A stretch of DNA of 64,000 nt from Eubacterium limosum (GTDB lineage: Bacteria; Bacillota; Clostridia; Eubacteriales; Eubacteriaceae), in assembly GCF_000807675.2 (NCBI RefSeq), contig NZ_CP019962.1, positions 3,879,157 to 3,943,156 on the forward strand, written 5' to 3'. The notes below the pieces were generated by a model. It ran no database searches. It had not been told where the DNA came from and saw nothing but the letters and a program-made list of their open reading frames with translations. Shown here in pieces: positions 1-64,000 of the stretch. A program made the position numbers and the translations under genes. Numbering within the stretch: position 1 is the first letter of the stretch; every line of letters begins with the position of its first letter.

Positions 1-909
1 ACCAACGATCCAGGCACAGCTTTTTGTTGTCTCCTGGTGTGTCAGGGCAATATCCCCCAGCAGTGTTCCAGCTTCCCGCGCAACGCAATCGAGATGATCT
101 GTTAAAAGCTCTGTTTTATAGCCGAGCTCTTCTGCAGCATTTCTGGCCGCTGTACAGAGTTCACGCACACTTCCGGTTATCACTGTCTCAACATTGTCAA
201 GCTGCTTTGGTGTCTCCCGTTCCAAAGCATCCCATGCAGCTGATGAAAGCTTCAGCCCATACTTCCGTGCTACGTGCTTAGCGTCATCGGCTGTTGAGGA
301 ATCCGGGTAAGCTGGTCCGCTGGCAATCATATCCAGCGGATCACCCACAATATCACTCAGAACAATACAGTATACCTGGGCAGGCTTACAGGCGAGGGCG
401 AATCGCCCGCCTTTCACCCTGCTCATACGCTTGCGAAGCGTGTTCATCTCAACGATGTCCGCACCACTGGCCAGCAGCTGTTCTGTCAAATCAGCCAGTT
501 CTCTTCCTGGAATCACTGGATCCTCGAACAATGCCGATCCACCTCCTGAGAGTAAAAACAGTACGGTGTCCTCCTGACTTAAGCCCTTAACCAGCTCAAG
601 GGCTGCCTGTGTGCCTTTAAAAGAATTCTCATCCGGGACAGGATGTCCCGCCTCAATGCAGGTATAATCGGCGACAGGGCCTTTATTATAGCCGTATTTT
701 GTCACAATTACGCCAGCCTCAATGCGTTTTCCTAACACCTTATCTGCTGCCTGCGCCATTTGCCAAGCCGCCTTACCTACCGCTACCAACCGCACCCGGC
801 CATTTCCAAAATTTTTATTTTCAAGAGCCCTTTTGACTGCTTCATCCGGCAAAACGGCGTCAATTGATTTTTTTATAATATAATCTGCGTCTTCTCTGAT
901 ACTTGGCAT
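1..909 (-). CDS. Glycerate 2-kinase (GckA/TtuD, MOFRL family), C-terminus missing
   Basis: Reading on the minus strand from 909, an open frame of 303 codons runs off the left edge with no stop. The translation starts MPSIREDADYIIKK and contains LVAVGKAAWQMAQAAD, the glycine-rich FLLSGGGSALFEDP and VLSDIVGDPLDMIASGP, which are hallmark motifs of the DUF4147/MOFRL glycerate kinases. These phosphorylate D-glycerate to 2-phosphoglycerate with ATP in the cytoplasm. The family is usually about 410-450 aa, so roughly a quarter is missing. An in-frame ATG at 930 is possible, but the ATG at 909 has the better ribosome site (AGAGGT, 7 nt upstream). It follows the C69 dipeptidase by 81 bp and may be co-transcribed with it. 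Confidence 0.9.
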   Translation of the reverse strand, partial: MPSIREDADYIIKKSIDAVLPDEAVKRALENKNFGNGRVRLVAVGKAAWQMAQAADKVLGKRIEAGVIVTKYGYNKGPVADYTCIEAGHPVPDENSFKGTQAALELVKGLSQEDTVLFLLSGGGSALFEDPVIPGRELADLTEQLLASGADIVEMNTLRKRMSRVKGGRFALACKPAQVYCIVLSDIVGDPLDMIASGPAYPDSSTADDAKHVARKYGLKLSSAAWDALERETPKQLDNVETVITGSVRELCTAARNAAEELGYKTELLTDHLDCVAREAGTLLGDIALTHQETTKSCAWIVG

Positions 910-990
910 TTTCTTAACCTCTGTTTTCATTTTGGATATTTCCGGATCGCTATGCTTATCCTGCTATTCCACAGATCTTAGAATCTGTTT

Positions 991-2409
991 TTAAACGCGG
1001 AACATCTTTTTAGCACGCTCAATAGCTGCCTGCGCTTCCGCAACACATTTTTCGGTATAAGCATAAAGCATATCTGCCGCTTCCTGCACTTTTCCATCAT
1101 TTTTCAATGCCGCCGCTCTCATCTCAACAGCATCGACCTCGGTCAGCCATTTACTTTCCAGTTCATCAAATAAGCTTCTTACAATCATATGGCGCTGTTC
1201 GTAGGTTTCTCCATCTGCGTCACCGTTGATTTCATCCAGCAGTGAACGCATATCCCACCAGAATGAACCTTCCTTATGGGTGTCTTCACGGTCGACATCT
1301 GACGGTGCACACATGGTTTTTCCAAAGGTTCCTGCCTTCTGTAAATATTCCGGCAAGCCTCTGGCGTCAATAAACAATGGGATATAAATGCTGCAGCATG
1401 GAACCACTGGCGCCCACCACATAACAGGCAGCTTCTTGCCATCATCGGGTAAAACCGCTACCATCGAGGAGGCAGTATTCCCCCAGGTGAATCCTGCCGG
1501 AGAATCGTGCATACAGATCGTAAGAAAATCCGGTGACGACGCATTGAAATATGGCCCTTCTAAAAAGGTGTCCTCATAGTGGTCGCGCAGAATACGTTTC
1601 ATATCTGTAACACCAATTTTTTCATCACGGCCTGCTGCCTGTGAAAGTAATTGCCGGGCACGCTGAACGCGGATATGAGAAAGCTGGCGTGGGTTGTTCT
1701 GATTGATATATGCCTTTGCAAAATCAAAAGCATCTCGTTTTTCCTCTGGCCACCAGCCCTTTTCAATCGCGTGGTCAATAAGATCACTGCAGCCGCTTGT
1801 CATATCTGTGCGAATACTGACCTCATTTGAAATGGCAGCATAGCCTTTTTCAATTTTACGTACAGCCCAACGGTTACCAGCGGTTTCAAGAATGTAGGCC
1901 TCTTTTTTATCTGCGATAATATAAGAATTATTGTAAGAGCCCGAAACCGTGTCCGACATCGGCACGCCAGAGCCCCACTGCCCGTACGCTTCAACCAGTT
2001 TTGTCATAACATCCAGGGCTTCTTCTGCGGTTTTACCCCGTTCCAGTCCTAACCGGATAAGCTCCATACCCAGAATTCCCTTGTCGACCGGCTTTCCTGC
2101 TTCCTCGGATTCTGTATTTTCAGTCAGATCTTTTGTATAAACCGCTTCATTGCCAATGGTCACACCAAACTCATTCATGCCCTCTTCATATCCCCAGCAC
2201 CAGTAAGGTGACGACCCAAAGGTCCGATACCGTTCTCCAGCCTGATCAATTGCCACGTACGCAAGCTGCAGTTTTTCTCCATCACCAAATGTTTTTGCTT
2301 CATGATAAGCCATCGGCTGACAGTCAAAAGCCGGGCGATCACTATTTTTTGCCAGAATAACTGAATTCAATGCCGAAACGTCAGACAACGCTACAAAAGT
2401 ATCACACAT
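991..2409 (-). CDS. C69 family dipeptidase (PepD-like Ntn hydrolase)
   Basis: This 472-aa protein starts MCDTFVALSDVSALNSVILAKNSDR. Cys2 is the expected N-terminal nucleophile once the initiator Met is removed, and the NSDRP segment is typical of peptidase family C69. The ASSMVAVLPDD and HDSPAGFTWGNTASS stretches also fit. Family members cleave dipeptides with broad specificity. There is no signal peptide, so it probably acts in the cytoplasm. The length is normal. The start has a ribosome site (AGGAGGTAATTAAA) directly upstream. It is the first gene of a possible two-gene unit with the glycerate kinase. The physiological substrate cannot be read from the sequence. Confidence 0.93.
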   Translation of the reverse strand: MCDTFVALSDVSALNSVILAKNSDRPAFDCQPMAYHEAKTFGDGEKLQLAYVAIDQAGERYRTFGSSPYWCWGYEEGMNEFGVTIGNEAVYTKDLTENTESEEAGKPVDKGILGMELIRLGLERGKTAEEALDVMTKLVEAYGQWGSGVPMSDTVSGSYNNSYIIADKKEAYILETAGNRWAVRKIEKGYAAISNEVSIRTDMTSGCSDLIDHAIEKGWWPEEKRDAFDFAKAYINQNNPRQLSHIRVQRARQLLSQAAGRDEKIGVTDMKRILRDHYEDTFLEGPYFNASSPDFLTICMHDSPAGFTWGNTASSMVAVLPDDGKKLPVMWWAPVVPCCSIYIPLFIDARGLPEYLQKAGTFGKTMCAPSDVDREDTHKEGSFWWDMRSLLDEINGDADGETYEQRHMIVRSLFDELESKWLTEVDAVEMRAAALKNDGKVQEAADMLYAYTEKCVAEAQAAIERAKKMFRV

Positions 2410-2626
2410 TTTAATTACCTCCTGAAAAATAAAACTTAATAACCAATGTACTTCTTATGGTTAAATGATACTGGAAAGGTTATCAAAAGTGAATGCAATT
2501 TAGGCAAAAGATTATTTCAAAAAGACAGGATGAAAACGTGCTCTGGAAATTATTCCATGCAAAATCTGTCTTTTTTCCAGAAATAAGTCAGGCGTGCCCA
2601 CGCCATAACAATGTAATTAAAGCTGC

Positions 2627-3676
2627 CTATTTTCTGAGCAGATTCTCTCTATAGCTGCTTGGCGAATGGCCTGTCGTATTTTTAAAAATACGACTGAAGT
2701 ACTCTACATCCTCATAACCAAGCCCCTCTGCTATTTCATATATTTTCAAGCATTTATCCGACAGCAGTATTTCTGCGCGCCGCATTTTTAAGAATGTCAG
2801 ATATTGTGAAAAGCTGACCTTCATTTCCTGTTTAAATAAGCTTCCCAGATATTTCTGGTTGACAAAATAGGTGTTGGCCAAACAAGCAAGGCTATGCTTT
2901 TCCTCTGGCTGTTCAAGTGCAAGCTCACACATCTCCCTAATCATTCGGTTGCCGGTTTTTGGGATAAAAGGCTTCAACTCTTTAAATATCCGGGAAATCC
3001 ATTCTGCAAAGGTAAACGCCTCTGTTTCATACCTTCCTTCCTGAAGGTCGATATGAAACAAATCCTTCATCATAAAATATTTTTTCAAATAAGGCTTTAT
3101 GCTGAGAAGAGACTCCTCGAGCTTTTTAAGCAGGTCGTTCATACAGATAGCCCGCGCCTCTCTGCTCTGCGTGTCCTTTTCCAGTTCATCATCAAGATAC
3201 CGCGCATAAACCATGGTGTCATCCAGATTTCCGCTCAGGATATATTCTGCCAGGGCATCGATATAATGTACACTGGAGGGCACCGTTTCGCTGATACTGC
3301 AAAGAAAGGTGTAAGCCCGCTCAAAAGAATCCTCCACCTTAGCGTTATCAATTGGCTTTACAATGTAATCAAAGGCACCATTTAAAATACCTTCTCTTGC
3401 ATATGAAAATTCAGCGTATTCACTCAGCAGAATAACACAGCTGCAAAGCTTCTCCTGTTTGATCTGCTTAAGCAGTGAAATCCCATCAACCATCGGCATC
3501 CGGATGTCTGTGAGAACCAGATCAATTTTCTGTTTTCTGAGAAGTTCAAGAGCCTCAAGGCCGTTTGAAGCCTCGCCGCTGATCCTGAATTTTCCATCAC
3601 ATTCCTCCCAATAGGGCATACGCTTCAGCTTTCTTCGAAAAACTTCTCTGTCATCAACGACTAATATGTTGTACAT
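2627..3676 (-). CDS. Response regulator with AraC-type DNA-binding domain (YesN-like), orphan
   Basis: Residues 1-120 form a receiver domain: the acidic pair is D8/D9, the predicted phosphorylation site is D57 in LTDIRMP, and the conserved Lys is in YIVKPID. The middle (about 130-240) is unassigned. The last 100 residues are a two-helix-turn-helix AraC/XylS domain (LACLANTYFVNQKYLGSLFK, then IYEIAEGLGYEDVEYFSRIFK). Such YesN-type regulators usually pair with a YesM histidine kinase and control sugar transporters. No kinase and no transporter is adjacent here, so the partner must be elsewhere. The start is supported by AGAGGT 8 nt upstream. Confidence 0.92.
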   Translation of the reverse strand: MYNILVVDDREVFRRKLKRMPYWEECDGKFRISGEASNGLEALELLRKQKIDLVLTDIRMPMVDGISLLKQIKQEKLCSCVILLSEYAEFSYAREGILNGAFDYIVKPIDNAKVEDSFERAYTFLCSISETVPSSVHYIDALAEYILSGNLDDTMVYARYLDDELEKDTQSREARAICMNDLLKKLEESLLSIKPYLKKYFMMKDLFHIDLQEGRYETEAFTFAEWISRIFKELKPFIPKTGNRMIREMCELALEQPEEKHSLACLANTYFVNQKYLGSLFKQEMKVSFSQYLTFLKMRRAEILLSDKCLKIYEIAEGLGYEDVEYFSRIFKNTTGHSPSSYRENLLRK

Positions 3677-3760
3677 TCTTATTTACCTCTTCATATCACC
3701 GGGACCGCTGCCGTCACGCGAAAACAAAAAAGCCCTCAATCATTGATTTCAGGCAGTTTA

Positions 3761-3849
3761 TGGCGGAGAAGGTGGGATTCGAACCCACGTGCCCCGGAAG
3801 GCAACCGCATTTCGAGTGCGGCTCGTTATGACCACTTCGATACTTCTCC
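3761..3849 (-). tRNA. tRNA-Ser, anticodon CGA
   Basis: The minus strand folds as an 89-nt class II tRNA. The acceptor stem is GGAGAAG/CTTCTCC, the anticodon stem CCGCA/TGCGG encloses the loop CTCGAAA (anticodon CGA, reading UCG), a long variable arm is present, and the T arm GTGGGTTCGAATCCCAC is perfect. The discriminator is G and the 3' CCA is encoded. It lies alone between the AraC-type regulator and yjbQ. Confidence 0.96.
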
Positions 3850-4042
3850 AGACAATATTTATCTTATAATATCCTAATCCACTTTATCCAAGATGTCAAT
3901 TCTTTTTTCCTGAAAAAGCATGCGTCCTTTTAAAGATAATTTTCAAGAATACATTGTATAATATTAAAAAATTATTTTATTTCAGCAAAATATAAATCCA
4001 GAAGAATGAACGGATAATTAAAATGAAAGAAGGTTCCTGACA

Positions 4043-4441
4043 ATGCTCTATGAATTTAAGCTAAGAACAGACCGTGAAAATATGCACGATATTACGCCTC
4101 AGGTTTGGGAGGCCATTCAAAAAAGTGGTATTAAGGATGGCACTGTAACAGTCTTTGCGCCACATACCACAGCCGCCATTACCATCAATGAAAACGCTGA
4201 CCCGGATGTGGTTCATGATATGCTTATCGGACTGCGCCATACCTATCCCGATCTTCCCGAATACCAGCACGCGGAGGGTAACAGCACAGCCCACTTAAAA
4301 TCAAGCACCCTTGGTGTAAGCGAGACAATTATGCTGGTGGGCGGCAGTTTACTGCTGGGAACCTGGCAGGATATTTATTTCTGTGAGTTTGATGGTCCTC
4401 GAAACCGCCATTTTTATGTACGGATCACAGAAGAAAAATAA
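4043..4441 (+). CDS. YjbQ / UPF0047 family protein
   Basis: The 132-aa product has the full YjbQ fold signature: FAPHTTAAITINENADPDVV, then HTYPDLPEYQHAEGNSTAHLKSSTLG, then GTWQDIYFCEFDGPR. E. coli YjbQ has weak thiamine-phosphate synthase activity in vitro, and many family members are annotated as secondary thiamine-phosphate synthase. The physiological role is unsettled. Length is normal. The start has GAAGG about 13 nt upstream. It is a single gene ending in a strong hairpin shared with the convergent kinase gene. Confidence 0.92.
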   Translation: MLYEFKLRTDRENMHDITPQVWEAIQKSGIKDGTVTVFAPHTTAAITINENADPDVVHDMLIGLRHTYPDLPEYQHAEGNSTAHLKSSTLGVSETIMLVGGSLLLGTWQDIYFCEFDGPRNRHFYVRITEEK

Positions 4442-4445
4442 TGAG

Positions 4446-4488
4446 ACGAACGCTGAGCAGTTTTGTACTGTGTCAGCGTTCGTTTTTT
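4446..4488. terminator. Bidirectional rho-independent terminator
   Basis: The stem ACGAACGCTGA/TCAGCGTTCGT (11 bp) with an inner CAG/CTG stem is followed by a T-run at 4483-4488. It serves yjbQ on the plus strand and can also serve the convergent kinase gene ending at 4497. Confidence 0.85.
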
Positions 4489-4496
4489 AATACGCG

Positions 4497-5936
4497 CTAT
4501 TCCTCCCGTGGTAATTCTGTATCGCTTCCCTGCGCAGTGAGAAACACTGGCAGAACAATTTTGACAGAAAAGCACTTGTTTTTCTTACTCTCAAAAGTTA
4601 TTTTGCCAGCCATAACGCCCACCACCTTTTTTACAATGAAAAGGCCAAGGCCGTGATTCTGCACAGCGTTCTCCTGCTCGTTTTGGATATAATGGGTGGC
4701 GTTTCGGATTTGCTCAAGCTTTTCGGGCCCGGTCCCAATCCCGTTATCCGATATTACCAGCTCCAGATTCTCTGCTCTTTTTTCTAGCTTCACCAGAATG
4801 TCACAGCCATCCGGGTTATGCCGGATGCTGTTTTGTATCAGATTGACAAGGGCCCTCTCAAAGAGCCTGGCATCCCCCTTTACCAGACATCCACTGCAGT
4901 CGTCACTGTAATCAAAATCAATGGTATACTGCTCTGGAAGACCATTGTTTAAAGTATCGCTGATAACCTGGCGCAGGCATTCCATAACATCTATGGGCTC
5001 AAGGCACAGGGGCTGCATTTCATATTCCAGCTTTGACGCCAGGTTCAGATCATTGACCAGTGAACGGATACGCAGGGTTTGATGGCTGATGGTTTCCCCT
5101 GCCTGCCGGGTTTCGGTATCATCGCTTGTCTTAAGCCCTTCGGCGTAGCCAAGGATAATGGACAACGGCGTTCGGATATCATGGGATACTCCGGCAATCC
5201 AGTTTGCGCGGGCGCTGTCCTTTTTTTTAAGGGCTTCATTTTTTTCTGACAAAATGACCGAGGTCTGATTAATGCTCGCAAACAACTCTGAGAATGCCCC
5301 TTTTTCTTTGAGGTTAACCGGACGATCTCTGGATAGTGCCTCTAATCCTGCTACTACATTTTTAACAGGGCGCATCATCAGGGTTCCGCTGATGATATAA
5401 ATCACCATGATCACCAACAGATTGAGCGCCAGCATAAGAGGCAGAGCCTGGGTAATGGTCTTTTGAAGCACTGGTATGCTGTAATACTTGTCCCCGAGAC
5501 GCATATAGCTGTCCTTTGGAAAGCCCAAAACCAACAAGCCATTGGGATTTTCCCAGGTAAAGGCCGGGTAGTCTTTCAGGTAATAGCGCGAAAAACCAGC
5601 GATATCTGTTGGTTTGAAATGGCTGGGTATTTCCGGCGGCGCGTGGTCACTCCAGATAACGTTACTGGTTACATTGTCAATGAGTATGGCCCAGGCGCCA
5701 CTCTCTGCAAGCAAGGTTTTTCCCTCCTCCGAAAGCTCAAGTGTACCACTTTCGCTTTTCAGCAGGCCATCGGATACCTTTTCGATAATCGCGCCTGGCG
5801 ACTCCTTCAGATTTCCAGTTACCGGATGGACTGCGACCGCATAGCCCAAATACAGATTGAGGACAAAGAGCACAACGATGGAAAGCATGATCAAAACCAT
5901 ATAGCGTCTGAAAAAAAAGCGGATATGCTTAAACAT
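4497..5936 (-). CDS. Sensor histidine kinase
   Basis: This 479-aa kinase has a first membrane helix at about residues 12-34, an extracytoplasmic sensor segment of about 130 residues, and a second helix at about 163-187. The dimerisation domain follows with SHDIRTPLSIILGYAEGL, where H252 is the predicted phosphorylated residue. The ATP-binding domain has the N box NLIQNSIRHNPDG, the G1 box DNGIGTGPEKLEQI and the G2 box GLGLFIVKK. It lies 12 bp downstream of its response regulator and divergently from the ABC exporter at 6797-9201. This arrangement matches peptide-antibiotic sensing modules such as the C. difficile CprK/CprR type, although family membership is inferred from context. Confidence 0.93.
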   Translation of the reverse strand: MFKHIRFFFRRYMVLIMLSIVVLFVLNLYLGYAVAVHPVTGNLKESPGAIIEKVSDGLLKSESGTLELSEEGKTLLAESGAWAILIDNVTSNVIWSDHAPPEIPSHFKPTDIAGFSRYYLKDYPAFTWENPNGLLVLGFPKDSYMRLGDKYYSIPVLQKTITQALPLMLALNLLVIMVIYIISGTLMMRPVKNVVAGLEALSRDRPVNLKEKGAFSELFASINQTSVILSEKNEALKKKDSARANWIAGVSHDIRTPLSIILGYAEGLKTSDDTETRQAGETISHQTLRIRSLVNDLNLASKLEYEMQPLCLEPIDVMECLRQVISDTLNNGLPEQYTIDFDYSDDCSGCLVKGDARLFERALVNLIQNSIRHNPDGCDILVKLEKRAENLELVISDNGIGTGPEKLEQIRNATHYIQNEQENAVQNHGLGLFIVKKVVGVMAGKITFESKKNKCFSVKIVLPVFLTAQGSDTELPREE

Positions 5937-5948
5937 AATCTTGCTCCT

Positions 5949-6644
5949 CTATTTATTTACTAACATTTTATAGCCCAGCCCTTTGACTGTAATAAGTGAC
6001 TTTGGATGGCTGGGGTCAGCCTCGATTTTTTCCCGGATACGCCCGATATGAGCCATGAGCGGTTTTTCATAGCCATAGCTGTCGCCCTCCCATACAAAAT
6101 CGCAGAGGGCGCCGATGGTTACGATTTTCCCTGCGTTTTCATAGAGCTTTTGAAGAATGGCATACTCTTTGGCCGTAAGGGGCAGAAGCTCCTCTCCCCT
6201 GATAATCTCAGCGCGGTCCAGATCTACTGTGGCATCAGCCAGAGTAAAGGTCGGCGCTTCATTTTTATAGGCACGTTTTAAAATAGCATTGATCCTAAAC
6301 ACAAGCTCCTGCGGCAGAAAGGGCTTAATAATATAATCATCCGCTCCCAGTCCAAAGCCGGTGAACCGGTCCTCGGCATTGCCTCTGGCTGATAGAAAAA
6401 GCACCGGGATATCCGAAGAGGCACGGATGAATTTGAGCAGCTCAAAACCCTCACCATCTGGCAGCATCACATCAAGCACGGCCATATCAGGAGCTTTTTC
6501 CAGGAAAACGGTCATTCCCTCGGCCACGCTCGACGCTGTATAAACCTTCACAAAGCCTTCATTTTTGAGTATCTTAAGCACCAGCTTTAAAAGCTCTGGT
6601 TCATCGTCAACCAGAAGAATGCCTTTATCTTTGATGTAATCCAT
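5949..6644 (-). CDS. OmpR-family response regulator
   Basis: The 231-aa product has a receiver domain with phospho-acceptor D58 (VLDVMLPDG), T/S in FLSARG, and the conserved Lys in YIIKPF. The C-terminal half is a winged-helix domain (LTAKEYAILQKL, then PLMAHIGRIREKIE, then VKGLGYKM). A longer frame opens 36 nt upstream, but the ATG at 6644 has an excellent AGGAGG site 7 nt ahead and gives the normal family start, so I use it. It is co-transcribed with the kinase downstream. Its likely target is the divergent ABC promoter. Confidence 0.94.
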   Translation of the reverse strand: MDYIKDKGILLVDDEPELLKLVLKILKNEGFVKVYTASSVAEGMTVFLEKAPDMAVLDVMLPDGEGFELLKFIRASSDIPVLFLSARGNAEDRFTGFGLGADDYIIKPFLPQELVFRINAILKRAYKNEAPTFTLADATVDLDRAEIIRGEELLPLTAKEYAILQKLYENAGKIVTIGALCDFVWEGDSYGYEKPLMAHIGRIREKIEADPSHPKSLITVKGLGYKMLVNK

Positions 6645-6760
6645 AATTTTACCTCCTGTTCTAAAGGGATTATACCACATTCTAAGGGCCTGCCGACGCC
6701 ACAGACAAAAAAGTAGACTAAAAGTAGAGTGGCTGTAAAGCAGCTGTGGTATGACGATGG

Positions 6761-6778
6761 TAAGCTATAAACAGCTTA
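6761..6778 (+). promoter_or_regulatory. Inverted repeat in the divergent regulator/ABC promoter region
   Basis: TAAGCT-ATAAAC-AGCTTA is a perfect 6-bp inverted repeat 18 bp before the ABC ATPase start. It could be an operator for the adjacent OmpR-type regulator or part of the leader. This is a positional inference only. Confidence 0.35.
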
Positions 6779-6796
6779 GAAAAAGGAGTAGAAAAA

Positions 6797-7705
6797 ATGA
6801 AAAATATTATTGAGACAAAAAAACTTTGCAAGGAATACGATTCAATCTATCGTGTTAAACACTTAAATCTCCAAGTACGTGAGGGTGAGGTTTATGGCTT
6901 TCTGGGGCCAAACGGCGCCGGAAAGTCCACTACCATGAAGATGCTTCTGGGCCTGGCGCATCCCACCTCTGGCGATATTACGGTTTTCGGCAAACCCTTC
7001 ACAGCAGAGAACCGCCTGGATATTTTAAAGCATACCGGCTCGCTCATTGAGTCCCCGTCCTATTATGGACATCTGACCGCCCGCGAGAACATGCATATTT
7101 TGCAGAAGCTTTCAAATATTTCCGAAAAGGATGCCCTTGAGGCCCTGCGCATCGTGCGGCTTGACAACCAGCTGGACAAAAAAGTCAGCCAGTTCTCCTT
7201 TGGCATGAAGCAGCGCCTTGGCATCGCCATGGCCATCGCGGGCTTCCCGAAGCTTCTGATCCTCGATGAGCCTACCAACGGCCTTGACCCTGCGGGAATC
7301 GAGGAAATCCGCGAATTAATCAAATCCCTTCCCTCAAAGTACGGCATTTCTGTAATGATTTCAAGCCATCTGCTCAGCGAAATCGACCAGATGGCCACCA
7401 CCTGCGGCATTATCAATCATGGAGAGCTTATCTTTCAGGGGAGCCTGAAATCTCTGCACGCGTACAGCAGCCCCAGTGTGGCTTTTAAAACCAGCAATCC
7501 GGTCGGTACAAAATCGCTTCTGCACCGTATGAAGCCACAAATAGATGATGACGCTGTTCTTGTCCATGGTATTGACGATAAAATGACCGCGCGGATCAAC
7601 CGCCTGCTCATGGAAAAAGGTATTGATGTCTACCGTATTGAAACACACGCATTGAGCCTCGAGGATATTTTCCTGAAGCTTACCGGTAAAGGAGGCGCGT
7701 TATAA
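6797..7705 (+). CDS. ABC transporter ATP-binding protein, peptide-antibiotic resistance type
   Basis: The 302-aa ATPase has Walker A GPNGAGKST (37-45), the ABC signature as FSFGMKQRLGIAMAI, Walker B with LLILDEPTNGLDP, and the switch His in ISSHLLSEID. The signature FSxGMKQRLGIA and the C-terminal extension are typical of the BcrA/lantibiotic-immunity (LanF, CprA) class. These power expulsion of bacitracin or lantibiotics from the membrane. It is the first of three overlapping or tightly spaced genes. The start has AAAGGAGTAGAAAAA ahead of the ATG. Confidence 0.93.
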   Translation: MKNIIETKKLCKEYDSIYRVKHLNLQVREGEVYGFLGPNGAGKSTTMKMLLGLAHPTSGDITVFGKPFTAENRLDILKHTGSLIESPSYYGHLTARENMHILQKLSNISEKDALEALRIVRLDNQLDKKVSQFSFGMKQRLGIAMAIAGFPKLLILDEPTNGLDPAGIEEIRELIKSLPSKYGISVMISSHLLSEIDQMATTCGIINHGELIFQGSLKSLHAYSSPSVAFKTSNPVGTKSLLHRMKPQIDDDAVLVHGIDDKMTARINRLLMEKGIDVYRIETHALSLEDIFLKLTGKGGAL

Positions 7706-8454
7706 TGACCTATTTAAAACTGGAATTTTACAAACTGAAACGCCGCAGGATCTTTCTGACAACGACAGCCATTCTGCTGATCCAGGCTGTCTGGGTCATT
7801 GCCGCTACAGACCAATATTTATCGAGAGGACGAATGCTTGATTTCCCCTGGGAATCCTTGCTCATGACCTTTACCTCCATGCAGGTGATTTTCTTTCCCA
7901 TTGCCGCCGCAGTGCTCAGCAGCCGCATATGCGATATTGAACATATGGGCAATACTCTGAAATGGCTGGAAACCACCTCTGAAACCAGAAGCCGCCTTTA
8001 CCTTGCCAAATTTACTGCCAGCAACCTGCTGCTCTTAATATCCTCCTTCATCACCTTTGGTACCCTGATCGTCTATGGCTTTTTCGTCAAGGCTTTCTCA
8101 GTTTCCTTTCCCGTCACAGCCTTTCTGACCACCCTTGTGGGGACAGCTCTGGTTAACGCGGCTTTGCTCGCCCTTTTCCAGGCGATCGCGCTGTATTTTA
8201 AAAACCAGCTCATCGTGATGGTCGCAGGCATTGTTTTCGGCTTTCTGGGAATCATGGGGAGCCTGCTTCCCTCCGCTTTGAGGCATCTGGTTTTATCCTG
8301 CTACTATCTGGATTTATCCCCGGCTGTCATGGCATATCCCTCTGGGGAAATCCAGCTGACAGCAGTGCCTGTCTGGCCATTTGCCGTCGCGCTTTTTCTG
8401 GGCATTATCCTCTATCTTGCGGGGCGTTACTGCCTTAGCAAAAAAGAGTTTTGA
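7705..8454 (+). CDS. ABC-2 type permease, lantibiotic-immunity (CprB/LanE) type
   Basis: The 249-aa membrane protein has about six predicted helices: one near 17-35, a helix around 55-75, then GILVYGFF-like, LVGTALVNAALLALFQAIAL, MVAGIVFGFLGIMGSLL and a final one before the C-terminus. It opens on the last base of the ATPase stop (TAATG overlap), which indicates translational coupling. Length and position fit the first permease of a LanFEG-type exporter. Assignment rests mainly on gene order, since permease sequence is weakly conserved. Confidence 0.85.
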   Translation: MTYLKLEFYKLKRRRIFLTTTAILLIQAVWVIAATDQYLSRGRMLDFPWESLLMTFTSMQVIFFPIAAAVLSSRICDIEHMGNTLKWLETTSETRSRLYLAKFTASNLLLLISSFITFGTLIVYGFFVKAFSVSFPVTAFLTTLVGTALVNAALLALFQAIALYFKNQLIVMVAGIVFGFLGIMGSLLPSALRHLVLSCYYLDLSPAVMAYPSGEIQLTAVPVWPFAVALFLGIILYLAGRYCLSKKEF

Positions 8455-8466
8455 AAGGAGTCTGTT

Positions 8467-9201
8467 ATGTTTAAAAATGCTGTTTTAGCTGAAAGCCTGA
8501 AGCTTAAGGGCTCAAAAATCGCTTTGCCTGTAATCCTTCTGCCCCTGATCAGTGTTCTGCTTGGCAGCGGCAACTTTGCTGCCAATCCTCACGAGCTTAC
8601 CAACGGGTGGTACAGTCTCTGGACACAGGTCGCTCTGTTTTACGGCTATTTCTTTTATCCAATCATTATTTCCATCTGCTGTGCGTACACTATACATCTT
8701 GAAAAGAGCAACCATAACTGGAACGCAATGATGACCTGCCCAGTTCGACCGGGAGCTGTTATCCTGTCAAAGCTTATTGTCACCTCCACAGTCAGCCTGA
8801 TTGTCCAGGCTTTTCTGGTAATACTCTATCTGACAGCCGGACTGCTCCTCGGCGTCAAAGGCGGCTTTCCACTGGATATTGTAAATTTCAGCCTCTGCGG
8901 CCTTGCAGCCTCCATCGCAGTAGCGGCCGTTCAGCTTTATTTATCCATGATCGTTAAAAGCTTTGCTCTGCCCATCGGCATCTGTTTGGGCACTTGTGTG
9001 CTGGGGTTGGGGCTTTGCGTCACTGGCCTGTGGATGCTCTATCCTACTTCCCTGCTGGTCAAGGGCTTTGGCGCGCTGAACCAGGCAGCCCTCAGCCCAC
9101 TTGAGCATATTTTGTTCTTTATCCTCTGCGCTGCGTATACCCTTGTTTTCACAGGGCTGGCAATCCGCCGTCTTACAAAGCGAGACACCGCCACATCGTA
9201 G
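8467..9201 (+). CDS. ABC-2 type permease, lantibiotic-immunity (CprC/LanG) type
   Basis: This 244-aa second permease begins MFKNAVLAESLKLKGSKIALPVILLPLISVL. The pattern of a short basic amphipathic start followed by a helix is common in LanG/CprC subunits. About six hydrophobic segments follow. It starts 12 bp after the first permease with its own AAAGGAG site. The gene ends directly against the palindrome at 9203, which bounds one copy of the interspersed element. Confidence 0.85.
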   Translation: MFKNAVLAESLKLKGSKIALPVILLPLISVLLGSGNFAANPHELTNGWYSLWTQVALFYGYFFYPIIISICCAYTIHLEKSNHNWNAMMTCPVRPGAVILSKLIVTSTVSLIVQAFLVILYLTAGLLLGVKGGFPLDIVNFSLCGLAASIAVAAVQLYLSMIVKSFALPIGICLGTCVLGLGLCVTGLWMLYPTSLLVKGFGALNQAALSPLEHILFFILCAAYTLVFTGLAIRRLTKRDTATS

Positions 9202-9202
9202 A

Positions 9203-9229
9203 CAGGATACGTCGAAACGGCGTATCCTG
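9203..9229. repeat. TACGTCG-core palindrome, left bracket of element copy A
   Basis: CAGGATACGTCG-AAA-CGGCGTATCCTG forms a 12-bp stem with one mismatch and an AAA loop. It begins two bases after the permease stop. Bases 9206-9229 are repeated at 9467-9490 with one difference. The core is shared with palindromes at 16891, 27885 and 33068. Confidence 0.85.
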
Positions 9230-9466
9230 AGCGGGTCAAAAAACCTGAGAGACGAAGCCTTTTACCTAAGGAAGGAAAAAGCGTCCTGCGGGCACTGCCT
9301 ACTCATCTGTATCTTTTTCATGAATGTTGATACCTGATCTCGTCAATGTCCGGCTGTTCCGGTAAAGCAGTTTGATTCCTGACCGTTTACCACAGCGCCT
9401 GGATCTTTTTTCTTATCTGGATAAAAGGCGCAGTCTCGGGTTGCTCCACTTCTTTGACAGACTGAC
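9230..9466 (+). mobile_element. Terminator-bracketed interspersed element, copy A (MITE-like)
   Basis: This 237-bp non-coding segment recurs at 36263-36493 (same orientation) and at 51136-51366 (inverted). The ends are imperfect inverted repeats over about 50-60 bp. Starting at 9235 the left end reads GTCAAAAAACC...GAGACGAAGCCTTTTA; the right end, inverted from 9458, reads GTCAAAGAAG...GAGACTGCGCCTTTTA. The right half, which includes TTTTTTCTTATCTGGATAAA, is the best conserved part. No transposase or plausible ORF lies inside. It is bracketed by near-identical 24-bp palindromes. I infer a non-autonomous mobile element. Confidence 0.75.
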
Positions 9467-9490
9467 GATACGTCGAAACGACGTATCCTG
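9467..9490. repeat. TACGTCG-core palindrome, right bracket of element copy A
   Basis: GATACGTCG-AAA-CGACGTATC is a perfect 9-bp inverted repeat. Together with the next three bases it repeats 9206-9229 in direct orientation with a single mismatch (A for G). I interpret the pair as a target-site duplication made when copy A inserted. Confidence 0.8.
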
Positions 9491-9508
9491 TCCTGGGCAT
9501 AACAATTT

Positions 9509-9551
9509 AAAAAAGGTTTCTGCTGGCGATTAACCAGCAAAAACCTTTTTT
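9509..9551. terminator. Terminator of the glycerol kinase operon
   Basis: The stem AAAAAAGGTTT-TGCTGG / CCAGCA-AAACCTTTTTT with loop CGATTAA is flanked by A-run and T-run, so it can act on both strands. It lies 26 bp beyond the glycerol kinase stop on the minus strand. Confidence 0.85.
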
Positions 9552-9576
9552 ATAAAATACTAACAGGGGTTAAGTG

Positions 9577-11061
9577 TTAGTGTCTAATCCAATTCAGCGA
9601 ACGTTTTACGGCTTCTTTCCACTCCTGGCTGCGGGTGTCACGAAGCACAGGGTCAATTTTGGGCTCAAAGACCTGGTCTGTGTTCAATACATTTTTGACA
9701 TCCTCCAGGCCGATCATATTTACGTACAATGCTGCCATCAGCGCTGCTCCAAGACTGGTGGCTTCCAGTGTATCCGGACGTGAGACCCTTGCGTCACAGT
9801 AATCTGCCAGCATCTGAACCAGCAGATTGTTTTCAGAAGCGCCGCCGTCAATCTTGATTTCCTCAATTTTTACACTGCATTCCCGTTCTACCACATCCAG
9901 AATATCCTTGATGCCAAAGGCGATACATTCAAGGGTTGCACGGGCGATATGGGCTTCTGTGGTTCCGCGGGTAATGCCGATGAGCATACCTCGGGCAAAG
10001 GGATCGTTGTGCGGCGTGGTCAGTCCCACCAAAGCCGGTACAAAGTAAACGCCGTTGGTATCTGGAACCGAAGCCGCCAAAGCCTCAATATCTGATGATT
10101 TACGAATGATTTTCAGGCCATCACGCAGCCACTGGACTGCTGAGCCGGTAACAGACACAAAGCCTTCAACCGCATAGGTAATGGTATCGCCAAGCTTCCA
10201 GGCGATCAGATTATCCACACCGCCTGAGGCAATATTAAATTCTGGGCCGATGTTAATATCCATAAAGCTGCCAGTACCATTGGTACATTTCATGGTCCCG
10301 GGCTCAAGGCAGCCCTGGGCAAACAATGCGGACTGCTGATCTGCAACCGCCCCGGTGATCGGGATTGCGCTGCCAAAAAGATCGGTGGTCCCATAGTCGG
10401 AGGATTCTGACTGAATAACTGGAAAAATATCCTTCGGGACACCGATATAATCCAGAAACTCATTGTGCCATTCGCCGGTTCTCAAATCAATACAGCCGCT
10501 GCTGGAGGCGTTAGAGCAGGAAACGGCATGGGTCTTTCCACCCGTCAGTTTCCAGATCATCCATGTATCCATGGTTCCATACAGCGCCTCGCCATTTTCG
10601 ATTTTTTCTTTGATTTCCGGAACATTGTCCATGTACCATTTGATGATCAGGGCATTGTTGTGCGGCGCGATCACCTTGCCGGTCTCCTGTAAAATCTTTT
10701 CCGCCCATTCGGTCTGCTTAATGGCGTCTACGGCCTGTCCTGTTCGGCTGTCTTGCCATACAATGGCATTGTACAGCGGTTCGCCGGTATTTTTATCCCA
10801 GATAACACAGGTATTCCGTTGATTGGTAATGCCCATACAGGCAATATCATCACTGCTAAGTCCTGCCATCTCGATGGCCTCGCGGCAGACGCCCACACTC
10901 TTGGCATAGATTTCCATGGCGTCATGCTCAACCATGTTTTCCTGCGGTGTATACTGCGTAAATTCCTGATAGGCCTGGGCGGCAATGTTAAAATCCGAAT
11001 CAAAAATCAAAGCCCGGGTGCCGGTAGTGCCTTCATCAATTACTAATACATATTTCCCCAT
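9577..11061 (-). CDS. glpK: Glycerol kinase (FGGY family)
   Basis: The 494-aa product starts MGKYVLVIDEGTTGTRALIFD and carries GITNQRNTCVIWDKNTGEPLYNAIVWQDSRT, GTMDTWMIWKLTGG and the C-terminal KIDGGASENNLLVQMLAD. These are glycerol-kinase landmarks of the FGGY fold, for ATP-dependent phosphorylation of glycerol at position 3. Differences from classic GlpK (VLVIDEGTTGT for LALDQGTTSS; NASSSG for NASRT) leave room for a related polyol. A start five codons upstream would lie within the ribosome site, so the ATG at 11061 (AGGAGAGATAAA upstream) is chosen. It is the last gene of the polyol operon. Confidence 0.88.
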   Translation of the reverse strand: MGKYVLVIDEGTTGTRALIFDSDFNIAAQAYQEFTQYTPQENMVEHDAMEIYAKSVGVCREAIEMAGLSSDDIACMGITNQRNTCVIWDKNTGEPLYNAIVWQDSRTGQAVDAIKQTEWAEKILQETGKVIAPHNNALIIKWYMDNVPEIKEKIENGEALYGTMDTWMIWKLTGGKTHAVSCSNASSSGCIDLRTGEWHNEFLDYIGVPKDIFPVIQSESSDYGTTDLFGSAIPITGAVADQQSALFAQGCLEPGTMKCTNGTGSFMDINIGPEFNIASGGVDNLIAWKLGDTITYAVEGFVSVTGSAVQWLRDGLKIIRKSSDIEALAASVPDTNGVYFVPALVGLTTPHNDPFARGMLIGITRGTTEAHIARATLECIAFGIKDILDVVERECSVKIEEIKIDGGASENNLLVQMLADYCDARVSRPDTLEATSLGAALMAALYVNMIGLEDVKNVLNTDQVFEPKIDPVLRDTRSQEWKEAVKRSLNWIRH

Positions 11062-11102
11062 TTTATCTCTCCTCATATAAATATTTAATTTTACCCCTAA
11101 AA

Positions 11103-12530
11103 TTATCTTTCGACTAACAATACGCCCTTATTCATAATATGGTTTGGATCGAGTGCATCCTTGAGGCGATACATCAATTCATAGGATGAGCCGTGCTCCT
11201 GCGGCATCCATTTTGTCCGGTATTTCCCAGAGCCGTGATGATGTGCGATGCTTCCGCCCCGCTTCAGTGTCTCTTCCATAATAATGCTGACCAGATCCAT
11301 ATAATCTTTCTGTACGGCATCGACCCCCTTATCCGCTAAGAAATTAAACCGGCAATAAATATTTGTCCCTGTAAGGTAGCTGTGTGAGGAATGCGCGCCG
11401 ACAAAGGAAATATTGCTGATCTCATTCCGAATTCTCTCGATCATCGCTTCATAGATGTCCCCGATTTCAGACCAGTTGGCTGCTATTTCAGTGGTGTCTG
11501 AAACCAGCCCCTTATTGTAATTGATGGGCTTGTCAATGTTCGGGCAGGAATCGTTTCGTGTTTCCAGCCAGACCTCTACTGGCTTGGTACCCAAATCTAA
11601 CAGCTCGTATTCGCCTGCCAGTTTTTCAATGGCTTCGCCTGTAACCCTCGCGATTTCCGCTGGTCCCTCCGCGATAAAGAGAAGCATGGCATAACCCTCT
11701 GGCGCTGGCGCTCCCATACGTTCCGCTACCTCATATTTGTCATGAAGGCGCACCACTGCCGGCTTGTAGCCAGCAATCATAATTTCCCGGATAAAGTCAA
11801 GCCCCCGCTTCATGCCGATAACACCATAAGCACGCATCCATCTATTCTCTGGCTTGTAGGGGTACAGCTTTAAGGAAACCTCTGTTACAAAGCCCAGCAT
11901 CCCCTCACTGCCGATAAACAGGTGTCTGAGATCTGGCCCGGTGGAACGTCTCGGCACATTTTTTATACGGACAATGGTACCGTCTGCCAGCACAGCTTCC
12001 AGCCCGACGATCACATCCTCAATACCGCCGTAAAGGGTTGAAAACTGGCCGATGCTCCGGGTTGCCACCAGGCCGCCCAGGCTGGCAAGGGGCAGGGACT
12101 GTGGATAGTGCCCGGTGGTAAAGCCCTTTTTGTTCAGCACCTCTTCAAGGTATTCCAGAGGTGTGCCGCACTTGGCGGTTACAATCCGGTTTTCCTCATC
12201 AATCTCAATAATCTCATTCATATCTGAGCCGTCTAAAATCACACCGCCCTCCACGGGCTCCAAGCCCATGGTAACGCTGGAACCGCCGGTTCTGGGCACC
12301 ACATCGGCCTTGTTTGCATTTAAAAATTTTAATACCTCTGAAGCCTGCTGGGTGTCAGCGGGTTTTACAACACAGGCGGCCTTTGGCACCCATATTTTCC
12401 CATCTGACCTGTGATAACGGCGAAAACCAATATAATCTCTGGATGCCACCTCAATACTGGCATCGTCTGTGATTACCCGATCGTCGCCGACCACCTTTTT
12501 AAGACCTAAAATCAACTCTTCCTGTTTCAT
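11103..12530 (-). CDS. FAD-binding oxidoreductase (GlcD/AGPS-like)
   Basis: The 475-aa protein has an N-terminal PCMH-type FAD-binding domain (VPRTGGSSVTMGLEPVEGGVILD at about 98-120, then GHYPQSLPLASLGGLVATRSIGQ) and an FAD-oxidase C-terminal domain. The C-terminus GGSIAHHHGSGKYR resembles the His-rich active-site loop of alkyl-dihydroxyacetone-phosphate synthase more than a glycolate oxidase. Family members oxidise 2-hydroxyacids or polyol derivatives, or make ether bonds. It lies between two FGGY kinases in a tight operon (41 bp to glpK, 39 bp to the next). The substrate is probably a phosphorylated polyol or glycerol ether, but that is inference. Confidence 0.87.
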   Translation of the reverse strand: MKQEELILGLKKVVGDDRVITDDASIEVASRDYIGFRRYHRSDGKIWVPKAACVVKPADTQQASEVLKFLNANKADVVPRTGGSSVTMGLEPVEGGVILDGSDMNEIIEIDEENRIVTAKCGTPLEYLEEVLNKKGFTTGHYPQSLPLASLGGLVATRSIGQFSTLYGGIEDVIVGLEAVLADGTIVRIKNVPRRSTGPDLRHLFIGSEGMLGFVTEVSLKLYPYKPENRWMRAYGVIGMKRGLDFIREIMIAGYKPAVVRLHDKYEVAERMGAPAPEGYAMLLFIAEGPAEIARVTGEAIEKLAGEYELLDLGTKPVEVWLETRNDSCPNIDKPINYNKGLVSDTTEIAANWSEIGDIYEAMIERIRNEISNISFVGAHSSHSYLTGTNIYCRFNFLADKGVDAVQKDYMDLVSIIMEETLKRGGSIAHHHGSGKYRTKWMPQEHGSSYELMYRLKDALDPNHIMNKGVLLVER

Positions 12531-12569
12531 GCGCTTTCTCCAATCTGTTGTGTATTTTATTTAAAACGG

Positions 12570-14096
12570 CTAAGCCGTTATTTCAGCGATTTCCTTCAAT
12601 AAATCCTCATTAATGGTGTAGCACTGGCTGAACACGCGGTCCATCAGCTTCTGGTATACGGCATGGTGCTCTGCGATCGGGGTATAGGTTTCTGTCTGCT
12701 GCCCCATGGCTTCGACAGCCTGCTGAAAATCCGGAAAGATCCCTGCGCCTACCGCCGCGCAGATAGCACAGCCTAAAGAGCAGGTTTCTGTTTCGACAGA
12801 TTTTTTAACCGGAATATTGAATACATCCGCAATGGTCTGTACGGCTGTGACGCTCTTGCTCCCGCCGCCTCCCACGCGAAGCTCTGTGATGGATTTTCCA
12901 ATGATGCCGCACATTTCATCTGTGCTGACTTTAAGCTGCATCACAATGCCTTCGATCAGTGATCGGAACATGTGGGCTCTTTTATGGCGGTGGTCAAAAC
13001 CAATAAACATACCCTTGGCGGCAGGCTTATCCCAGTTGGATTTCCAGTCTGGAATCGTCACCAGCCCCTCGCTGCCTGCCGGAATGCTCTCTGCTTCCCT
13101 GTCAAGGTAGGCTTCAATGGTCATACCTAGCTTCTCCGCCTTGGCGTCAAGCCCTTCAGCCAGATTGTCCCTAAACCATGACACCAGCCAAAACCCCTTT
13201 GATATTGCCGCCTCAGCATGCCATGTGCCTGGAACAGATGCCAGATAGGTGCGGTGCTTCAGCTTTTTGTAAGCATCTGGGATATACTTTTCTCCTACGA
13301 TGTCCAGGCCGCTCAGGGTTCCCAGTGTAATGTATGCCTGCCCGTCACTGATGGAGCCAGAGCCTAAAACCTCACACTGTTTATCACCCGCACAGGCCAC
13401 CACCGGGCAGCCCTCTGGAAAGCCTGTAAGCGCTGCCGCCTCCGCTGTGACATGACCCATCACCTGCCCAGGCTCCACAAACCGCGCCAGCTGACTGCGC
13501 TTCAGTCCCATTTTTTCAAAAACCTCATCATCCTCATAAAGCGCCCACTGCTCCCGGTCTACAGGCATTCCCAGATTGTTGGCCAGGGTATCCACATAGC
13601 CGCCAAAAAGCTGATAGCCCATGTAGCCCGGAGCCGTCAGATATTTGTGTATTTTTCCGGCAAGCTCTGGAGAATTCGTTTTCATCCAGTTCATTCTTGA
13701 ATAATTCCTGAGATAATCACACCAAGGGTCCATCGCTTCAGTGGACGGCGGTAAATGACTAGCGTTCTCACGCCACCGCAAATCCATCCAGCTGATGGGC
13801 CTGCAAAGCTGGCGGTTATCCTCTCCGACAAAAAAGGTGGTTCCCCGCTGCCCGGACAAGCCGATCGCAGCAATTTCATGAACGTCACCCTCGAATTTTG
13901 AAAACAAATCGTCGCAGGCATGGCAGAGGCCGTTCCATAGATCGTCATAGTCATGTACTGCATAGCCTGCCTTTTCAGCAATTAACGGCGGGTGGGCGGC
14001 TATGCCCATACAGACCTTCTGGCCTCTGGTATCAAAAATGATCACTCTGGTGCTCTGTGTGCCGCTGTCAATACCTACCACATATTTTTTATCCAT
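12570..14096 (-). CDS. FGGY-family carbohydrate kinase (xylulokinase-like)
   Basis: The 508-aa kinase begins MDKKYVVGIDSGTQSTRVIIFD (phosphate-1 loop) and contains IAAIGLSGQRGTTFFVGEDN, ACAGDKQCEVLGSGSI and ELRVGGGGSKSVTAVQTIADVFN (adenosine motif). This is an FGGY kinase distinct from the glycerol kinase three genes away in the same operon. Sub-family cannot be fixed by eye: xylulokinase, erythritol kinase (EryA) and other polyol kinases share these motifs. It is co-transcribed with the GlpA-like dehydrogenase upstream (28 bp gap), which suggests a kinase/dehydrogenase pair acting in series on one polyol. Confidence 0.88.
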   Translation of the reverse strand: MDKKYVVGIDSGTQSTRVIIFDTRGQKVCMGIAAHPPLIAEKAGYAVHDYDDLWNGLCHACDDLFSKFEGDVHEIAAIGLSGQRGTTFFVGEDNRQLCRPISWMDLRWRENASHLPPSTEAMDPWCDYLRNYSRMNWMKTNSPELAGKIHKYLTAPGYMGYQLFGGYVDTLANNLGMPVDREQWALYEDDEVFEKMGLKRSQLARFVEPGQVMGHVTAEAAALTGFPEGCPVVACAGDKQCEVLGSGSISDGQAYITLGTLSGLDIVGEKYIPDAYKKLKHRTYLASVPGTWHAEAAISKGFWLVSWFRDNLAEGLDAKAEKLGMTIEAYLDREAESIPAGSEGLVTIPDWKSNWDKPAAKGMFIGFDHRHKRAHMFRSLIEGIVMQLKVSTDEMCGIIGKSITELRVGGGGSKSVTAVQTIADVFNIPVKKSVETETCSLGCAICAAVGAGIFPDFQQAVEAMGQQTETYTPIAEHHAVYQKLMDRVFSQCYTINEDLLKEIAEITA

Positions 14097-14124
14097 TACT
14101 CTTTTCCCCTCATTGCGTTTGTGT

Positions 14125-15873
14125 CTATTTATTCATCTTTTCCAGAAAATTGGTCCCCTGTTCTGAAAAATTGATCTCACTCCAGTCCCTGCCAAGTTTT
14201 TTGGCAAGGATCTCGATCACCCGCGGCTGGCAGAAGCCCCCCTGGCATCTTCCCATCCCGGCTCTTGTCCGCCGTTTTATGGCCTCGATGGATGCCGGCA
14301 TGACCGGACTGTCGAGTGCCTCCAATATCTCACCCTCAGTGATGGTTTCACAGCGGCAGACAATTTTTCCAAAGGAAGGCTCTCTCTCGATCAGCTTCCT
14401 CTTCTCATCCGGCGGCAGCTTTCTGAAAAGTGTTTTTGGCTTTTCGCGCGGCTGATAGTCCTGACGGACTTCGAGTTTTCTGTTTTTCTTCTCAGAATCC
14501 TCCAACACGATGTTCTCGACCATTTCGGCGATGGCTGGCGCTGAAGCCAGCCCGGGCGACTGGATCCCCGCCACATTGATAAAGCCGTTGGTCACCGGAG
14601 ACATCTCAATGATAAAATCCTCTTTAAAATCCGCTGCCCGCACTCCTGTAAAAACGCGGATAAGGTCTTGCTGCCCCACATTCTTGTGCTGGTTACAGCT
14701 CATGGCATATTCCAGGCCATCCGGGTCGGTCGCGGTGTCCTCCTTATTCCAGACTTCTTTGGCTGACGGGCCAAGCAGGTAATTTCCCTCTGGTGTTTTG
14801 CAGCAGCCTCCGCCCTTCGATTCAGCGTTTTTGATTTTTTTCATCCGGTTTTCAAGGGCGTTTCCCACAAAGCCCATCTGGGGCCTGTAGGGATACTGCT
14901 TGGCCTTATCCAGAATCGCGATGGTCCCCTTTCTTGGATGAATGGTAAAGGAACGATCTCCCGCCATTTCTGAAAGATCATCGGCGTAAACGCCGGTGCA
15001 GTTGATGACATAGCCCGCCTTGATCATACCCTTTGGCGTGACCACGCCTTCAACTCTGCCGTCATGTCTCAGCACATCACAGACCGGCGTGTTAAACCAG
15101 AATTCAACACCGTTATGGGCCGCGTTCTCAGCCAGTGCCACGGTGACGTCATAGGGCTCTACATGAGCCAGGCTTGGAAGCCAGACTGCCGCAATGGGTG
15201 GATTGTCCAGCTTTCTGAGTTCTGGCTCGATGGCCATTGCCTGCTCGCCGTCGAGCATTTCAATGCCGTCCACACCATTTTCCACACCCTTGTCATAGCG
15301 CTCCTTAAGGGCCGGGATGTAAGCCTCCTCCCATGCAATGTACATCAGGCCGTTCCGCTGAAATACAAACCCCAGCTCATCTGCCCACCTGTCATACATC
15401 CGGTTTCCCAATATATTGAGCCTGGCTTTAAGGGTTCCTGTTTTGGCCGCGTGACCCGGATGAATATTTCCATTATTGGCCTTAGACGCACCCGTACAGA
15501 CGTCATCATTCTTTTCGACAACAATAATTTTCAGAGGATACTTAGCCAGCTCCCGCGCAATTCCACAGCCGATGACACCGGCTCCGGCAATGACAATGTC
15601 CGCTTCCCCCACCAGTCCGGCTTCATAGCCCTTTGCCCGTCCGGTCTGGTAGTCCTTTCTGGGAATCTCCAGTCCTTTTACCCACATATCACTGACGACA
15701 TTTTTCACTCCCGGCACATTGGCTGCCCTGTGTCCCACATCAATTAACTGCTGCCAGTCCCCGCACTCTCCTGCCAGTGTTACGATCTGCCTTTCGTCGA
15801 CTGAAACCTTGATTTCAAGCCCAGGGAACGCTTCCCTGAGCGCTTTTTCTACTGTGTTTTTTATGCTGTTCAT
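14125..15873 (-). CDS. BON domain / GlpA-like FAD dehydrogenase / BFD [2Fe-2S] fusion
   Basis: The 582-aa protein has three parts. Residues 1-62 look like a BON domain (EKALREAFPGLEIKVSVDER, ending VPGVKNVVSDM). Residues about 85-460 are a DAO/GlpA-type dehydrogenase with the dinucleotide-binding motif DIVIAGAGVIGCGIARELAKY. Residues about 500-565 are a BFD-like iron-sulphur domain with CRCETITEGEIL and GRCQGGFCQPRV. It probably oxidises a polyol phosphate such as glycerol 3-phosphate. The start at 15873 is preferred over an in-frame GTG five codons upstream because GGGAGAGAGAAGT precedes it. It is the first structural gene after the operon promoter. Confidence 0.88.
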   Translation of the reverse strand: MNSIKNTVEKALREAFPGLEIKVSVDERQIVTLAGECGDWQQLIDVGHRAANVPGVKNVVSDMWVKGLEIPRKDYQTGRAKGYEAGLVGEADIVIAGAGVIGCGIARELAKYPLKIIVVEKNDDVCTGASKANNGNIHPGHAAKTGTLKARLNILGNRMYDRWADELGFVFQRNGLMYIAWEEAYIPALKERYDKGVENGVDGIEMLDGEQAMAIEPELRKLDNPPIAAVWLPSLAHVEPYDVTVALAENAAHNGVEFWFNTPVCDVLRHDGRVEGVVTPKGMIKAGYVINCTGVYADDLSEMAGDRSFTIHPRKGTIAILDKAKQYPYRPQMGFVGNALENRMKKIKNAESKGGGCCKTPEGNYLLGPSAKEVWNKEDTATDPDGLEYAMSCNQHKNVGQQDLIRVFTGVRAADFKEDFIIEMSPVTNGFINVAGIQSPGLASAPAIAEMVENIVLEDSEKKNRKLEVRQDYQPREKPKTLFRKLPPDEKRKLIEREPSFGKIVCRCETITEGEILEALDSPVMPASIEAIKRRTRAGMGRCQGGFCQPRVIEILAKKLGRDWSEINFSEQGTNFLEKMNK

Positions 15874-15920
15874 ACTTCTCTCTCCCACGTCAGCCGTTTG
15901 TGTCCATTTAGGTTTATTTT

Positions 15921-15956
15921 TAAGGACATATTAGGACATTTTTTCTTTTTTGTCAA
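15921..15956 (-). promoter_or_regulatory. Polyol operon promoter with overlapping direct-repeat operator
   Basis: On the minus strand TTGACA (15956-15951) is followed by a 17-bp spacer and TAATAT (15933-15928), a near-consensus sigma-A promoter for the dehydrogenase gene. The -10 is embedded in two direct GGACAT repeats exactly 10 bp apart (15924 and 15934 on the plus strand). Their position makes them a good candidate operator for the DeoR-type repressor. Confidence 0.7.
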
Positions 15957-16011
15957 GGCTTTTTTGGTTTATATTTCCTTTTTGAACATTTCTTAAGTTT
16001 TTTTGCACTAA

Positions 16012-16055
16012 AAAAACCGGTATGGGAAATTTCCGTATTTTCCCATACCGGTTTT
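16012..16055 (-). terminator. Terminator of the DeoR regulator gene
   Basis: A perfect 16-bp stem AAACCGGTATGGGAAA / TTTCCCATACCGGTTT with an 8-nt loop has A- and T-runs at its base. It lies just beyond the deoR-family stop and separates the regulator from the operon promoter. Confidence 0.88.
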
Positions 16056-16063
16056 ATCATTTG

Positions 16064-16828
16064 TTATTCAGCAATTATGACGGTCAGCCCCATTTCTTTA
16101 TAGTGCTTGACCATTTCTTTGTCTGCCTCTGCATCGGTCACCAGGACATCGCCTGGACGCAGTGTTGACACATTAATAAAATCACGTTTAAAAAGCTTGC
16201 CAGAGTCCATGAGTGCCACCAGCCTTTTGGAATGGCTCGCCAACTGCCGGTATACACCGTACTCCGCCGGGCCGCGGTGGAAAAGGTTTCCCTGCTCATC
16301 CACTGTTGTGGCGGATACAAAGGCCAGGTCAAAGTAAAAATCCCGAAGTGTGTTTTCCGCAATGGTGCCCGAAGTGCTGAGGGTATGCTTTGTGATTTCT
16401 CCACCCACCAGAAAGATACCGATCTCACTGCGGCTGTTGAGCTGGTTGACCACTGTGACCGAATCAGTTACAACATAAAGCCGCTTGGTATTGTCAATAT
16501 GCTCTGTAAAATGATAGAGTGATGAACCGGCGCCGATAAAAATCTTCTGACCATGCTCGATGAGGCCTGTGGCCTTGAGCCCCATTCGTTTCTTTTTCTC
16601 TGCCTCGATGTTCAGACGAAGCTCCAGAGGCTTTTCTCTGAGGATATCCTCCTTGACAAGCTGTGCCCCGCCATGGGTTCTCAAAAGCTCTCCCTCGGAT
16701 TCCAGAAGCTCCAAATCACGGCGGATGGTCTTCGTGGTTACCTGAAAAATTTCACTGAGCTGGGAAACGCTAACGGTCCCCTGCTGTTGCAATAGCTGAA
16801 TAATTTGTTCTAATCGTGGATTTTTCAA
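16064..16828 (-). CDS. DeoR/GlpR-family transcriptional regulator
   Basis: The 254-aa protein has an N-terminal winged helix-turn-helix (VSVSQLSEIFQVTTKTIRRDLELLESEG, then LRTHGGAQLV) and a DeoR-type ligand-binding domain (IFIGAGSSLYHFTEHI, VVTDSVTVVNQL, GGEI, DLAFVSATTVDEQG). These regulators usually repress sugar or polyol catabolic genes and are relieved by a phosphorylated intermediate. It lies directly upstream of the polyol operon on the same strand but has its own terminator, so it is transcribed separately and probably controls the promoter at 15921-15956. Confidence 0.93.
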   Translation of the reverse strand: MKNPRLEQIIQLLQQQGTVSVSQLSEIFQVTTKTIRRDLELLESEGELLRTHGGAQLVKEDILREKPLELRLNIEAEKKKRMGLKATGLIEHGQKIFIGAGSSLYHFTEHIDNTKRLYVVTDSVTVVNQLNSRSEIGIFLVGGEITKHTLSTSGTIAENTLRDFYFDLAFVSATTVDEQGNLFHRGPAEYGVYRQLASHSKRLVALMDSGKLFKRDFINVSTLRPGDVLVTDAEADKEMVKHYKEMGLTVIIAE

Positions 16829-16890
16829 CGTTCTCCCTCCTCTATTGGTTAAGCATAGCCTAAGTTATTTTAAAAGTCAAGGGGCGCAGA

Positions 16891-16925
16891 CGATGAAGGT
16901 ACGTCGTTTCGACGTACCTTCATCG
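16891..16925. repeat. TACGTCG-core palindrome (intact)
   Basis: CGATGAAGGTACGTCG and its perfect complement enclose a TTT loop: 16-bp arms with no mismatch. It lies 7 bp beyond the stop of the CDF gene and upstream of the deoR-family gene. It has no adjoining T-run. Confidence 0.85.
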
Positions 16926-16931
16926 ATGGAT

Positions 16932-17870
16932 TTACTGTTCCTCTGTTTTTTCCTCCACGATCGGGTCAATATGGATTGTGACATCACAGTGGCACTGGCT
17001 TTTAAGCTCGTCCTCAATACTGGTAATAATCTCGTGGGCGGTGACCATGTCCAGCTGACTGGACATTTCCACATGCAGGGAGACATCGGCGTGTGCCGGG
17101 CCATAGTCGTGAATGAGCAGCTCATGCATTCCCTTTATCTCTGGATGGGACATGACGATGCGGTGAATTTTCTCCACAAAGCCCTCATCGGGAGGAGCGC
17201 CAATCAGAGGCTGAACCGAGTCCTTTGCAGATTTAATACCTGTTATCAGGATAAAGGCCGCCACAATTACACCCATATAGCCGTCCAGATCATAGCCTGT
17301 AAAATAATTGATGGCCATACCGATCAGTACCACCAGCGTGGCCAGGCTGTCGCTGATACTGTCCAGGGCTGTGGCCTCCATGGCTGAGGAATTGATCCTC
17401 CGGCCCAGCTTCCGGTTAAACAAAAACATCCAGAGCTTCACTAAAATCGAAGCGATCAAAATGACAAAAACCACAAGGCTTACCGAGGTCTCCGCCGGGT
17501 TTAAAATCCGTTCTGCGGACGATTTAAGCAGCTCAACCCCCATAAGAATAATGGCAACGGATATAAACAGCGCGCTGAGGTACTCGATGCGTCCATGGCC
17601 GTAGGGGTGCCCGTGGTCAGCAGGTTTTCCCGCCATTTTAAAGCCCAGCAGCGTGATGATGGAGGAGCCGGCATCCGACAGGTTGTTGACCGCATCGGCC
17701 ACAATAGAGATGGCGCCTGTCACAAAGCCCAGCAAAAGCTTTCCTAAAAACAGCAGCAGATTGCAGGCAATGCCTACACCGCCGCTTAATACACCGTAGG
17801 CCTGTCGGACATCCGGGTCTCCGGTTTTATCGCCCTCTTTAATAAACAGGCGTACCAGTAAACGGGTCAT
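16932..17870 (-). CDS. Cation diffusion facilitator family transporter
   Basis: The 312-aa protein has six predicted membrane helices. Helix 2 carries SIVADAVNNLSDAGSSII (the paired Asp of the metal site) and helix 5 carries AMEATALDSISDSLATLVVLIG. A GHPYGHGRIEYLSALF loop and a C-terminal cytoplasmic domain with HDYGPAHADVSLHVEM complete the CDF architecture. CDF proteins export divalent cations (Zn, Mn, Fe, Co) in exchange for protons. The DAVNN/DSISD pattern does not settle the metal. It is a single gene between two hairpins. Confidence 0.94.
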   Translation of the reverse strand: MTRLLVRLFIKEGDKTGDPDVRQAYGVLSGGVGIACNLLLFLGKLLLGFVTGAISIVADAVNNLSDAGSSIITLLGFKMAGKPADHGHPYGHGRIEYLSALFISVAIILMGVELLKSSAERILNPAETSVSLVVFVILIASILVKLWMFLFNRKLGRRINSSAMEATALDSISDSLATLVVLIGMAINYFTGYDLDGYMGVIVAAFILITGIKSAKDSVQPLIGAPPDEGFVEKIHRIVMSHPEIKGMHELLIHDYGPAHADVSLHVEMSSQLDMVTAHEIITSIEDELKSQCHCDVTIHIDPIVEEKTEEQ

Positions 17871-17891
17871 TAATTACTTCCTTTCTCAGTT

Positions 17892-17923
17892 AAAAAAGAG
17901 CTGCCGCACTCTGTGCAGCAGCT
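17892..17923 (-). terminator. Terminator of the psiE-ridA unit
   Basis: The stem AGCTGC(C)GCAC / GTGC(A)GCAGCT with a TCT loop is followed on the minus strand by a U-run (AAAAAA at 17892-17897). It lies 10 bp beyond the RidA stop. Confidence 0.8.
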
Positions 17924-17932
17924 TTCCATTCA

Positions 17933-18307
17933 TTATTTCACCGCAATAAATTCAATCTCGACCTTGGCATCCTTGGGTATTCTGGCTGCCTGCACACAGG
18001 AACGGGCCGGCTGGTTTTCTGTAAAATACTCGCCGTAAATGTCGTTCAGCACAGTAAAATTGGCAAGATCATCGACAAAAATTGTGGTTTTAACCACATC
18101 AGAATAGTCATATCCTGCTTCTTTTAACACTGCGCCCATGTTGAGCATCACCTGTTTCGCCTGGGCCTCAAAGGCTTCCGGCATTTCGCCTGTGGACGGA
18201 TCAATCCCCAGCTGCCCGGAGGCGTACAGAGTGCCGTCTACTACCAGCGCTTGAGAATATGGGCCAAGGGCCGCAGGGGCTTTATCTGTTGCTACTTTTG
18301 TTTTCAT
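17933..18307 (-). CDS. ridA: RidA family reactive intermediate deaminase
   Basis: The 124-aa product begins MKTKVATDKAPAALGPYSQA and has LYASGQLGIDPSTGEMP, NMGAVLKEAGYDYSDVVKTTIFV and the signature RSCVQAARIPKDAKVEIE. RidA hydrolyses the reactive enamine/imine products of PLP enzymes and so protects other PLP enzymes. A start eight codons further upstream is open, but the chosen ATG has AAGGAGA at 8 nt. It overlaps the end of the PsiE-like gene by 26 bp, indicating coupling. Confidence 0.95.
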   Translation of the reverse strand: MKTKVATDKAPAALGPYSQALVVDGTLYASGQLGIDPSTGEMPEAFEAQAKQVMLNMGAVLKEAGYDYSDVVKTTIFVDDLANFTVLNDIYGEYFTENQPARSCVQAARIPKDAKVEIEFIAVK

Positions 18308-18833
18308 GATTGTTCTCTCCTTTGTCGTCACTTAAAATGTTTTCCGCGCCTTCAGAAACAGCTAAAATGCTGTCATCTGCTGGTGCTTCGTGCTTTTTAA
18401 AGCGATGCTTAAACCACATCAGTCCACCCTGGGACATACCTTCTCCGCCCTCTCCGTCATCAAAGGTTGAGACGAACAGGAAACGCCGGATGGCAAACAG
18501 GATGGCGATGGATATAATACTCATCAAATTTTCGAAGGGCGTGGTGTGCTCAACGATCAGCTCCCTGGCAATGGCAAACAGCAAAACCTCTATGACCGAC
18601 GCGGTGGAGTGCTTGATCAGCATTTTAAGGAACTCAATGCCGATGAGCGTGTTAAAGGCATAACCCAAAAACACCCGGAAGGCCTGCGAATCGCCATAAT
18701 TTCCTATAAACTGCCAAAGATCGGGAATCAGAGCAAGGGCTGAAATAATAATGGCAATGGCGATGAGGATGGCGATAAAAATCTCCAGTACCCGCACAAA
18801 GCCCAAAAGCTTATTTTGAATTTTATGTTGCAT
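18282..18833 (-). CDS. PsiE-like membrane protein
   Basis: The 183-aa protein has four hydrophobic stretches in its first 125 residues (LEIFIAILIAIAIIISALALI; FRVFLGYAFNTLIGIEFLKMLI; ASVIEVLLFAIARELIV; MSIISIAILFAIRRFLFV), followed by a charged tail of about 55 residues. The RELIV plus AIRRFLF pattern fits the phosphate-starvation-inducible PsiE family, whose function is unknown. It overlaps ridA. No Pho-box-like repeat was seen directly upstream. Confidence 0.78.
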   Translation of the reverse strand: MQHKIQNKLLGFVRVLEIFIAILIAIAIIISALALIPDLWQFIGNYGDSQAFRVFLGYAFNTLIGIEFLKMLIKHSTASVIEVLLFAIARELIVEHTTPFENLMSIISIAILFAIRRFLFVSTFDDGEGGEGMSQGGLMWFKHRFKKHEAPADDSILAVSEGAENILSDDKGENNHENKSSNR

Positions 18834-18886
18834 TGTCTCCTCCTGTTTATGGTTCCCACTGCATTATACCATAATCAGTCCCTGTC

Positions 18887-20707
18887 TTAAAGCATATCTC
18901 CATTATTTTCATCCAGCAGGGCGCTTTCTTTCTTTTTGCGCCGCAGATGATACACATCATAGCCCATGAGCAGCAGCAGGGCGCCGCCCATCACACCGGC
19001 AAATACCATAAACAGCTGGCGCATAAACAGCACCGTCTCCCACTTCATGGGACTGCCGTAGATAAACGGAAAAGCACAGATAAATGAAAAGACCGTAAAG
19101 GCCATAAACAGCCCGATATATGCTTTTTTCCAGGGCTTTGCCTGGGGCGTACAGCCCATGTACTTAAACAGATAGGCCACCCCCAGCATCAGGAAAGGAA
19201 TCATCGGGAAATAGTGATATAAAAAGGTATCCCGCGTGATAAAAAGCCAGGGAATCATCTGGGAAAAGTAACCAACACCGATGACGATACCTGCAGAATG
19301 GCGTTTCCATATCCCGTGGACCAACGCAAAGGCTGTGCCGAAAAGGCCAATTCCCCAGACCATCGGGTTGCCAGTCGCGTAAAGATAAATGGTTTCCGGC
19401 GCCTTCTGATAATAGTAAAACACTGGTTTTAAAGCCAGAAGCCAGGTATACCATTTGGAGGAATAGGGATGGTGGTAATGGGTCGAAGCCCCGGTGTGGT
19501 AGCCGAACATCTGCTGCTGATGGCCGAAAAACACCTCGAAAAACCCCTTATCGGGTATGGTGCCCGCATAAGGAATATAGGACAGGGTGTAAATGGTCAC
19601 CGGAACGACGATAAAAGCCAGGCAGCAGAAAAAGGACTCGCCGAGTCTTTGCCGCCGGACACCTTTATCGCCCTTTACCATATCCCGGATGAGCCAGTAA
19701 AAATACAGAACTGCCAGTCCAAGGGCCGCGTAACAGCCTGACCACTTAGTGCCAATGGCAAGGCCGGTAAAAATCCCGCTGAGCAGCAAAAACACATACC
19801 GGGCTGGCCTTGATGTACTGATGTGAAAAAAGTACAGGAAGGCATACATGGCCAGGATAAAAAAGACAAGAAAGGCGTCCAGGGTTCCGATCCGTGTCTG
19901 TGTATAATGCAAAAAATCGAAAGCCAGCAGCAATGTGGCAATACCGGACCACAGCGGTGATTTGAAAAGTGCCTTGCCGAAGAAATAGATCAGCGGCAAC
20001 ATGGCGATACCGAAAAGCACCTGCATAAAGCGGAATCCAAAGGGCGTTCTGCCAAAAAGATCCATCCCCAGGCCAATGATCAGCCGGCCCACCGGAGGAT
20101 GATCCATCTCGGCCACACTCAGGCCATCCTGCATTTCCAGCGCCGAGGCGGGAAAATAGCTCTCATCAAAGTAAGCGCTGTTCAGCCGATCCGAGGTGGT
20201 CCGCACTGTCTCCGGCTCATCCAGAAGCCTCGCGGAACCTTCGTTAAGGGGCGTTGCCGCCAGCCTGTTCCCGTTTTCGTCAAAGAATGCTACCTCGCTT
20301 AATACCAGACGGTTGGCAGTATCCAGCTTTTTAACTTTGATGTACCGGGTATTCTCATCCGTGTTCAGCGGGTAGTGGTACCAGATCATGGCCGCTGTAT
20401 AGTCGGTGTCGTCGTCCCGGGTATCAAAGGCCTGTTTCCAGTTCACGCCATCATCTGAGCATAATATCTGTATGCCCACATATTTTGAGGAATCATTAAC
20501 CGTTGGATACAGCGCGATGGACGCCGGCTGTTTCTGAAGCTCAAACTCTGCGGCGGGTGTCCCCTCCTCCATATCATAATAGGTCTGGGGCTCAACTCTT
20601 GAGCCCAGATTCCAGTAGCCTACAACGCTGTAAATCAGGATTACTGCCACCAGAAAAATGATTTCCTTTTTACTGAGATGATAAAACTTTTCTGTCATTC
20701 TGATCAT
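18887..20707 (-). CDS. Dolichyl-phosphate-mannose-protein mannosyltransferase family (GT39, GT-C fold)
   Basis: The 606-aa polytopic protein has a first helix at about 14-32, then a large extracytoplasmic domain (about 35-200) of galactose-binding-like character (PTVNDSSKYVGIQILCSDDGVNW). The PMT core then follows with FDESYFPASALEMQD and HPPVGRLIIGLGMDLFGRTPFGFR, where the Asp-Glu and HPP motifs are the catalytic hallmarks of GT39. It probably transfers a sugar from a polyprenyl phosphate to protein or a surface polymer. Either ATG at 20707 or the one at 20698 may be the start; the second has the better spacing to AAAGGA. It overlaps the upstream GT-C gene. Confidence 0.88.
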   Translation of the reverse strand: MIRMTEKFYHLSKKEIIFLVAVILIYSVVGYWNLGSRVEPQTYYDMEEGTPAAEFELQKQPASIALYPTVNDSSKYVGIQILCSDDGVNWKQAFDTRDDDTDYTAAMIWYHYPLNTDENTRYIKVKKLDTANRLVLSEVAFFDENGNRLAATPLNEGSARLLDEPETVRTTSDRLNSAYFDESYFPASALEMQDGLSVAEMDHPPVGRLIIGLGMDLFGRTPFGFRFMQVLFGIAMLPLIYFFGKALFKSPLWSGIATLLLAFDFLHYTQTRIGTLDAFLVFFILAMYAFLYFFHISTSRPARYVFLLLSGIFTGLAIGTKWSGCYAALGLAVLYFYWLIRDMVKGDKGVRRQRLGESFFCCLAFIVVPVTIYTLSYIPYAGTIPDKGFFEVFFGHQQQMFGYHTGASTHYHHPYSSKWYTWLLALKPVFYYYQKAPETIYLYATGNPMVWGIGLFGTAFALVHGIWKRHSAGIVIGVGYFSQMIPWLFITRDTFLYHYFPMIPFLMLGVAYLFKYMGCTPQAKPWKKAYIGLFMAFTVFSFICAFPFIYGSPMKWETVLFMRQLFMVFAGVMGGALLLLMGYDVYHLRRKKKESALLDENNGDML

Positions 20708-22283
20708 TTTCCTTTCTTCTATTTTTAAAGAGCAGGGCTATCCCCACAATGACGCCCATGAGACTGATGGTCTCACTGACACGCCGGAGAGGCGTTCCCT
20801 TGTATTGGACAATTAACATACCGGTTTCATTAACTGCTACTTCTGCCATGCCATTTACGTTTCGGTAAACCTCGACGCGATTGCCATTAAGCATGGCTTC
20901 ATACCCACTATAATAAATGAGCGGCAGTTCATTTGAACCGTTTCGTTCTAATTCTATTTTATACAAACTATAATTAGTGCGTTTTACAGTGCTTTGATGG
21001 TTTTTCTGTGATTCCTGGATGTGTGATAAAGTGACATCCTCCGGTAAATACTCACATCCTGCTGCAAAAGTGGGGTATGTATTGACAACCATCTGCGCAT
21101 AATTTTTATAAGTATACGCAACATTTGCAAAATATGCTATGAACATAATTCCAGCAGCGATGGCTGCGATGATCACCTGGTTTTCCCTTTTTTCTGTCAT
21201 GCTCTCAATAATCCTGCCAGAAGCAAAGCACCAGAACACCGAGATAAACAGATAGAACCGCCATGGAAACTGAAGGGTTGACAGTACATTCTCAAACAAA
21301 TGCCAGGGAAAATATACTGACGCGCAGAACAGTAAAAACAGGCCTGACAGCGAAAGAATCTGAACCAACCTGTCACTTCTGTTAAAAAACAAACCCGCTA
21401 TTATCAGTAGTGTCAGCGCCAGACCAATCCCCGCCGGCGGTACATATTTTTCGCCGATACTTTGAGGTATTGCCAGAATTAAATTTTTAAAAGGCACGGC
21501 CCAGTCCGAAATACTCCCGAGCAGTCCGGTGTCGCCCCAAACAGGATTAACCACCAGCTGTTCCAGCATGGGCAGCAGAAAAAACAAAGTCAGGACAATG
21601 CTCCAAAGCGCTGCTTTCCCAAGTGCCGCCAGCCTTGGTATATTGAACAGCAGAAAGACAGCGGCGAATCCCCCCATCAGCACGGCGGTCAGGACATGTG
21701 AAAGCACCAGACCGCTAAAACCGCTGAACAGCAAGGGCCACTTCTCCTTCTCGCCGTAAACCACCTGCCAGAAGCCTGCCACAATAAGCGGCAGAAAGAC
21801 AAAGGCCAGAAGCTCCCCCACCGACGACCGCTGATAAAGGTCAGTGGTGTGAAAGGAGCATAGGAGGTAAAGCACAGTGGAAGCCGAGGCCGCAAAATCA
21901 GACCGCCATACCGATTTGACCGAAAGGTACATGGTGCAGGCCATAGCGCCTGTGAGCAAAATCAGAAAAGCCTTGTAGGCCGTGATGGCCGGCATGCCCA
22001 AAAGCGACAGTACTGCCGGAATATACAAAAAGAAATCCGGATAAAAAAGCCCGTTGCCATAGCCGTAGCCATTAAAGTAATCGGCATAGACTCCTGGTAA
22101 AAAAATGCCATTTTTAAGACCTTCTGCGATCGAGACGACCCTGGAAAGATGGAAGCTTGCATCATTTCCAAAGGGGATGCCATCCTTAAGAAGCAAGGGC
22201 AGCACCACTGCCAAAGCTGCCAGAAAAGGGATACCCCACCAAAGAATTTGTTTATTTTTTATAAAGAATTTTTTAGATTCCAT
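20670..22283 (-). CDS. GT-C-like polytopic membrane protein (YfhO / 6-PTPS-domain type)
   Basis: The 537-aa protein has about twelve hydrophobic segments and a short C-terminal soluble part. After helix 1 comes GIPFGNDASFHLSRVVSIAEGLKNGIFLPGVYADYFNGYGYGNGLFYPDFFLYIPAV. This acidic-loop arrangement matches membrane proteins annotated as 6-pyruvoyl-tetrahydropterin-synthase related, which are GT-C-type glycosyltransferases of unknown acceptor. It lies upstream of and overlaps the GT39 gene, so the two probably decorate the same envelope component. The acceptor is unknown. Confidence 0.72.
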   Translation of the reverse strand: MESKKFFIKNKQILWWGIPFLAALAVVLPLLLKDGIPFGNDASFHLSRVVSIAEGLKNGIFLPGVYADYFNGYGYGNGLFYPDFFLYIPAVLSLLGMPAITAYKAFLILLTGAMACTMYLSVKSVWRSDFAASASTVLYLLCSFHTTDLYQRSSVGELLAFVFLPLIVAGFWQVVYGEKEKWPLLFSGFSGLVLSHVLTAVLMGGFAAVFLLFNIPRLAALGKAALWSIVLTLFFLLPMLEQLVVNPVWGDTGLLGSISDWAVPFKNLILAIPQSIGEKYVPPAGIGLALTLLIIAGLFFNRSDRLVQILSLSGLFLLFCASVYFPWHLFENVLSTLQFPWRFYLFISVFWCFASGRIIESMTEKRENQVIIAAIAAGIMFIAYFANVAYTYKNYAQMVVNTYPTFAAGCEYLPEDVTLSHIQESQKNHQSTVKRTNYSLYKIELERNGSNELPLIYYSGYEAMLNGNRVEVYRNVNGMAEVAVNETGMLIVQYKGTPLRRVSETISLMGVIVGIALLFKNRRKENDQNDRKVLSSQ

Positions 22284-22351
22284 TCTTTTCTCTCATTCTT
22301 TTCTCTCATTATTATACCAATCTGACTGCGATTTGTAAAACCAATGATTTT

Positions 22352-22389
22352 GTAAAGCTTCGGTTAAATTCCGTTAACTCTTTGTTAAG
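22352..22389. promoter_or_regulatory. Pho-box-like repeats upstream of the phosphonate operon
   Basis: Four related hexamers lie at 22352 (GTAAAG), 22363 (GTTAAA), 22373 (GTTAAC) and 22384 (GTTAAG), at intervals of 11, 10 and 11 bp. On the complementary strand they read CTTAAC, GTTAAC, TTTAAC, CTTTAC, close to the TTAACA-type half-sites spaced 11 bp that the PhoP/PhoB regulator binds in Bacillus. They end 4 bp upstream of the -35. Confidence 0.65.
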
Positions 22390-22393
22390 TCTA

Positions 22394-22422
22394 TTGAATT
22401 GTGGGATTTTTAGATTTAAAAT
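22394..22422 (+). promoter_or_regulatory. Phosphonate operon promoter
   Basis: TTGAAT (22394-22399), a 17-bp spacer and TAAAAT (22417-22422) form a plausible sigma-A promoter about 75 bp upstream of the first gene. The Pho-box-like repeats abut its upstream side, the position of an activator. Confidence 0.6.
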
Positions 22423-22498
22423 ACGCCTAGGCTTTTGAAAGAACGCTTTTATCCAATAAGCCATTTGTTTTAACCAAAATGTTAAGGAGTATAACACT

Positions 22499-23254
22499 AT
22501 GTTAAGTTTAAGAAATGTAAAGAAGGCCTATGACGGCACAGAAATCCTGAAAGGCATCACACTCGATATCGGAAAGGGCGAAATTGTTTCCATTCTCGGC
22601 CCATCCGGCGGCGGTAAAACCACCCTCCTCAACCTGATTCTCGGCATCACCGACATTGATGAGGGACAGCTTTTGTACGATGGTGAGGATATCACCCATG
22701 TACCCATGGAACAGCGTGACTTCAACATTGTTTTTCAGGACTATGCCCTGTTCCCCAACCTGAATGCCTACAATAATATCGTATACGGACTCAAAAACAA
22801 GCCGGGTATTTCCACCCAGGAGGAGGTTGACGAACTCATCGACCTTCTGGATCTCAGACCGCATCTGGACAAACCCATTGACCAGCTCTCCGGCGGGCAA
22901 AAACAGCGTGTGGCCCTGGCCCGTACCCTGGTCATGAAGCCAAAGGTGTTATTACTGGACGAGCCGCTGAGCGCGCTGGACGGGGTTATCAAAGAATCCA
23001 TCAAGGAGCGGATCAAAACAGTTGCCAAGGAATTTGATCTGACGACCATTATTGTAACACATGACCCTGAAGAAGCCCTTACCTTATCGGACCGGGTGCT
23101 CATTTTAAACGGCGGCAAAATTTCACAATACGCCGAGCCGCAGGAAATCATCACGAAGCCCGGCAACAGCTTTGTTCAGGAGTTTATTCTCAACCAGCTC
23201 ATGATCAAGCGCAACAATATCTTCTCATTGTTCGGAGAATGCTATGCCCAGTAA
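22499..23254 (+). CDS. 2-aminoethylphosphonate ABC transporter, ATP-binding protein (PhnT-like)
   Basis: The 251-aa ATPase has Walker A LGPSGGGKTT (about 34-43), the Q-loop FQDYALFPNLNAYNNI, signature LSGGQKQRVALARTL, Walker B VLLLDEPLSALD and the switch VTHDPEEAL. It belongs to the spermidine/putrescine-iron-phosphonate importer class. Substrate assignment comes from the operon: permease, binding protein, phnW and phnX follow. The ribosome site is AAGGAG, 8 nt before the ATG. Confidence 0.9.
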   Translation: MLSLRNVKKAYDGTEILKGITLDIGKGEIVSILGPSGGGKTTLLNLILGITDIDEGQLLYDGEDITHVPMEQRDFNIVFQDYALFPNLNAYNNIVYGLKNKPGISTQEEVDELIDLLDLRPHLDKPIDQLSGGQKQRVALARTLVMKPKVLLLDEPLSALDGVIKESIKERIKTVAKEFDLTTIIVTHDPEEALTLSDRVLILNGGKISQYAEPQEIITKPGNSFVQEFILNQLMIKRNNIFSLFGECYAQ

Positions 23255-24926
23255 TTCCGCCACCGATAAAACGCGGCCGAGGCTGCGGAGCCGGGCTGTT
23301 ACGGGTACCCCGCTGGAGCTGAAGGTTGTTTTCTGGATCATCATCGCCATCTTCGCGGTGTTCCTTGCCGCTCCACTGGCACTGCTGCTCATCAAGTCCT
23401 TTAACGTGGACGGCAGCTTCAGCCTGGCAAGCTATGCCGCTGTGCTGAGCAGCGCAGGCTTTCTGAACGCCCTGCTTAACAGCTTCATCATCGCCGGGAC
23501 CAGCGCGCTCGTCACCACGGTTATCGCGTTTATGCTGGCCTACACAGTCAACAGCACCAATGTACCCGGCTGGTACAAGAGCGCCGTTTCCAGTGTCGCA
23601 GTGCTGCCCATGCTCCTGCCCACCATTACCTATGGCTTCGCCATCATCTATTCCTTTGGCCGCCAGGGCCTGATCACCCGGCTGCTGGGCTTTCAGCCCT
23701 TTGAGATTTATGGGTTTAACGGACTGCTGCTGGGTTATGTAATCTACACGGTTCCCATTGCCTTTATGCTCATTAACAATACCTTTAAGTACATTGACAA
23801 GAAGTTCTCTGTGGTATCCCGTGTGCTTGGTGACAACAGCTTTAAAACCTTTCTCACCACAACCTTTAAGCCACTGATCGCCACCCTGGGGGCTTCTTTT
23901 ATTCAGGCCTTTTTCCTGAGCTTCACCGACTTTGGGATTCCGGCATCGGTTGGCGGTGAGTACAAGGTGGTTGCCACCACGCTGTACAATCAGATGCTGG
24001 GTTCTATCCCCAATTTCAGCAAGGGGGCTGTTGTTGCCATGATGATGCTGATCCCATCGGTTTTCAGCATTTTGATCCTGCGCTACCTGGAAAAATATAA
24101 TTTCCGCTATAACAAGATCTCCCAGATCGAGCTCACAAAAAACAAAGGACGCGATGGCCTTTTCACGGTTCTGTCCGCTTTGGTAATGATCGGTATTCTG
24201 TCCATTTTCGCGGTTATCTTTATTGTTCCCTTTGTGCAGAGCTGGCCCTATGAGCTTGGTTTTTCGCTTGACAACATCAAGGAAACTCTTTTTGGCGGCC
24301 AGCTGACCAGTGTCTACCTCAATTCCATTCTGGTAGCGGCGCTCACAGCGGTTTTAGGGACGGCCATTGCCTACCTCAGCGCACTGGTCACTGCCCGCAG
24401 TAAAATGGGCAAGCCCTCCAAAGCCGCCATCGACGGCCTGGTCCAGACCACCAACACCGTACCGGGCATGGTGCTTGGCATCGCCTTTCTCCTGGCTTTT
24501 TCCGGCACCAGCCTCCAGTGTACCTTTATTATACTGATCATCTGTAACATTATCCATTATTTCTCAACCCCTTACCTGATGATCAAAAACTCACTGTCAA
24601 AGATGAACGCCTCCTGGGAAACCACCGGCATGCTCATGGGTGACAGCTGGACAAAAACCATTTTCAGAGTTGTAATCCCCAACTCCTGGTCCACTGTTTT
24701 TGAAATGTTCAGCTATTATTTTATCAACGCCATGGTAACCATCTCCGCTGTCATTTTTATCGTTGGCGCGCGCACCATGGTCGTTACCACCAAAATCAAA
24801 CAGCTTCAGCACTTCGGCGATTTTGAACAGATTTTTGTCTTATCCCTGCTTATTCTTGCCACCAACCTGGCTGTCAAGCTGATCCTGAAAGCCTTGTCGA
24901 AAAAAACAGAAAGGAAGGCCGCCTGA
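23244..24926 (+). CDS. 2-aminoethylphosphonate ABC transporter permease, two permease units fused
   Basis: The 560-aa protein is a tandem fusion of two binding-protein-dependent permease units. The first (about 25-280) contains the coupling loop near RVLGDNSFKTFLTTTFKPL. The second (about 300-555) contains MLMGDSWTKTIFRVVIPNS. Each has about six helices. In Salmonella the equivalent PhnU and PhnV are separate proteins; here one polypeptide supplies both halves of the channel, as in fused FbpB-type permeases. It overlaps the ATPase gene by 11 bp and shares its last base with the binding-protein gene. Confidence 0.9.
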   Translation: MPSNSATDKTRPRLRSRAVTGTPLELKVVFWIIIAIFAVFLAAPLALLLIKSFNVDGSFSLASYAAVLSSAGFLNALLNSFIIAGTSALVTTVIAFMLAYTVNSTNVPGWYKSAVSSVAVLPMLLPTITYGFAIIYSFGRQGLITRLLGFQPFEIYGFNGLLLGYVIYTVPIAFMLINNTFKYIDKKFSVVSRVLGDNSFKTFLTTTFKPLIATLGASFIQAFFLSFTDFGIPASVGGEYKVVATTLYNQMLGSIPNFSKGAVVAMMMLIPSVFSILILRYLEKYNFRYNKISQIELTKNKGRDGLFTVLSALVMIGILSIFAVIFIVPFVQSWPYELGFSLDNIKETLFGGQLTSVYLNSILVAALTAVLGTAIAYLSALVTARSKMGKPSKAAIDGLVQTTNTVPGMVLGIAFLLAFSGTSLQCTFIILIICNIIHYFSTPYLMIKNSLSKMNASWETTGMLMGDSWTKTIFRVVIPNSWSTVFEMFSYYFINAMVTISAVIFIVGARTMVVTTKIKQLQHFGDFEQIFVLSLLILATNLAVKLILKALSKKTERKAA

Positions 24927-25924
24927 TGAATAAACTTATAAAAGCCCTGGCTGCCGGACTGCTCATTGCCGCCACAGCCCTCACCGCTGTGGGGTGCAGT
25001 ACAGGAAACGCGGATAACAAAGTCGTTATCTACTCCAATGCGGATGACGAAGCCCTGACCGCCATGGAAAACGCTCTGACTGCCGGCGGCTACGAAGGCC
25101 AGTATATCATCCAAAGCTTTGCCACCTCCGAGCTGGGCGGCCGGATGATGGCCGAAGGCTCTAAAATCGAAGCCGACCTGGTGACCATGAGCACATACTA
25201 TCTGGACACTGCCCAAAAGGAATCCGAAATGTTCTCTGACCTGAGCTTTGACCATACCACCCTGAGCGGTGACTGCCCATCCTATTCTTCCCCCATCACA
25301 GCCCAGGAAGGCGCTGTCATGGTCAACACTGAGGTGATGCGGGAACAGGGCCTGTCTGCACCGGCCTCCATCAAGGATCTGGCTGATCCAAAGTACGCGG
25401 GCCAGGTATCCATACCGGATATTGAAGGTTCCTCCACTGGCTGGATTCTGGTACAGGCTGTCATCGACGCTTACGGCGAGACGGAAGGCGCTGAAATCAT
25501 GACAGGGATCATCCGAAATGCCGGGCCGCACATGGAAAGCTCCGGCTCCGGCCCCTTTAAAAAGGTAAAAGCCGGCGAGGTCGCACTGGCCTTCGGCCTT
25601 CGGCATCAGGCCGTCGCGGCCAAAAAAGAAGGTCTTCCCATCGACTACATCGACCCGTCTGAGGGCAGTTATGCTCTCACGGAATCCATCGCCGTCATTA
25701 ATAAAGGGGATAAAACCAATGCCAAAGCCATAGAAATGGCTGAATGTATTGTAAAAAGCGCCCGAACCGAGCTGCTCAAGACCTATCCGCTGCCCCTGTA
25801 TCCCGGCGAAACAACCGACCCTGCCCTGTGCACCAAAAACCCCAAAACATTCCCAGAGCCCCTGACCGTGGATCTTTTACAAAAACACCAGGAGTTTTCA
25901 GAGAAATGCAAACTTAACAAGTAA
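24926..25924 (+). CDS. 2-aminoethylphosphonate ABC transporter substrate-binding lipoprotein
   Basis: The 332-aa protein has a lipoprotein signal peptide with a lipobox-like ALTAVGC, lipidated Cys at 24. It then has an extracellular-binding-protein fold of the iron/thiamine/phosphonate type (VVIYSNADDEALTAMENAL; LVTMSTYYLDTAQ; DYIDPSEGSYALTESIAV). It would capture 2-aminoethylphosphonate at the outer face of the membrane and deliver it to the fused permease. The ATG overlaps the permease TGA (TGATG), so the two are translationally coupled. Confidence 0.9.
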   Translation: MNKLIKALAAGLLIAATALTAVGCSTGNADNKVVIYSNADDEALTAMENALTAGGYEGQYIIQSFATSELGGRMMAEGSKIEADLVTMSTYYLDTAQKESEMFSDLSFDHTTLSGDCPSYSSPITAQEGAVMVNTEVMREQGLSAPASIKDLADPKYAGQVSIPDIEGSSTGWILVQAVIDAYGETEGAEIMTGIIRNAGPHMESSGSGPFKKVKAGEVALAFGLRHQAVAAKKEGLPIDYIDPSEGSYALTESIAVINKGDKTNAKAIEMAECIVKSARTELLKTYPLPLYPGETTDPALCTKNPKTFPEPLTVDLLQKHQEFSEKCKLNK

Positions 25925-25970
25925 AAACAAATTTTATACAAAGATATATCTTACAGAGGAGAAAACATTC

Positions 25971-27062
25971 ATGAAAAAATACAAGTTACTCACCCCCGGC
26001 CCACTGACAACCAGCGATGCGGTAAAGGCAGAAATGCTCTTTGACCACTGTACCTGGGATAATGAATATAAAACCATCACACAGAAAATCCGCGCTCAGC
26101 TGCTAAAGCTGGCCCATGTCAGCGAGGCTGCATATACCGCCATCCTCATGCAGGGCAGCGGCACCTTTGGCGTGGAAGCCGTACTTTCGAGCGTGATCGG
26201 CGATAAGGATAAGGTGCTGTTCATCACAAACGGCGCCTACGGCGAACGCATGCTGGACATCGCGGACTACCACCGTCTGAACTACCTTGCCTACAACGAG
26301 GAATACAACATAATCCCTGACGCCACCAAAGTGCGCGCGATTTTAACAGAAAACCCAGACATCACCCATGTGGCCATGGTACACTGCGAAACCACCACCG
26401 GCATTCTCAACGACATCCATGCCATCGGCGAGCTCTGCGCAGAATTTGGCAAAACCTATATTGTCGATGCCATGAGCAGCTTTGGCGGCATTGATATCCC
26501 GTTAGAGGATGACCATATCGACTTTATGATCAGCAGCGCCAACAAATGTATCCAGGGCGTACCGGGCTTTTCCTTTATCCTGGCCCGCACAGCCGCCCTC
26601 GAGGCCTCAAAGGGCAATGCGCGAAGCCTGTCGCTGGATATTTACGACCAGTGGAAGACCATGAACAAGGATGGAAAATGGCGATTTACTTCCCCGACAC
26701 ATACGGTTCTGGCTTTCTCCAAAGCCTTAGATGAGTTAGAGGAACGCGGCGGAGTCGAAGCCCGTTATCAGCGCTACGCCTCCAACAATAAGCTTTTGAT
26801 TGAAAAAATGGCAGTGCTCGGCATCAACGCTTATATTGATGAAGCCTACCGCTCCCCCATTATCACTACTTTCCTCTATCCCGAGCAGGGCTTTGACTTT
26901 ACCGATATGTACAACTTTGTCAAAGAACGCGGCTATGCCATCTATCCCGGCAAGCTGACCAAGGTGGACACCTTCCGCATGGGCAATATCGGAGAAATTT
27001 ATAAAGAAGATGTTGAAAATCTCTACAATATCTTTTATGATTATTTAAAACAGAACGCTTAG
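25971..27062 (+). CDS. phnW: 2-aminoethylphosphonate--pyruvate transaminase
   Basis: The 363-aa aminotransferase converts 2-aminoethylphosphonate and pyruvate into phosphonoacetaldehyde and alanine. The start KLLTPGPLTTSDAVKAEML, the segment QGSGTFGVEAVLSS, VDAMSSFGGID with D166 contacting the PLP ring, and SSANKCIQGVPGFSF with K192 as the PLP Schiff-base lysine all fit PhnW. Length is typical. It lies 46 bp after the binding-protein gene with AGAGGAGAAAAC before the ATG. Confidence 0.96.
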   Translation: MKKYKLLTPGPLTTSDAVKAEMLFDHCTWDNEYKTITQKIRAQLLKLAHVSEAAYTAILMQGSGTFGVEAVLSSVIGDKDKVLFITNGAYGERMLDIADYHRLNYLAYNEEYNIIPDATKVRAILTENPDITHVAMVHCETTTGILNDIHAIGELCAEFGKTYIVDAMSSFGGIDIPLEDDHIDFMISSANKCIQGVPGFSFILARTAALEASKGNARSLSLDIYDQWKTMNKDGKWRFTSPTHTVLAFSKALDELEERGGVEARYQRYASNNKLLIEKMAVLGINAYIDEAYRSPIITTFLYPEQGFDFTDMYNFVKERGYAIYPGKLTKVDTFRMGNIGEIYKEDVENLYNIFYDYLKQNA

Positions 27063-27074
27063 GAGGCCATATTG

Positions 27075-27860
27075 ATGAAAAAGATTGAAGCGGTTATTTT
27101 TGACTGGGCCGGCACAACGGTCGATTACGGATGTTTTGCTCCAGTACAGGCATTTATGGAGGTTTTTAAAAGCTTCGGCATTGAGCCCACCATGGCGGAA
27201 ACAAGAAAACCCATGGGGATGCTCAAGCGTGACCATATCCACACCATGATGGATATGCCGCGTATCAGCCGTCTCTGGCAGGAAAAATACGGGCGCGGCT
27301 ACACCGAAGAGGATATTGACGCCCTGTACGCCCAGTTCGAGGAAAAGCTCATGAGCATTCTGGATCTGTTTGCAGATCCCAAGCCTCACGTGCTGGACAC
27401 CGTTGCGGCCCTGCGTGACATGGGCCTGAAAATCGGCTCAACCACCGGCTACACCGATGAAATGATGGCCGTAGTCACCCGTATCGCTGCCGATAAGGGT
27501 TATGCGCCGGACTGCTGGTACAGCCCAAACGCTGTGGAAAACTATGGCCGCCCCTACCCCTTTATGCTTTTCAAAAACCTGGAGACTCTGGGCGTTCATT
27601 CTGTCCATAATGCTGTAAAAATCGGCGACACGGTCTCCGATATTCTGGAAGGAAAAAACGCCGGCGTTGTCTCCATCGGAGTTGTGCGCGGAAGTTCTGA
27701 GATGGGGCTGACCGAGGAAGAATTTAATCATCTCTGTGATGATGACAAAGCCGCTGCCATCAACAAGGTAACCAAAACCTTCAGAGATGCCGGCGCAGAC
27801 TATGTTATCCAGGATCTGAGCGAGCTGATCCCTCTGATTAAAACGCTCGATGAACAATAA
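27075..27860 (+). CDS. phnX: Phosphonoacetaldehyde hydrolase (phosphonatase)
   Basis: The 261-aa HAD-superfamily enzyme cleaves phosphonoacetaldehyde to acetaldehyde and phosphate. FDWAGTTVDYG supplies the nucleophile D10, and GMLKRDHI supplies the Schiff-base lysine K51, matching D12 and K53 of the Bacillus enzyme. Later motifs are GSTTGYTDEMMAVV and KIGDTVSDILEGKNAG. A TTG one codon upstream is in frame, but the ATG at 27075 has AGGAGG at a good distance. It completes the route from AEP to phosphate and acetaldehyde, and the acetaldehyde could feed acetyl-CoA formation. Confidence 0.96.
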   Translation: MKKIEAVIFDWAGTTVDYGCFAPVQAFMEVFKSFGIEPTMAETRKPMGMLKRDHIHTMMDMPRISRLWQEKYGRGYTEEDIDALYAQFEEKLMSILDLFADPKPHVLDTVAALRDMGLKIGSTTGYTDEMMAVVTRIAADKGYAPDCWYSPNAVENYGRPYPFMLFKNLETLGVHSVHNAVKIGDTVSDILEGKNAGVVSIGVVRGSSEMGLTEEEFNHLCDDDKAAAINKVTKTFRDAGADYVIQDLSELIPLIKTLDEQ

Positions 27861-27884
27861 ACAAAGACTGGCTTTGCCCAGAAC

Positions 27885-27919
27885 AAAAGCAGGTACGTCG
27901 AAACGACGTACCTGCTTTT
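27885..27919. terminator. TACGTCG-core palindrome acting as bidirectional terminator
   Basis: AAAAGCAGGTACGTCG and its perfect complement enclose an AAA loop: 16-bp arms, with A-run before and T-run after. It separates the convergent phnX and pyridoxamine kinase genes and is the only intact member of the TACGTCG-core family with the classic terminator tail. Confidence 0.88.
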
Positions 27920-27944
27920 TCTTTTTTTAAATTACTTCTCTGTT

Positions 27945-28820
27945 CTAGACCAGCTCAAGACGTTTCATCATCTCTGGCAGCACGCCTTCAAAATCCACAC
28001 CTTCGCGGCGATTAGTCTCACGGGCAACCGTTCTGAGGATGCATTCTGTGGTCAGATCGACAGCAAACTGTGTGGAATCCAGCAGAGATTTACCGTTCAG
28101 CAGAGCTGCCAGGCAGAAGCTTCCGAAAATATCACCCGTCCCGTGGAACTGTCCGGGCACTTTTTCGGAGAAGGCGTACTCTACCTTATCCTCGGCGCGG
28201 TCATAGCAGGCGGCGCCCAGCTTTTCATTATCAAAATACACGCCAGTCAGCACGACCTTTTCAGGGCCCATGTCGGACAGGCCGCGCACAAGCTTTTCAA
28301 TATAATCCCTGGTGTATGGACCGTGCTGATAAGGCTGCTTCAAAAGAAAGCATGCCTCGGTGATGTTTGGCAGCAGCAAGTCTGCCTTTTCGCAGAGCTC
28401 GCGCATTTTATCCACCATATGGTCGTCAAAAACGCTGTAAAGCTCACCCTCATCAGCCATAACCGGATCCACATAGACCAGTGTGTTGTCTGAATTAAAG
28501 GTATCCATAAAATTAGATACAATGTCCACCTGCTCCGGTGAGCCTAAAAAGCCGCTGTAGATTGACGAAAAGTGCAGATCCAGCGATTTCCAGTGCTCGG
28601 TAATGGCCGGGAGGTCTTCGGTGAGGTCGCGGTAAGTAAAGCCCTCAAAGCCGCCGGTATGGGTCGAAAGAACCGCAGTAGGCATACAGACCACCTCGAT
28701 GCCTGCCGCAGATAAAATGGGCAGCACGACGGTCATGGAGCACTTTCCAAAGCCGGATATATCATGAATCGCGGCCACCCGCTGTAAGGGGCCTTTTGGA
28801 ATATCGTTTGTATTTTGCAT
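27945..28820 (-). CDS. Pyridoxamine/pyridoxal kinase (PdxY/PdxK type)
   Basis: The 291-aa ribokinase-superfamily protein begins with QRVAAIHDISGFGKCSMTVVLPILSAAGIEV and contains VLSTHTGGFEGFTYRDL, DPVMADEGELY, LLLPNITEACFLL and the catalytic region GQFHGTGDIFGSFCLAALLNG, in which GTGD holds the catalytic Asp. It phosphorylates B6 vitamers to the PLP precursor forms. It is convergent with the PLP-dependent phnW operon; the neighbourhood is suggestive but it has its own start and direction. Confidence 0.92.
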   Translation of the reverse strand: MQNTNDIPKGPLQRVAAIHDISGFGKCSMTVVLPILSAAGIEVVCMPTAVLSTHTGGFEGFTYRDLTEDLPAITEHWKSLDLHFSSIYSGFLGSPEQVDIVSNFMDTFNSDNTLVYVDPVMADEGELYSVFDDHMVDKMRELCEKADLLLPNITEACFLLKQPYQHGPYTRDYIEKLVRGLSDMGPEKVVLTGVYFDNEKLGAACYDRAEDKVEYAFSEKVPGQFHGTGDIFGSFCLAALLNGKSLLDSTQFAVDLTTECILRTVARETNRREGVDFEGVLPEMMKRLELV

Positions 28821-28980
28821 GTTAAATATCTCCTTTTACAATCAATGATGCTTGGATTCCCTGAAAAAGGGGCTGTTAATTATTGTACCACAATTCTGCC
28901 TGTTTAACGCACATAAATCGAATAAAATTCCCTTTTTGGGTAAAAACTATGGTAGCGATGATGATGAAAGGAAGTCTGTC

Positions 28981-30102
28981 ATGAGTGAAAAAATAAAACG
29001 CCTGAACTTTAAGCATCTGTGGCAAGCAGCCTGGAAAGGAACTAAGAAATCCATACCAGCCACCACCCTCTGCCTGCTGCTCTTTTTTATGAACATGGCT
29101 TTATTTGGCTATAAAAATGCTGTCATCGCTGTTCCACTCACCATTATTTTCAACCGACTCAAGGACTTTTCGCCAGACCGCTGGCACCCCTACAGCGTCA
29201 TGCTCATCAACCTTGTGCTGGCGACCACCGCCCACCTGGCCGATATGAACGTCTGGCTCTGCGTTACCCTGGACTTTGCCGCGACCTATCTCATGGTCTT
29301 TCTTCTCACCGACTCCGACACCTCAAAGGCTTACTACAGCTATGGCTTTGGTCTTGTGCTGTACCAGAGCTTCTCCACCACTGTGCCTGAGCTCAGGCTG
29401 CGCCTGATGGCCATTGTTGTCTCCAGTGCCATCGCGACCCTTGGCCTTGTGGTCATGTATTTTCTGAAGCGCAGGCAGACGGGCTTTAAGCTTGATCCGC
29501 GCATTTTTAATCCCTTTGTCCGCCTCGGCGGCAAGACCCGCGATTTTTTAAAGGGGACTGCCCGTGCCTTTAAAAATCTGGCTGCCATGCTGCGCTTTCA
29601 TCTGTTCTGGGACCCTTCCGAGCCCCTTGAATCCGGCACCTTTGATTTCCGTCTCACCCGCTTTGCCATCCGCATCTCTCTGCTGGTAACCTTCAGCTTT
29701 TTCCTGGAGCAGGTGTTTAATATTCCGAAAGGCTACTGGCTTCCCCTCAATGTTTTTATCATGACCCTCAATTTTTATGAGGACAGCATGGTCAAAATCA
29801 AACAGCGTGTGGGCGGCAATATCGCCGGGGTTTTTATCTCAGCCATTCTGCTCCACTATATCACCGGCTTTACCGGACATATGATCATTCTCTCCATTGG
29901 CACCTTCCTTGGCTACGCGGTGGATAACTATCTTTTCCGCGCCACCTATATGACCTGCTACGCCATTGCGCTCAGCACCCTGTTCATGAAGCAGTCTGAG
30001 GTTTTTGAGCTTCGTCTGGCCTATGTGCTTCTGGCCGCTGTTATTGCTGTCATCGGAAGCCGGTTCATTTTTGCCAATAAAAAAACAGATTTTCAAACCT
30101 GA
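28981..30102 (+). CDS. FUSC family membrane protein (aromatic acid exporter-like)
   Basis: The 373-aa protein has one block of helices at about 25-165, a cytoplasmic linker at about 170-230 and a second block at about 235-365. This is the split layout of FUSC/ArAE-type transporters; the second block carries PKGYWLPLNVFIMTLNFYEDSMVKIKQRVGGNIAGV, typical of the FUSC domain. The reading frame is open back to 28852 but that start is a TTG without support. ATG at 28981 has GAAAGGAAGT upstream and gives a normal N-terminus. The substrate is unknown. Confidence 0.85.
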   Translation: MSEKIKRLNFKHLWQAAWKGTKKSIPATTLCLLLFFMNMALFGYKNAVIAVPLTIIFNRLKDFSPDRWHPYSVMLINLVLATTAHLADMNVWLCVTLDFAATYLMVFLLTDSDTSKAYYSYGFGLVLYQSFSTTVPELRLRLMAIVVSSAIATLGLVVMYFLKRRQTGFKLDPRIFNPFVRLGGKTRDFLKGTARAFKNLAAMLRFHLFWDPSEPLESGTFDFRLTRFAIRISLLVTFSFFLEQVFNIPKGYWLPLNVFIMTLNFYEDSMVKIKQRVGGNIAGVFISAILLHYITGFTGHMIILSIGTFLGYAVDNYLFRATYMTCYAIALSTLFMKQSEVFELRLAYVLLAAVIAVIGSRFIFANKKTDFQT

Positions 30103-30109
30103 AAACAGC

Positions 30110-30138
30110 TTGTTTAAATTTGGACTTTTTGATATAAT
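30110..30138 (+). promoter_or_regulatory. Promoter for the DUF2798 gene
   Basis: TTGTTT (30110-30115), a 17-bp spacer and TATAAT (30133-30138) form a good sigma-A promoter directly after the FUSC gene. It implies a leader of about 105 nt before the gene at 30250. Confidence 0.55.
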
Positions 30139-30176
30139 AATAACTGTAAAACTTAACAAACGCGTATAATGGTTCA

Positions 30177-30212
30177 GCGTAAGACAATTTCTCGTCTTAC
30201 GCTTATTTTTTT
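30177..30212 (+). terminator. Rho-independent terminator inside the presumed DUF2798 leader
   Basis: GCGTAAGAC / GTCTTACGC with an 8-nt loop is followed by a T-rich run at 30203-30212. It lies downstream of the promoter at 30110-30138 and upstream of the start at 30250. It is either the FUSC terminator placed after a fortuitous promoter or an attenuator. Confidence 0.75.
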
Positions 30213-30249
30213 GCGTTGGTTTTAATATTTAAGAAGTGAGGAAATAAAA

Positions 30250-30738
30250 ATGGAATTTTACATGAAGCTCCCTCGGAGCAAAAAAGAGTTTGTGCTGTTT
30301 ATTGGGGTGATCTCCATCCTGTCTGTAAACATTATTGCTCCGATTATCACTTGTTTTGAGCTTGGCTTTCATTTGGGGGTATGGGCCGATACCCTGCGTG
30401 TTATCCCTTTTATCTGGCTCAGCGTTGTCGCTCTGGTGCTGCTGACGTACAGACCGGCCGACTGGATGACCGGGCAGATCGTGGATAAGGATGACAGCTT
30501 TAATGCCCACATCGTGGTCAATATTCTGTGCACTGTCTTTTTGATGTCTGTCTTCCTGACCGTTATCGGTACCTGGATTGGAAGCCGTCAGATAAGCCTT
30601 GAGCCGATCCGCCTGTTTTTTTACAAATGGCCCCGCAATTTCGCCATCTCTTTTGCTGTGGAGGCGCTCTTCGCACAGCCCATCGCCCGTTTGGTTATGC
30701 GGAAGCTGCATGAACACAGGGATAAGCAACCGGATTAA
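30250..30738 (+). CDS. DUF2798 domain membrane protein
   Basis: The 162-aa protein has four predicted helices in two similar halves: EFVLFIGVISILSVNIIAPII with VIPFIWLSVVALVLL, and NILCTVFLMSVFLTVIGTWIG with NFAISFAVEALFAQPIARLVM. This tandem layout and the AQPIAR motif fit DUF2798 proteins, whose function is unknown. The start has GAGG 9 nt upstream. A terminator hairpin sits in its leader. Confidence 0.8.
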   Translation: MEFYMKLPRSKKEFVLFIGVISILSVNIIAPIITCFELGFHLGVWADTLRVIPFIWLSVVALVLLTYRPADWMTGQIVDKDDSFNAHIVVNILCTVFLMSVFLTVIGTWIGSRQISLEPIRLFFYKWPRNFAISFAVEALFAQPIARLVMRKLHEHRDKQPD

Positions 30739-30796
30739 TCTCTGAAAACAGATAAGGGGTGTGCTGAATAAAGCTTTCCCTCAATGCAAAACCTGG

Positions 30797-30826
30797 AAAA
30801 GCAACCGGAAATCCGATTGCTTTTTT
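30797..30826. terminator. Bidirectional terminator
   Basis: AAAAGCAA / TTGCTTTT with an inner CGG-AAAT-CCG stem is flanked by A- and T-runs. It ends both the DUF2798 gene and the convergent VOC gene. Confidence 0.8.
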
Positions 30827-30827
30827 A

Positions 30828-31259
30828 TTATTTCTGCTTTTCCTCCATGGCTTTACAGCGCTCCTTAAAGCTCACCTCCCGGTGGATCTGGTGGAGCATC
30901 CAGACATAGCCAAAAGTGTCGGAAAACATGGCGTTTGCGGCGCCCATTTCAGGCATCTCGGTAACGGGCTGGATCTCAGCACAGCCAGCTGCCATGGCCT
31001 TATCGTAGACCGCCTGAATGTCTGGCACCAGCACATTAAACCAGACAGACTGGGGCTGGCCGGGCTTTGGCGCGATTAGCTGGTACTCAGGGTTTTCGTC
31101 CAGCATGTGGAAGCGGGTATCGTAGATGGTAAAGACTGCTTCATTGGTACCTTTCGGGTAATCGGTCACCTCTATACGCTTAACCTCAAATAGTTTTTCA
31201 TACAGCTCCAGGGCTTTCAGGCTGTCGGTCACAACCATATCGATTTCTACGCCTGTCAT
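30828..31259 (-). CDS. VOC family protein (PhnB-like glyoxalase fold)
   Basis: The 143-aa protein begins MTGVEIDMVVTDSLKALELYEKLFEV and has WFNVLVPDIQAVYDKAMAAGC, with paired beta-alpha-beta-beta-beta units, and ends FSDTFGYVWMLHQIHREV. This matches the PhnB-like branch of the vicinal oxygen chelate superfamily. The branch has no agreed reaction and is annotated only by fold. It is a single gene with AAAGGAG just upstream of its ATG. Confidence 0.82.
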   Translation of the reverse strand: MTGVEIDMVVTDSLKALELYEKLFEVKRIEVTDYPKGTNEAVFTIYDTRFHMLDENPEYQLIAPKPGQPQSVWFNVLVPDIQAVYDKAMAAGCAEIQPVTEMPEMGAANAMFSDTFGYVWMLHQIHREVSFKERCKAMEEKQK

Positions 31260-31396
31260 TTTTTTCTCCTTTGCATTTGATTGAATTTATGGTATAAAAT
31301 ACCCAAAACAGCCTTATGAAATCGCTTTAGACTTTTCGGCTTCTCTGTGCTATAATAAAAAACATAAAGGAAAGATGAAAAGGAAGGGATTCTCTG

Positions 31397-31618
31397 ATGA
31401 AATTTTTTGAAAAGAAAGGCTACTGCTCTTTCGTGATGGTTCTATATTTCGTGGGAATGCTGTGCTTTACAATGTCTCTGTTTATGAGCCGCCTTCTGCC
31501 CGATTTCTGGCTTGGCTTTGCCGAAGGCATTGCGATTGTCGGTATTGTAATGGGCATGATTCACATTGTTTTTTGTTTTGTCAGGGGGCGAAACCCCTTT
31601 ACCGGTAAGCCCATCTAA
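31397..31618 (+). CDS. Small two-helix membrane protein, hypothetical
   Basis: The 73-aa protein has two predicted helices (FVMVLYFVGMLCFTMSLFM and GFAEGIAIVGIVMGMIHIVFCFV) and a short basic tail. I do not recognise a family. Support for expression: AAGGAAGGGATTCTCTG before the ATG, an AT-rich upstream stretch with TATAAT at about 31352, and a terminator directly downstream. Confidence 0.7.
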   Translation: MKFFEKKGYCSFVMVLYFVGMLCFTMSLFMSRLLPDFWLGFAEGIAIVGIVMGMIHIVFCFVRGRNPFTGKPI

Positions 31619-31643
31619 CCGGTGTGCCCGATTTTTATAAAGG

Positions 31644-31671
31644 ACTGTCCGCGCGGCCGGGCAGTTTTTTT
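31644..31671 (+). terminator. Rho-independent terminator
   Basis: ACTGTCCG / CGGGCAGT with a CGCGGC loop is followed by seven T residues. It ends the small membrane protein gene and touches the stop of the convergent DUF3795 gene. Confidence 0.75.
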
Positions 31672-32095
31672 ATTCCCCGCCCGCTGTTTCAAGCTTCTGT
31701 CCGCACGCACTGCATTCTGCGTCGTGTAATGAAATGACCCCGCCGCAGTCTGGACAGGTAAACAACTGCTTCTGCTGTGCCATAAAAGCCTCCAGCCCTG
31801 ATTCCTTAACCCGGCGGCTGTTTTCCATCAGGCTGGCTTGGTATCGGGTGTTATAGCTTTTTTCAAGGGATTTTACAGGCTTGCAGGGATACGCTGCGCA
31901 TTCAAAGCAATATTGAACCCCCTTTTCCATGGCGCATGCCTTGATCCTGCACTTCCTGCAGTGCTCTGGCTTTCCTTTGTCACTGTTCAGACAGCCCGCA
32001 CAGGGCTTTTTATGGTAACAGTGCTTATAACAGACCATGCAGTTCATTCCACAGGGAGCGAACATGTCGGCATCAATGGTATCTGGCATTTTCAT
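31670..32095 (-). CDS. DUF3795 domain, Cys-rich putative metal-binding protein
   Basis: The 141-aa protein has many paired cysteines. CGMNCMVCYKHCYHKKPCAGCL with CRKCRIKACAMEKGVQYCFECAAYPC is the DUF3795 signature, followed by a C-terminal zinc ribbon CPDCGG...CSACGQ. Two metal sites are likely. The function of DUF3795 is unknown. The first residues read MKMPDTIDADMFAPCGMNC, and a weak AGGAGCAGT site precedes the ATG. Confidence 0.82.
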   Translation of the reverse strand: MKMPDTIDADMFAPCGMNCMVCYKHCYHKKPCAGCLNSDKGKPEHCRKCRIKACAMEKGVQYCFECAAYPCKPVKSLEKSYNTRYQASLMENSRRVKESGLEAFMAQQKQLFTCPDCGGVISLHDAECSACGQKLETAGGE

Positions 32096-32337
32096 CGGTA
32101 CTGCTCCTTTCGGCTTTAATCTTTTTCTTGCTTACCTGCATTATAACATCCGCTGGCTGTAATGAAAACAGCGGGATTCTTTTATATTCTGCCCTACACT
32201 TAATACAATCGCAAAAAATTCCAAAAGGTTCCCAAAATTTTCAAAAAACTTAAATGCTTAAGGTTCTGTCCCTTTCTGGGTATGTGTTATAATAAAAATC
32301 TGTGTGCCGTAAAAACAGCGCACAGCAGGAGGAAAAC

Positions 32338-32877
32338 ATGAGAGATACAACGCTGTTTATTGCCATGAGCCTGGATGGCTATATTGCCGATAAAAACGGA
32401 AAAGTGGACTGGCTGAGCGGCCATACCCCAGACGCAGACGATATGACCAGCTATTCTGAATTTATCAAGGACATCGACACTGTTGTCATGGGCTATAACA
32501 CCTATCACCAGATTGTCACAGAGCTTTCGCCCGGGGACTGGCCGTACACCGGCCTCACCACCTATGTCCTGACCCACAGAAGTATTCCTTCGACCAAGGC
32601 AGTCAAATTTGCCAATGAAGACACCTGTAGCCTTGTAAGGGCCTTAAAACAGGAGACTGGCAGCGGAATCTGGATCTGCGGTGGAGCCGGTGTGGTTCAG
32701 CCCCTTATACGCGCTGGCATGATCGACCGGTTTCATCTTTCAATGATTCCAACAATCCTTGGAGACGGCATCCCTCTCTTTGAAACAGCCAGCACAGCCA
32801 TAAAGCTGAGGCTTCTCGAAACTAAAAGCTATAATGGCATCACCGACCTTATTTACGCGCCCAGGCAGACTTCATAA
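32338..32877 (+). CDS. Dihydrofolate reductase-fold protein (RibD C-terminal family)
   Basis: The 179-aa product starts MRDTTLFIAMSLDGYIADKNGKVDWL and has TVVMGYNTYHQIV, TYVLTHR and GSGIWICGGAGVVQPLIRAGMIDRFHLSMIPTILGDGIPLF. This is the RibD-C/YwjB-type reductase fold that binds NADPH. It is a paralogue family of DHFR with no fixed substrate. An upstream in-frame start exists, but the ATG at 32338 follows AGGAGGAAAAC. The stop codon is immediately followed by the inverted-repeat element at 32878. Confidence 0.88.
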   Translation: MRDTTLFIAMSLDGYIADKNGKVDWLSGHTPDADDMTSYSEFIKDIDTVVMGYNTYHQIVTELSPGDWPYTGLTTYVLTHRSIPSTKAVKFANEDTCSLVRALKQETGSGIWICGGAGVVQPLIRAGMIDRFHLSMIPTILGDGIPLFETASTAIKLRLLETKSYNGITDLIYAPRQTS

Positions 32878-33067
32878 CTATTCTGATCTGTGGATAACTT
32901 ACGACTCATGAATAATAAAAGATTAATATATAATATTATTAATATATTATTAATGGTGGACACGGGTGTCCGTGATTCTGCCGCCACTTTTGCTTTTTTG
33001 GCAAAATAGCGGACATATATGTCCTTTGACCCCCTTTTTTTGTTACTTATCCACAGATTAGCAATAG
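32878..33067. repeat. 190-bp inverted-repeat element with two consensus DnaA boxes around an AT-rich core
   Basis: The ends are imperfect inverted repeats: CTATTCTGATCTGTGGATAA on the left, and CTATTGCTAATCTGTGGATAA when the right end is inverted. Each contains a perfect DnaA box (TTATCCACA): minus strand at 32889-32897, plus strand at 33047-33055. Between them are an almost pure A/T stretch (about 32909-32955) and two palindromes of one type, GGACACGGGTGTCC (32958-32971) and GGACATATATGTCC (33011-33024). No ORF is present. It could be a MITE, a DnaA-titration site or an origin relic. Confidence 0.6.
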
Positions 33068-33090
33068 AGATACGCCGTTTCGACGTATCT
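33068..33090. repeat. TACGTCG-core palindrome (one mismatch)
   Basis: AGATACGCCG-TTT-CGACGTATCT forms 10-bp arms with a single mismatch. It abuts the DnaA-box element and is the fifth occurrence of this palindrome family in the window. Confidence 0.75.
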
Positions 33091-33256
33091 GCTGTTGTTT
33101 TTAAATTAACTTCGGATAAAGAAAACCGCAAACCTGTGGTTTCAGAGGCCCAAGCTGAAAACTGCCAGCTTTTTTTGGCTTTTACTTGAAAACCATCTCA
33201 CCCTCTGATATAGTTAAGGCATAAAAACCACTCTTTTTACGCAAGGGAGAAAAATC

Positions 33257-34084
33257 ATGAAATTCAATCGAGTATGGGCCGTGTACTTCAGCGCTACCGG
33301 CACCACCAAAAGGCTGGTAACAGCGGTTGCCGATAACCTGTCACAAAAATTTGGGGGACCCTGTGAAATCTTTGACTTTACACTGCCTGAGGAGCGAAAA
33401 GCGCCAAAAAGCTTTGAAGCTGACGATCTGGTGGTATTCGGCACACCGGTCTACGCAGGGCGTGTGCCCAATGTACTGCTGAAATACCTGATGACCCTGG
33501 AGGGAGGCGGCGCCGCGGCTGTTCCTCTGGTACTCTATGGCAACAGAGACTATGACGATGCCCTGATCGAGCTTCGGGATATCCTTGAAAAAACCGGTTT
33601 TCACACGTTTACAGCAGGGGCCTTTATCGGTGAACACTCTTTTTCTGATGTACTGGCAGCCGGACGCCCGGACGGGCAGGATATGGAAAAAGCCCGGGTG
33701 TTCGCCGGATTAACCTATGAGAAAGCCGCTGCCATCACCAATATCCAGGATGCCTCACCTGTGGCTGTCAAGGGCACACCAGCCCCATACCGTGGCTATT
33801 ATCAGCCGCGGGACCGCAAAGGCACTCCCGTAGATATCCGCAAGGTTAAACCGCTTACAGACGACACCTGTACCGACTGTAAGCTATGCTCTGAGGTTTG
33901 TCCCATGGGCTCCATCAGCCACGATGATGTGCGGATTTACACAGGCATTTGTATAAAATGCGGCGCCTGTATAAAAAAATGTCCGGTTCACGCGCGTTAC
34001 TATGATGACGCGGGTTACCTTTACCACAAGCACGAGCTTGAGGAGGGCTTAAAGCGCCGGGCCGAACCGGAATGGTTTCTTTAA
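33257..34084 (+). CDS. EFR1-type flavodoxin/ferredoxin fusion protein
   Basis: The 275-aa protein has an N-terminal flavodoxin-like domain (VWAVYFSATGTTKRLVTAVADNL as the FMN phosphate loop; VVFGTPVYAGRVPNVLLKYL) and a C-terminal ferredoxin domain with two 4Fe-4S motifs, CTDCKLCSEVCPMGS and CIKCGACIKKCPVHAR. Such EFR1 proteins are electron carriers in strict anaerobes, with no defined partner. It stands alone, with AAGGGAGAAAAATC before the ATG. Confidence 0.9.
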   Translation: MKFNRVWAVYFSATGTTKRLVTAVADNLSQKFGGPCEIFDFTLPEERKAPKSFEADDLVVFGTPVYAGRVPNVLLKYLMTLEGGGAAAVPLVLYGNRDYDDALIELRDILEKTGFHTFTAGAFIGEHSFSDVLAAGRPDGQDMEKARVFAGLTYEKAAAITNIQDASPVAVKGTPAPYRGYYQPRDRKGTPVDIRKVKPLTDDTCTDCKLCSEVCPMGSISHDDVRIYTGICIKCGACIKKCPVHARYYDDAGYLYHKHELEEGLKRRAEPEWFL

Positions 34085-34086
34085 AC

Positions 34087-34126
34087 AAAAAATGCCATGG
34101 TACTCCCACTGGAACACCATGGCATT
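34087..34126 (-). terminator. Terminator of the SWIM-domain gene
   Basis: AATGCCATGGT / ACCATGGCATT (11 bp) with a 14-nt loop is followed on the minus strand by a U-run. It lies 11 bp beyond the SWIM gene stop. Confidence 0.8.
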
Positions 34127-34136
34127 CTAAATTTTG

Positions 34137-35780
34137 TCAAAGTTCTTCAAGCTCTTCAATAAGTGCGCGCCGTTTAGCATAACGGAGACGCCAATCCGCA
34201 GTCAGGATCCTTACTTTTTCTGGCCCGCCGGGGTAGTCCTGCATTTTTCTCAGATAATCCACGATCTGCTGATACTTTCTTCGGTTTGCCGCCTTCTTAA
34301 CCATCGCCTTTAAAAGCTCGGCGTAGAGCTCCAGAGTGTCCTCAGGGCATCCTGCCTTAAGCGTTTCCTCATAGTAATCCAAGTCGGAAAGCTCTCCCTG
34401 GCTGCGGATGCTTTCCAGAAGAAGCTCACACAGTCCCTCTTCCTCATACAGGTCGCGCAGATTATGTCCATAATCCACGGCTTTGAATATTTCTTCACGA
34501 AGCTCGTGCCATTCCGCCTCGCCGCAGAGAGCCTTTAGCTTTTTGAAATCCTCCAGATTGACAAAATCCTCGCCCACCAGCATTTCTGCCAGTGCCTTTT
34601 TCAGGGCTTCGGGCCTGCCCAACTTTTCATACAGCCAAACCAGCACACGCTGATATTCATCAATTTTGGCTGGGTCATCCCGGTCCATCTCCATACTCTC
34701 ATTGATCATCCCAATGGCGGCGTCCATCTCACCATACTTGATTTTCAGGGAAATGGCGGTATTCCGTATTCCGGAAAAACGCCAGTATTTTTTCTGGTAG
34801 GCCTCGATGGCTTCCCTTGGCAGCTCCATTTTTTCCATGAGCTGTACCCGGCAGACAACATAGGTTTCAAGCCAGTAATCGAGCCGCTCCTGTGTGGCGT
34901 TCCGGATGAGCCAGTCCACGGTTTTCATGCTCTCGGCAAGCAGCACCGGCTTCCAGTTCCATTTCATAAAGACATCAAAGACATAGTCCTCAAGATAGTC
35001 GAGCGTGTCGCCGCCCAGACGATTCATAAACCAATGGTGCATCCTCCGCTCTTCTGCCTCATCATTGATATGAGTCAGGATTTTCATCCATCCCTCTGCG
35101 CAGTCCTGGGCAATAAAATCAATATCTCCGTCGGAGTCATCAATCTCTATCTGGCAGAGCTTGGTGTAAACCATGGCGGTAAAATCAAAGGCACTCCCAT
35201 AGTGCTCCCGGACCATCAGGGCCTCAAGATTATCATTATAAAACTGCTCAACCTCCTCACAAAAGTCTTTTACATCCCAGTATGGAATAAACTGCTCCAG
35301 CCCCAGATATTTCTTGCAAATGGCGTTTAGAGAGCGTTCCAGAGGGCGAAGCTCCTCAATGCTCTCCCCCTTAAAAAAGCGGAGCCAGAGGCGGTTTGCA
35401 AGGTTCCTGTCCGTGCAGGCCAGCTCGTAGATAAAATCTCTGAGCTCATTTTCTCTCGCCCCCTGTACAAGGGCGTACAGCTCAGTGTTTTCAAACTGCC
35501 ATGGGTCCCTGAACGTCTCGGATACACTTTCCGTCAGGGCAAAAAGCGCTGCCGCCATATGTTTGCAGTGAGTGCCCTCTGACGCATAGGTACAATCGCA
35601 GTGCATGGCAGCGACCTCGCCAAATTCTGTTTCGATCATCACCCGGTAGTCTTTTGTATCGCGCACCACTGCCTCATAGCCATTATCACAGCGCACTGCC
35701 TCCAGAACCTGGTCGTTTGTAAAAAGTTCATATCCATTATCTAAAATATCTTTTGTAAAAAAATCTTCCCATTTTTTCAT
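34137..35780 (-). CDS. SWIM zinc finger domain protein
   Basis: The 547-aa protein has a SWIM zinc-binding motif near residues 58-73 (CDCTYASEGTHCKHM, pattern CxC...CxH). The N-terminus KKWEDFFTKDILDNGYELF is typical of SWIM proteins in Firmicutes. The rest is a long, acidic, helix-rich region with tetratricopeptide-like spacing (for example AIGMINESMEMDRDDPAKIDEYQRVLVWLYEKLGR). SWIM domains bind DNA or proteins; the role here is unknown. It is a single gene with no obvious partner. Confidence 0.85.
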   Translation of the reverse strand: MKKWEDFFTKDILDNGYELFTNDQVLEAVRCDNGYEAVVRDTKDYRVMIETEFGEVAAMHCDCTYASEGTHCKHMAAALFALTESVSETFRDPWQFENTELYALVQGARENELRDFIYELACTDRNLANRLWLRFFKGESIEELRPLERSLNAICKKYLGLEQFIPYWDVKDFCEEVEQFYNDNLEALMVREHYGSAFDFTAMVYTKLCQIEIDDSDGDIDFIAQDCAEGWMKILTHINDEAEERRMHHWFMNRLGGDTLDYLEDYVFDVFMKWNWKPVLLAESMKTVDWLIRNATQERLDYWLETYVVCRVQLMEKMELPREAIEAYQKKYWRFSGIRNTAISLKIKYGEMDAAIGMINESMEMDRDDPAKIDEYQRVLVWLYEKLGRPEALKKALAEMLVGEDFVNLEDFKKLKALCGEAEWHELREEIFKAVDYGHNLRDLYEEEGLCELLLESIRSQGELSDLDYYEETLKAGCPEDTLELYAELLKAMVKKAANRRKYQQIVDYLRKMQDYPGGPEKVRILTADWRLRYAKRRALIEELEEL

Positions 35781-35958
35781 TATTATTTCTCCCTTTTGCT
35801 ATAGGGCTATTTTATCTCAGCCTGCTCTACTTTACAATTACTAATTGATTTTCTTCAAATGCAGCGCTTTATTTTTGAAGCTAAAATGCAGAAAAATCAT
35901 ATTTTTTTATGCTGAAAAACATTTTCGAAAAAAAAGTTAAAAATTTTTAAAATTAGTG

Positions 35959-35987
35959 TTGACAAAGCGGACAAAAAAAGTTATTAT
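35959..35987 (+). promoter_or_regulatory. tRNA-Leu promoter
   Basis: TTGACA (35959-35964), a 17-bp spacer and TATTAT (35982-35987) lie about 50 bp upstream of the tRNA. The 175 bp before it are AT-rich, with no other signal seen. Confidence 0.8.
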
Positions 35988-36037
35988 ATACAAGCACTCA
36001 GGAAATGAGTCGCCGCTCAGAAAAAAAAGAGCGCTGT

Positions 36038-36123
36038 GCGAGAGTGTTGGAATTGGCAGACAAGCACGTTTCAGAGGCGTGTGTGCTACGCACGTACGGG
36101 TTCGACTCCCGTTTCTCGCACCA
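36038..36123 (+). tRNA. tRNA-Leu, anticodon CAG
   Basis: An 86-nt class II tRNA with acceptor GCGAGAG paired near the 3' end, anticodon stem CACGT/GCGTG with loop TTCAGAG (anticodon CAG, reading CUG), variable arm TGTGCTACGCAC and T arm ACGGGTTCGACTCCCGT. CCA is encoded. Confidence 0.95.
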
Positions 36124-36139
36124 TTTAATTGGTGACAAG

Positions 36140-36168
36140 GCAGATGTTAAAATAACATCTGCTTTTTT
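36140..36168 (+). terminator. tRNA-Leu terminator
   Basis: GCAGATGTTA / TAACATCTGC is followed by a T-run, 16 bp after the encoded CCA. Confidence 0.9.
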
Positions 36169-36239
36169 ATTTTTTGCCACCCCAATCGCCACTCTAGCCG
36201 CCGCCTTTCCTTGTCGCCAGATTTTTACATATAAAAAAA

Positions 36240-36262
36240 GGAGAATTTTTCATTCTCCATTA
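36240..36262. repeat. 23-bp hairpin direct repeat, left bracket of element copy B
   Basis: The 23 bp contain the hairpin GGAGAAT-TTTTC-ATTCTCC and are identical to 36494-36516. On the minus strand this copy is followed by seven U residues, so it still looks like the complete original terminator of the gene at 36514-36891. Confidence 0.88.
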
Positions 36263-36493
36263 CCGTGTGTCAAAAAACCTCAAGAGACGAAGCCTTTTAT
36301 CTAAGGAAGAAAAAAGCGTCCTGCGGCCACTGCTTTTACACACACTTCTTATTAGGTAAGGCAAATACCTGATCGCTCCAGTGTCCGGCTCTTCCGATAA
36401 AGTGGCATGATTCCTGGCCGTTTACCGTGGCGCCTGGACCTTTTTTCTTATCTGGATAAAAGGCGCAGTCTCAGACTACGCCACTTTTTTAAT
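36263..36493 (+). mobile_element. Terminator-bracketed interspersed element, copy B (MITE-like)
   Basis: This 231-bp non-coding segment has the same orientation as copy A and is the inverse of copy C. The left end has TGTCAAAAAACC from 36268 and the right end has CACTTTTTTAAT; the terminal TTTGACA seen in the other copies has decayed here. About 45 bp at each end form an imperfect inverted repeat (GCCTTTTAT...AAGAAAAAAG on both). It sits between exact 23-bp direct repeats of a terminator hairpin. Confidence 0.8.
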
Positions 36494-36516
36494 GGAGAAT
36501 TTTTCATTCTCCATTA
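36494..36516. repeat. 23-bp hairpin direct repeat, right bracket of element copy B
   Basis: It is identical to 36240-36262 and here extends to the palindrome AATGGAGAAT-TTTTC-ATTCTCCATT. It overlaps the stop codon of the next gene (36514). This copy lacks the following U-run, as expected if an element was inserted between hairpin and U-run. Confidence 0.88.
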
Positions 36517-36891
36517 TTTAAAGTCTTTTCCCAGCGCTTCACTGAGCAGTACGCAAAAATCTTCCCAGCTTTCAGGATATGCCGCGGTGCCTCCCAGTCT
36601 TTTCTCAGAATCTTCAAAAACCAACGTCATCTCCCAGATTGGGCCGTCCAGACAGCTCAGATCATAATATTTTTTCTTCCACTGCAGTACGCCAGCTTCC
36701 GCCATCCCTTTTTTAAAGGCGTCCAGCGCCTCGGTATCCAGTGTTTTTAAATACTTGGGGGGTTGATAAAAAAGCGCACTGGCAGACCAGCATGCCTTAC
36801 CTGTTTCAAAATCAATACAGGCCGCATAGCCATCTCCCACATAGCCGTCGGTGGTCACCTTAAGCTGCCGGATATCATCATAATTTTCCAT
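36514..36891 (-). CDS. Hypothetical protein, 125 aa
   Basis: I do not recognise this family. It is a soluble, slightly acidic protein starting MENYDDIRQLKVTTDGYVGDGYAACIDFETGKACW and ending FCVLLSEALGKDFK, with no signal peptide or metal motif. A coding role is supported by a GGGAGGCGACGATTTT leader with GGGAGG before the ATG and by a tailored terminator at its stop. It is a single gene, divergent from the NusG-II/Gx pair. Confidence 0.7.
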   Translation of the reverse strand: MENYDDIRQLKVTTDGYVGDGYAACIDFETGKACWSASALFYQPPKYLKTLDTEALDAFKKGMAEAGVLQWKKKYYDLSCLDGPIWEMTLVFEDSEKRLGGTAAYPESWEDFCVLLSEALGKDFK

Positions 36892-37003
36892 AAAATCGTC
36901 GCCTCCCGTCTTAAGAAGTGATTATATCAAAAAAGTTGCTCTTTACCAAGACTGTTTTTTTCGTTAAAATGGACTTTAGAATGAACCAAAGGACAAATCA
37001 AAC

Positions 37004-37345
37004 ATGAAAAAACGTGATCTGATCATTATTGCCGGGGTTGTGGCCGTTGCCCTCATCGCCTTCGGTATCTTCCACCTCATGAACAACAAGAGCTCCGGCC
37101 TTATGCTGCGGGTCAGCCAGAACGGCGAGGTTATCCGCACGCTGCCGCTTAGTCAGGACCATACCGAAACCATCACCAGCGATCTCGGCAGCAACACCAT
37201 TGTCATTAAAGACCGCAGCGCCCGGGTCGAAAGCGCAGACTGCGATAACCAGGTGTGTGTGCACAGCCCGGCGATCCAGTCCCCTGGAGAGACCATTGCC
37301 TGCCTGCCCCACCGGCTGATTCTTGAAATCATACAGGAGCCTTAA
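37004..37345 (+). CDS. NusG domain II-containing membrane-anchored protein
   Basis: The 113-aa protein has one N-terminal helix (about 5-24, LIIIAGVVAVALIAFGIFHLM) and an extracytoplasmic NusG-II domain with VESADCDNQVCVHSPAIQSPGETIACLPHRLILEI, including three cysteines and the characteristic ACLPHRL. Such proteins are regularly encoded beside a Gx transporter, as here, often near Rnf or ApbE genes. Their exact job is unknown; extracytoplasmic redox or flavin handling has been proposed. The next gene starts 1 bp after its stop. Confidence 0.88.
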   Translation: MKKRDLIIIAGVVAVALIAFGIFHLMNNKSSGLMLRVSQNGEVIRTLPLSQDHTETITSDLGSNTIVIKDRSARVESADCDNQVCVHSPAIQSPGETIACLPHRLILEIIQEP

Positions 37346-37346
37346 A

Positions 37347-37862
37347 ATGGAAAACAAAACGCGCCGCCTGGTCGTCATTGCCCTGTACACCGCACTGGCT
37401 TTAATTCTCAGCTATCTGGAATCCCTGGTGCCCATCCCCATGCCTGTGCCCGGAGCCAAGGTCGGCCTGCCCAACATCGTGACCCTCATCTCACTGCTGA
37501 CTCTGGGTACTCCCCTGACCCTGCTCATCGTCACCGCACGGATCTTTTTATCCGGCTTTTTATTTGGCAGCATGAGCGCGATTCTCTACTCCCTGGCCGG
37601 AGGACTCCTGAGCCTTGGGGTGATGGCCCTGCTTTTAAAGGCCGCCAGAGAAAAGCTCTCCCTCATCACCATCAGCCTGCTCGGCGCAGTGTCCCACAAC
37701 CTGGGCCAGCTGGCCGTAGCGGCCGCTGTGGTACAAAATATGAACCTGTTCTGGTCTTATCTGCCCTTTCTTATGCTGCTCGCCATCCCGACAGGGATCG
37801 TGGTAGGCGTAGCGGCGAACCTTTTGTACCGGCAGCTTCAGAAAATCAATCTATTTAAATAA
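37347..37862 (+). CDS. Gx transporter family protein (heptaprenyl diphosphate synthase component I-like)
   Basis: The 171-aa protein has five or six predicted helices and the family motif SYLESLVPIPMPVPGAKVGLPNIVTLI near its start. Proteins of this type carry the name heptaprenyl diphosphate synthase component I for historical reasons but look like small ECF-type S components. It is coupled to the NusG-II gene. The frame is open 24 nt further upstream, but the ATG at 37347 has AGGAGC 7 nt ahead. Confidence 0.88.
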   Translation: MENKTRRLVVIALYTALALILSYLESLVPIPMPVPGAKVGLPNIVTLISLLTLGTPLTLLIVTARIFLSGFLFGSMSAILYSLAGGLLSLGVMALLLKAAREKLSLITISLLGAVSHNLGQLAVAAAVVQNMNLFWSYLPFLMLLAIPTGIVVGVAANLLYRQLQKINLFK

Positions 37863-37876
37863 AGAGGACAAACAAA

Positions 37877-38560
37877 ATGGAATCCATCAATATCTTGATC
37901 GTCGAGGACGATGTCAACATCAGCAACATGCTCGTGGATCTGCTGACACACAGCGGCTATACGGCAGATACCGCCTATTCTGGTACCGAGGCCTTATTCT
38001 GCCTTGAAAAGAAAAGCTATGCTTTAATCCTTCTGGATTTAATGCTCCCGGGAATGAGCGGCGAGGAAGTGCTGAAAAGCCTGCGCCAGACCTCGGACAC
38101 CCTGGTCATCGCCGTGTCCGCAAAGGACGATTCTCCCACCAAGATCAGCCTGCTCAAAAACGGCGCAGATGACTATATTACCAAGCCCTTTAACAACGAA
38201 GAGCTTCTGGCCCGTATCGAGGCTCTTTTGCGCCGTAATTCAGGAAATACAAGCCTTTCAGGCAAAACCCTGACCTATAAAGGGCTCACCCTCAACCCCT
38301 CTACCTATGAAGTCTACCTGAAAGGGCAGCCCCTGTCACTGACTAAGCGCGAATACAAAATTCTGGAGCTTCTGATGCAAAACCCACAGCGTGTTTTTTC
38401 CAAAAATGTCATCTACGAGACTGTCTGGGAGGATTTGTTCCTGGGCGAGGATAACGCCATCAATGTGCACATCAGCAACCTGCGCCAGAAGCTGGCTAAA
38501 ATCGACCCCGACGAAGCCTATATCCAAACGGTCTGGGGCATTGGCTTTAAAATGAAATAG
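37877..38560 (+). CDS. OmpR-family response regulator
   Basis: The 227-aa regulator has a receiver domain with phospho-acceptor D54 (LILLDLMLPG), AVSAKDD and DYITKPFNNEELLARI, and a winged-helix output domain (LTKREYKILELLMQ; AINVHISNLRQKL; TVWGIGFKM). It opens a four-gene set with an ABC exporter and a kinase whose order (RR, ATPase, permease, kinase) is common in bacitracin/lantibiotic-response modules. AAAGAGGAC precedes the ATG; it lies 14 bp after the Gx gene. Confidence 0.93.
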   Translation: MESINILIVEDDVNISNMLVDLLTHSGYTADTAYSGTEALFCLEKKSYALILLDLMLPGMSGEEVLKSLRQTSDTLVIAVSAKDDSPTKISLLKNGADDYITKPFNNEELLARIEALLRRNSGNTSLSGKTLTYKGLTLNPSTYEVYLKGQPLSLTKREYKILELLMQNPQRVFSKNVIYETVWEDLFLGEDNAINVHISNLRQKLAKIDPDEAYIQTVWGIGFKMK

Positions 38561-38667
38561 CGTCAATCTTTATCTTTTCTTTAGGATTGGCTTACAGAAT
38601 TTAAAAAACAGCGTGTTACAATAAAATTGAAAGCCACCTGAATAAAAACAGAAAAGGATCAAAAACC

Positions 38668-39618
38668 ATGTCCACTATCCTGAAAACCCATAATCTTACA
38701 AAGATCTTTCCACCCTCGGGATTTGCCCGGCATAAAAAACGAAAGAGCGAGGGCCGCCATGCCGTCGACCATGTAAATATGACCATCCGGAAAGGCGATA
38801 TTTACGGCCTGATCGGGCGAAATGGCGCGGGAAAAACCACCCTCATGCGCCTGATCGCAGGCCTCATGCCCCCGACCGAGGGCACCATGACCCTCTTTGA
38901 CAGTACAGAGCTGGAACAGCACCGCAAGCGGACAGGCTGTATCATTGAGGCGCCCGGGCTTTACGGCAACATGAGCGCTCCGGATAACCTGAAGGCCCAC
39001 AGACGTCTGCTTGGCATCACCAGCAGCACCGCTGTTGCCGATTCCCTCGAAGCCGTTGGCCTGAGCAGCACTGACCGCAAAAAGGTCAAGCACTTCTCAC
39101 TGGGGATGCGCCAGCGCCTCGGTATTGCCATGGCCCTTCTGGGCAGTCCGGACTTTCTCATTCTGGATGAGCCCACCAATGGCCTCGACCCAAGGGGGAT
39201 TGCGGAAATCCGCACTGTCCTGACACAGCTCAGCCAGGAGCGGGGTGTGACCGTTCTTATTTCAAGCCATATCCTCGGTGAGCTGTCAAAGCTGGCCACC
39301 TGCTTCGGCATCATGCGCGAGGGCATGCTCATTGACGAGTTTAACCGGGAGGATCTGGAAACACGCTGTCAGCGCTGCCTGAAAATGGTTGTGGACCAGC
39401 CTAAAAAAGCCGCGATGCTCATCGAGACCCTTCTGGGCACGGACAATTATGACATTCTGCCAGAAAACACCATCCGTCTTTTCGACTATGTGGACCAGAG
39501 CGGTTTTGTCAACCGGGAGCTTAACCAAAACGGCATCCTGGTCGAATCCATCACGCCGGTCGGGCAGGATATCGAGGCTTATTTTATGTCGAAGATGGGA
39601 GGTGAAGACCGTGCTTAA
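38668..39618 (+). CDS. ABC transporter ATP-binding protein
   Basis: The 316-aa ATPase has Walker A GRNGAGKTT (about 50-58), signature FSLGMRQRLGIAMAL, Walker B FLILDEPTNGLDP and switch ISSHILGELS. The FSLGMRQRLGIA signature is again the BcrA/LanF class. The N-terminal insert FARHKKRKSEGRH (about 19-31) is unusual for the class. It overlaps the permease gene by 8 bp. The AAAAGGATCAAAAACC leader supports the start. Confidence 0.92.
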   Translation: MSTILKTHNLTKIFPPSGFARHKKRKSEGRHAVDHVNMTIRKGDIYGLIGRNGAGKTTLMRLIAGLMPPTEGTMTLFDSTELEQHRKRTGCIIEAPGLYGNMSAPDNLKAHRRLLGITSSTAVADSLEAVGLSSTDRKKVKHFSLGMRQRLGIAMALLGSPDFLILDEPTNGLDPRGIAEIRTVLTQLSQERGVTVLISSHILGELSKLATCFGIMREGMLIDEFNREDLETRCQRCLKMVVDQPKKAAMLIETLLGTDNYDILPENTIRLFDYVDQSGFVNRELNQNGILVESITPVGQDIEAYFMSKMGGEDRA

Positions 39619-40480
39619 CCTGCTGCGCTCTGACCTTTTCAAGCTTTTTAAGGCAAAATCCTTCAGGGTCTGCATGATCCTCTGTGTGGCGCTCATGGCC
39701 TTTGTCGCTGTTGGACAGCTCTATTCCGCCGATCTTTTTTCAAACATGTCCCCTGCCGCCCTCCAGGAATCTGAGAACCGTATTGAAGAGAACAACAGCT
39801 TTGGCATCCGTTTCGGATTGTCGAACAGCTCGGAAAATCTGGCTAAAACGATTGAAGCCATGCAAAATTACAATGCCAGTTCCTTCATCGAAACTGCTCT
39901 TTCCGGCAGTGTAACCACGGTTTTAATGGCAGTTTTTATCTCCCTGTACATCGGTGCAGATTTCAGGGATGGAACGCTCCGCAACACTGTGTCGAAGGGC
40001 TTTAAAAGACGCGATATCTATCTTTCAAAACTCATCACCGTCATGGCCGCAACCTTCTTTCTCGTTGTGCTGGCCATACTCAGCGCTGTTCTGTTCAGCG
40101 GCCTGTGCTGGGGCTTTAGCTCCCTGGATTCACAGACTGTCAGTCTGCTGGCTTACCGGCTCTTTTTACAGACCCTGCTGCACCTCGGGCTGGCTTCCTT
40201 CTTTGTCATGACCGCTGTATTCATCAAACAGACCGGCCCCACCGTAGCCGTCAACATCTGTCTGCTTATTTTTGTCACCGCCTTTTTATCTGTCGGCAAC
40301 GCTTTTCACGCCACAGATTTTAACCTGCTCACCATCTGGATCGCCGAAGCGCTTTCCAGCCTTGAATTTGACACAGTCAGCGGCCTGGTCGTACTTCAAG
40401 CCCTGGCGCTTATGGTGGTTTATATTTTATTGCCCACGCTGGCAGGCATTGCCGTTTTCAAAAAACGGGACATTATGTGA
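39611..40480 (+). CDS. ABC-2 type permease
   Basis: The 289-aa protein starts with a short basic segment (VLNLLRSDLFKLFKAKSFR) and helix 1. It then has an extracytoplasmic loop of about 60 residues and five more helices, a BcrB/LanE-like layout. I choose the GTG at 39611 because GGGAGGT lies 7 nt upstream; the longer frame back to 39389 is inside the ATPase gene. Another in-frame GTG lies at 39602. It has no second permease partner, so the transporter is probably a homodimer of this subunit with the ATPase. Confidence 0.85.
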   Translation: MLNLLRSDLFKLFKAKSFRVCMILCVALMAFVAVGQLYSADLFSNMSPAALQESENRIEENNSFGIRFGLSNSSENLAKTIEAMQNYNASSFIETALSGSVTTVLMAVFISLYIGADFRDGTLRNTVSKGFKRRDIYLSKLITVMAATFFLVVLAILSAVLFSGLCWGFSSLDSQTVSLLAYRLFLQTLLHLGLASFFVMTAVFIKQTGPTVAVNICLLIFVTAFLSVGNAFHATDFNLLTIWIAEALSSLEFDTVSGLVVLQALALMVVYILLPTLAGIAVFKKRDIM

Positions 40481-40487
40481 GGTTTTT

Positions 40488-41399
40488 ATGGAAGTATCAC
40501 TCATTATACTCTGCATTATCCTCGGGGCAGCCGCCCTCTTTTCCATTATTCACAGTCTGCTTTTGAAAAGGCAGATCCGGGATATTATACGGCAAAATCA
40601 TTTTATACAAAATGAGGATACCAACCTGCCCATCACTGCCGCCATGCCCGATAAGGAGGTGGAGGCTCTGATCGAAAGCATCAATACTCTGCTGGAGACC
40701 CACCGCCAGTTTGAAATCCGCATGACTCAGGCAAACCGCAGTTTTAAAAACAGCATCACAAGCATTTCACACGACCTGCGTACCCCGCTCACTTCTGCCT
40801 CAGGCTATATCCAGATGCTCCAGGATTTTGATCTGCCTGAGGAAACCCGAGCCGAGTATCTGGAAATTGTCCAGCAGCGGATTCAGGCAGTGCGCAAGCT
40901 TTTAGACCAGCTTTTTGAATTTGCGCGCATCGAGGCGGATGAGCTGGTTCTTGCCGAGGAACCAGTCAACCTCGGCAATGTGCTGCGCGATACGCTGGCT
41001 TTGTTTTACAATGATTTCTGCAGTCAGGACAGCGAACCGGAAATCCAGATTCCTGATGATCCCTTTATCGTCACCGGTGATGCCGATGCCTTCAAACGGA
41101 TTTTCAGCAACATCTTAAGCAATGCCCTGACCCACGGCGAAGGCCATTTTTCCATAAAAGCCGTATTAGCGGACTGCGCCATAAACATTACCTTTGAGAA
41201 CAGTACGCACAGCATTACCCCCGACGATCTTCCATGTATTTTTGACCGCTTCTACACAACCGATGTGTCCAGAAGCCGTAAGACCACCGGCCTGGGCCTT
41301 TCCATCGCCAAACGCCTTGCCACCCGCATGGGCGGCAGCATTAGTGCGTCGCTTGACGATGATGTGTTTGGCATACATTTGCAGTTTTCTTTGAAATGA
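40488..41399 (+). CDS. Sensor histidine kinase, single membrane helix
   Basis: The 303-aa kinase has one helix (about 3-25) and almost no extracytoplasmic part. The dimerisation domain follows with SISHDLRTPLTSASGYIQML, where H95 is the predicted phospho-site. The ATPase domain has NILSNALTHGEG, a divergent G1 region (TFENSTHSITPDDLPCIFDRFYTTD) and the G2 box GLGLSIAKRLA. Intramembrane-sensing kinases of this build usually detect peptide antibiotics together with their ABC partner. It lies 7 bp after the permease; the ATG has GAGG 9 nt upstream. Confidence 0.92.
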   Translation: MEVSLIILCIILGAAALFSIIHSLLLKRQIRDIIRQNHFIQNEDTNLPITAAMPDKEVEALIESINTLLETHRQFEIRMTQANRSFKNSITSISHDLRTPLTSASGYIQMLQDFDLPEETRAEYLEIVQQRIQAVRKLLDQLFEFARIEADELVLAEEPVNLGNVLRDTLALFYNDFCSQDSEPEIQIPDDPFIVTGDADAFKRIFSNILSNALTHGEGHFSIKAVLADCAINITFENSTHSITPDDLPCIFDRFYTTDVSRSRKTTGLGLSIAKRLATRMGGSISASLDDDVFGIHLQFSLK

Positions 41400-41477
41400 T
41401 AAATATAAACATTCGATTTTTGTCTGAAGAATGGCTTTTTTAAAAGTTTTCTTTATGACAATTCGGATGTTTTTATT

Positions 41478-41545
41478 TTTATCATTTAATTTTTAATGAT
41501 AAACATTAATTTTTACTTGACACACATCAACTAAAGCTTTATAAT
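41478..41545 (+). promoter_or_regulatory. Consensus promoter with upstream inverted repeat, DUF2975/XRE unit
   Basis: TTGACA (41517-41522), a 17-bp spacer and TATAAT (41540-41545) are a perfect sigma-A promoter. Just upstream, TTTATCATT and AATGATAAA form a 9-bp inverted repeat (41478-41503), a candidate operator for the XRE repressor at the end of the unit. Confidence 0.8.
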
Positions 41546-41574
41546 GAACTTAAGAAAACAAAGGAGGTGTTCTT

Positions 41575-42231
41575 ATGGAAAACGGTTTAAAAAAGCGTTA
41601 TATTCTTCTGCGCTCTATTGTCACAGTCTTTCTTGCCCTTTGTATTTTTAATTTAATTGCGGGATTAACTTTTACAGGCCTCAGTCTTTCAGTTCCCAGC
41701 GAGGTTTATGAAGCGGCCGAAATTACCAAACCGTCGGATATTACAAAAACGGTTATCCAGTATTATCCGGAGTCTGTTCAGCCTATTGTTAAGGCTATTG
41801 GCAGAATTGCCATTTGGATAAACCCATCCTACCATGTTAGCTTTTCTGCAAAAAATATACCTTCAAATCCAAAGGTTGTGTTTCAGCTTGTTTTATGGAG
41901 CAACCTGTCCATCGCCTGTTTATCTGGAGTCATCTGGTGGCAGCTCAGAAAACTGTTTAGCAAAATGACTTCTGCTGAACCGCCTCTTCCAGCAGAAAAA
42001 ATAAAAGCACTGCGTTGTGTCTCCATCCTGTTAATGATCATCGCCACCGTTCCCCATACGTTAGAGACATTTCTTTATAACTGGTTTTTTGGTTCTTTTG
42101 CTGATATTGCATTCATCGACCTGGGTAATATCGGCAGTTCTGGATTCTCTGTTATTGGCAGTTTTCCTTCACTTATTCTTTTGATCATTGGGATTTGCCT
42201 GTTTGAAAATAGTAGAAGAATTTATGATTGA
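41575..42231 (+). CDS. DUF2975 family membrane protein (first of two)
   Basis: The 218-aa protein has four predicted helices: about 13-33, 95-118, 140-160 and 185-212. The order LWSNLSIACLSGVIWWQLRKLF, AEKIKALRCVSILLMIIATVPHTLE, then a glycine-rich segment and a last helix matches DUF2975, the YoaS-like family often paired with a YozG-type XRE regulator. Function is unknown. It has AAAGGAGGTG before the ATG and overlaps its paralogue. Confidence 0.82.
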   Translation: MENGLKKRYILLRSIVTVFLALCIFNLIAGLTFTGLSLSVPSEVYEAAEITKPSDITKTVIQYYPESVQPIVKAIGRIAIWINPSYHVSFSAKNIPSNPKVVFQLVLWSNLSIACLSGVIWWQLRKLFSKMTSAEPPLPAEKIKALRCVSILLMIIATVPHTLETFLYNWFFGSFADIAFIDLGNIGSSGFSVIGSFPSLILLIIGICLFENSRRIYD

Positions 42232-42883
42232 TAAACAATTAAAAGCTTTAAAACGTTCCTGCTGGGTAATCGGTGATATTCTGGCACTTGTTTTAATTAT
42301 TGGTATCTGTATTTTGTTGGTTCAGATATTTTTATCTGTCTATATGAGCTTTCTAGATGATCAGGCTTTTATTGGAATAGCAAATTTTCAAAGAAATCAT
42401 CAGTATTTTGCTGCAATTAGTATTTCTTTGCCAGAGAATGCCGCAATGACTAAACTGCTTTCTCTCACATCCATGCGGACAATTATCCTTGACCCACTTC
42501 TGTTTATACCTTCTGAGACGCCTGATCCCGCAAAAGCTGCTTATCTAATCGAAATATGGACCAAACTTTTAAAAAACGGACTTCTTTTTTATTCACTTTT
42601 TCTGGTATGGCAAATTCTCCGGCGCATCAATAGAGAAATCAGTCCGTTTCAGATAAAAACCTTTTATCAACTCCGTCTCACAGGTATCCTTGTTGTTGCT
42701 ATGGCCATTATTCCAAGAAATCTGGAAATTTATGCTGCCAATCTCTTTTTTAAAAGCACGCTTTGGTTTTCGGACAACTCAACGCCTATGCTTATTATGC
42801 TTTTCGGTATTGTCATTCTTGCCATTGCCTACATCTTCCGCTACGGTACTTACCTTCAGCAGGAATCCGATGAAACCTTATAG
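42224..42883 (+). CDS. DUF2975 family membrane protein (second of two)
   Basis: The 219-aa protein is a diverged tandem paralogue of the previous gene, with the same length and helix order (CWVIGDILALVLIIGICILLVQIF; LFYSLFLVWQILRRIN; IKTFYQLRLTGILVVAMAIIPRNLEIY; PMLIMLFGIVILAIAYIF). The ATG at 42224 overlaps the first gene's stop by 8 bp. A start 36 nt upstream is open but would enlarge the overlap. The pair may form a heterodimer; that is inference. Confidence 0.8.
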   Translation: MIDKQLKALKRSCWVIGDILALVLIIGICILLVQIFLSVYMSFLDDQAFIGIANFQRNHQYFAAISISLPENAAMTKLLSLTSMRTIILDPLLFIPSETPDPAKAAYLIEIWTKLLKNGLLFYSLFLVWQILRRINREISPFQIKTFYQLRLTGILVVAMAIIPRNLEIYAANLFFKSTLWFSDNSTPMLIMLFGIVILAIAYIFRYGTYLQQESDETL

Positions 42884-42892
42884 GAGGCTGTT

Positions 42893-43117
42893 ATGGCTAT
42901 TGTTTTAAGACTGGACCGTGTGATGGCAGATCGAAAAATATCCCTCAACGAGCTGGCAAAACAGGTTGGCATTTCCAATGTCAACCTGTCCAATTTAAAG
43001 ACCGGCAAGGTTAAAGCCATTCGCTTTTCGACCCTCAACGCAATCTGTGATGTCCTTGACTGCCAGCCCGGCGATATTCTGGAATACATTCGCGATGAAA
43101 AAGAAGATGCAATATAA
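42893..43117 (+). CDS. XRE-family helix-turn-helix regulator (YozG-like)
   Basis: The 74-aa protein is almost entirely one HTH domain: DRVMADRKISLNELAKQVGISNVNLSNLKTGK, then FSTLNAICDVLDCQPGDILEY. This is the YozG branch of Cro/CI-type regulators that accompany DUF2975 genes. It is the last gene of the unit, 9 bp after the second DUF2975 gene with AGGAGG upstream, and is well placed to autoregulate the promoter at 41517. Confidence 0.9.
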   Translation: MAIVLRLDRVMADRKISLNELAKQVGISNVNLSNLKTGKVKAIRFSTLNAICDVLDCQPGDILEYIRDEKEDAI

Positions 43118-43162
43118 AAAACCGCACGAACGCCGTAAATATTGGTGTTCATGCGGTTTTTA
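43116..43162. terminator. Terminator of the DUF2975/XRE unit
   Basis: AAAAACCGCA(C)GAACGCC pairs with GGTGTTC(A)TGCGGTTTTT around a 9-nt loop, with a T-run beyond. It starts at the XRE stop codon. Confidence 0.85.
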
Positions 43163-43193
43163 TTCAATTGAAAATAACATAAGTATTCATTTT

Positions 43194-43472
43194 TTAAATC
43201 AGAAATTCCCTGAAATAGTTTTTAAACGAACGGTGCTTTCCAATCCATTTTTCAAACCGCTTAAAAAAATAATGTGTAAGAAGAAAATCTGCTGTCAGCA
43301 TAAAAAGAAATACAAACAAATTCCATACCGGCAAAGCCGGAAAATAAACAATCGCCAGCGCTTCATTAAAAAGCATTAATATATTCCAAAACATCAAGAG
43401 CCAAAGCGTCCACATTACGCCTCTATATAAAAAATACAGCACTTGTTTTTTCTGGTATCGTTTGTCCTTCAT
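43194..43472 (-). CDS. Small two-helix membrane protein, hypothetical
   Basis: The 92-aa protein has two helices (FLYRGVMWTLWLLMFWNILMLF; VWNLFVFLFMLTADFLL) flanked by strongly basic ends (MKDKRYQKKQ; FKRFEKWIGKHRSFKN). I do not recognise a family. The ATG at 43472 has AGAGGTTTGAA upstream, overlapping the stop of the kinase-like gene, so it is the last gene of the MobB-containing cluster. Topology suggests both ends lie in the cytoplasm. Confidence 0.65.
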   Translation of the reverse strand: MKDKRYQKKQVLYFLYRGVMWTLWLLMFWNILMLFNEALAIVYFPALPVWNLFVFLFMLTADFLLTHYFFKRFEKWIGKHRSFKNYFREFLI

Positions 43473-43473
43473 T

Positions 43474-44148
43474 TCAAACCTCTTTCTCAAAGCCTCTCAG
43501 CCATCCTTCCGCTCTTTTGACATCAAAACACTTTCTCCGCATTTCCATACGCTTAAAGGCAAAACGCATTTCTTTCAAAACCTTGCTTTTATCCAGTGTA
43601 ATTTTTTCTGAAAAAGCGTTGAGCATTATGACTGCGCCCTTTGTCCTTTGGGTGGTAAAGGCTGGACTGTAGGCTGCATAATAAGACAGCAGGTTTCCCA
43701 TATCCGTCTCTTTTTGTCCGATTGGAAGCGTCTCAAAATCAATGCCGGTTATGCCTGAAACGCCGACAATAAAATTTCTGAAGTTGACATCGCCACGGAT
43801 ATGTCCAGGCACTGCCTGGTAAAACTGATTAAACCAGTCTGCCAACTCTGCAAACAGACCATACAGACCTTCCGCGCTGTTTTTTTCCTCCAGCTCAAGC
43901 ACTCGGTCAAGCAGCAATGGGCCGGGACAGTACTGCAGATACAGCACATTTTCCCGCAAGTCGAGAACTTCCGGCACCGTCACCCCTCTTAGCTGGAGAA
44001 GTGTGAGGACGTTCCACTCATGCTGTGCTGCTTCGGCGTCGCTAAAAACTTTTTTGATCTGCCCTTTTTCCAGGCTCACAGTATTTCGTCGGCTTTCAAA
44101 GATTTTATTTTTTTCCAATGCTGATCTCAATGACAGCCCCTTCCTCAT
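43474..44148 (-). CDS. Kinase-like protein (APH/LPS-kinase fold)
   Basis: The 224-aa protein keeps the catalytic core of the protein-kinase/aminoglycoside-phosphotransferase fold: HIRGDVNFRNFIV is a catalytic loop of the HxxDxxxxN type, and GITGIDFETLPIG carries the metal-binding Asp in DFE. The N-lobe is short, and EWNVLTLLQLRGVTVPEVLDL resembles the helix-C/strand-4 region. An E/LPS-kinase-like small-molecule or lipid kinase is likely. It overlaps the MobB-like gene by 44 bp if the ATG at 44148 is used; a TTG at 44130 with AAGGGG upstream is an alternative. Confidence 0.7.
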   Translation of the reverse strand: MRKGLSLRSALEKNKIFESRRNTVSLEKGQIKKVFSDAEAAQHEWNVLTLLQLRGVTVPEVLDLRENVLYLQYCPGPLLLDRVLELEEKNSAEGLYGLFAELADWFNQFYQAVPGHIRGDVNFRNFIVGVSGITGIDFETLPIGQKETDMGNLLSYYAAYSPAFTTQRTKGAVIMLNAFSEKITLDKSKVLKEMRFAFKRMEMRRKCFDVKRAEGWLRGFEKEV

Positions 44149-44857
44149 AGCCCTTCAGCTTTCCCACAATGCCGGTCACTGCGCTCCTGATAATATCCTG
44201 GACAAAGGGAACCATCTCGAGGGGCTGTCCATTGATCTTCACATCCACCTCGGGCCGGGTTCTTACCACACAGTCCTTTTCCCGGGCCTCGCCCTTTAAA
44301 ATCGCAGGGCCAAGCCCAGCACAGCCATAGCCGCAGGCGTCACAGCAGTCTTTATCAAAATCCGGAAGGATATGGTAGGTTTTTAACTCAATCCGATCGA
44401 CCAGGGCTTCCGCCTGAGTTCTGGCATCAAAGACAGGCAGGCCTCTGTAGGTGTCCAAATCTCCGGCAATCCGCCCTGCACAGCAGATAACATAATCGCT
44501 CCACCGATTGTCAAGCTCAGGTGTTTCGTGGGCCGTTAGTATCATTGGCACCCCGGCGTCGGCAACGCCCTCAAGCACCACATAATCAAAGTCATAAAAG
44601 GACAGAATATCCCGAATCGGCAGTTTTTCCTGAAATAAAATATCTGTTTCATATTTTCCCCTGGCGGTCACCAGTTGAGAACCTGCCCGCCTGTGACGAT
44701 CCGTATTGCTGCCCTCTGTATCCATTTTAAACTGGTCATAATGGATTTCCTTGACTGAGCCCACACTGTAGCCGCGCCGCCTCAATTCTTTTATAATATG
44801 CTCAGCGGTCGTTGTCTTTCCGCTGTCTGAAATACCACAGATGGATATTACCTTCAT
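44105..44857 (-). CDS. MobB-like P-loop protein with C-terminal Cys-rich domain
   Basis: The 250-aa protein begins MKVISICGISDSGKTTTAEHII, with P-loop GISDSGKTT (8-16). KEIHYDQFKMDTEGSNTDRHRRAGSQ is the MobB hallmark (DxxGkDtwrhreAG). MobB binds GTP and helps attach GMP to molybdopterin. A long C-terminal part carries CCDACGYGCAGLG, a metal or Fe-S-like Cys cluster absent from E. coli MobB. The ATG at 44857 (GGGAGGAAAAAAG upstream) is preferred to one five codons earlier. It lies between a sulfite-oxidase-fold gene and a kinase-like gene. Confidence 0.85.
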   Translation of the reverse strand: MKVISICGISDSGKTTTAEHIIKELRRRGYSVGSVKEIHYDQFKMDTEGSNTDRHRRAGSQLVTARGKYETDILFQEKLPIRDILSFYDFDYVVLEGVADAGVPMILTAHETPELDNRWSDYVICCAGRIAGDLDTYRGLPVFDARTQAEALVDRIELKTYHILPDFDKDCCDACGYGCAGLGPAILKGEAREKDCVVRTRPEVDVKINGQPLEMVPFVQDIIRSAVTGIVGKLKGYEEGAVIEISIGKK

Positions 44858-44872
44858 CTTTTTTCCTCCCAA

Positions 44873-45238
44873 TCATTCCCGGACAGCTACTTCATCAAGG
44901 TAGCGGCACCAACGCTGGCTGGTGGTATCCTTCAGCATAAGCATCATACAGTAAGGCCTGCCATCCTCCAGCGTCAAAGCTTCTCCTCCCTCGCTCACCG
45001 CGATAAAGCACTGTTCTATGTCCATTGCTTCCTCACCGGCGAGGGCAATGCTGAAACCATCAAGGGCTTTAAAAACACAGACGCTTTCCTCTGATAGGGG
45101 CTGTCCTGCGTATTCTGCCAGTCTTTTAAATGGAACGCCAGTATACTGCCGGTTTTCCGGAGCCTGCCCGCTCTTTTTAAAACTCGCGCAAACCGTCATC
45201 AGGCCTGCGCTGCACACATCCTCTGTCTTTATCTTCAT
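44873..45238 (-). CDS. Minimal molybdopterin-binding-fold protein (PF00174-like)
   Basis: The 121-aa protein resembles the sulfite-oxidase molybdopterin domain in miniature. LMTVCASFKKSG aligns by eye with the loop that provides the molybdenum-ligand Cys (here C17). RQYTGVPFKRLAEYAG matches the family TGVPLxDLL motif, and DGFSIALAGEEAMDIEQCFIAVSEGGEALTLEDG matches the DGY...lAyexnGxpL region. It overlaps the phosphatase gene by 4 bp (ATGA) and is followed 15 bp later by mobB. The assignment is by motif only; whether a cofactor is bound is unknown. Confidence 0.68.
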   Translation of the reverse strand: MKIKTEDVCSAGLMTVCASFKKSGQAPENRQYTGVPFKRLAEYAGQPLSEESVCVFKALDGFSIALAGEEAMDIEQCFIAVSEGGEALTLEDGRPYCMMLMLKDTTSQRWCRYLDEVAVRE

Positions 45239-47142
45239 TCTGTAGTGTCCTTTTTAATATAAATATAGGGAACCAGCATATCCTCTGCGCAGAATATGCC
45301 ATGACTTCCCCTGCTGTCATAGCCTGTCTCCTCATGAAGCCCATGGTCGGCAGTGACTATAATGCTGCCAGTCCATTCCTCTGCCAGACGGCTGACCATA
45401 ATGTCATTTTTCAAGACCCGTTCCATGGTCTCGCTGGCATAGGGGCCATAGGTGGTGGCGTCATCGTCGATCCCGTGAAAATGGATAAAAAGGAGGTTGG
45501 GTTGTTTTTCCGCCGCCTTGAGTGCAGACTCAAAAACAGCTTTATCTGTTGTGGTGCCACCCCTGCTGGGATTGAGCACTGGCTCCTCTGAGGTGTTGAT
45601 CAGCTTGCTGTAGCCCTCGATATAGGCGCACTCCTTCCCCATGGCCATACAGCGTTCAAAGAGATCGGGCATTAAAAGAATGCGGCCCTTTCGGTTATGA
45701 ATACCATTGACATCTGGCGTTGTTCCTGTAAGCATAGCCGCCAGTCCAGAGTGCGATACCGGCCGAAATACTGTCATGGCAGGCCGCATGGGCTGCGATG
45801 ACAGGAAGGGCAGCTTGCCTGAGGACAGCGCCCTTCTGTAAATATTCAGCCCAAAGCCGTCCAGCTCAATAATCATGATTTTTTCATGATTTTTCAGACA
45901 TTCAAGGGCGTCCCAGGCTGTACTCATGACAGTGGTTTCCGGTTCGTTCACGAAAAGGCCGGCCATCTCAAAAAGACTGCCGTCTAAACGCCGTCCAAAA
46001 ACCGTATTTCCCCGAAGCTCAATGGGATTACTGCCAATATTAAACATCCCGCCATCCTTTCCAACCGCATGGCTCCGGCCTGCCCCTCCGGTGAAAGCGC
46101 CGTCTGTCAAAGTGGTTCCCGGGACCACTGCGCAGAGTCCGCCTGTTTCATCCCACTGTGGATAAAACATAAGGGTACCGGCCTTTTGATAAAGGACTCC
46201 TGGTGTGTAAAGCTCTGAGGCTTCTCCGTCAATGACACCAAAGGGCTCGATCTGAGAGGATGGCTCCAGACGCATAACCAGCTTTTTTCCAGACGGAAGG
46301 TCAGAACGATCTGAGGCCTTTGGCCGTTCCCTGCCAGAATCCAGCCTGAGGATATTTTTATAGACTTTTCCATTTATTTCACAGGATACCGCCCCGTCTG
46401 TCTCCTGGTAAAACCGCGCCTCAAGCACGTCCTGACGTTCGATTTCAACTAAAGTGCTGTCTGAGCCGATAAGCTTTAAACAGTCCGTCTCTGGCAGTAT
46501 GTCTTCCAGAAAGTCTTTACCCGGCAGTTCCGAACACTCGCTTTTTTCAAACGCCATCTTCAGGCTGACAGACACTTCTTTGCCGATGTGCAGGTTCTGT
46601 ATGCCCTTCATCCGCATACCGGCTGGCAAGTCAGGCGCTGTAAACTGAACGGCGTTTTTTCCCGTCAGCTTTAAAAACCCCTTGCTAAAAACAGAGTACT
46701 GCTCCCGCTTGACCAGTCCGTCGATCATTTCTGCCTTGATAAACTCTGGCTTCTCCTCAAAATAGCCATCGAGAAAATCAGATACTTTAATGGCCTCAGC
46801 CTCTTCATCATAGGCTGCGTAGGGTTCCTTTTTCATGGCCTTCACGGCCGTATCAAAGAACAGAACCGACTCCACGGGTACTGCCACAGCCCGGGGCAGC
46901 AGAGTCAGGCTCACCACATCACGCACACAGTACATAGCTCTTTCCCTGCGGACATATACCCGCAGGGAAAGCCGCCTGTCATCGGCCTCAAAGACCAGCA
47001 TCACATCTTTCTGCCAAAGCATATCCTCTGAAATTTCAATGGCGTAGCCATCGGAGGCGCGGGCAACCGCACTTCCAAAATCGGATGGTTTCAGATCAAA
47101 ATGTTCTAAAACTGCGCTTAGGGTTGTTTTTTTCAGCTTCAC
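45235..47142 (-). CDS. Molybdopterin-fold-like / alkaline phosphatase-superfamily fusion protein
   Basis: The 635-aa protein has two halves. Residues about 1-85 (VARASDGYAIEISEDMLWQKDVMLVFEADDRRLSLRVYV...VRDVVSL) resemble the C-terminal part of the sulfite-oxidase molybdopterin domain, and about 150-265 may be a second degenerate copy. Residues 420-630 are an alkaline-phosphatase/phosphodiesterase domain: IIELDGFG (D428), VSHSGLAAMLTG (S465 as possible nucleophile), HFHGIDD (H556, D559), TADHG (D599, H600) and SHG (H614). All metal ligands appear present. No signal peptide is seen, so it is likely cytoplasmic. The substrate is unknown. Confidence 0.72.
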   Translation of the reverse strand: MKLKKTTLSAVLEHFDLKPSDFGSAVARASDGYAIEISEDMLWQKDVMLVFEADDRRLSLRVYVRRERAMYCVRDVVSLTLLPRAVAVPVESVLFFDTAVKAMKKEPYAAYDEEAEAIKVSDFLDGYFEEKPEFIKAEMIDGLVKREQYSVFSKGFLKLTGKNAVQFTAPDLPAGMRMKGIQNLHIGKEVSVSLKMAFEKSECSELPGKDFLEDILPETDCLKLIGSDSTLVEIERQDVLEARFYQETDGAVSCEINGKVYKNILRLDSGRERPKASDRSDLPSGKKLVMRLEPSSQIEPFGVIDGEASELYTPGVLYQKAGTLMFYPQWDETGGLCAVVPGTTLTDGAFTGGAGRSHAVGKDGGMFNIGSNPIELRGNTVFGRRLDGSLFEMAGLFVNEPETTVMSTAWDALECLKNHEKIMIIELDGFGLNIYRRALSSGKLPFLSSQPMRPAMTVFRPVSHSGLAAMLTGTTPDVNGIHNRKGRILLMPDLFERCMAMGKECAYIEGYSKLINTSEEPVLNPSRGGTTTDKAVFESALKAAEKQPNLLFIHFHGIDDDATTYGPYASETMERVLKNDIMVSRLAEEWTGSIIVTADHGLHEETGYDSRGSHGIFCAEDMLVPYIYIKKDTTE

Positions 47143-47172
47143 TGGTCCTTCTCCTTTTTAGTTCTCCTGCTT

Positions 47173-48051
47173 TTAATATACCAGCACTTCATGGCCTGTC
47201 CCGGTCACGGCAACGGTAACCTCCCATTGTGCCGAGGGCTTGCCGTCATCGGTATAAATAGTCCATCCATTTTCATCGTCCTGGTATATTTCATCAGTTC
47301 CCATATTGACCATTGGCTCAATGGTAAAAACCATGCCGGGGACAAGCAGCATTTCTGTGCCGGGCTTGGTTACAAAGCTGACGAAGGGCTCTTCATGGAA
47401 ATCGAGCCCAATGCCATGTCCGCCGATTTCCTGAACCACGGTATAGCCATTTTCAAGCGCGTGCTGGTGCACCGCATAACCCACATCGCCCAGAAAATTC
47501 CAGGGCTTTACCTGCTCCAATCCTTTTTCAATGCACTCCCTGGTCACTTCGACCAGCTTTTTCTTCTCGGGGCTTACCTCTCCGATACAAAACATACGGG
47601 AGGAGTCTGAGTAATAGCCTTTATACTCGGTAGACACATCCACATTAATGATATCCCCATCCTTAAGCACAATATGCTCTGACGGAATACCATGGCAAAC
47701 CTCCTCGTTGATGGAGGTGCAGACACTCTTTGGAAAGCCCTCAAAGCCTAAAGGCGCAGGCCTTCCGCCCATTTTAACAGTCGTGTCATAAACGATCCTG
47801 TCAATCTCCTCAGTGGTCATACCGGCTTTTATCTGGCTGGCCACCTCGTCCAGAACAGCGATATTGATCTTGCCGCTGACCCGGATCCCCTCGATCTGCT
47901 CAGGTGTCTTGAGCATACCCCGCCTGGGCACCATATGTCCCTTAAGGGCAAAGCCCGCTATCCTTTCATCTATTGCCTCGTGGCACTTTTTATATTTCTT
48001 ACCGCTGCCACACCAGCAGGGATCGTTTCGTCCAATTTTGTTTTCCTGCAT
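47173..48051 (-). CDS. map: Type I methionine aminopeptidase with N-terminal SEC-C motif
   Basis: The 292-aa protein starts with a SEC-C zinc motif (GRNDPCWCGSGKKYKKCH, 8-25) and then the MetAP fold: VCHGIPSEHIVLKDGDIINVDVS, YYSDSSRMF, GGHGIGLDFHEEPFV, and FTIEPMVN, which carry the metal ligands. It removes initiator methionine from nascent proteins. Many Clostridia have a second MetAP with SEC-C in addition to the ribosomal-operon copy, so this is probably the accessory enzyme. Confidence 0.95.
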   Translation of the reverse strand: MQENKIGRNDPCWCGSGKKYKKCHEAIDERIAGFALKGHMVPRRGMLKTPEQIEGIRVSGKINIAVLDEVASQIKAGMTTEEIDRIVYDTTVKMGGRPAPLGFEGFPKSVCTSINEEVCHGIPSEHIVLKDGDIINVDVSTEYKGYYSDSSRMFCIGEVSPEKKKLVEVTRECIEKGLEQVKPWNFLGDVGYAVHQHALENGYTVVQEIGGHGIGLDFHEEPFVSFVTKPGTEMLLVPGMVFTIEPMVNMGTDEIYQDDENGWTIYTDDGKPSAQWEVTVAVTGTGHEVLVY

Positions 48052-48116
48052 ATATGCCTCCTGTCTCTGTCATTTCTATATCATTATACCATATTTAAAA
48101 ATACTTCACGGTTTTT

Positions 48117-48689
48117 TTACTGTTTCTTTTTCTCCTCAGCCGCCTCACGGTGCATTTGTAAAAATACACGTCCATACATAATAAAGGACAGCAGCAGAAA
48201 AAAGCCTGTGACGCCCATAAGCACATTAGCCCAGGCCGTGCTGATTTCCGGAAACGCAATGAGAATAAAGGTGAGCACATAAAATACCGCCGTGGACACT
48301 TTGCCGTACCACATGGCGCCGCCCAGCTTCTTACCCTTGCGCATAAGGACAAGGTCATTGATTAGCATGAAAAGCTCCTTGATCACAAATAAAACAACCA
48401 CAAAGATCATGCCCTGATATCGGAACATCAGGCTGAAAACAATGGCTGCCTGGGTGAGCTTGTCTGCCACCGGGTCCAGCGCCTTTCCGAGCTCAGTGAT
48501 CATGTTAAACCGCCTGGCGATCTGACCATCCGCAAAGTCTGTCAATCCTGAGATCAAAATAATAAGCGCCGCCAGATAATAATCCCGGGGCGTCTGGGCA
48601 TTGATATAAACGCCGATGAACACCGGGATCAGTAAAATGCGGACATAGGATAAAATGTTGGGAATGCTGAAAATTTCTTTTGCTTTCAT
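48117..48689 (-). CDS. pgsA: CDP-diacylglycerol--glycerol-3-phosphate 3-phosphatidyltransferase
   Basis: The 190-aa membrane enzyme makes phosphatidylglycerol phosphate. The CDP-alcohol phosphotransferase motif is clear in DFADGQIARRFNMITELGKALDPVADKL (pattern DGxxARxxxxxxxxGxxxDxxxD). The start FSIPNILSYVRILLIPVFIGVYI and four or five helices fit PgsA. It lies 65 bp upstream of map on the same strand. Confidence 0.93.
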   Translation of the reverse strand: MKAKEIFSIPNILSYVRILLIPVFIGVYINAQTPRDYYLAALIILISGLTDFADGQIARRFNMITELGKALDPVADKLTQAAIVFSLMFRYQGMIFVVVLFVIKELFMLINDLVLMRKGKKLGGAMWYGKVSTAVFYVLTFILIAFPEISTAWANVLMGVTGFFLLLSFIMYGRVFLQMHREAAEEKKKQ

Positions 48690-48728
48690 TTCTTACCTTA
48701 CTTTTTATATTTAGGTTGTTAAGGGTCC

Positions 48729-49799
48729 CTATTGCCCCTGGCTGTTCTCATCTTCCAGACGGTGTTTTTCCATCCTTTTACACAGGCCAAGCTCTGCTCC
48801 CATCAGAAGCAAAAGCAAACCAAAGGAGAGAATAATACTGCCTGCCCCGGCTTTCCTGACGGCCTCGGAGGTATCCTGTATGGCTTCTTCCTGCCTGGGC
48901 GCTGCTGTCTGGGCGGGCCGTGCTGTTGGGGCTGCATCTACCTTCACATCTGTTGACTGCTGAACATCAATGACAGTTTCACCGGCGTTCTTTTCGGTGT
49001 AGTCCGCCCCATTTCCGATGGTGTCGGCGCCGTCACCGCCCAGGGCCGTTATATTCTCAGAGGTGGTGTCAAGGCTACCTGCAAGTCCATAATGTCCACC
49101 GCCGATACCAGCAGCATTCTTGCCGCCCTGGGCGGTTACCGTTCCGCCGGAAATCCGGATCACACCGCCGTCTCCCTTGTAGCCGCCGCCAATGCCAGCG
49201 CCTTCCTCACCGCCTGTGGCAGTAATGGTTCCGCTTTCAATGGTGATGTTTCCCCCTGTTCCGTACCAGTGTGTGATGTTCTGGGCACCGCCAATGCCGG
49301 CAGAGCCTCTGCCGCCAATGGCGGTCAGGGCGCCTGTTCCGGTTATTCGGACTTCTCCGGCCTTTCCGCCAAGGTTTTGAGCCTGCAGGCCGGCATAATA
49401 ATCCGCGCTGGCCAGCCGGTTATCGGTTCCGTCCATCAGCTCAATGACAACCGAAGCATTTTCCAAAATTGAAAAGGCACACAAATCATTTTTACTGGTA
49501 TCAATCTGAAGATTATCAAACTTGAGATTGACAGGGTTGCCAGTGCCGACACCGTAACGGACGGTGATACCGTACTGGTCACTGGTACCGGTCAGCCTGA
49601 GGCCTTTATCATTGGAAAAGGTATAGGTATTTCCCGCCTGTGTCGCTCTTCCCACTTCCGAAATGGAGATATTGCCGTTTTCAATATTCAGGGTATCTGT
49701 GGGCTGTTCTTCCGCCATGACCATCTGTGAAAATAAAACAGGTGATATAAGCAGAAATACGCCCAAAAGAGACATTATTTTTTTTACTTTTAACTGCAT
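48729..49799 (-). CDS. Secreted carbohydrate-binding-domain protein with Gly-rich repeats and C-terminal anchor
   Basis: The 356-aa protein has a signal peptide (MQLKVKKIMSLLGVFLLISPVLFSQMVMAEE). A beta-helical middle carries repeats of the type GTxTATGGxxGAGIGGG at about 150-250 (TAIGGRGSAGIGG, TATGGEEGAGIGG, TAQGGKNAAGIGG). A Pro/Ala-rich linker, a helix (GSIILSFGLLLLLMGAELGL) and a basic tail end the protein. The repeats fit the carbohydrate-binding surface proteins common in gut Clostridia. The frame is open to 49859, but the ATG at 49799 gives a canonical signal peptide; a GC-rich hairpin (49812-49834) lies just upstream of it. Confidence 0.78.
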   Translation of the reverse strand: MQLKVKKIMSLLGVFLLISPVLFSQMVMAEEQPTDTLNIENGNISISEVGRATQAGNTYTFSNDKGLRLTGTSDQYGITVRYGVGTGNPVNLKFDNLQIDTSKNDLCAFSILENASVVIELMDGTDNRLASADYYAGLQAQNLGGKAGEVRITGTGALTAIGGRGSAGIGGAQNITHWYGTGGNITIESGTITATGGEEGAGIGGGYKGDGGVIRISGGTVTAQGGKNAAGIGGGHYGLAGSLDTTSENITALGGDGADTIGNGADYTEKNAGETVIDVQQSTDVKVDAAPTARPAQTAAPRQEEAIQDTSEAVRKAGAGSIILSFGLLLLLMGAELGLCKRMEKHRLEDENSQGQ

Positions 49800-49894
49800 A
49801 AGACATGCCACGCCCCGGATCATCAGTCCGGGGCACCTTTCTTTCAAGCATTTTGCCATATTTTAGCATTTTCAGCTTAAATTTAAAAGTAATA

Positions 49895-51049
49895 TCAGGG
49901 GCGCCAGATAATGAGCACGTGATTTTCATCATATCTCAGGTAGCGGACTCCAGACTCATTTAAAATATCACTTTCCTCAATGCCGGTCAGGGCGCGGTCC
50001 ATCATGCCAGACTCTGTAAACCGGGCCTCCATCACACCACCGTTGTCGAGGGTATCCCTCAGGGTATCAATAAATCGTGTCTGTTCATCTGCGCTATTTA
50101 AGTCGAAAAGCATATTTTCCCGGACATAATAATTATCCGCTGTTGCCGTGAAGCTCGGGTAGGTACTCAGGGTATTATCAAAGGTATGGTTTTTCAAAAG
50201 TTCTTCTGTTGTCAGGCCAAAATAGACATACTCGATGTTCAGCGGTGGGTCTGCACGAAGGGCCGGGTCCTCCCAGGTTATGTCGTCAAAGCTTGGATCA
50301 TCCCAGGTTGCGTCCACATAATAGTATTCACCGTCCATTTGTACCAAATTCCAGGCATGGGGGCCTCTGCCCACCGCGTTGCCTGTGACATAATTTGAAA
50401 AGATACCCATGTCTTTGAGCACATACTGCAGAGCCTTGCTGTAACCGGCACAGACAGAACGGTTATTTAAAAAAACTGAGCATATATTCTGGTTGTCCTC
50501 TGAGTTCAGATCGTATTCGGTATGGCTGACGATAGCGTCATGGACGGTCTTGACCTTGGCATAGTCATCCATTTCCGGCGTAATACCGGACTTGATCTGT
50601 GTTACCGCCGCATCAATTTCACCCTGGCGCCGTTTGATTTCATCGGTATTATAATTATAATTAAAATTGACATCTGTCACCATACTTGTTTCCTGGTCAT
50701 AGTGATAGGTGTAGCTGTCCAGCCAGAAATACTCTGGTTTATCCTGTTGAATGGCTGTCCAGACACGGTTCAGGCTATCTACCGATATTTTGTTATCGCC
50801 AAGCTCTACCGTACTCTCATAATTGTCCAGCTTGTCGGTCAATCGAAGATAGGCTTTCCTCTCATCTTCATTCAGCTGTGAAAAGCCGCTGTAAGGGTTG
50901 GATAAAAAGTGATCCTCTGCCATTGTCTGTTTTAACCGTTCATCCGTAACGGCGTCCTTATCCTTTGGGGTGAAGAAGGATACCCCTACCAGCCCAACGG
51001 TTATGACGATCACCACTGCAAATACGACTTTAATGATTTTTTTAAACAT
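49895..51049 (-). CDS. Membrane-anchored transglutaminase-like domain protein
   Basis: The 384-aa protein has an N-terminal membrane anchor (MFKKIIKVVFAVVIVITVGLVGVSFF) and a transglutaminase-like cysteine-protease fold. VKTVHDAIVSHTEYDL is followed by NNRSVCAGYSKALQYVLKDMGI with the catalytic Cys, GPHAWNLVQMDGEYYYVDATWDDP with the His and Asp. It probably acts at the cell surface. An upstream in-frame start is open, but ATG at 51049 has AAGGAGACGGTGTGG ahead. Element copy C lies in its upstream region. Confidence 0.88.
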   Translation of the reverse strand: MFKKIIKVVFAVVIVITVGLVGVSFFTPKDKDAVTDERLKQTMAEDHFLSNPYSGFSQLNEDERKAYLRLTDKLDNYESTVELGDNKISVDSLNRVWTAIQQDKPEYFWLDSYTYHYDQETSMVTDVNFNYNYNTDEIKRRQGEIDAAVTQIKSGITPEMDDYAKVKTVHDAIVSHTEYDLNSEDNQNICSVFLNNRSVCAGYSKALQYVLKDMGIFSNYVTGNAVGRGPHAWNLVQMDGEYYYVDATWDDPSFDDITWEDPALRADPPLNIEYVYFGLTTEELLKNHTFDNTLSTYPSFTATADNYYVRENMLFDLNSADEQTRFIDTLRDTLDNGGVMEARFTESGMMDRALTGIEESDILNESGVRYLRYDENHVLIIWRP

Positions 51050-51112
51050 CCACACCGTCTCCTTTTTATTATTACTCTCTATTATACCGGGAATATTACT
51101 TTTACACAATAA

Positions 51113-51135
51113 AAAAGGCAGGCAAAAGCCTGCCA
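51113..51135. repeat. 23-bp hairpin direct repeat, left bracket of element copy C
   Basis: The 23 bp hold GGCAGGC-AAAA-GCCTGCC with a preceding A-run and are identical to 51367-51389. On the minus strand this copy runs into six U residues, so it looks like the original distal end of the oleate hydratase terminator. Confidence 0.88.
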
Positions 51136-51366
51136 GAGACTGTCAAAAGTGTCGTAGTCCGAGACTGTGCCTTTTATCCAGATAAGAAAAAAGGTCCAGA
51201 CGCTGTGGATAACGGCCAGGAATCGTGCCACGCTACCGGAACAGCCGGACACTGGAGAGATAAAGCATCAACTTTAGAGAAGAAGTTACTATTGTGAGGG
51301 GAATGCCCGCAGGACACTTTTTTCTTCCTTAGGTAAAAGGCTCCGTCTCTCAGTTTTTTGACACTC
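51136..51366 (-). mobile_element. Terminator-bracketed interspersed element, copy C (MITE-like)
   Basis: At 231 bp it has the same length as copy B, in inverted orientation. Both ends are intact: GAGACTGTCAAAA at 51136 and, inverted from 51366, GAGTGTCAAAAAA. The conserved half (51141 to about 51260) matches copies A and B well; the section from about 51262 to 51307 is unrelated in sequence between copies. It lies between exact 23-bp direct repeats, in the oleate hydratase/transglutaminase intergenic region. No ORF. Confidence 0.82.
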
Positions 51367-51389
51367 AAAAGGCAGGCAAAAGCCTGCCA
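51367..51389. repeat. 23-bp hairpin direct repeat, right bracket of element copy C
   Basis: It is an exact copy of 51113-51135. It lies 26 bp beyond the oleate hydratase stop and retains four U residues after the hairpin on the minus strand, so it may still terminate transcription. Confidence 0.88.
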
Positions 51390-51415
51390 TAGAAATCGGC
51401 GTTTCTTTTTTGATT

Positions 51416-53143
51416 TTAACGGTATGCTGTCTTCAACGCTTTTGCCAGAACCTTGGGGTCACGCTTATAAGGCGTCACCGGGATAATGGGCTTCTTAATG
51501 TCGAACAGGGTATAGATCGCGGTCCGGGCTGCTCTTACAGAGTATTCTTCTGTAAAGACCATATCCTCAGGAATTTCTACAAACTGGCTGATCATGGCAA
51601 AATTAGTGGAGCCTTCCGGAACCACAGCGGGCCGGTCACTCATGGCCCTTGGCTGGAACTGGGCATCAATATAAGGCATCATGCACGGTACCACATTGAC
51701 AACGGAGTCCATCAATTCTTTTTCATGTTCTTCAAAATGAAGCTGGTGGATCAGCTCTTTCAAAATTTCCGCACCGGTACAATCCTTCATCGGTTTCTTA
51801 ACATAATCGCCTTCCCGGTCAGGGTACAGACCATAGCCCCAGAAGATCGTGGTGTCCATGGGCTGGTTTCTAAAATGCGGCTGAGCAGCCACAACAATGC
51901 TCATAAGCCAGCTGGAATCCTTAAAGGTCATTAAGGCCCCGCTTCCAGGGATATTGCCGGAGTAGTCCTCGATCATCTTAAGGAATTGATTGCCCTTACA
52001 GGTAACTGTAAAGCTTTCCCATTTTGTTTCCTGCACGTTACCAAAGAAAGGCTCTGGATTGCCAAGTCCGGCTTTCTTCACGGCAATTTTACCCCAAAGC
52101 TCACCAGACATGGAGGGTTCTTCCGGCTCCGGCGCTGGTTTTTTCATATCGCCAAGCGTTGCGCTGTCTGTCATACAGCCATTGGTGACAATGCACACAT
52201 CGCCATCCTTCAGGGTGATTTCTTCCGGTTTACCCTTCTTTTCCACATGAATGGCAGTGGCAGTAATCCCTTCGCCGTCTTTAAAGTCAATATCGACAAC
52301 CTTGGTGTTAACCTCGAACTGAACGCCGTGATCTTTTAAGTAAGCCTTAAGAGGAAGAATCAGGCTGTCATATTGATTGTAAGGGGTACGGGTAACCCCT
52401 TCCAGTGTCTCGATACGGCTGAATTCCAGAATCATTCTTTCCATATAGCGTTTAAGCTCAAACAGGCTGCTCCATTTCTGGAAAGCAAAGGTGGTCTGCC
52501 ACATATACCAGAAATTGGTTTCAAAAAAATGAGGGGTACGGTTAAACCAGTCCTCAATGGTCAGGTTATCCAGATCCTTTTCCGGGGTTGCCAAAAGCCT
52601 GGCCATGGCCATACGGTCTTCGTTGTTAAAGCCCATGCTGTAAACATCTAAAATTTTTCCATCCTTGTCAATAAGACGGGCCCGCGCATGGGTTGGATGG
52701 GCATGGTCAAAATTCAGGATTTCTGTGGTGACATCACGGTCCGGGTTGTCCAGAGATGGAATAGACGAAAACAAATCCCAGAAATTTTCATAAGTCTCTT
52801 CATTCAGCATTCTCCCGCCGCGGCATACAAAGCCTTTTTCCGGTGTGCCGATACCATCATTACTCCCGCCGAGGATATCCATACCCTCAAGAATATGGAT
52901 ATTTTCGCCATTAAAGTTAGCATCGCGCACCAGATAGGCAGCGCCGGCCAGGCTGGCAATGCCGCCACCCACAAAATAGACCTGTTTATCACCGTAATCA
53001 CGGTTCTGTACCGCATTTTCGATTTCTTCTTCCTGCTGTCTGCGCATTTTTTTAGTTGCTGCCACTGTTGTTGCCGCCACCGCTGCTGCTGCAGCAGCAC
53101 CGGCACCAGCAGCCAGAGCTTTACCTAATTTATCTTTGTTCAT
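51416..53143 (-). CDS. ohyA: Oleate hydratase
   Basis: The 575-aa flavoenzyme adds water to the cis-9 double bond of unsaturated fatty acids to give 10-hydroxy acids. VYFVGGGIASLAGAAYLVRD is the FAD-binding motif; IHILEGMDILGGSNDGIG, FVCRGGRMLNEETYENFWDLFSSIPSLD and VTNGCMTDSATLG are oleate-hydratase signatures. The N-terminus is unusual: an Ala-rich, mostly uncharged stretch (about 8-29) that could be a membrane anchor or twin-arginine-free signal. In gut anaerobes the enzyme detoxifies unsaturated fatty acids. It is divergent from the PucR gene. Confidence 0.95.
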   Translation of the reverse strand: MNKDKLGKALAAGAGAAAAAAVAATTVAATKKMRRQQEEEIENAVQNRDYGDKQVYFVGGGIASLAGAAYLVRDANFNGENIHILEGMDILGGSNDGIGTPEKGFVCRGGRMLNEETYENFWDLFSSIPSLDNPDRDVTTEILNFDHAHPTHARARLIDKDGKILDVYSMGFNNEDRMAMARLLATPEKDLDNLTIEDWFNRTPHFFETNFWYMWQTTFAFQKWSSLFELKRYMERMILEFSRIETLEGVTRTPYNQYDSLILPLKAYLKDHGVQFEVNTKVVDIDFKDGEGITATAIHVEKKGKPEEITLKDGDVCIVTNGCMTDSATLGDMKKPAPEPEEPSMSGELWGKIAVKKAGLGNPEPFFGNVQETKWESFTVTCKGNQFLKMIEDYSGNIPGSGALMTFKDSSWLMSIVVAAQPHFRNQPMDTTIFWGYGLYPDREGDYVKKPMKDCTGAEILKELIHQLHFEEHEKELMDSVVNVVPCMMPYIDAQFQPRAMSDRPAVVPEGSTNFAMISQFVEIPEDMVFTEEYSVRAARTAIYTLFDIKKPIIPVTPYKRDPKVLAKALKTAYR

Positions 53144-53348
53144 GATTCATAACTCCCTTCGATTGTTCACTTTTGTTACGGTAAGTATAATACCCCAAAT
53201 GCCCGGCTGTCACCTTACGAGTCCGGACATTTGTCAAAAAAAGTGACAAAACTGATGGATTGTCTTAAATTTAACGCTAAAGCTGAATGAAAGCATAAAA
53301 AGCCGTTTTATGTTATAATAATCGCATTAACACTTAGGAGGTTTTACA

Positions 53349-54974
53349 ATGAGCGTCACTGTAGCAGATTTATTAAAGCTGCCTTGTCTCAGGGAAGCCC
53401 GCGTGGCAGGCGGCCACACGGGTCTTGGCCGTTTTGTGGGCTCCATCTCTGTTCTGGAGTACGCCGATCCAGGCGCCCTAGTGGACAGCTTTTTTGAAAA
53501 TCCATCCTTTGTGCCGGGCAGTGAGGTTGTGGTCAGCGGTTTTATCAATATAAAGGACGATGTCGATACCCAGTGCCGTGTGCTCAAACGGCTGAGTGAA
53601 GGGGGCGAGGCTGCCCTTATTCTTTATTATGTTGGTATTTACCTGCCCTCCATTGATAAAAGGCTTGTTGATCTGGCTGACACTCTGGGCTTTCCCCTTA
53701 TCTGCATGCCGGAAAACCGGCTGGATTTCAGATACAGCGAGGTTATTACCCAGACCATGGAAACCATCTTTATGGATCAGAACAAAGATCCGCATTTTGT
53801 GAGCGCCATGCTGGAACGTATTACCCAGCTTCCTGACAACAGACGTACTCTGGGCAATGTGCTGCGCATGCTCAGCGACCGCCTGCGTTCCTCTCTCATC
53901 CTTTTTGACCATACCCTCACCCACCCTGAAATTGCTGCCTGGCCTATTTCAGCAGCGGAGTATATCGCCAATGTTCTTCCAGAACTCACCAGGGAAGGCC
54001 TGAGTTCCGGCCCCCTTGTATTAGCGGAAGAAAACCTAACGCTGTACAGCACTGTCCTGCCGGTTATGACCGACCATACGCCCAAAATGAATCTGGTGCT
54101 GGTATCTGAAAATCCTGTTCAAAGCACGGCTGCTCTTGAGGACGCTGCTGAGGTTCTATGTCTTTTTATCAACATCTGGAATAAAAAAGAGGGCACCATT
54201 GGCTACAGTGAGCTGATCCGTTCCATTTTAAATGACGAACCTCTGAAAATGCGCCGCCTTGCCGATATTCTTGGCATTGACGTCGCGTCGATTCACACCA
54301 TGTGGCTTGTCCGGCCCGAAAATGGTCTCAAACCCACCACTTCGGCACAGCTCAACGAACAGGTTTTAAAAATCTGCCGCGATTTTATGCAGCGCCAGCA
54401 TCTGGCAGGCCCCTCAGATATTTATGACAACACAGTGGTGCTTTTTATCCAGGACACGCCTTTATCCTCACAAATGCTGGCCCATGCCGAAAACCTGATG
54501 GCCTGTCTGGAGGAAGAAGCCTTTCCGGTCAGCTTTGGCTTTTTTACAAACCAGCCCGATACTTCCAGTGTGCGCAAAAGCTTTTTACTCTATCAAAATC
54601 ATCTAAAAAACGCCCGTATCCTCTACCCTGCCAGCGCCTTTCTCTCCCAGGCAGAGCTGAGTTTTACCGCCGATTGTGCCGAGACTATCGCCAGGGGTGA
54701 AGCCATGGTCAGGCAGGTCACCGCTCCCCTTGAGCCGCTGCTCCATACTGATTCCACCATACAGGAAGATCTGCTGGCAACCCTGTCAGTCTATCTCCTC
54801 GACACCCAGGCCAATGTCAGCCGGACGGCTGAACTTCTGTACCTGCATAAAAACACAGTGAAGTACCGGCTCCATAAAATTAACAGCCTTCTGGGCTATC
54901 CAGTGACTAAAATGCCGGAGAGCAACCAGCTTTATACAGCCCTGGCAGTCAGGCGGCTGTTAGATGGCCAGTAG
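53349..54974 (+). CDS. PucR-family transcriptional regulator
   Basis: The 541-aa regulator has an N-terminal purine-catabolism (PucR) domain at about 1-125 (VTVADLLKLPCLREARVAGGHTGLGRFVGSISVLE; LPSIDKRLVDLADTLGFPLICMP), a central GGDEF-like CdaR region and a C-terminal PucR HTH at about 480-535 (LLDTQANVSRTAELLYLHKNTVKYRLHKINSLLGY). Such proteins activate purine, allantoin or hydantoin-type catabolic genes. It lies upstream of, and on the same strand as, the DUF917/hydantoinase pair, its likely target. Confidence 0.93.
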   Translation: MSVTVADLLKLPCLREARVAGGHTGLGRFVGSISVLEYADPGALVDSFFENPSFVPGSEVVVSGFINIKDDVDTQCRVLKRLSEGGEAALILYYVGIYLPSIDKRLVDLADTLGFPLICMPENRLDFRYSEVITQTMETIFMDQNKDPHFVSAMLERITQLPDNRRTLGNVLRMLSDRLRSSLILFDHTLTHPEIAAWPISAAEYIANVLPELTREGLSSGPLVLAEENLTLYSTVLPVMTDHTPKMNLVLVSENPVQSTAALEDAAEVLCLFINIWNKKEGTIGYSELIRSILNDEPLKMRRLADILGIDVASIHTMWLVRPENGLKPTTSAQLNEQVLKICRDFMQRQHLAGPSDIYDNTVVLFIQDTPLSSQMLAHAENLMACLEEEAFPVSFGFFTNQPDTSSVRKSFLLYQNHLKNARILYPASAFLSQAELSFTADCAETIARGEAMVRQVTAPLEPLLHTDSTIQEDLLATLSVYLLDTQANVSRTAELLYLHKNTVKYRLHKINSLLGYPVTKMPESNQLYTALAVRRLLDGQ

Positions 54975-55095
54975 ATGCCTTTGTCCTTTTGGACAAAAGC
55001 ATCTTTTTTATTTTATCCCATTGGCCCATTACTTTTATTTTCACTTTGTTTATACTGTAACCATTGCAGATAAATCGGATAAAAGGAGAATAAAA

Positions 55096-56208
55096 TTGAG
55101 AACGCTTGGTATTAACGAAATTGAAGATATCGCTCTGGGCGCATCCCTTTTAGGGGCTGGCGGCGGGGGGGATCCCTATATTGGCAAGCTCATGGCTATG
55201 GACGCCATCAAAACCTGCGGCGATGTCACCATGCTTGACCCTGAGGAAATCGCCGACGATGACCTGGTTATTCCCATCGCCATGATGGGAGCACCCACTG
55301 TACTTGCCGAAAAAGGCATCAACGGCAGTGAGTACAAACGCCTTTATGATATGGTCAGCCAGTTCTATGGCAGAGAAATCAAGGGCTTCTTCCCCATCGA
55401 AGCCGGCGGTGTCAACAGTATGCTGCCCATTGCGGCTTCGGCCCGGCTTGGCATCCCTCTCGTGGATGTTGACGGTATGGGGCGAGCCTTTCCAGAACTC
55501 CAGATGGTTACCTTTACCTTGGGCGGCGTCAGCGCAACACCCATGGCCCTGACCGATGAAAAAGGCAATACCTGTATTTTTGAAACCATCACAAACAAAT
55601 GGACCGAAGACCTTGCCCGGGCGGTCACTATGACCTGCGGCGGGTCTGTCTGTATTGCCCTGTATGGCATGGATGGAGCCACCATGAAAAAATGGGGAGT
55701 CAAAAATATCATCACCCGCTCCCAGAAGCTGGGCGCTGCTATCCGGGGCATTAAACAGCTTGATAAAAGCCAAACACCCGAAGCAAGCTTTCTTACGCAG
55801 ACCGGCGGGTATAAAATCTTCAAAGGCAAAATTACTGATGTGCTGCGTGAGACCACCGGCGCCTTTAACCTTGGCCAGATTATGCTGGACGGCATTTCTG
55901 AATACCGGGGGCAGCAGGCCGAAGTAACCTTCCAAAATGAAAATCTGACCGCAACAGTCAACGGCCATATAAAGGCAACGGTTCCAGACCTGATCTGCCT
56001 GGTCGATACGGAAACCTTTATTCCGGTGACCACTGACGCCTTAAAATACGGCAAACGGGTTATGGCTGTGGGACTGCCCTGCTATGATCTATGGCGCACA
56101 CCACAGGGGCTTGAGATGGTCGGCCCGCGTTATTTTGGCTGTGATACAGACTATATTCCTCTGGAAGAACGATTATCTGGAAAGGAGAACGCATCATGTA
56201 CAAAATAG
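55096..56208 (+). CDS. DUF917 family protein (S-methyl thiohydantoin desulfurase-like), TTG start
   Basis: The 370-aa protein begins LRTLGINEIEDIALGASLLGAGGGGDPYIG, the N-terminal signature of DUF917. EAGGVNSMLPIAASARLGIPLVDVDGMGRAFPELQMVTF and ATVPDLICLVDTETFIPVTTD also fit. The family accompanies hydantoinase/oxoprolinase subunits. No ATG gives a normal N-terminus; TTG at 55096 has AAAGGAGAATAAAA ahead, so I use it. The longer upstream frame overlaps the PucR stop and would add about 44 non-homologous residues. It overlaps the hydantoinase gene by 13 bp. Confidence 0.88.
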   Translation: MRTLGINEIEDIALGASLLGAGGGGDPYIGKLMAMDAIKTCGDVTMLDPEEIADDDLVIPIAMMGAPTVLAEKGINGSEYKRLYDMVSQFYGREIKGFFPIEAGGVNSMLPIAASARLGIPLVDVDGMGRAFPELQMVTFTLGGVSATPMALTDEKGNTCIFETITNKWTEDLARAVTMTCGGSVCIALYGMDGATMKKWGVKNIITRSQKLGAAIRGIKQLDKSQTPEASFLTQTGGYKIFKGKITDVLRETTGAFNLGQIMLDGISEYRGQQAEVTFQNENLTATVNGHIKATVPDLICLVDTETFIPVTTDALKYGKRVMAVGLPCYDLWRTPQGLEMVGPRYFGCDTDYIPLEERLSGKENASCTK

Positions 56209-57743
56209 GAATTGACGTTGGCGGCACCAATACCGATGCGGTTATCGTAGATGAAAACCGGAACATCATCGCAGGTATTAAGCACACTACCTCTGAAGAT
56301 ATTTATTCTGGCATTCTGGGCGCCTTGAAGGATGTTCTCCGTGAAGCCGATATTGACCGCACACAGGTCCATCATGCCATGCTTGGTACTACACAGTGTA
56401 CCAACGCCATTGTAGAGCGTAAAAAACTGGCTCCGGTAGCCGTAATCCGCCTGGCAGCACCGGCCATGCAGGGAATCATGCCCATGGTGGACTGGCCAGA
56501 GGATCTGACAGATTTTGTCATTGCCACTGCGACAGTAGCCGGTGGTTACGAGTTTGACGGCAAAGAAATTGCCCCATTTGACGAAGCCGCCGCGCGCACA
56601 TTCTTTGAAAAGATCAGGGATAAAACCCAGTCCATTGCCATTTCCTGTGTTTTCTCCCCCGTACGGAATGAGCATGAAGAGCGCTGTGCCGAGCTGGCCC
56701 GGGAAGTCCTGGGACCTGATGTTCACATTTCAAAATCCAGTGAAATCGGAACACTAAGCTTTATCGAAAGAGAAAATGCGACCATCCTGAACGCTGCCCT
56801 GTACGAAGTTGCCGAGAGCTTTACGGAGGGCTTTGCCAAAAGCCTGGCCGACGAAGGCATCGAAAACGCCGATGTCTTTCTAAGCCAGAACGACGGGACC
56901 CTCATGACCATGGATTTTGCAAGACGGTATCCCATCCTCACCATCGCCTGCGGGCCTACCAATTCTATCCGCGGCGCCTCCTATCTGAGCCGTCTCCACG
57001 ACGCTGTTGTCATCGACGTGGGCGGCACTACAACAGACTTTGGTGTCATTCAGCATGACTTCCCACGCGAAAGCAGCGTTTCCGCCACCATCGGAGGTGT
57101 GCGGACAAATTTCCGCATGCCGGATGTTATATCCATCGGCCTTGGCGGCGGGTCCATTGTCCGTGAAGAAAACGGTGAAATAACAATCGGGCCAGACAGT
57201 GTAGGCTATCAGATAACTGAGAAAGCCCTGGTTTTCGGCGGAAATACCATAACTGCCACCGACATCGCAGTCCGTCTGGGTATGGCTGAGGTGGGCGATC
57301 CATCAAAGGCGGATATCATTGAACAGGATTTTGCCGAGAGGGCCATGTCCGTTATCCGTGAAATGATCGAAGACAGTATTGATCAGATGAAAATTTCCAA
57401 CGACGATATCGACGTGGTGCTGGTGGGAGGCGGCTCCATCATTGTCCCGGAAGAGCTTGCGGGTACCCGCCAGGTGGCAAAGCCAGAGCATTTTGGCATT
57501 GCCAATGCCATCGGCTCTGCCATCTCCAAGGTCAGCGGTACCTATGAAAAACTGGTATCCTACGATGAAGTTCCCAGAGATGAAGCCCTGGAAAATGCCA
57601 GGGAAGAGGCCTCAAGCCTGGCTGTTGCGGCCGGGGCCATCCCCGGGACTGTAGCCATCATTGATGTTGAGGATGTTCCTCTGGCCTACTATCCCGGCAA
57701 TACCAGCCGTCTGAAGGTTAAGGCGGCCGGTGATCTGGCATAG
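56196..57743 (+). CDS. Hydantoinase/oxoprolinase family protein
   Basis: The 515-aa protein starts MYKIGIDVGGTNTDAVIVDE, the ASKHA-type phosphate loop of the hydantoinase A family, and contains VHHAMLGTTQCTNAIVERKKLAPVAVIRLA, DAVVIDVGGTTTDFGVI and IDVVLVGGGSIIVPEEL. These ATP-dependent enzymes open hydantoin or 5-oxoproline-like rings. Its partner is the overlapping DUF917 gene rather than a HyuB. The substrate is unknown; the PucR regulator suggests a nitrogen-containing ring compound. Confidence 0.92.
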   Translation: MYKIGIDVGGTNTDAVIVDENRNIIAGIKHTTSEDIYSGILGALKDVLREADIDRTQVHHAMLGTTQCTNAIVERKKLAPVAVIRLAAPAMQGIMPMVDWPEDLTDFVIATATVAGGYEFDGKEIAPFDEAAARTFFEKIRDKTQSIAISCVFSPVRNEHEERCAELAREVLGPDVHISKSSEIGTLSFIERENATILNAALYEVAESFTEGFAKSLADEGIENADVFLSQNDGTLMTMDFARRYPILTIACGPTNSIRGASYLSRLHDAVVIDVGGTTTDFGVIQHDFPRESSVSATIGGVRTNFRMPDVISIGLGGGSIVREENGEITIGPDSVGYQITEKALVFGGNTITATDIAVRLGMAEVGDPSKADIIEQDFAERAMSVIREMIEDSIDQMKISNDDIDVVLVGGGSIIVPEELAGTRQVAKPEHFGIANAIGSAISKVSGTYEKLVSYDEVPRDEALENAREEASSLAVAAGAIPGTVAIIDVEDVPLAYYPGNTSRLKVKAAGDLA

Positions 57744-57755
57744 TTTTCCGTAATA

Positions 57756-57794
57756 AAGGGCCCCGGCTGTCACGAAACAGCCAGGGCCCTTTTC
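57756..57794. terminator. Bidirectional terminator
   Basis: GGGCCC(C)GGCTGT / ACAGCC(A)GGGCCC with a CACGA-type loop is flanked by A- and T-runs. It ends the hydantoinase gene and the convergent MerR gene. Confidence 0.85.
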
Positions 57795-57798
57795 ACGT

Positions 57799-58599
57799 TT
57801 ATTTTTTTACAGGGACATAAATCTCTGTAATATTCTCTTCAGGCAGTACCTGTGAGGGGTCCGTCTGATAAATTTCATAGGGGGCTCCCGAAACAGTGTA
57901 GCCTTCCTCTTCAATCCACTCTCTTATTTTTGCGTAAACAGAGGGCAGTTCAGTATAAGCTCCCCTTAATACGGACATGACACATAAGCCGCCCTCCAGG
58001 ATGCGGGTGCTTTCCTCCGCCTCCCTGATGGCGACAGCGTCCTCCATATCATAGTTTTCAGGATCATAGACCTCATCGTGAAAAATGCTCATGGGGCCGG
58101 CTGTAAGTGTCAATCCTTTTTCCTGAACGGTTGTCATCAGTTCCATCATATATTTTTGTGAGTCCCTGACATTCATTTTCTTTCTTATGGATAAAATGGG
58201 CGTGGGCTTTGTTTCAACGAGCTTGACTTCAATCTGTTCTAAATAGGCCATAATGTGTTTACCTCTTTCTAAGTTTGAAATATCTTTTTCCAGCAGAGAG
58301 AGAAGCATCTGATAATGCTGCGCCGCCTCCCTCAGACCTGCCTCCTTCTCTCTGATCCGCGAGAGAATAAAGGTGTTATCCTCGGGATTCTTAAGCACTT
58401 CGGCAATTTCGTCCAGCGAGAAACCATACCATTTCAGCTTGCCTATGAGCAAAACTGTCTCCAGCTGGCTGGTTGAATAATAACGGTATCCGTTCTCATC
58501 ATTGACATAAACCGGTTTGATCAGGCCGATTTCATCATAATACCGGAGAGTTTTAGTGGTAACATTACTGATTTTTGAAAATGCACCAATGGTCAGCAT
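57799..58599 (-). CDS. MerR-family regulator with GyrI-like effector domain (BmrR type)
   Basis: The 266-aa protein has a MerR HTH at the N-terminus (LTIGAFSKISNVTTKTLRYYDEIGLIKPVYVNDENGYRYY), a coiled-coil dimerisation helix at about 78-115, and a GyrI-like small-molecule-binding domain (about 118-265; VKLVETKPTPILSIRKKM and a final ITEIYVPVKK). These activate drug-efflux or stress genes when a lipophilic or cationic ligand binds. No efflux gene is directly adjacent, so the target is unclear. Confidence 0.9.
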   Translation of the reverse strand: MLTIGAFSKISNVTTKTLRYYDEIGLIKPVYVNDENGYRYYSTSQLETVLLIGKLKWYGFSLDEIAEVLKNPEDNTFILSRIREKEAGLREAAQHYQMLLSLLEKDISNLERGKHIMAYLEQIEVKLVETKPTPILSIRKKMNVRDSQKYMMELMTTVQEKGLTLTAGPMSIFHDEVYDPENYDMEDAVAIREAEESTRILEGGLCVMSVLRGAYTELPSVYAKIREWIEEEGYTVSGAPYEIYQTDPSQVLPEENITEIYVPVKK

Positions 58600-58692
58600 T
58601 TTTGTTCCTCCCTTTGCAATTCATTGTTCGAACATGACTTAAGTATACACATTCCAGTTACTGGAAAGTCAAGCACTGTTTTAAAACTTTTT

Positions 58693-58724
58693 AAAAAAGC
58701 CTGCCTTTTTACCCGGCAGGCTTT
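58693..58724 (-). terminator. Terminator of the DUF6951-like gene
   Basis: AAAGCCTGCC / GGCAGGCTTT is followed by a U-run on the minus strand. It resembles the hairpin that brackets element copy C, and shows what an uninterrupted terminator of that type looks like. Confidence 0.8.
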
Positions 58725-58732
58725 ATGCTGTT

Positions 58733-59050
58733 CTACTCAAACTTCATTTCAATATCGGTCTTTAAGGCCAGTCCCGCTTCAGCCTCCATGGCCTTGACCA
58801 CGCCAACAGCTACCGGACAGGCCGGGTGCTTCATATGCTTTGCAAAGATCTTATAAACTGTATTGCTGTCATATTTTTCTTTACAGCAGATTCCAAGAGC
58901 ATCCAACGGCTCTTTCAGGTCCTCATTTACTGTCTTGTAATGAGGGCATTCCGATTCAACGGTCACCTTAACCTTGTAGGGCTTTTCGGTTTCAGCTTTA
59001 ATGACTGTGTTAAAGCCGCAGGGGCCGGCATTCAATTTCAGGGTTGTCAT
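58733..59050 (-). CDS. Small Cys-containing protein (DUF6951-like)
   Basis: The 105-aa protein reads MTTLKLNAGPCGFNTVIKAET, then ESECPHYKTVNEDL, LGICCKEKY and AKHMKHPACPVAVGVVKAMEAEAGLAL. The Cys/His set (PCG, CPHY, ICC, HPACPV) suggests a metal or Fe-S site. Similar small proteins are common in Clostridia next to redox genes, but no function is established. The ATG at 59050 has AAGGAGGGAAGAA upstream; a longer open frame lacks support. Confidence 0.78.
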   Translation of the reverse strand: MTTLKLNAGPCGFNTVIKAETEKPYKVKVTVESECPHYKTVNEDLKEPLDALGICCKEKYDSNTVYKIFAKHMKHPACPVAVGVVKAMEAEAGLALKTDIEMKFE

Positions 59051-59146
59051 TTCTTCCCTCCTTCTTAAAATCTTACCCCTATCATATGCTTTTTTGTTAC
59101 AAAAAACAACATTAAACTTTTTAATGGCCAGACAGGCTTCCAACAT

Positions 59147-59174
59147 CAAAAAAAGCCCCCGGCGAACCGGGGAC
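59147..59174 (-). terminator. Terminator of pstS
   Basis: GTCCCCGG-TTCG-CCGGGGGC with a UUCG-type tetraloop and a seven-U run on the minus strand lies 22 bp after the pstS stop. Confidence 0.88.
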
Positions 59175-59195
59175 GAGGGAAGGTGGCGTGTTTAT

Positions 59196-60047
59196 TTACT
59201 GTTCAAGCGCAACCTTGATACCGCCTTCTTTTTCTACAATGGCCTGTCCTTCATCTGTCATTAAGAAATCTAAAAAGGCTTTTGTCTGATTGTTGAGGCT
59301 GTCTGTCTTATAAACGGCCAGGAACGGTCTGGATACCGGATAGCTTTTGTTTACAACATTATCGACGGTAGCTTCGACATTGTCAACCGTTACCTTTTTA
59401 ACGGTGTTGTCTACAAAGGTTAAGGATACATAGCCAATGGCATTTTCATTTCCAGCGACTGTGGACTGTACGTTTCCATTACCTTCTTTGATGGTAGCAT
59501 CTGGTTTTAGTTTATCTTCAAATTTTAACAGCTCTTCGACCGCGGAACGGGTTCCGGAACCATCTTCTCTGGATACGACAACGATCGGGGCATCATTACC
59601 GCCAATCTGGCTCCAGTTCGTGATTTCCCCAGTATAAATCTTTGTTAAGTCTGCTGAGTTGATGTTGGTGACTGGGTTGGATGGATGTGTGATCATGGCA
59701 ATACCGTCATAGGCAAATACCAGCTCGGTCAAACCGGATTTTTCTTCATCCTTCAGTTCTCTTGAAGCACAGCCAAAAGCATAGGTGCCTTCCGTTGCTC
59801 CCTTGATCCCGTCAGATGAGCCAGTACCGCTGTATGTAAATTTGACATCTGGATTCTGGGCCGCGAATTCATCGCCTGCCGCTTCGATGATTTTCTGGAC
59901 TGAGGTGGAACCTCCGCCATTGATTTCACCAGAAATGGCCGCTGAAGAGCTTCCAGTACTGTCTCCCCCGCCACTGCATCCTGCAAATGCAAATGTTCCG
60001 ACAACTAAAGCCATGGTCAGGCCTGCTAAACGTTTTTTTAATCCCAT
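59196..60047 (-). CDS. pstS: Phosphate ABC transporter substrate-binding lipoprotein
   Basis: The 283-aa protein has a lipoprotein signal (lipobox FAFAGC, Cys24) followed by a Gly/Ser linker and the PstS fold. GGGSTSVQKIIEAAGDEFAAQNPDVKFTYSGTGSSDGIKGATEGTYAFGCASREL is the phosphate-binding N-lobe, and VVVSREDGSGTRSAVEELL matches the DGSGTR phosphate loop. It delivers phosphate to PstCAB, which is not encoded in this window: a terminator follows directly. Pho-box-like repeats lie upstream. Confidence 0.95.
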   Translation of the reverse strand: MGLKKRLAGLTMALVVGTFAFAGCSGGGDSTGSSSAAISGEINGGGSTSVQKIIEAAGDEFAAQNPDVKFTYSGTGSSDGIKGATEGTYAFGCASRELKDEEKSGLTELVFAYDGIAMITHPSNPVTNINSADLTKIYTGEITNWSQIGGNDAPIVVVSREDGSGTRSAVEELLKFEDKLKPDATIKEGNGNVQSTVAGNENAIGYVSLTFVDNTVKKVTVDNVEATVDNVVNKSYPVSRPFLAVYKTDSLNNQTKAFLDFLMTDEGQAIVEKEGGIKVALEQ

Positions 60048-60103
60048 TTAATTTCTTCTCCTTTGAAATTTAATTTCTTAAGTTGTGCTTAACTACGAGA
60101 TTA

Positions 60104-60109
60104 ATCATA
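60104..60109 (-). promoter_or_regulatory. pstS -10 element (extended)
   Basis: On the minus strand TGGTATGAT holds a TATGAT -10 with an upstream TG. No good -35 lies 17 bp further up (ACCAAA), as expected for an activated promoter. It is about 55 bp before the start codon. Confidence 0.5.
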
Positions 60110-60141
60110 CCAGAGAAAAATGTGACTTTGGTTTTGGATCG

Positions 60142-60180
60142 GTAAAGAAAAGGTTAAAGCTCTGTTAAATCGGGCTAAAG
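60142..60180. promoter_or_regulatory. Pho-box-like repeats upstream of pstS
   Basis: Four hexamers begin at 60142 (GTAAAG), 60153 (GTTAAA), 60164 (GTTAAA) and 60175 (CTAAAG), exactly 11 bp apart. On the coding strand they read CTTTAG, TTTAAC, TTTAAC, CTTTAC. The same hexamer types at about the same spacing lie upstream of the phosphonate operon. Confidence 0.72.
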
Positions 60181-60193
60181 TACATCAAACGAA

Positions 60194-60225
60194 AATATCC
60201 CCGGCTTGGGGGAGCCGGGGATATT
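60194..60225. other. GC-rich hairpin between pstS and the VOC gene
   Basis: AATATCCCCGGCT / AGCCGGGGATATT (13 bp, perfect) surrounds a TGGGGG loop. On the minus strand it is followed by TTTTCG, a weak U-run. It may end transcription from the VOC gene, whose stop is 208 bp further up. The remaining sequence from 60226 to 60433 shows only a loose repeat of the TATACCC type (60286 and 60313). Confidence 0.55.
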
Positions 60226-60433
60226 AACAATAAAAGGTATAAGGAAAATTTTGGGGAGATGTAAGTAAGAGGTATGCATTAATAATATACCCTGATTTTG
60301 GTTTTTAAACCGATAGTATACCCCAATTTTTGTCTTTCCTTATTTTTATAACGGAATTATGATACACTTTCCAGGTGGTGCTTAATAATGCACCCCACCA
60401 TTTCGGCTTACCTTTTATCTGGACAGCTTTCTT

Positions 60434-60835
60434 TTAATCATCCAACATATATTTTTCTTTATATTCATCTGTGTGCTCAATCAGACAGATTCGTACGCCA
60501 TTCGGGTCTAAGACAAAGGTTTGTTTTCCGACTGTAGTGGGAATTACAGGACCGGTTGTCTGGTAGCCGTTTTTTTCAAGATGTCGGATCGTTTCATCAA
60601 TATCATCCACATCTGTTCCGATTGAATACAATCCTACTGGAAAATTGGTATTCTCGATCAATTCGACACTAGCACCTTCACTTTCCATGATGGTAATGCA
60701 CCCGCCGTTTGGAAGATCGACATGGTACCCTTCTTTAAAACCTAAAACATCTCTGTAAAACTTCACAGATTCCTCTAAACTCTTTACGATCATCGTTGAA
60801 TATTGTACTTTAACGGTCACTCTGTTCACCTGCAT
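60434..60835 (-). CDS. VOC family protein (glyoxalase-fold)
   Basis: The 133-aa protein has the two beta-alpha-beta-beta-beta units of the vicinal oxygen chelate fold: VKVQYSTMIVKSLEESVKFYRDVLGFKEGYHVDLPNGGCITIME, then YSIGTDVDDIDETIRHLEKNGYQTTGPV, then KQTFVLDPNGVRICLIEHTDEYKEKYM. The E/H/Q metal-ligand positions seem partly conserved. The reaction is unknown. The ATG at 60835 sits only 3-4 nt from AAAGG, so a GTG at 60820 is possible. Confidence 0.82.
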   Translation of the reverse strand: MQVNRVTVKVQYSTMIVKSLEESVKFYRDVLGFKEGYHVDLPNGGCITIMESEGASVELIENTNFPVGLYSIGTDVDDIDETIRHLEKNGYQTTGPVIPTTVGKQTFVLDPNGVRICLIEHTDEYKEKYMLDD

Positions 60836-61183
60836 CCTTTCAGTCCTTTTATTTTTCCATTTATGATTACTTTATTGACAATAAACTGATTTTTATTATC
60901 TATAGTTATGCACGCTGTCTTAAATTTCTAAATTTATTACTATAATTTCATTATACCGTTTTCTTTTAAGTATAACAACTTATTTGTTCGCTTTTGATAC
61001 ACTGCCAGAAAATCCTCCCTCAAACCAAAATACAAACCATAAAAAAAACTTATGAACGTCTTAAGCTTTTAGATTAAATTCCGTTGCATTTACACTGTTT
61101 ATTCGCAGAGAAATGGGATATGCTTTATACAAAGCTTTAAGCTTCTACGCATTCAGTAGAAATCAAAAAAATGGAGGGATTTT
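60836..61183. other. 348-bp intergenic region upstream of metF
   Basis: An AT-rich stretch contains TTGACA (60875-60880) followed 16 bp later by TATCTA, a possible plus-strand promoter that would give a leader of about 270 nt. No S-box/SAM riboswitch, T-box or methionine tandem motif was recognised. No gene was seen in it. Confidence 0.4.
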
Positions 61184-62041
61184 ATGACAATACCAGAAAT
61201 TATGAAGAATCGGATGTGTTTTTCTTTTGAGGTTTTTCCGCCAAAGGAGGGCCAGCCACTCGAGCCGCTGCTTGACACACTTGATCATCTCTATGCGTTC
61301 AAGCCGGATTTTATCAGCTGTACCTATGGTGCCGGCGGAACCAACGCGGGCAGAAATGTAGAAATCTGTAAAGCCATTAAGGACAGCGGCGCAACGATCC
61401 CCATCACCCATTTTACCTGTATTGGGAATTCTAAGGATAAGATCCGCGATGAACTCAGAAATTATCTGTCACTGGGCGTAGATCATATTCTGGCGCTGCG
61501 GGGCGACTTTCCAAAGGGCAGTGCTTCGACGGGCGGAGATTTTGATTATGCCAACGAGCTGATCTCTTTTATAAAAGAAGCGTTTCCAGAGTTCAGCATT
61601 GCCATGGCCGGAGATCCAGAAAAGCATTTTGAAGCCAGCAGCTTTGATGAAGATATTGCCCATCTGCGCATAAAGCAGGATGCCGGCGCTGATTTTATTA
61701 TGACACAGCTTTGCCACGATGTTGCCCATTATGAGTGGTGGGTCGAGAAAATCCGGAAAGCGCATATCACATTGCCGATTGATGTCGGTATTATGCCCGT
61801 TCTGGCTAAAGACCCGACCATCCGCATGGCGGTATCCAACGGCAGCTCCATTCCAAGAGACCTGGCTGAAATTATTGCCCGCTATGGCGATAATCCTGAA
61901 GACTTTAAAAAAGCCGGCATGGAGTATACCGTCAAACAGATTCACCGCTTTATAAGTGCCGGAATCGACGGGCTGCACATCTACTCCCTTAACAAATGGG
62001 CAGACATTTCCGAGATTGTCCGCGCTGCCGGCATCCGTTGA
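61184..62041 (+). CDS. metF: Methylenetetrahydrofolate reductase
   Basis: The 285-aa TIM-barrel flavoenzyme begins with CFSFEVFPPKEGQPLEPLLDTLDHLYAFKPDFISCTYGAGGTN and carries ICKAIKDSGATIPITHFTCIGNSKD, GVDHILALRGDFP, DAGADFIMTQLCHD and GIDGLHIYSLNKW. It reduces methylene-THF to methyl-THF, a step of methionine synthesis and of the Wood-Ljungdahl methyl branch. It stands alone, without metV or rnfC2-type partners. The ATG has a strong GGAGGGATTTT upstream. Confidence 0.95.
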   Translation: MTIPEIMKNRMCFSFEVFPPKEGQPLEPLLDTLDHLYAFKPDFISCTYGAGGTNAGRNVEICKAIKDSGATIPITHFTCIGNSKDKIRDELRNYLSLGVDHILALRGDFPKGSASTGGDFDYANELISFIKEAFPEFSIAMAGDPEKHFEASSFDEDIAHLRIKQDAGADFIMTQLCHDVAHYEWWVEKIRKAHITLPIDVGIMPVLAKDPTIRMAVSNGSSIPRDLAEIIARYGDNPEDFKKAGMEYTVKQIHRFISAGIDGLHIYSLNKWADISEIVRAAGIR

Positions 62042-62144
62042 CCGATAGCATTGAAAGATCGGACTCCGCTTTTCCTTAAAGTCATTCTTAAGCTATATTC
62101 ATTATGATAATAATAAAATAAACCATAGAAAGAAGGCATTTCTT

Positions 62145-62357
62145 ATGAAATTAAGTGCTCGCAACCAATTGGCCGGAAAGGTCGTCTCGATTAAAGAAGG
62201 CGCCGTAAACGGCATTGTTGTTTTAGATATCGGCGGCGGAAACCAGATTTCCTCCACCATCTCCATGGATTCCATCAGGGAACTGGGCTTACAGGTTGGC
62301 TCTGACGCCTATGCGGTGATCAAAGCGACCTCTGTCATGATCGGTATTGATGACTAG
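62145..62357 (+). CDS. Molbindin-type TOBE domain protein (Mop)
   Basis: The 70-aa protein is one TOBE/Mop domain: LSARNQLAGKVVSIKEGAVNGIVVLDIGGGNQISSTISMDSIRELGLQVGSDAYAVIKATSVMIGID. Such free molbindins assemble into hexamers that bind molybdate or tungstate and buffer the oxyanion in the cytoplasm. It is a single gene, 103 bp after metF, with AAAGAAGG upstream and a strong terminator after it. With the MobB-like cluster it points to molybdenum or tungsten use. Confidence 0.93.
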   Translation: MKLSARNQLAGKVVSIKEGAVNGIVVLDIGGGNQISSTISMDSIRELGLQVGSDAYAVIKATSVMIGIDD

Positions 62358-62361
62358 TATT

Positions 62362-62404
62362 AAAAAAACCAGGACGCTTTTAACGAAGGCGTCCTGGTTT
62401 TTTT
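62362..62404. terminator. Bidirectional terminator
   Basis: AAAAAACCAGGACGC / GCGTCCTGGTTTTTT (15 bp) around an 11-nt loop. It ends the mop gene and overlaps the stop codon of the convergent hypothetical gene. Confidence 0.9.
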
Positions 62405-63056
62405 AGAGCTGTGCTTTATACGCATCCAGCAGTGCTGCGTATTCCCTGTAGGGAACCTTGTACTTCTTTGCGCAGCCACAGCCAAGCCCTACGCAGTATG
62501 GCTCCAAATTCACTTCTATCCAGTCGTCCAGGTCCAGATTACCATCAAACTGAGACCATATTTTTGACTCGGCCTTTTCCCTATTTGAATCGAAGGGGTA
62601 ACGAACCCCCACAAAGCGCGGGCTGTAGGACAGCTCAATAATATCGTCATCCCGCACGTTTTTGTCATTTTCATCCCGCCGTTTTTCGGCCTCTGCCTGC
62701 AGGTCCTCTATCTCTTTATCAAGACTTTCAATCTGCTCCAGATAAGCTGCCTGCACGTTTTCGGGGATACCCACATAGAGGGCCTGTCCCTTTTTATTTT
62801 CAATGCCGAACTGCTCTTCCATCCACTTGGCCATACCAAACTTAAAGCATAGCGCAGGACCTTCTTTTTTGTTGGTTTCGGCATAACAGCTGATAAAAGC
62901 CGGATTTTTCAGGGCTTCACCGTTTACCATGACCTGCTCACATTTATAACCGCGCAAAGTCGTTTTCTTGGCGGCATCCTCATCGGTTAAAGGGGCTGTA
63001 CGAAGTTCAAACATGGCGTTTTTACCACCCAGCTCTGTTTCAAATCTAAATTCCAT
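62403..63056 (-). CDS. Hypothetical protein, 217 aa, central coiled coil
   Basis: I do not recognise this family. The N-terminal half is a beta-rich domain (FRFETELGGKNAMFELRTAPL; FISCYAETNKKEGPALCFKFG). Residues about 105-140 are a charged coiled coil (YLEQIESLDKEIEDLQAEAEKRRDE). The C-terminus carries a Cys cluster (CVGLGCGCAKKYKVP). The ATG at 63056 is preferred over one at 63065, because AGGTGG is 5 nt away from the former and only 1 nt from the latter. Confidence 0.7.
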   Translation of the reverse strand: MEFRFETELGGKNAMFELRTAPLTDEDAAKKTTLRGYKCEQVMVNGEALKNPAFISCYAETNKKEGPALCFKFGMAKWMEEQFGIENKKGQALYVGIPENVQAAYLEQIESLDKEIEDLQAEAEKRRDENDKNVRDDDIIELSYSPRFVGVRYPFDSNREKAESKIWSQFDGNLDLDDWIEVNLEPYCVGLGCGCAKKYKVPYREYAALLDAYKAQL

Positions 63057-63158
63057 CCATTCCACCTCATTCTGTCAATTTTCCTCGTCTATTATACACC
63101 TTACGCCAAAGAATTTCAGCAAAAATCAAAGATAAAAAGCGGTCTGTCTCAATAAAGC

Positions 63159-64000
63159 CTACTCTTTACCCGGCTTCACTAAAAATACAGCAACCGCCAG
63201 CAAAACCGTTGTGGAGAGCGCCATGGCCAGAAAGGTGACATTTAATCCATGGATCGGCGCACGCGCGCCATAGCTGGTAAGGGAGCTGTTTGTCACAGCG
63301 GTCATAATACCTACAAAAACAGCCGAACCGATGGCGCCGGCAATTGTCCGGAGCGAAGTCAGGAGGGCGGTGCCGTGGGCGGTCAGCTCAATTTTAACCC
63401 CACTGATGCCCCAGGTTACCAACGGCATCATCAGGCAGCCAATGGCGGCACAGCGAATCGTATTGTAAAGGGACGCGACCCAGACAGAGGTATTCATCGT
63501 GATAAAGAACATGCCGATATTACTGGTCAGCATGAAAAGCGCGCCGGCAACAAATAATTTTTTGATTCCGATCCGGTCATAAATCTTCCCGGCAAAAGGG
63601 CTCACAATAGCCATAACCAGCGACCCGGGAAGGGTGACTAACCCGGAGAGTGTTGCCGAATAGCCCATAATGGACTGAACGTAAAGAGGCATGATGATGG
63701 ACGACCCCATCATCACAAAATACAACAGCATGCTGCCAATCAGACTCAGGGTATACTCCTTATTTTTAAGAACGCGCAGCTCCAGGAAGGGCTCTTTTAA
63801 ATGGAGCTGCCGATGAACGAAAAAGACCGAGGCCGTACAGCCAACCGCGAGGGGCAAGAGGATTTTAAAACTGACGAAAGCGCCGCTTCCCATATTTCCG
63901 ATGCCCAGTGTAATGCCGCCAAAGGCAAAGGCACTGAGGATAAAGGACAGCAAGTCAAACCGGGTAATAACATTCTCCAGCACATTATCAAAAACAAAAA
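63159..64000 (-). CDS. MFS transporter (DHA2/EmrB-like), N-terminus missing
   Basis: The last 280 residues of a polytopic transporter are encoded; the frame is open through the right edge. About seven helices are visible, with the inter-helix motifs GLVTLPGSLVMAIVSPFAGKIYDRIGIKKL (motif A of the C-terminal half) and ALLTSLRTIAGAIGSAVFVGIMTAV, typical of 14-helix drug:proton antiporters. A short C-terminal KPGKE ends the protein. Export of drugs or metabolites is likely; the substrate is unknown. Confidence 0.88.
   Translation of the reverse strand, partial: FVFDNVLENVITRFDLLSFILSAFAFGGITLGIGNMGSGAFVSFKILLPLAVGCTASVFFVHRQLHLKEPFLELRVLKNKEYTLSLIGSMLLYFVMMGSSIIMPLYVQSIMGYSATLSGLVTLPGSLVMAIVSPFAGKIYDRIGIKKLFVAGALFMLTSNIGMFFITMNTSVWVASLYNTIRCAAIGCLMMPLVTWGISGVKIELTAHGTALLTSLRTIAGAIGSAVFVGIMTAVTNSSLTSYGARAPIHGLNVTFLAMALSTTVLLAVAVFLVKPGKE

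Follow-up and report, generated by a model that had tools for sequence, protein, structure and literature searches.

Results

A hairpin, an element and the same hairpin again

The window, by which we mean the whole stretch of 64,000 nucleotides of Eubacterium limosum DNA that was analysed (genome G000), contains a host gene on the minus strand that adjoins a hairpin, followed by a 231-bp segment and a second, identical copy of the hairpin (Table 1). An earlier sequence-only reading had described this arrangement as two exact 23-bp hairpin repeats bounding an ORF-less segment, and it was right in each respect: the 23-mer occurs twice and nowhere else in the window when both strands are checked, each repeat folds as a hairpin, and no ORF of at least 60 aa lies wholly within the segment, into which ORFs of 99 and 86 aa extend. 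On the minus strand, starting at the host gene, the proximal hairpin runs into the element and the distal one into seven T, in line with the statement that the former had lost its T-run and the latter had kept it. The segment matched the model of a repeated element, named here family A, on the minus strand with an nhmmer E value of 5.2e-65. The right end of this copy lies no more than 2 positions from the model end, the left end is short by about 7-9 bp, and the terminal arms (33 nt) are 79% complementary. Because of this truncation on the left, the copy is possibly no longer mobile, and for the same reason it was excluded from the set of full-length copies analysed below. A tRNA-Leu (CAG) gene (36038-36123, plus strand) is located near the element, and a hairpin close to it (36137-36165) could be the terminator of that gene.

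Table 1. Position of the window and of the family A copies, their hairpin repeats and associated features within it.
Feature	Position	Strand	Basis or remark
Window	G000:C1:3879157-3943156		genome size 4.42 Mb
T-run past the distal hairpin (seven T, minus strand)	36233-36239	-	sequence
Target duplication, distal hairpin	36240-36262	-	exact 23-mer
Family A element	36263-36493	-	nhmmer, model match 8-234 of 236
Right inner box, oriented opposite to the left box	36294-36309	+	pattern match G000:C1:3915450-3915465, plus
Left inner box CTTTTATCCAGATAAG, near-invariant among copies	36447-36462	-	pattern match G000:C1:3915603-3915618, minus; alignment
Target duplication, proximal hairpin, no T-run	36494-36516	-	exact 23-mer; single copy in three relatives
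Host gene, ORF of 125 aa, adjoins the targeted hairpin	36514-36891	-	
25-bp hairpin repeat, right end of second family A copy	9204-9228	-	
Second family A copy in the window	9229-9464	-	nhmmer
Hairpin repeat, left end of second family A copy	9465-9489	-	
Hairpin copy left of the third family A copy, 21 bp, same as the right one	51115-51135	+	
Third family A copy in the window	51136-51368	+	nhmmer
Hairpin copy right of the third family A copy	51369-51389	+	

Family A elements

Family A consists of non-autonomous elements of about 235 bp with ends of the form CAG..TGTCAAA and TTTGACA..CTG (CAGnnTGTCAAA and TTTGACAnnCTG), CAGnnTGTCAAA being present at both ends as terminal inverted repeats, and with two near-invariant inner boxes inverted with respect to each other. 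The full-length copies span 230-240 bp (n = 52). A 301-base query over the locus gave at least 46 matches in this genome (40 of 82 candidates were scored), and among the matches scored the other G000 copies were 73-82% identical to the query. The family was present in 4 of the 41 genomes searched, all four belonging to the same genus, and was absent from a fifth genome of that genus, which is 80% complete. When a wider collection of genome contigs was searched with a 26-base element pattern, the nine stretches recovered were all from E. callanderi FD; a 16-mer gave 13 matching stretches in a viral contig collection.

The inner box CTTTTATCCAGATAAG is near-invariant while other parts of the copies diverge, suggesting either that a protein binds there or that the structure requires it. 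The inner boxes are able to pair, and RNA covariation was weak, with a sequence changed on both sides in 10 of 35 predicted pairs and a covariation term of -0.13. Rfam covariance models searched against positions 36000-36700 gave no match up to an E value of 1 except for the neighbouring tRNA. The spacing between the ends is variable in some copies (L263, L271, L273 and L274), as if the interior were replaceable or deletable. A small element with similar ends and a different interior was observed at L075 (G000:C1:485250-485510; also G003:C8:134756-135016), and no hairpin repeat was seen in its flanks in G000.

The flanking repeats follow the hairpin

Flanks were compared for copies having both ends and 90 nt of flanking sequence, 52 after removal of exact duplicates, which came from four genomes (27, 4, 12 and 9 copies) and still include orthologous insertions and array members, not all of them thus being independent. 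Of these 52, 34 carried a locus-specific flanking repeat (score of at least 8); among 416 pairs of mismatched flanks, 4 did. The outcome that had been named as refuting, copies lacking hairpin repeats, was thus seen in part, namely in the remaining 18 full-length copies, in which there was no high-scoring repeat, a diverged hairpin being visible in several of them (L018, L027, L028, L034) and none in others. The target was an inverted repeat, as in IS1182/IS1272-type insertion, in 28 of the 34 repeats, which contain a clear hairpin (score of at least 14; the other 6 have no clear hairpin by that score), and in 27 of these 28 the repeat was centred on the hairpin within 1.5 bp.

The 27 centred repeats measure 20-29 bp (mean 24.4, sd 2.3 bp), a spread so small that length alone is compatible with a fixed ruler. 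Repeat length, in turn, correlated with the length of the G-C core of the hairpin (Spearman 0.65, 27 centred repeats), and the coefficient was 0.80 for 26 distinct centred sites when the hairpins were limited to the repeat. Because such a limitation inflates the correlation, the lengths were permuted as a control, and none of 300 permutations matched the observed value (mean 0.37, maximum 0.78). Given that the duplication tracks both the hairpin's dyad and its length, it is structure, and not sequence or a fixed ruler, that appears to set the joints.

Empty sites in related genomes

At the locus under study, the flank matches in G003, G001 and G002 overlap by 27 bp and there is one hairpin and no element, with flank identities of 98-99%, 88-93% and 82-86%, respectively. 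A further 39 loci were mapped through their left flanks, and orthologous stretches were compared by the distance between flank matches; the resulting 40 loci correspond to 46 copies with arrays merged. Sites were classed as empty when this distance was -40 to 30, and as occupied when any insert of 130-310 bp was present, a class that includes several family B (see below) or chimeric inserts. An insert-free site was found in at least one relative for 32 of the 40 loci and in all three relatives for 11, and the flank matches overlapped in at least one relative for 23; for 8 loci no insert-free site was found in G001-G003. Judged by eye, most of the overlapping sites printed show one hairpin where G000 has hairpin, element and hairpin. 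These comparisons uphold the proposal that a mobile element had inserted at a rho-independent terminator and duplicated its hairpin, and the check suggested with it, a comparison with strains lacking the insertion, gave a single hairpin in each of the three relatives; none of them showed paired hairpins without an element at this locus.

Taken together, family A elements are short, carry no transposase gene, have terminal inverted repeats and are flanked by target duplications for which empty sites exist, and in our judgement they are probably best regarded as MITEs.

Proximal and distal hairpins

A T-run of at least four follows the distal hairpin in 31 of the 52 copies and the proximal one in 2, which is consistent with the idea, also put forward in the sequence-only reading, that the host gene would stay terminated. 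In 30 copies there is an A-run ahead of the proximal hairpin, and many targets thus resemble two-way terminators; 39 copies have at least one of the two features, 22 have both and 13 neither. The asymmetry between T-run and A-run amounts to 9 versus 8 copies, and accordingly no orientation rule is claimed. With the empty site of the relatives as reference (19 sites), differences numbered 110 for the proximal hairpins and 64 for the distal hairpins (Wilcoxon p 0.02). The dyad score weakly favoured the distal copy (p 0.04), and folding energy gave no clear difference between distal and proximal copies (p 0.13). A distal copy that may still be working as a terminator fits both the T-run and the divergence data. 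As to the layout of neighbouring genes, crude ORF calls classed the 40 loci as tandem forward (16), tandem reverse (6), convergent (11), divergent (6) or undecided (1).

A second family and repeated use of the same terminators

A second MITE family, family B, has the ends CAGnnTGTnGACAAAG, similar to those of family A, and internal hairpins (L093, L117 and L091 in G001; L283-L312). Repeats with a score of at least 12 flank 13 of the 21 loci considered in G001 (out of 61 matches, the 9 matches in G000 being left out), against 5 of 420 mismatched pairs, and the seven duplicated, terminator-like hairpins that were measured are 19-32 bp long, one of them being a 32-bp hairpin.

Some terminators are used by both families. 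At L006 and L011, G000 carries family A, and the orthologous terminators of G001 carry family B with hairpin repeats of its own; at the L017 locus, a family B element of G001 occupies the hairpin that is found in G000 to the right of the family A copy. A chimeric insert, with a family A left end and a family B-like interior and right end, was observed in G003 at the L014 locus (L136). The L012 terminator of G003 contains an oppositely oriented copy that is flanked by a hairpin repeat of its own. This copy is 90% identical to L019 versus 86% to L012, and the second hairpin is gone from L012; on the simplest reading this terminator was hit separately twice, an inversion being also possible. At L011, the copies of G000 and G002 are 91% alike, a value equal to that of their flanks, and G003 has one intact hairpin, for which precise loss of the element is the simplest reading.

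Search for a mobilizing transposase

No autonomous element with family A ends was seen among the matches listed for the end patterns and solo ends. In a search of this genome for DDE_Tnp_1 transposases, IS1182 was the only such insertion sequence found (NF033551, 318.8 bits; 498 aa; five copies, L068-L072). Its ends contain TGTCAAAA, as those of the MITEs do, and 5-bp duplications are present at all five sites; for this last reason, the five-copy IS1182 of G000 is not accepted as the parent on present evidence. A search of 11 genomes for IS1182 gave no match in the four other genomes of the same genus that were included, among them the MITE-carrying G001, G002 and G003.

IS1182-type elements of a related genus were also inspected (L195 and L199 in G024, L197 in G006). 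Two copies of 584 aa have inverted flanks of 14 and about 7 bp, as though placed in the middle of a palindrome, and one of the two 536-aa copies compared is located between an A-run and a T-run. These elements look as if a hairpin had been split or replaced.

Discussion

In this work, we analyzed an element that lies between two copies of a hairpin in E. limosum, together with its relatives in the same and in other genomes. The insertion, the duplication of the hairpin, its centring on the dyad, the tracking of its length and the element-free sites in relatives all come from direct comparison of sequences. The fact that a whole hairpin is duplicated suggests that a transposase reads DNA shape and not DNA sequence. 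From this pattern we infer a cruciform, a transposase, a repair step and retained termination, combined in the following model, which we consider probable. The target would be a palindrome, in most cases one resembling an intrinsic terminator, and the transposase would join both ends of the MITE to the 5' feet of the extruded cruciform, two joints that would be distant along the DNA and near each other at the four-way junction. Gap filling would then duplicate the entire stem-loop on either side of the element, such that the hairpin by the left end would lose its T-run and the one beyond the right end would keep it and might still terminate. Finally, deletion between the paired hairpins could recreate the original site. 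More tentatively, and somewhat short of an even chance, an unrecognised transposase might set its stagger by DNA shape, the duplication always being equal to the palindrome, and might serve a complex of two or more MITE families of this genus, for which terminators would be renewable homes of low cost with a scarless exit.

A version of this model, and not an alternative to it, would have as the mover a member of the IS1182 family, which includes insertion sequences that target structures. The IS1182 of G000 is the sole DDE_Tnp_1 element found in the genome, its ends share TGTCAAAA with the MITEs, and inverted flanks are present at some IS1182-type elements of the related genus; in addition, IS1272 targets terminators according to the available text of PMC4923244. 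Since IS1182-type copies can be found between inverted flanks or between an A-run and a T-run, the family stays the leading suspect. Against it stand the 5-bp duplications at five sites in G000 and the lack of a match in the three other MITE-carrying genomes, and we thus see an IS1182-family mover as possible rather than probable.

Different explanations of the duplicated hairpins were also considered. In the first one, the transposase would have a fixed stagger of about 25 bp, such as the long one of IS1202, and would merely prefer palindromic or terminator DNA. Such an enzyme would account for the narrow range of repeat lengths and for the A/T pairing that extends past the repeat at some sites, and it seems unlikely to us in view of the spread of repeat lengths in the two families, of a length-hairpin correlation above all 300 permutations, and of a repeat centre that coincides with the dyad axis in all but one of the clear hairpins. 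In the second one, a structured RNA element would move by an RNA-mediated route at terminators, like group IIC introns, retroelements that insert at terminators as well and for which we know of no such hairpin duplication. The terminator-like targets, the near-invariant inner boxes able to pair and the predicted pairs with changes on both sides speak for this route, whereas the terminal inverted repeats, the symmetric target duplication, an interior that appears replaceable in the copies of variable end spacing, the negative covariation term and the lack of an Rfam match on the element make it quite improbable. As for the hairpins being part of the element, or two unrelated terminators flanking it by chance, terminator hairpins do resemble each other and a similar hairpin (AATGGAGAAT..ATTCTCCATT) flanks the family B copy L302 in G001, but the hairpins vary among loci and match within a locus, and the mismatched flank pairs (4 of 416) together with the single-hairpin, element-free sites of the relatives leave such an origin with hardly any probability and rule out chance similarity of terminators.

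The shape-guided, cruciform-based model has precedents. As a rule, it is transposase geometry that determines the target duplication of a DDE element. Here the duplication follows the length of a secondary structure, and dozens of natural events are thereby on offer for tests of transposition directed by cruciforms, which the IS1272 paper presents as a drawn model as far as its available text goes (PMC5678879). IS1272 and TnSha1, members of the IS1182 family that replace stem-loops, likewise target inverted repeats and hairpins, including those of terminators, and the consulted sections of PMC4923244 describe that part of the hairpin is deleted without duplication; in contrast, family A duplicates the hairpin and is non-autonomous. 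In the portions considered of these two papers, a cruciform model is proposed for IS1272, with inverted-repeat targets of little primary sequence conservation (PMC4923244, PMC5678879), and Fig. 13 of the latter includes, beside the hairpin-replacing pathway proposed for IS1272, a hypothetical branch, pathway b, in which the hairpin is duplicated. This branch is a drawn model with no example in the text considered (PMC5678879). Families A and B look like a natural case of it. Long target duplications of variable length, from 8 to 514 bp, are likewise made by IS1634/IS1549, for which no mechanistic model had been proposed by the time of that report, whose accessible text mentions no terminator or hairpin as target (PMC2266710). 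Bacterial MITEs and small repeats such as BOX, RUP and SPRITE are likewise short, gene-less, bounded by terminal inverted repeats, present in many copies and often located 3' of genes, and duplication of a terminator hairpin is not mentioned in the parts of the reports available to us (PMC10969869, PMC3049150). No report of a hairpin-duplicating bacterial element was recognised in a literature search that covered mostly papers outside subscription. Altogether, structure-targeted transposition is already known, and its hairpin-duplicating outcome over many loci and two families is not recognised in the literature searched. Such an outcome means that a parasite can settle where genes end and copy the terminator hairpin instead of breaking it, and that terminators are recurrent targets for more than one family of elements.

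The divergence among copies deserves a comment with respect to the mode of transposition. At loci common to G000 and G003, identity between the copies is 93-98% in seven cases and 88-90% for L008, values near those of flank identity. Array neighbours aside, the nearest relative of the copies present only in G000 was about 80-90% identical among the copies included in that comparison. Lack of near-identical donors is odd for recent transposition unless the elements move by cut-and-paste from a diverse pool; the gap could reflect a standing diverse pool of this kind, precise loss at a high rate, or copy lists that are incomplete and lack the donors. Lastly, tandem arrays of the element were observed in G000 (L044, L026, L025, L035) and in G002 (L055, L047, L253), and in two of them, L025 and L055, adjacent units have one hairpin in common, as would be expected if a hairpin produced by one duplication had served as target for a further insertion.
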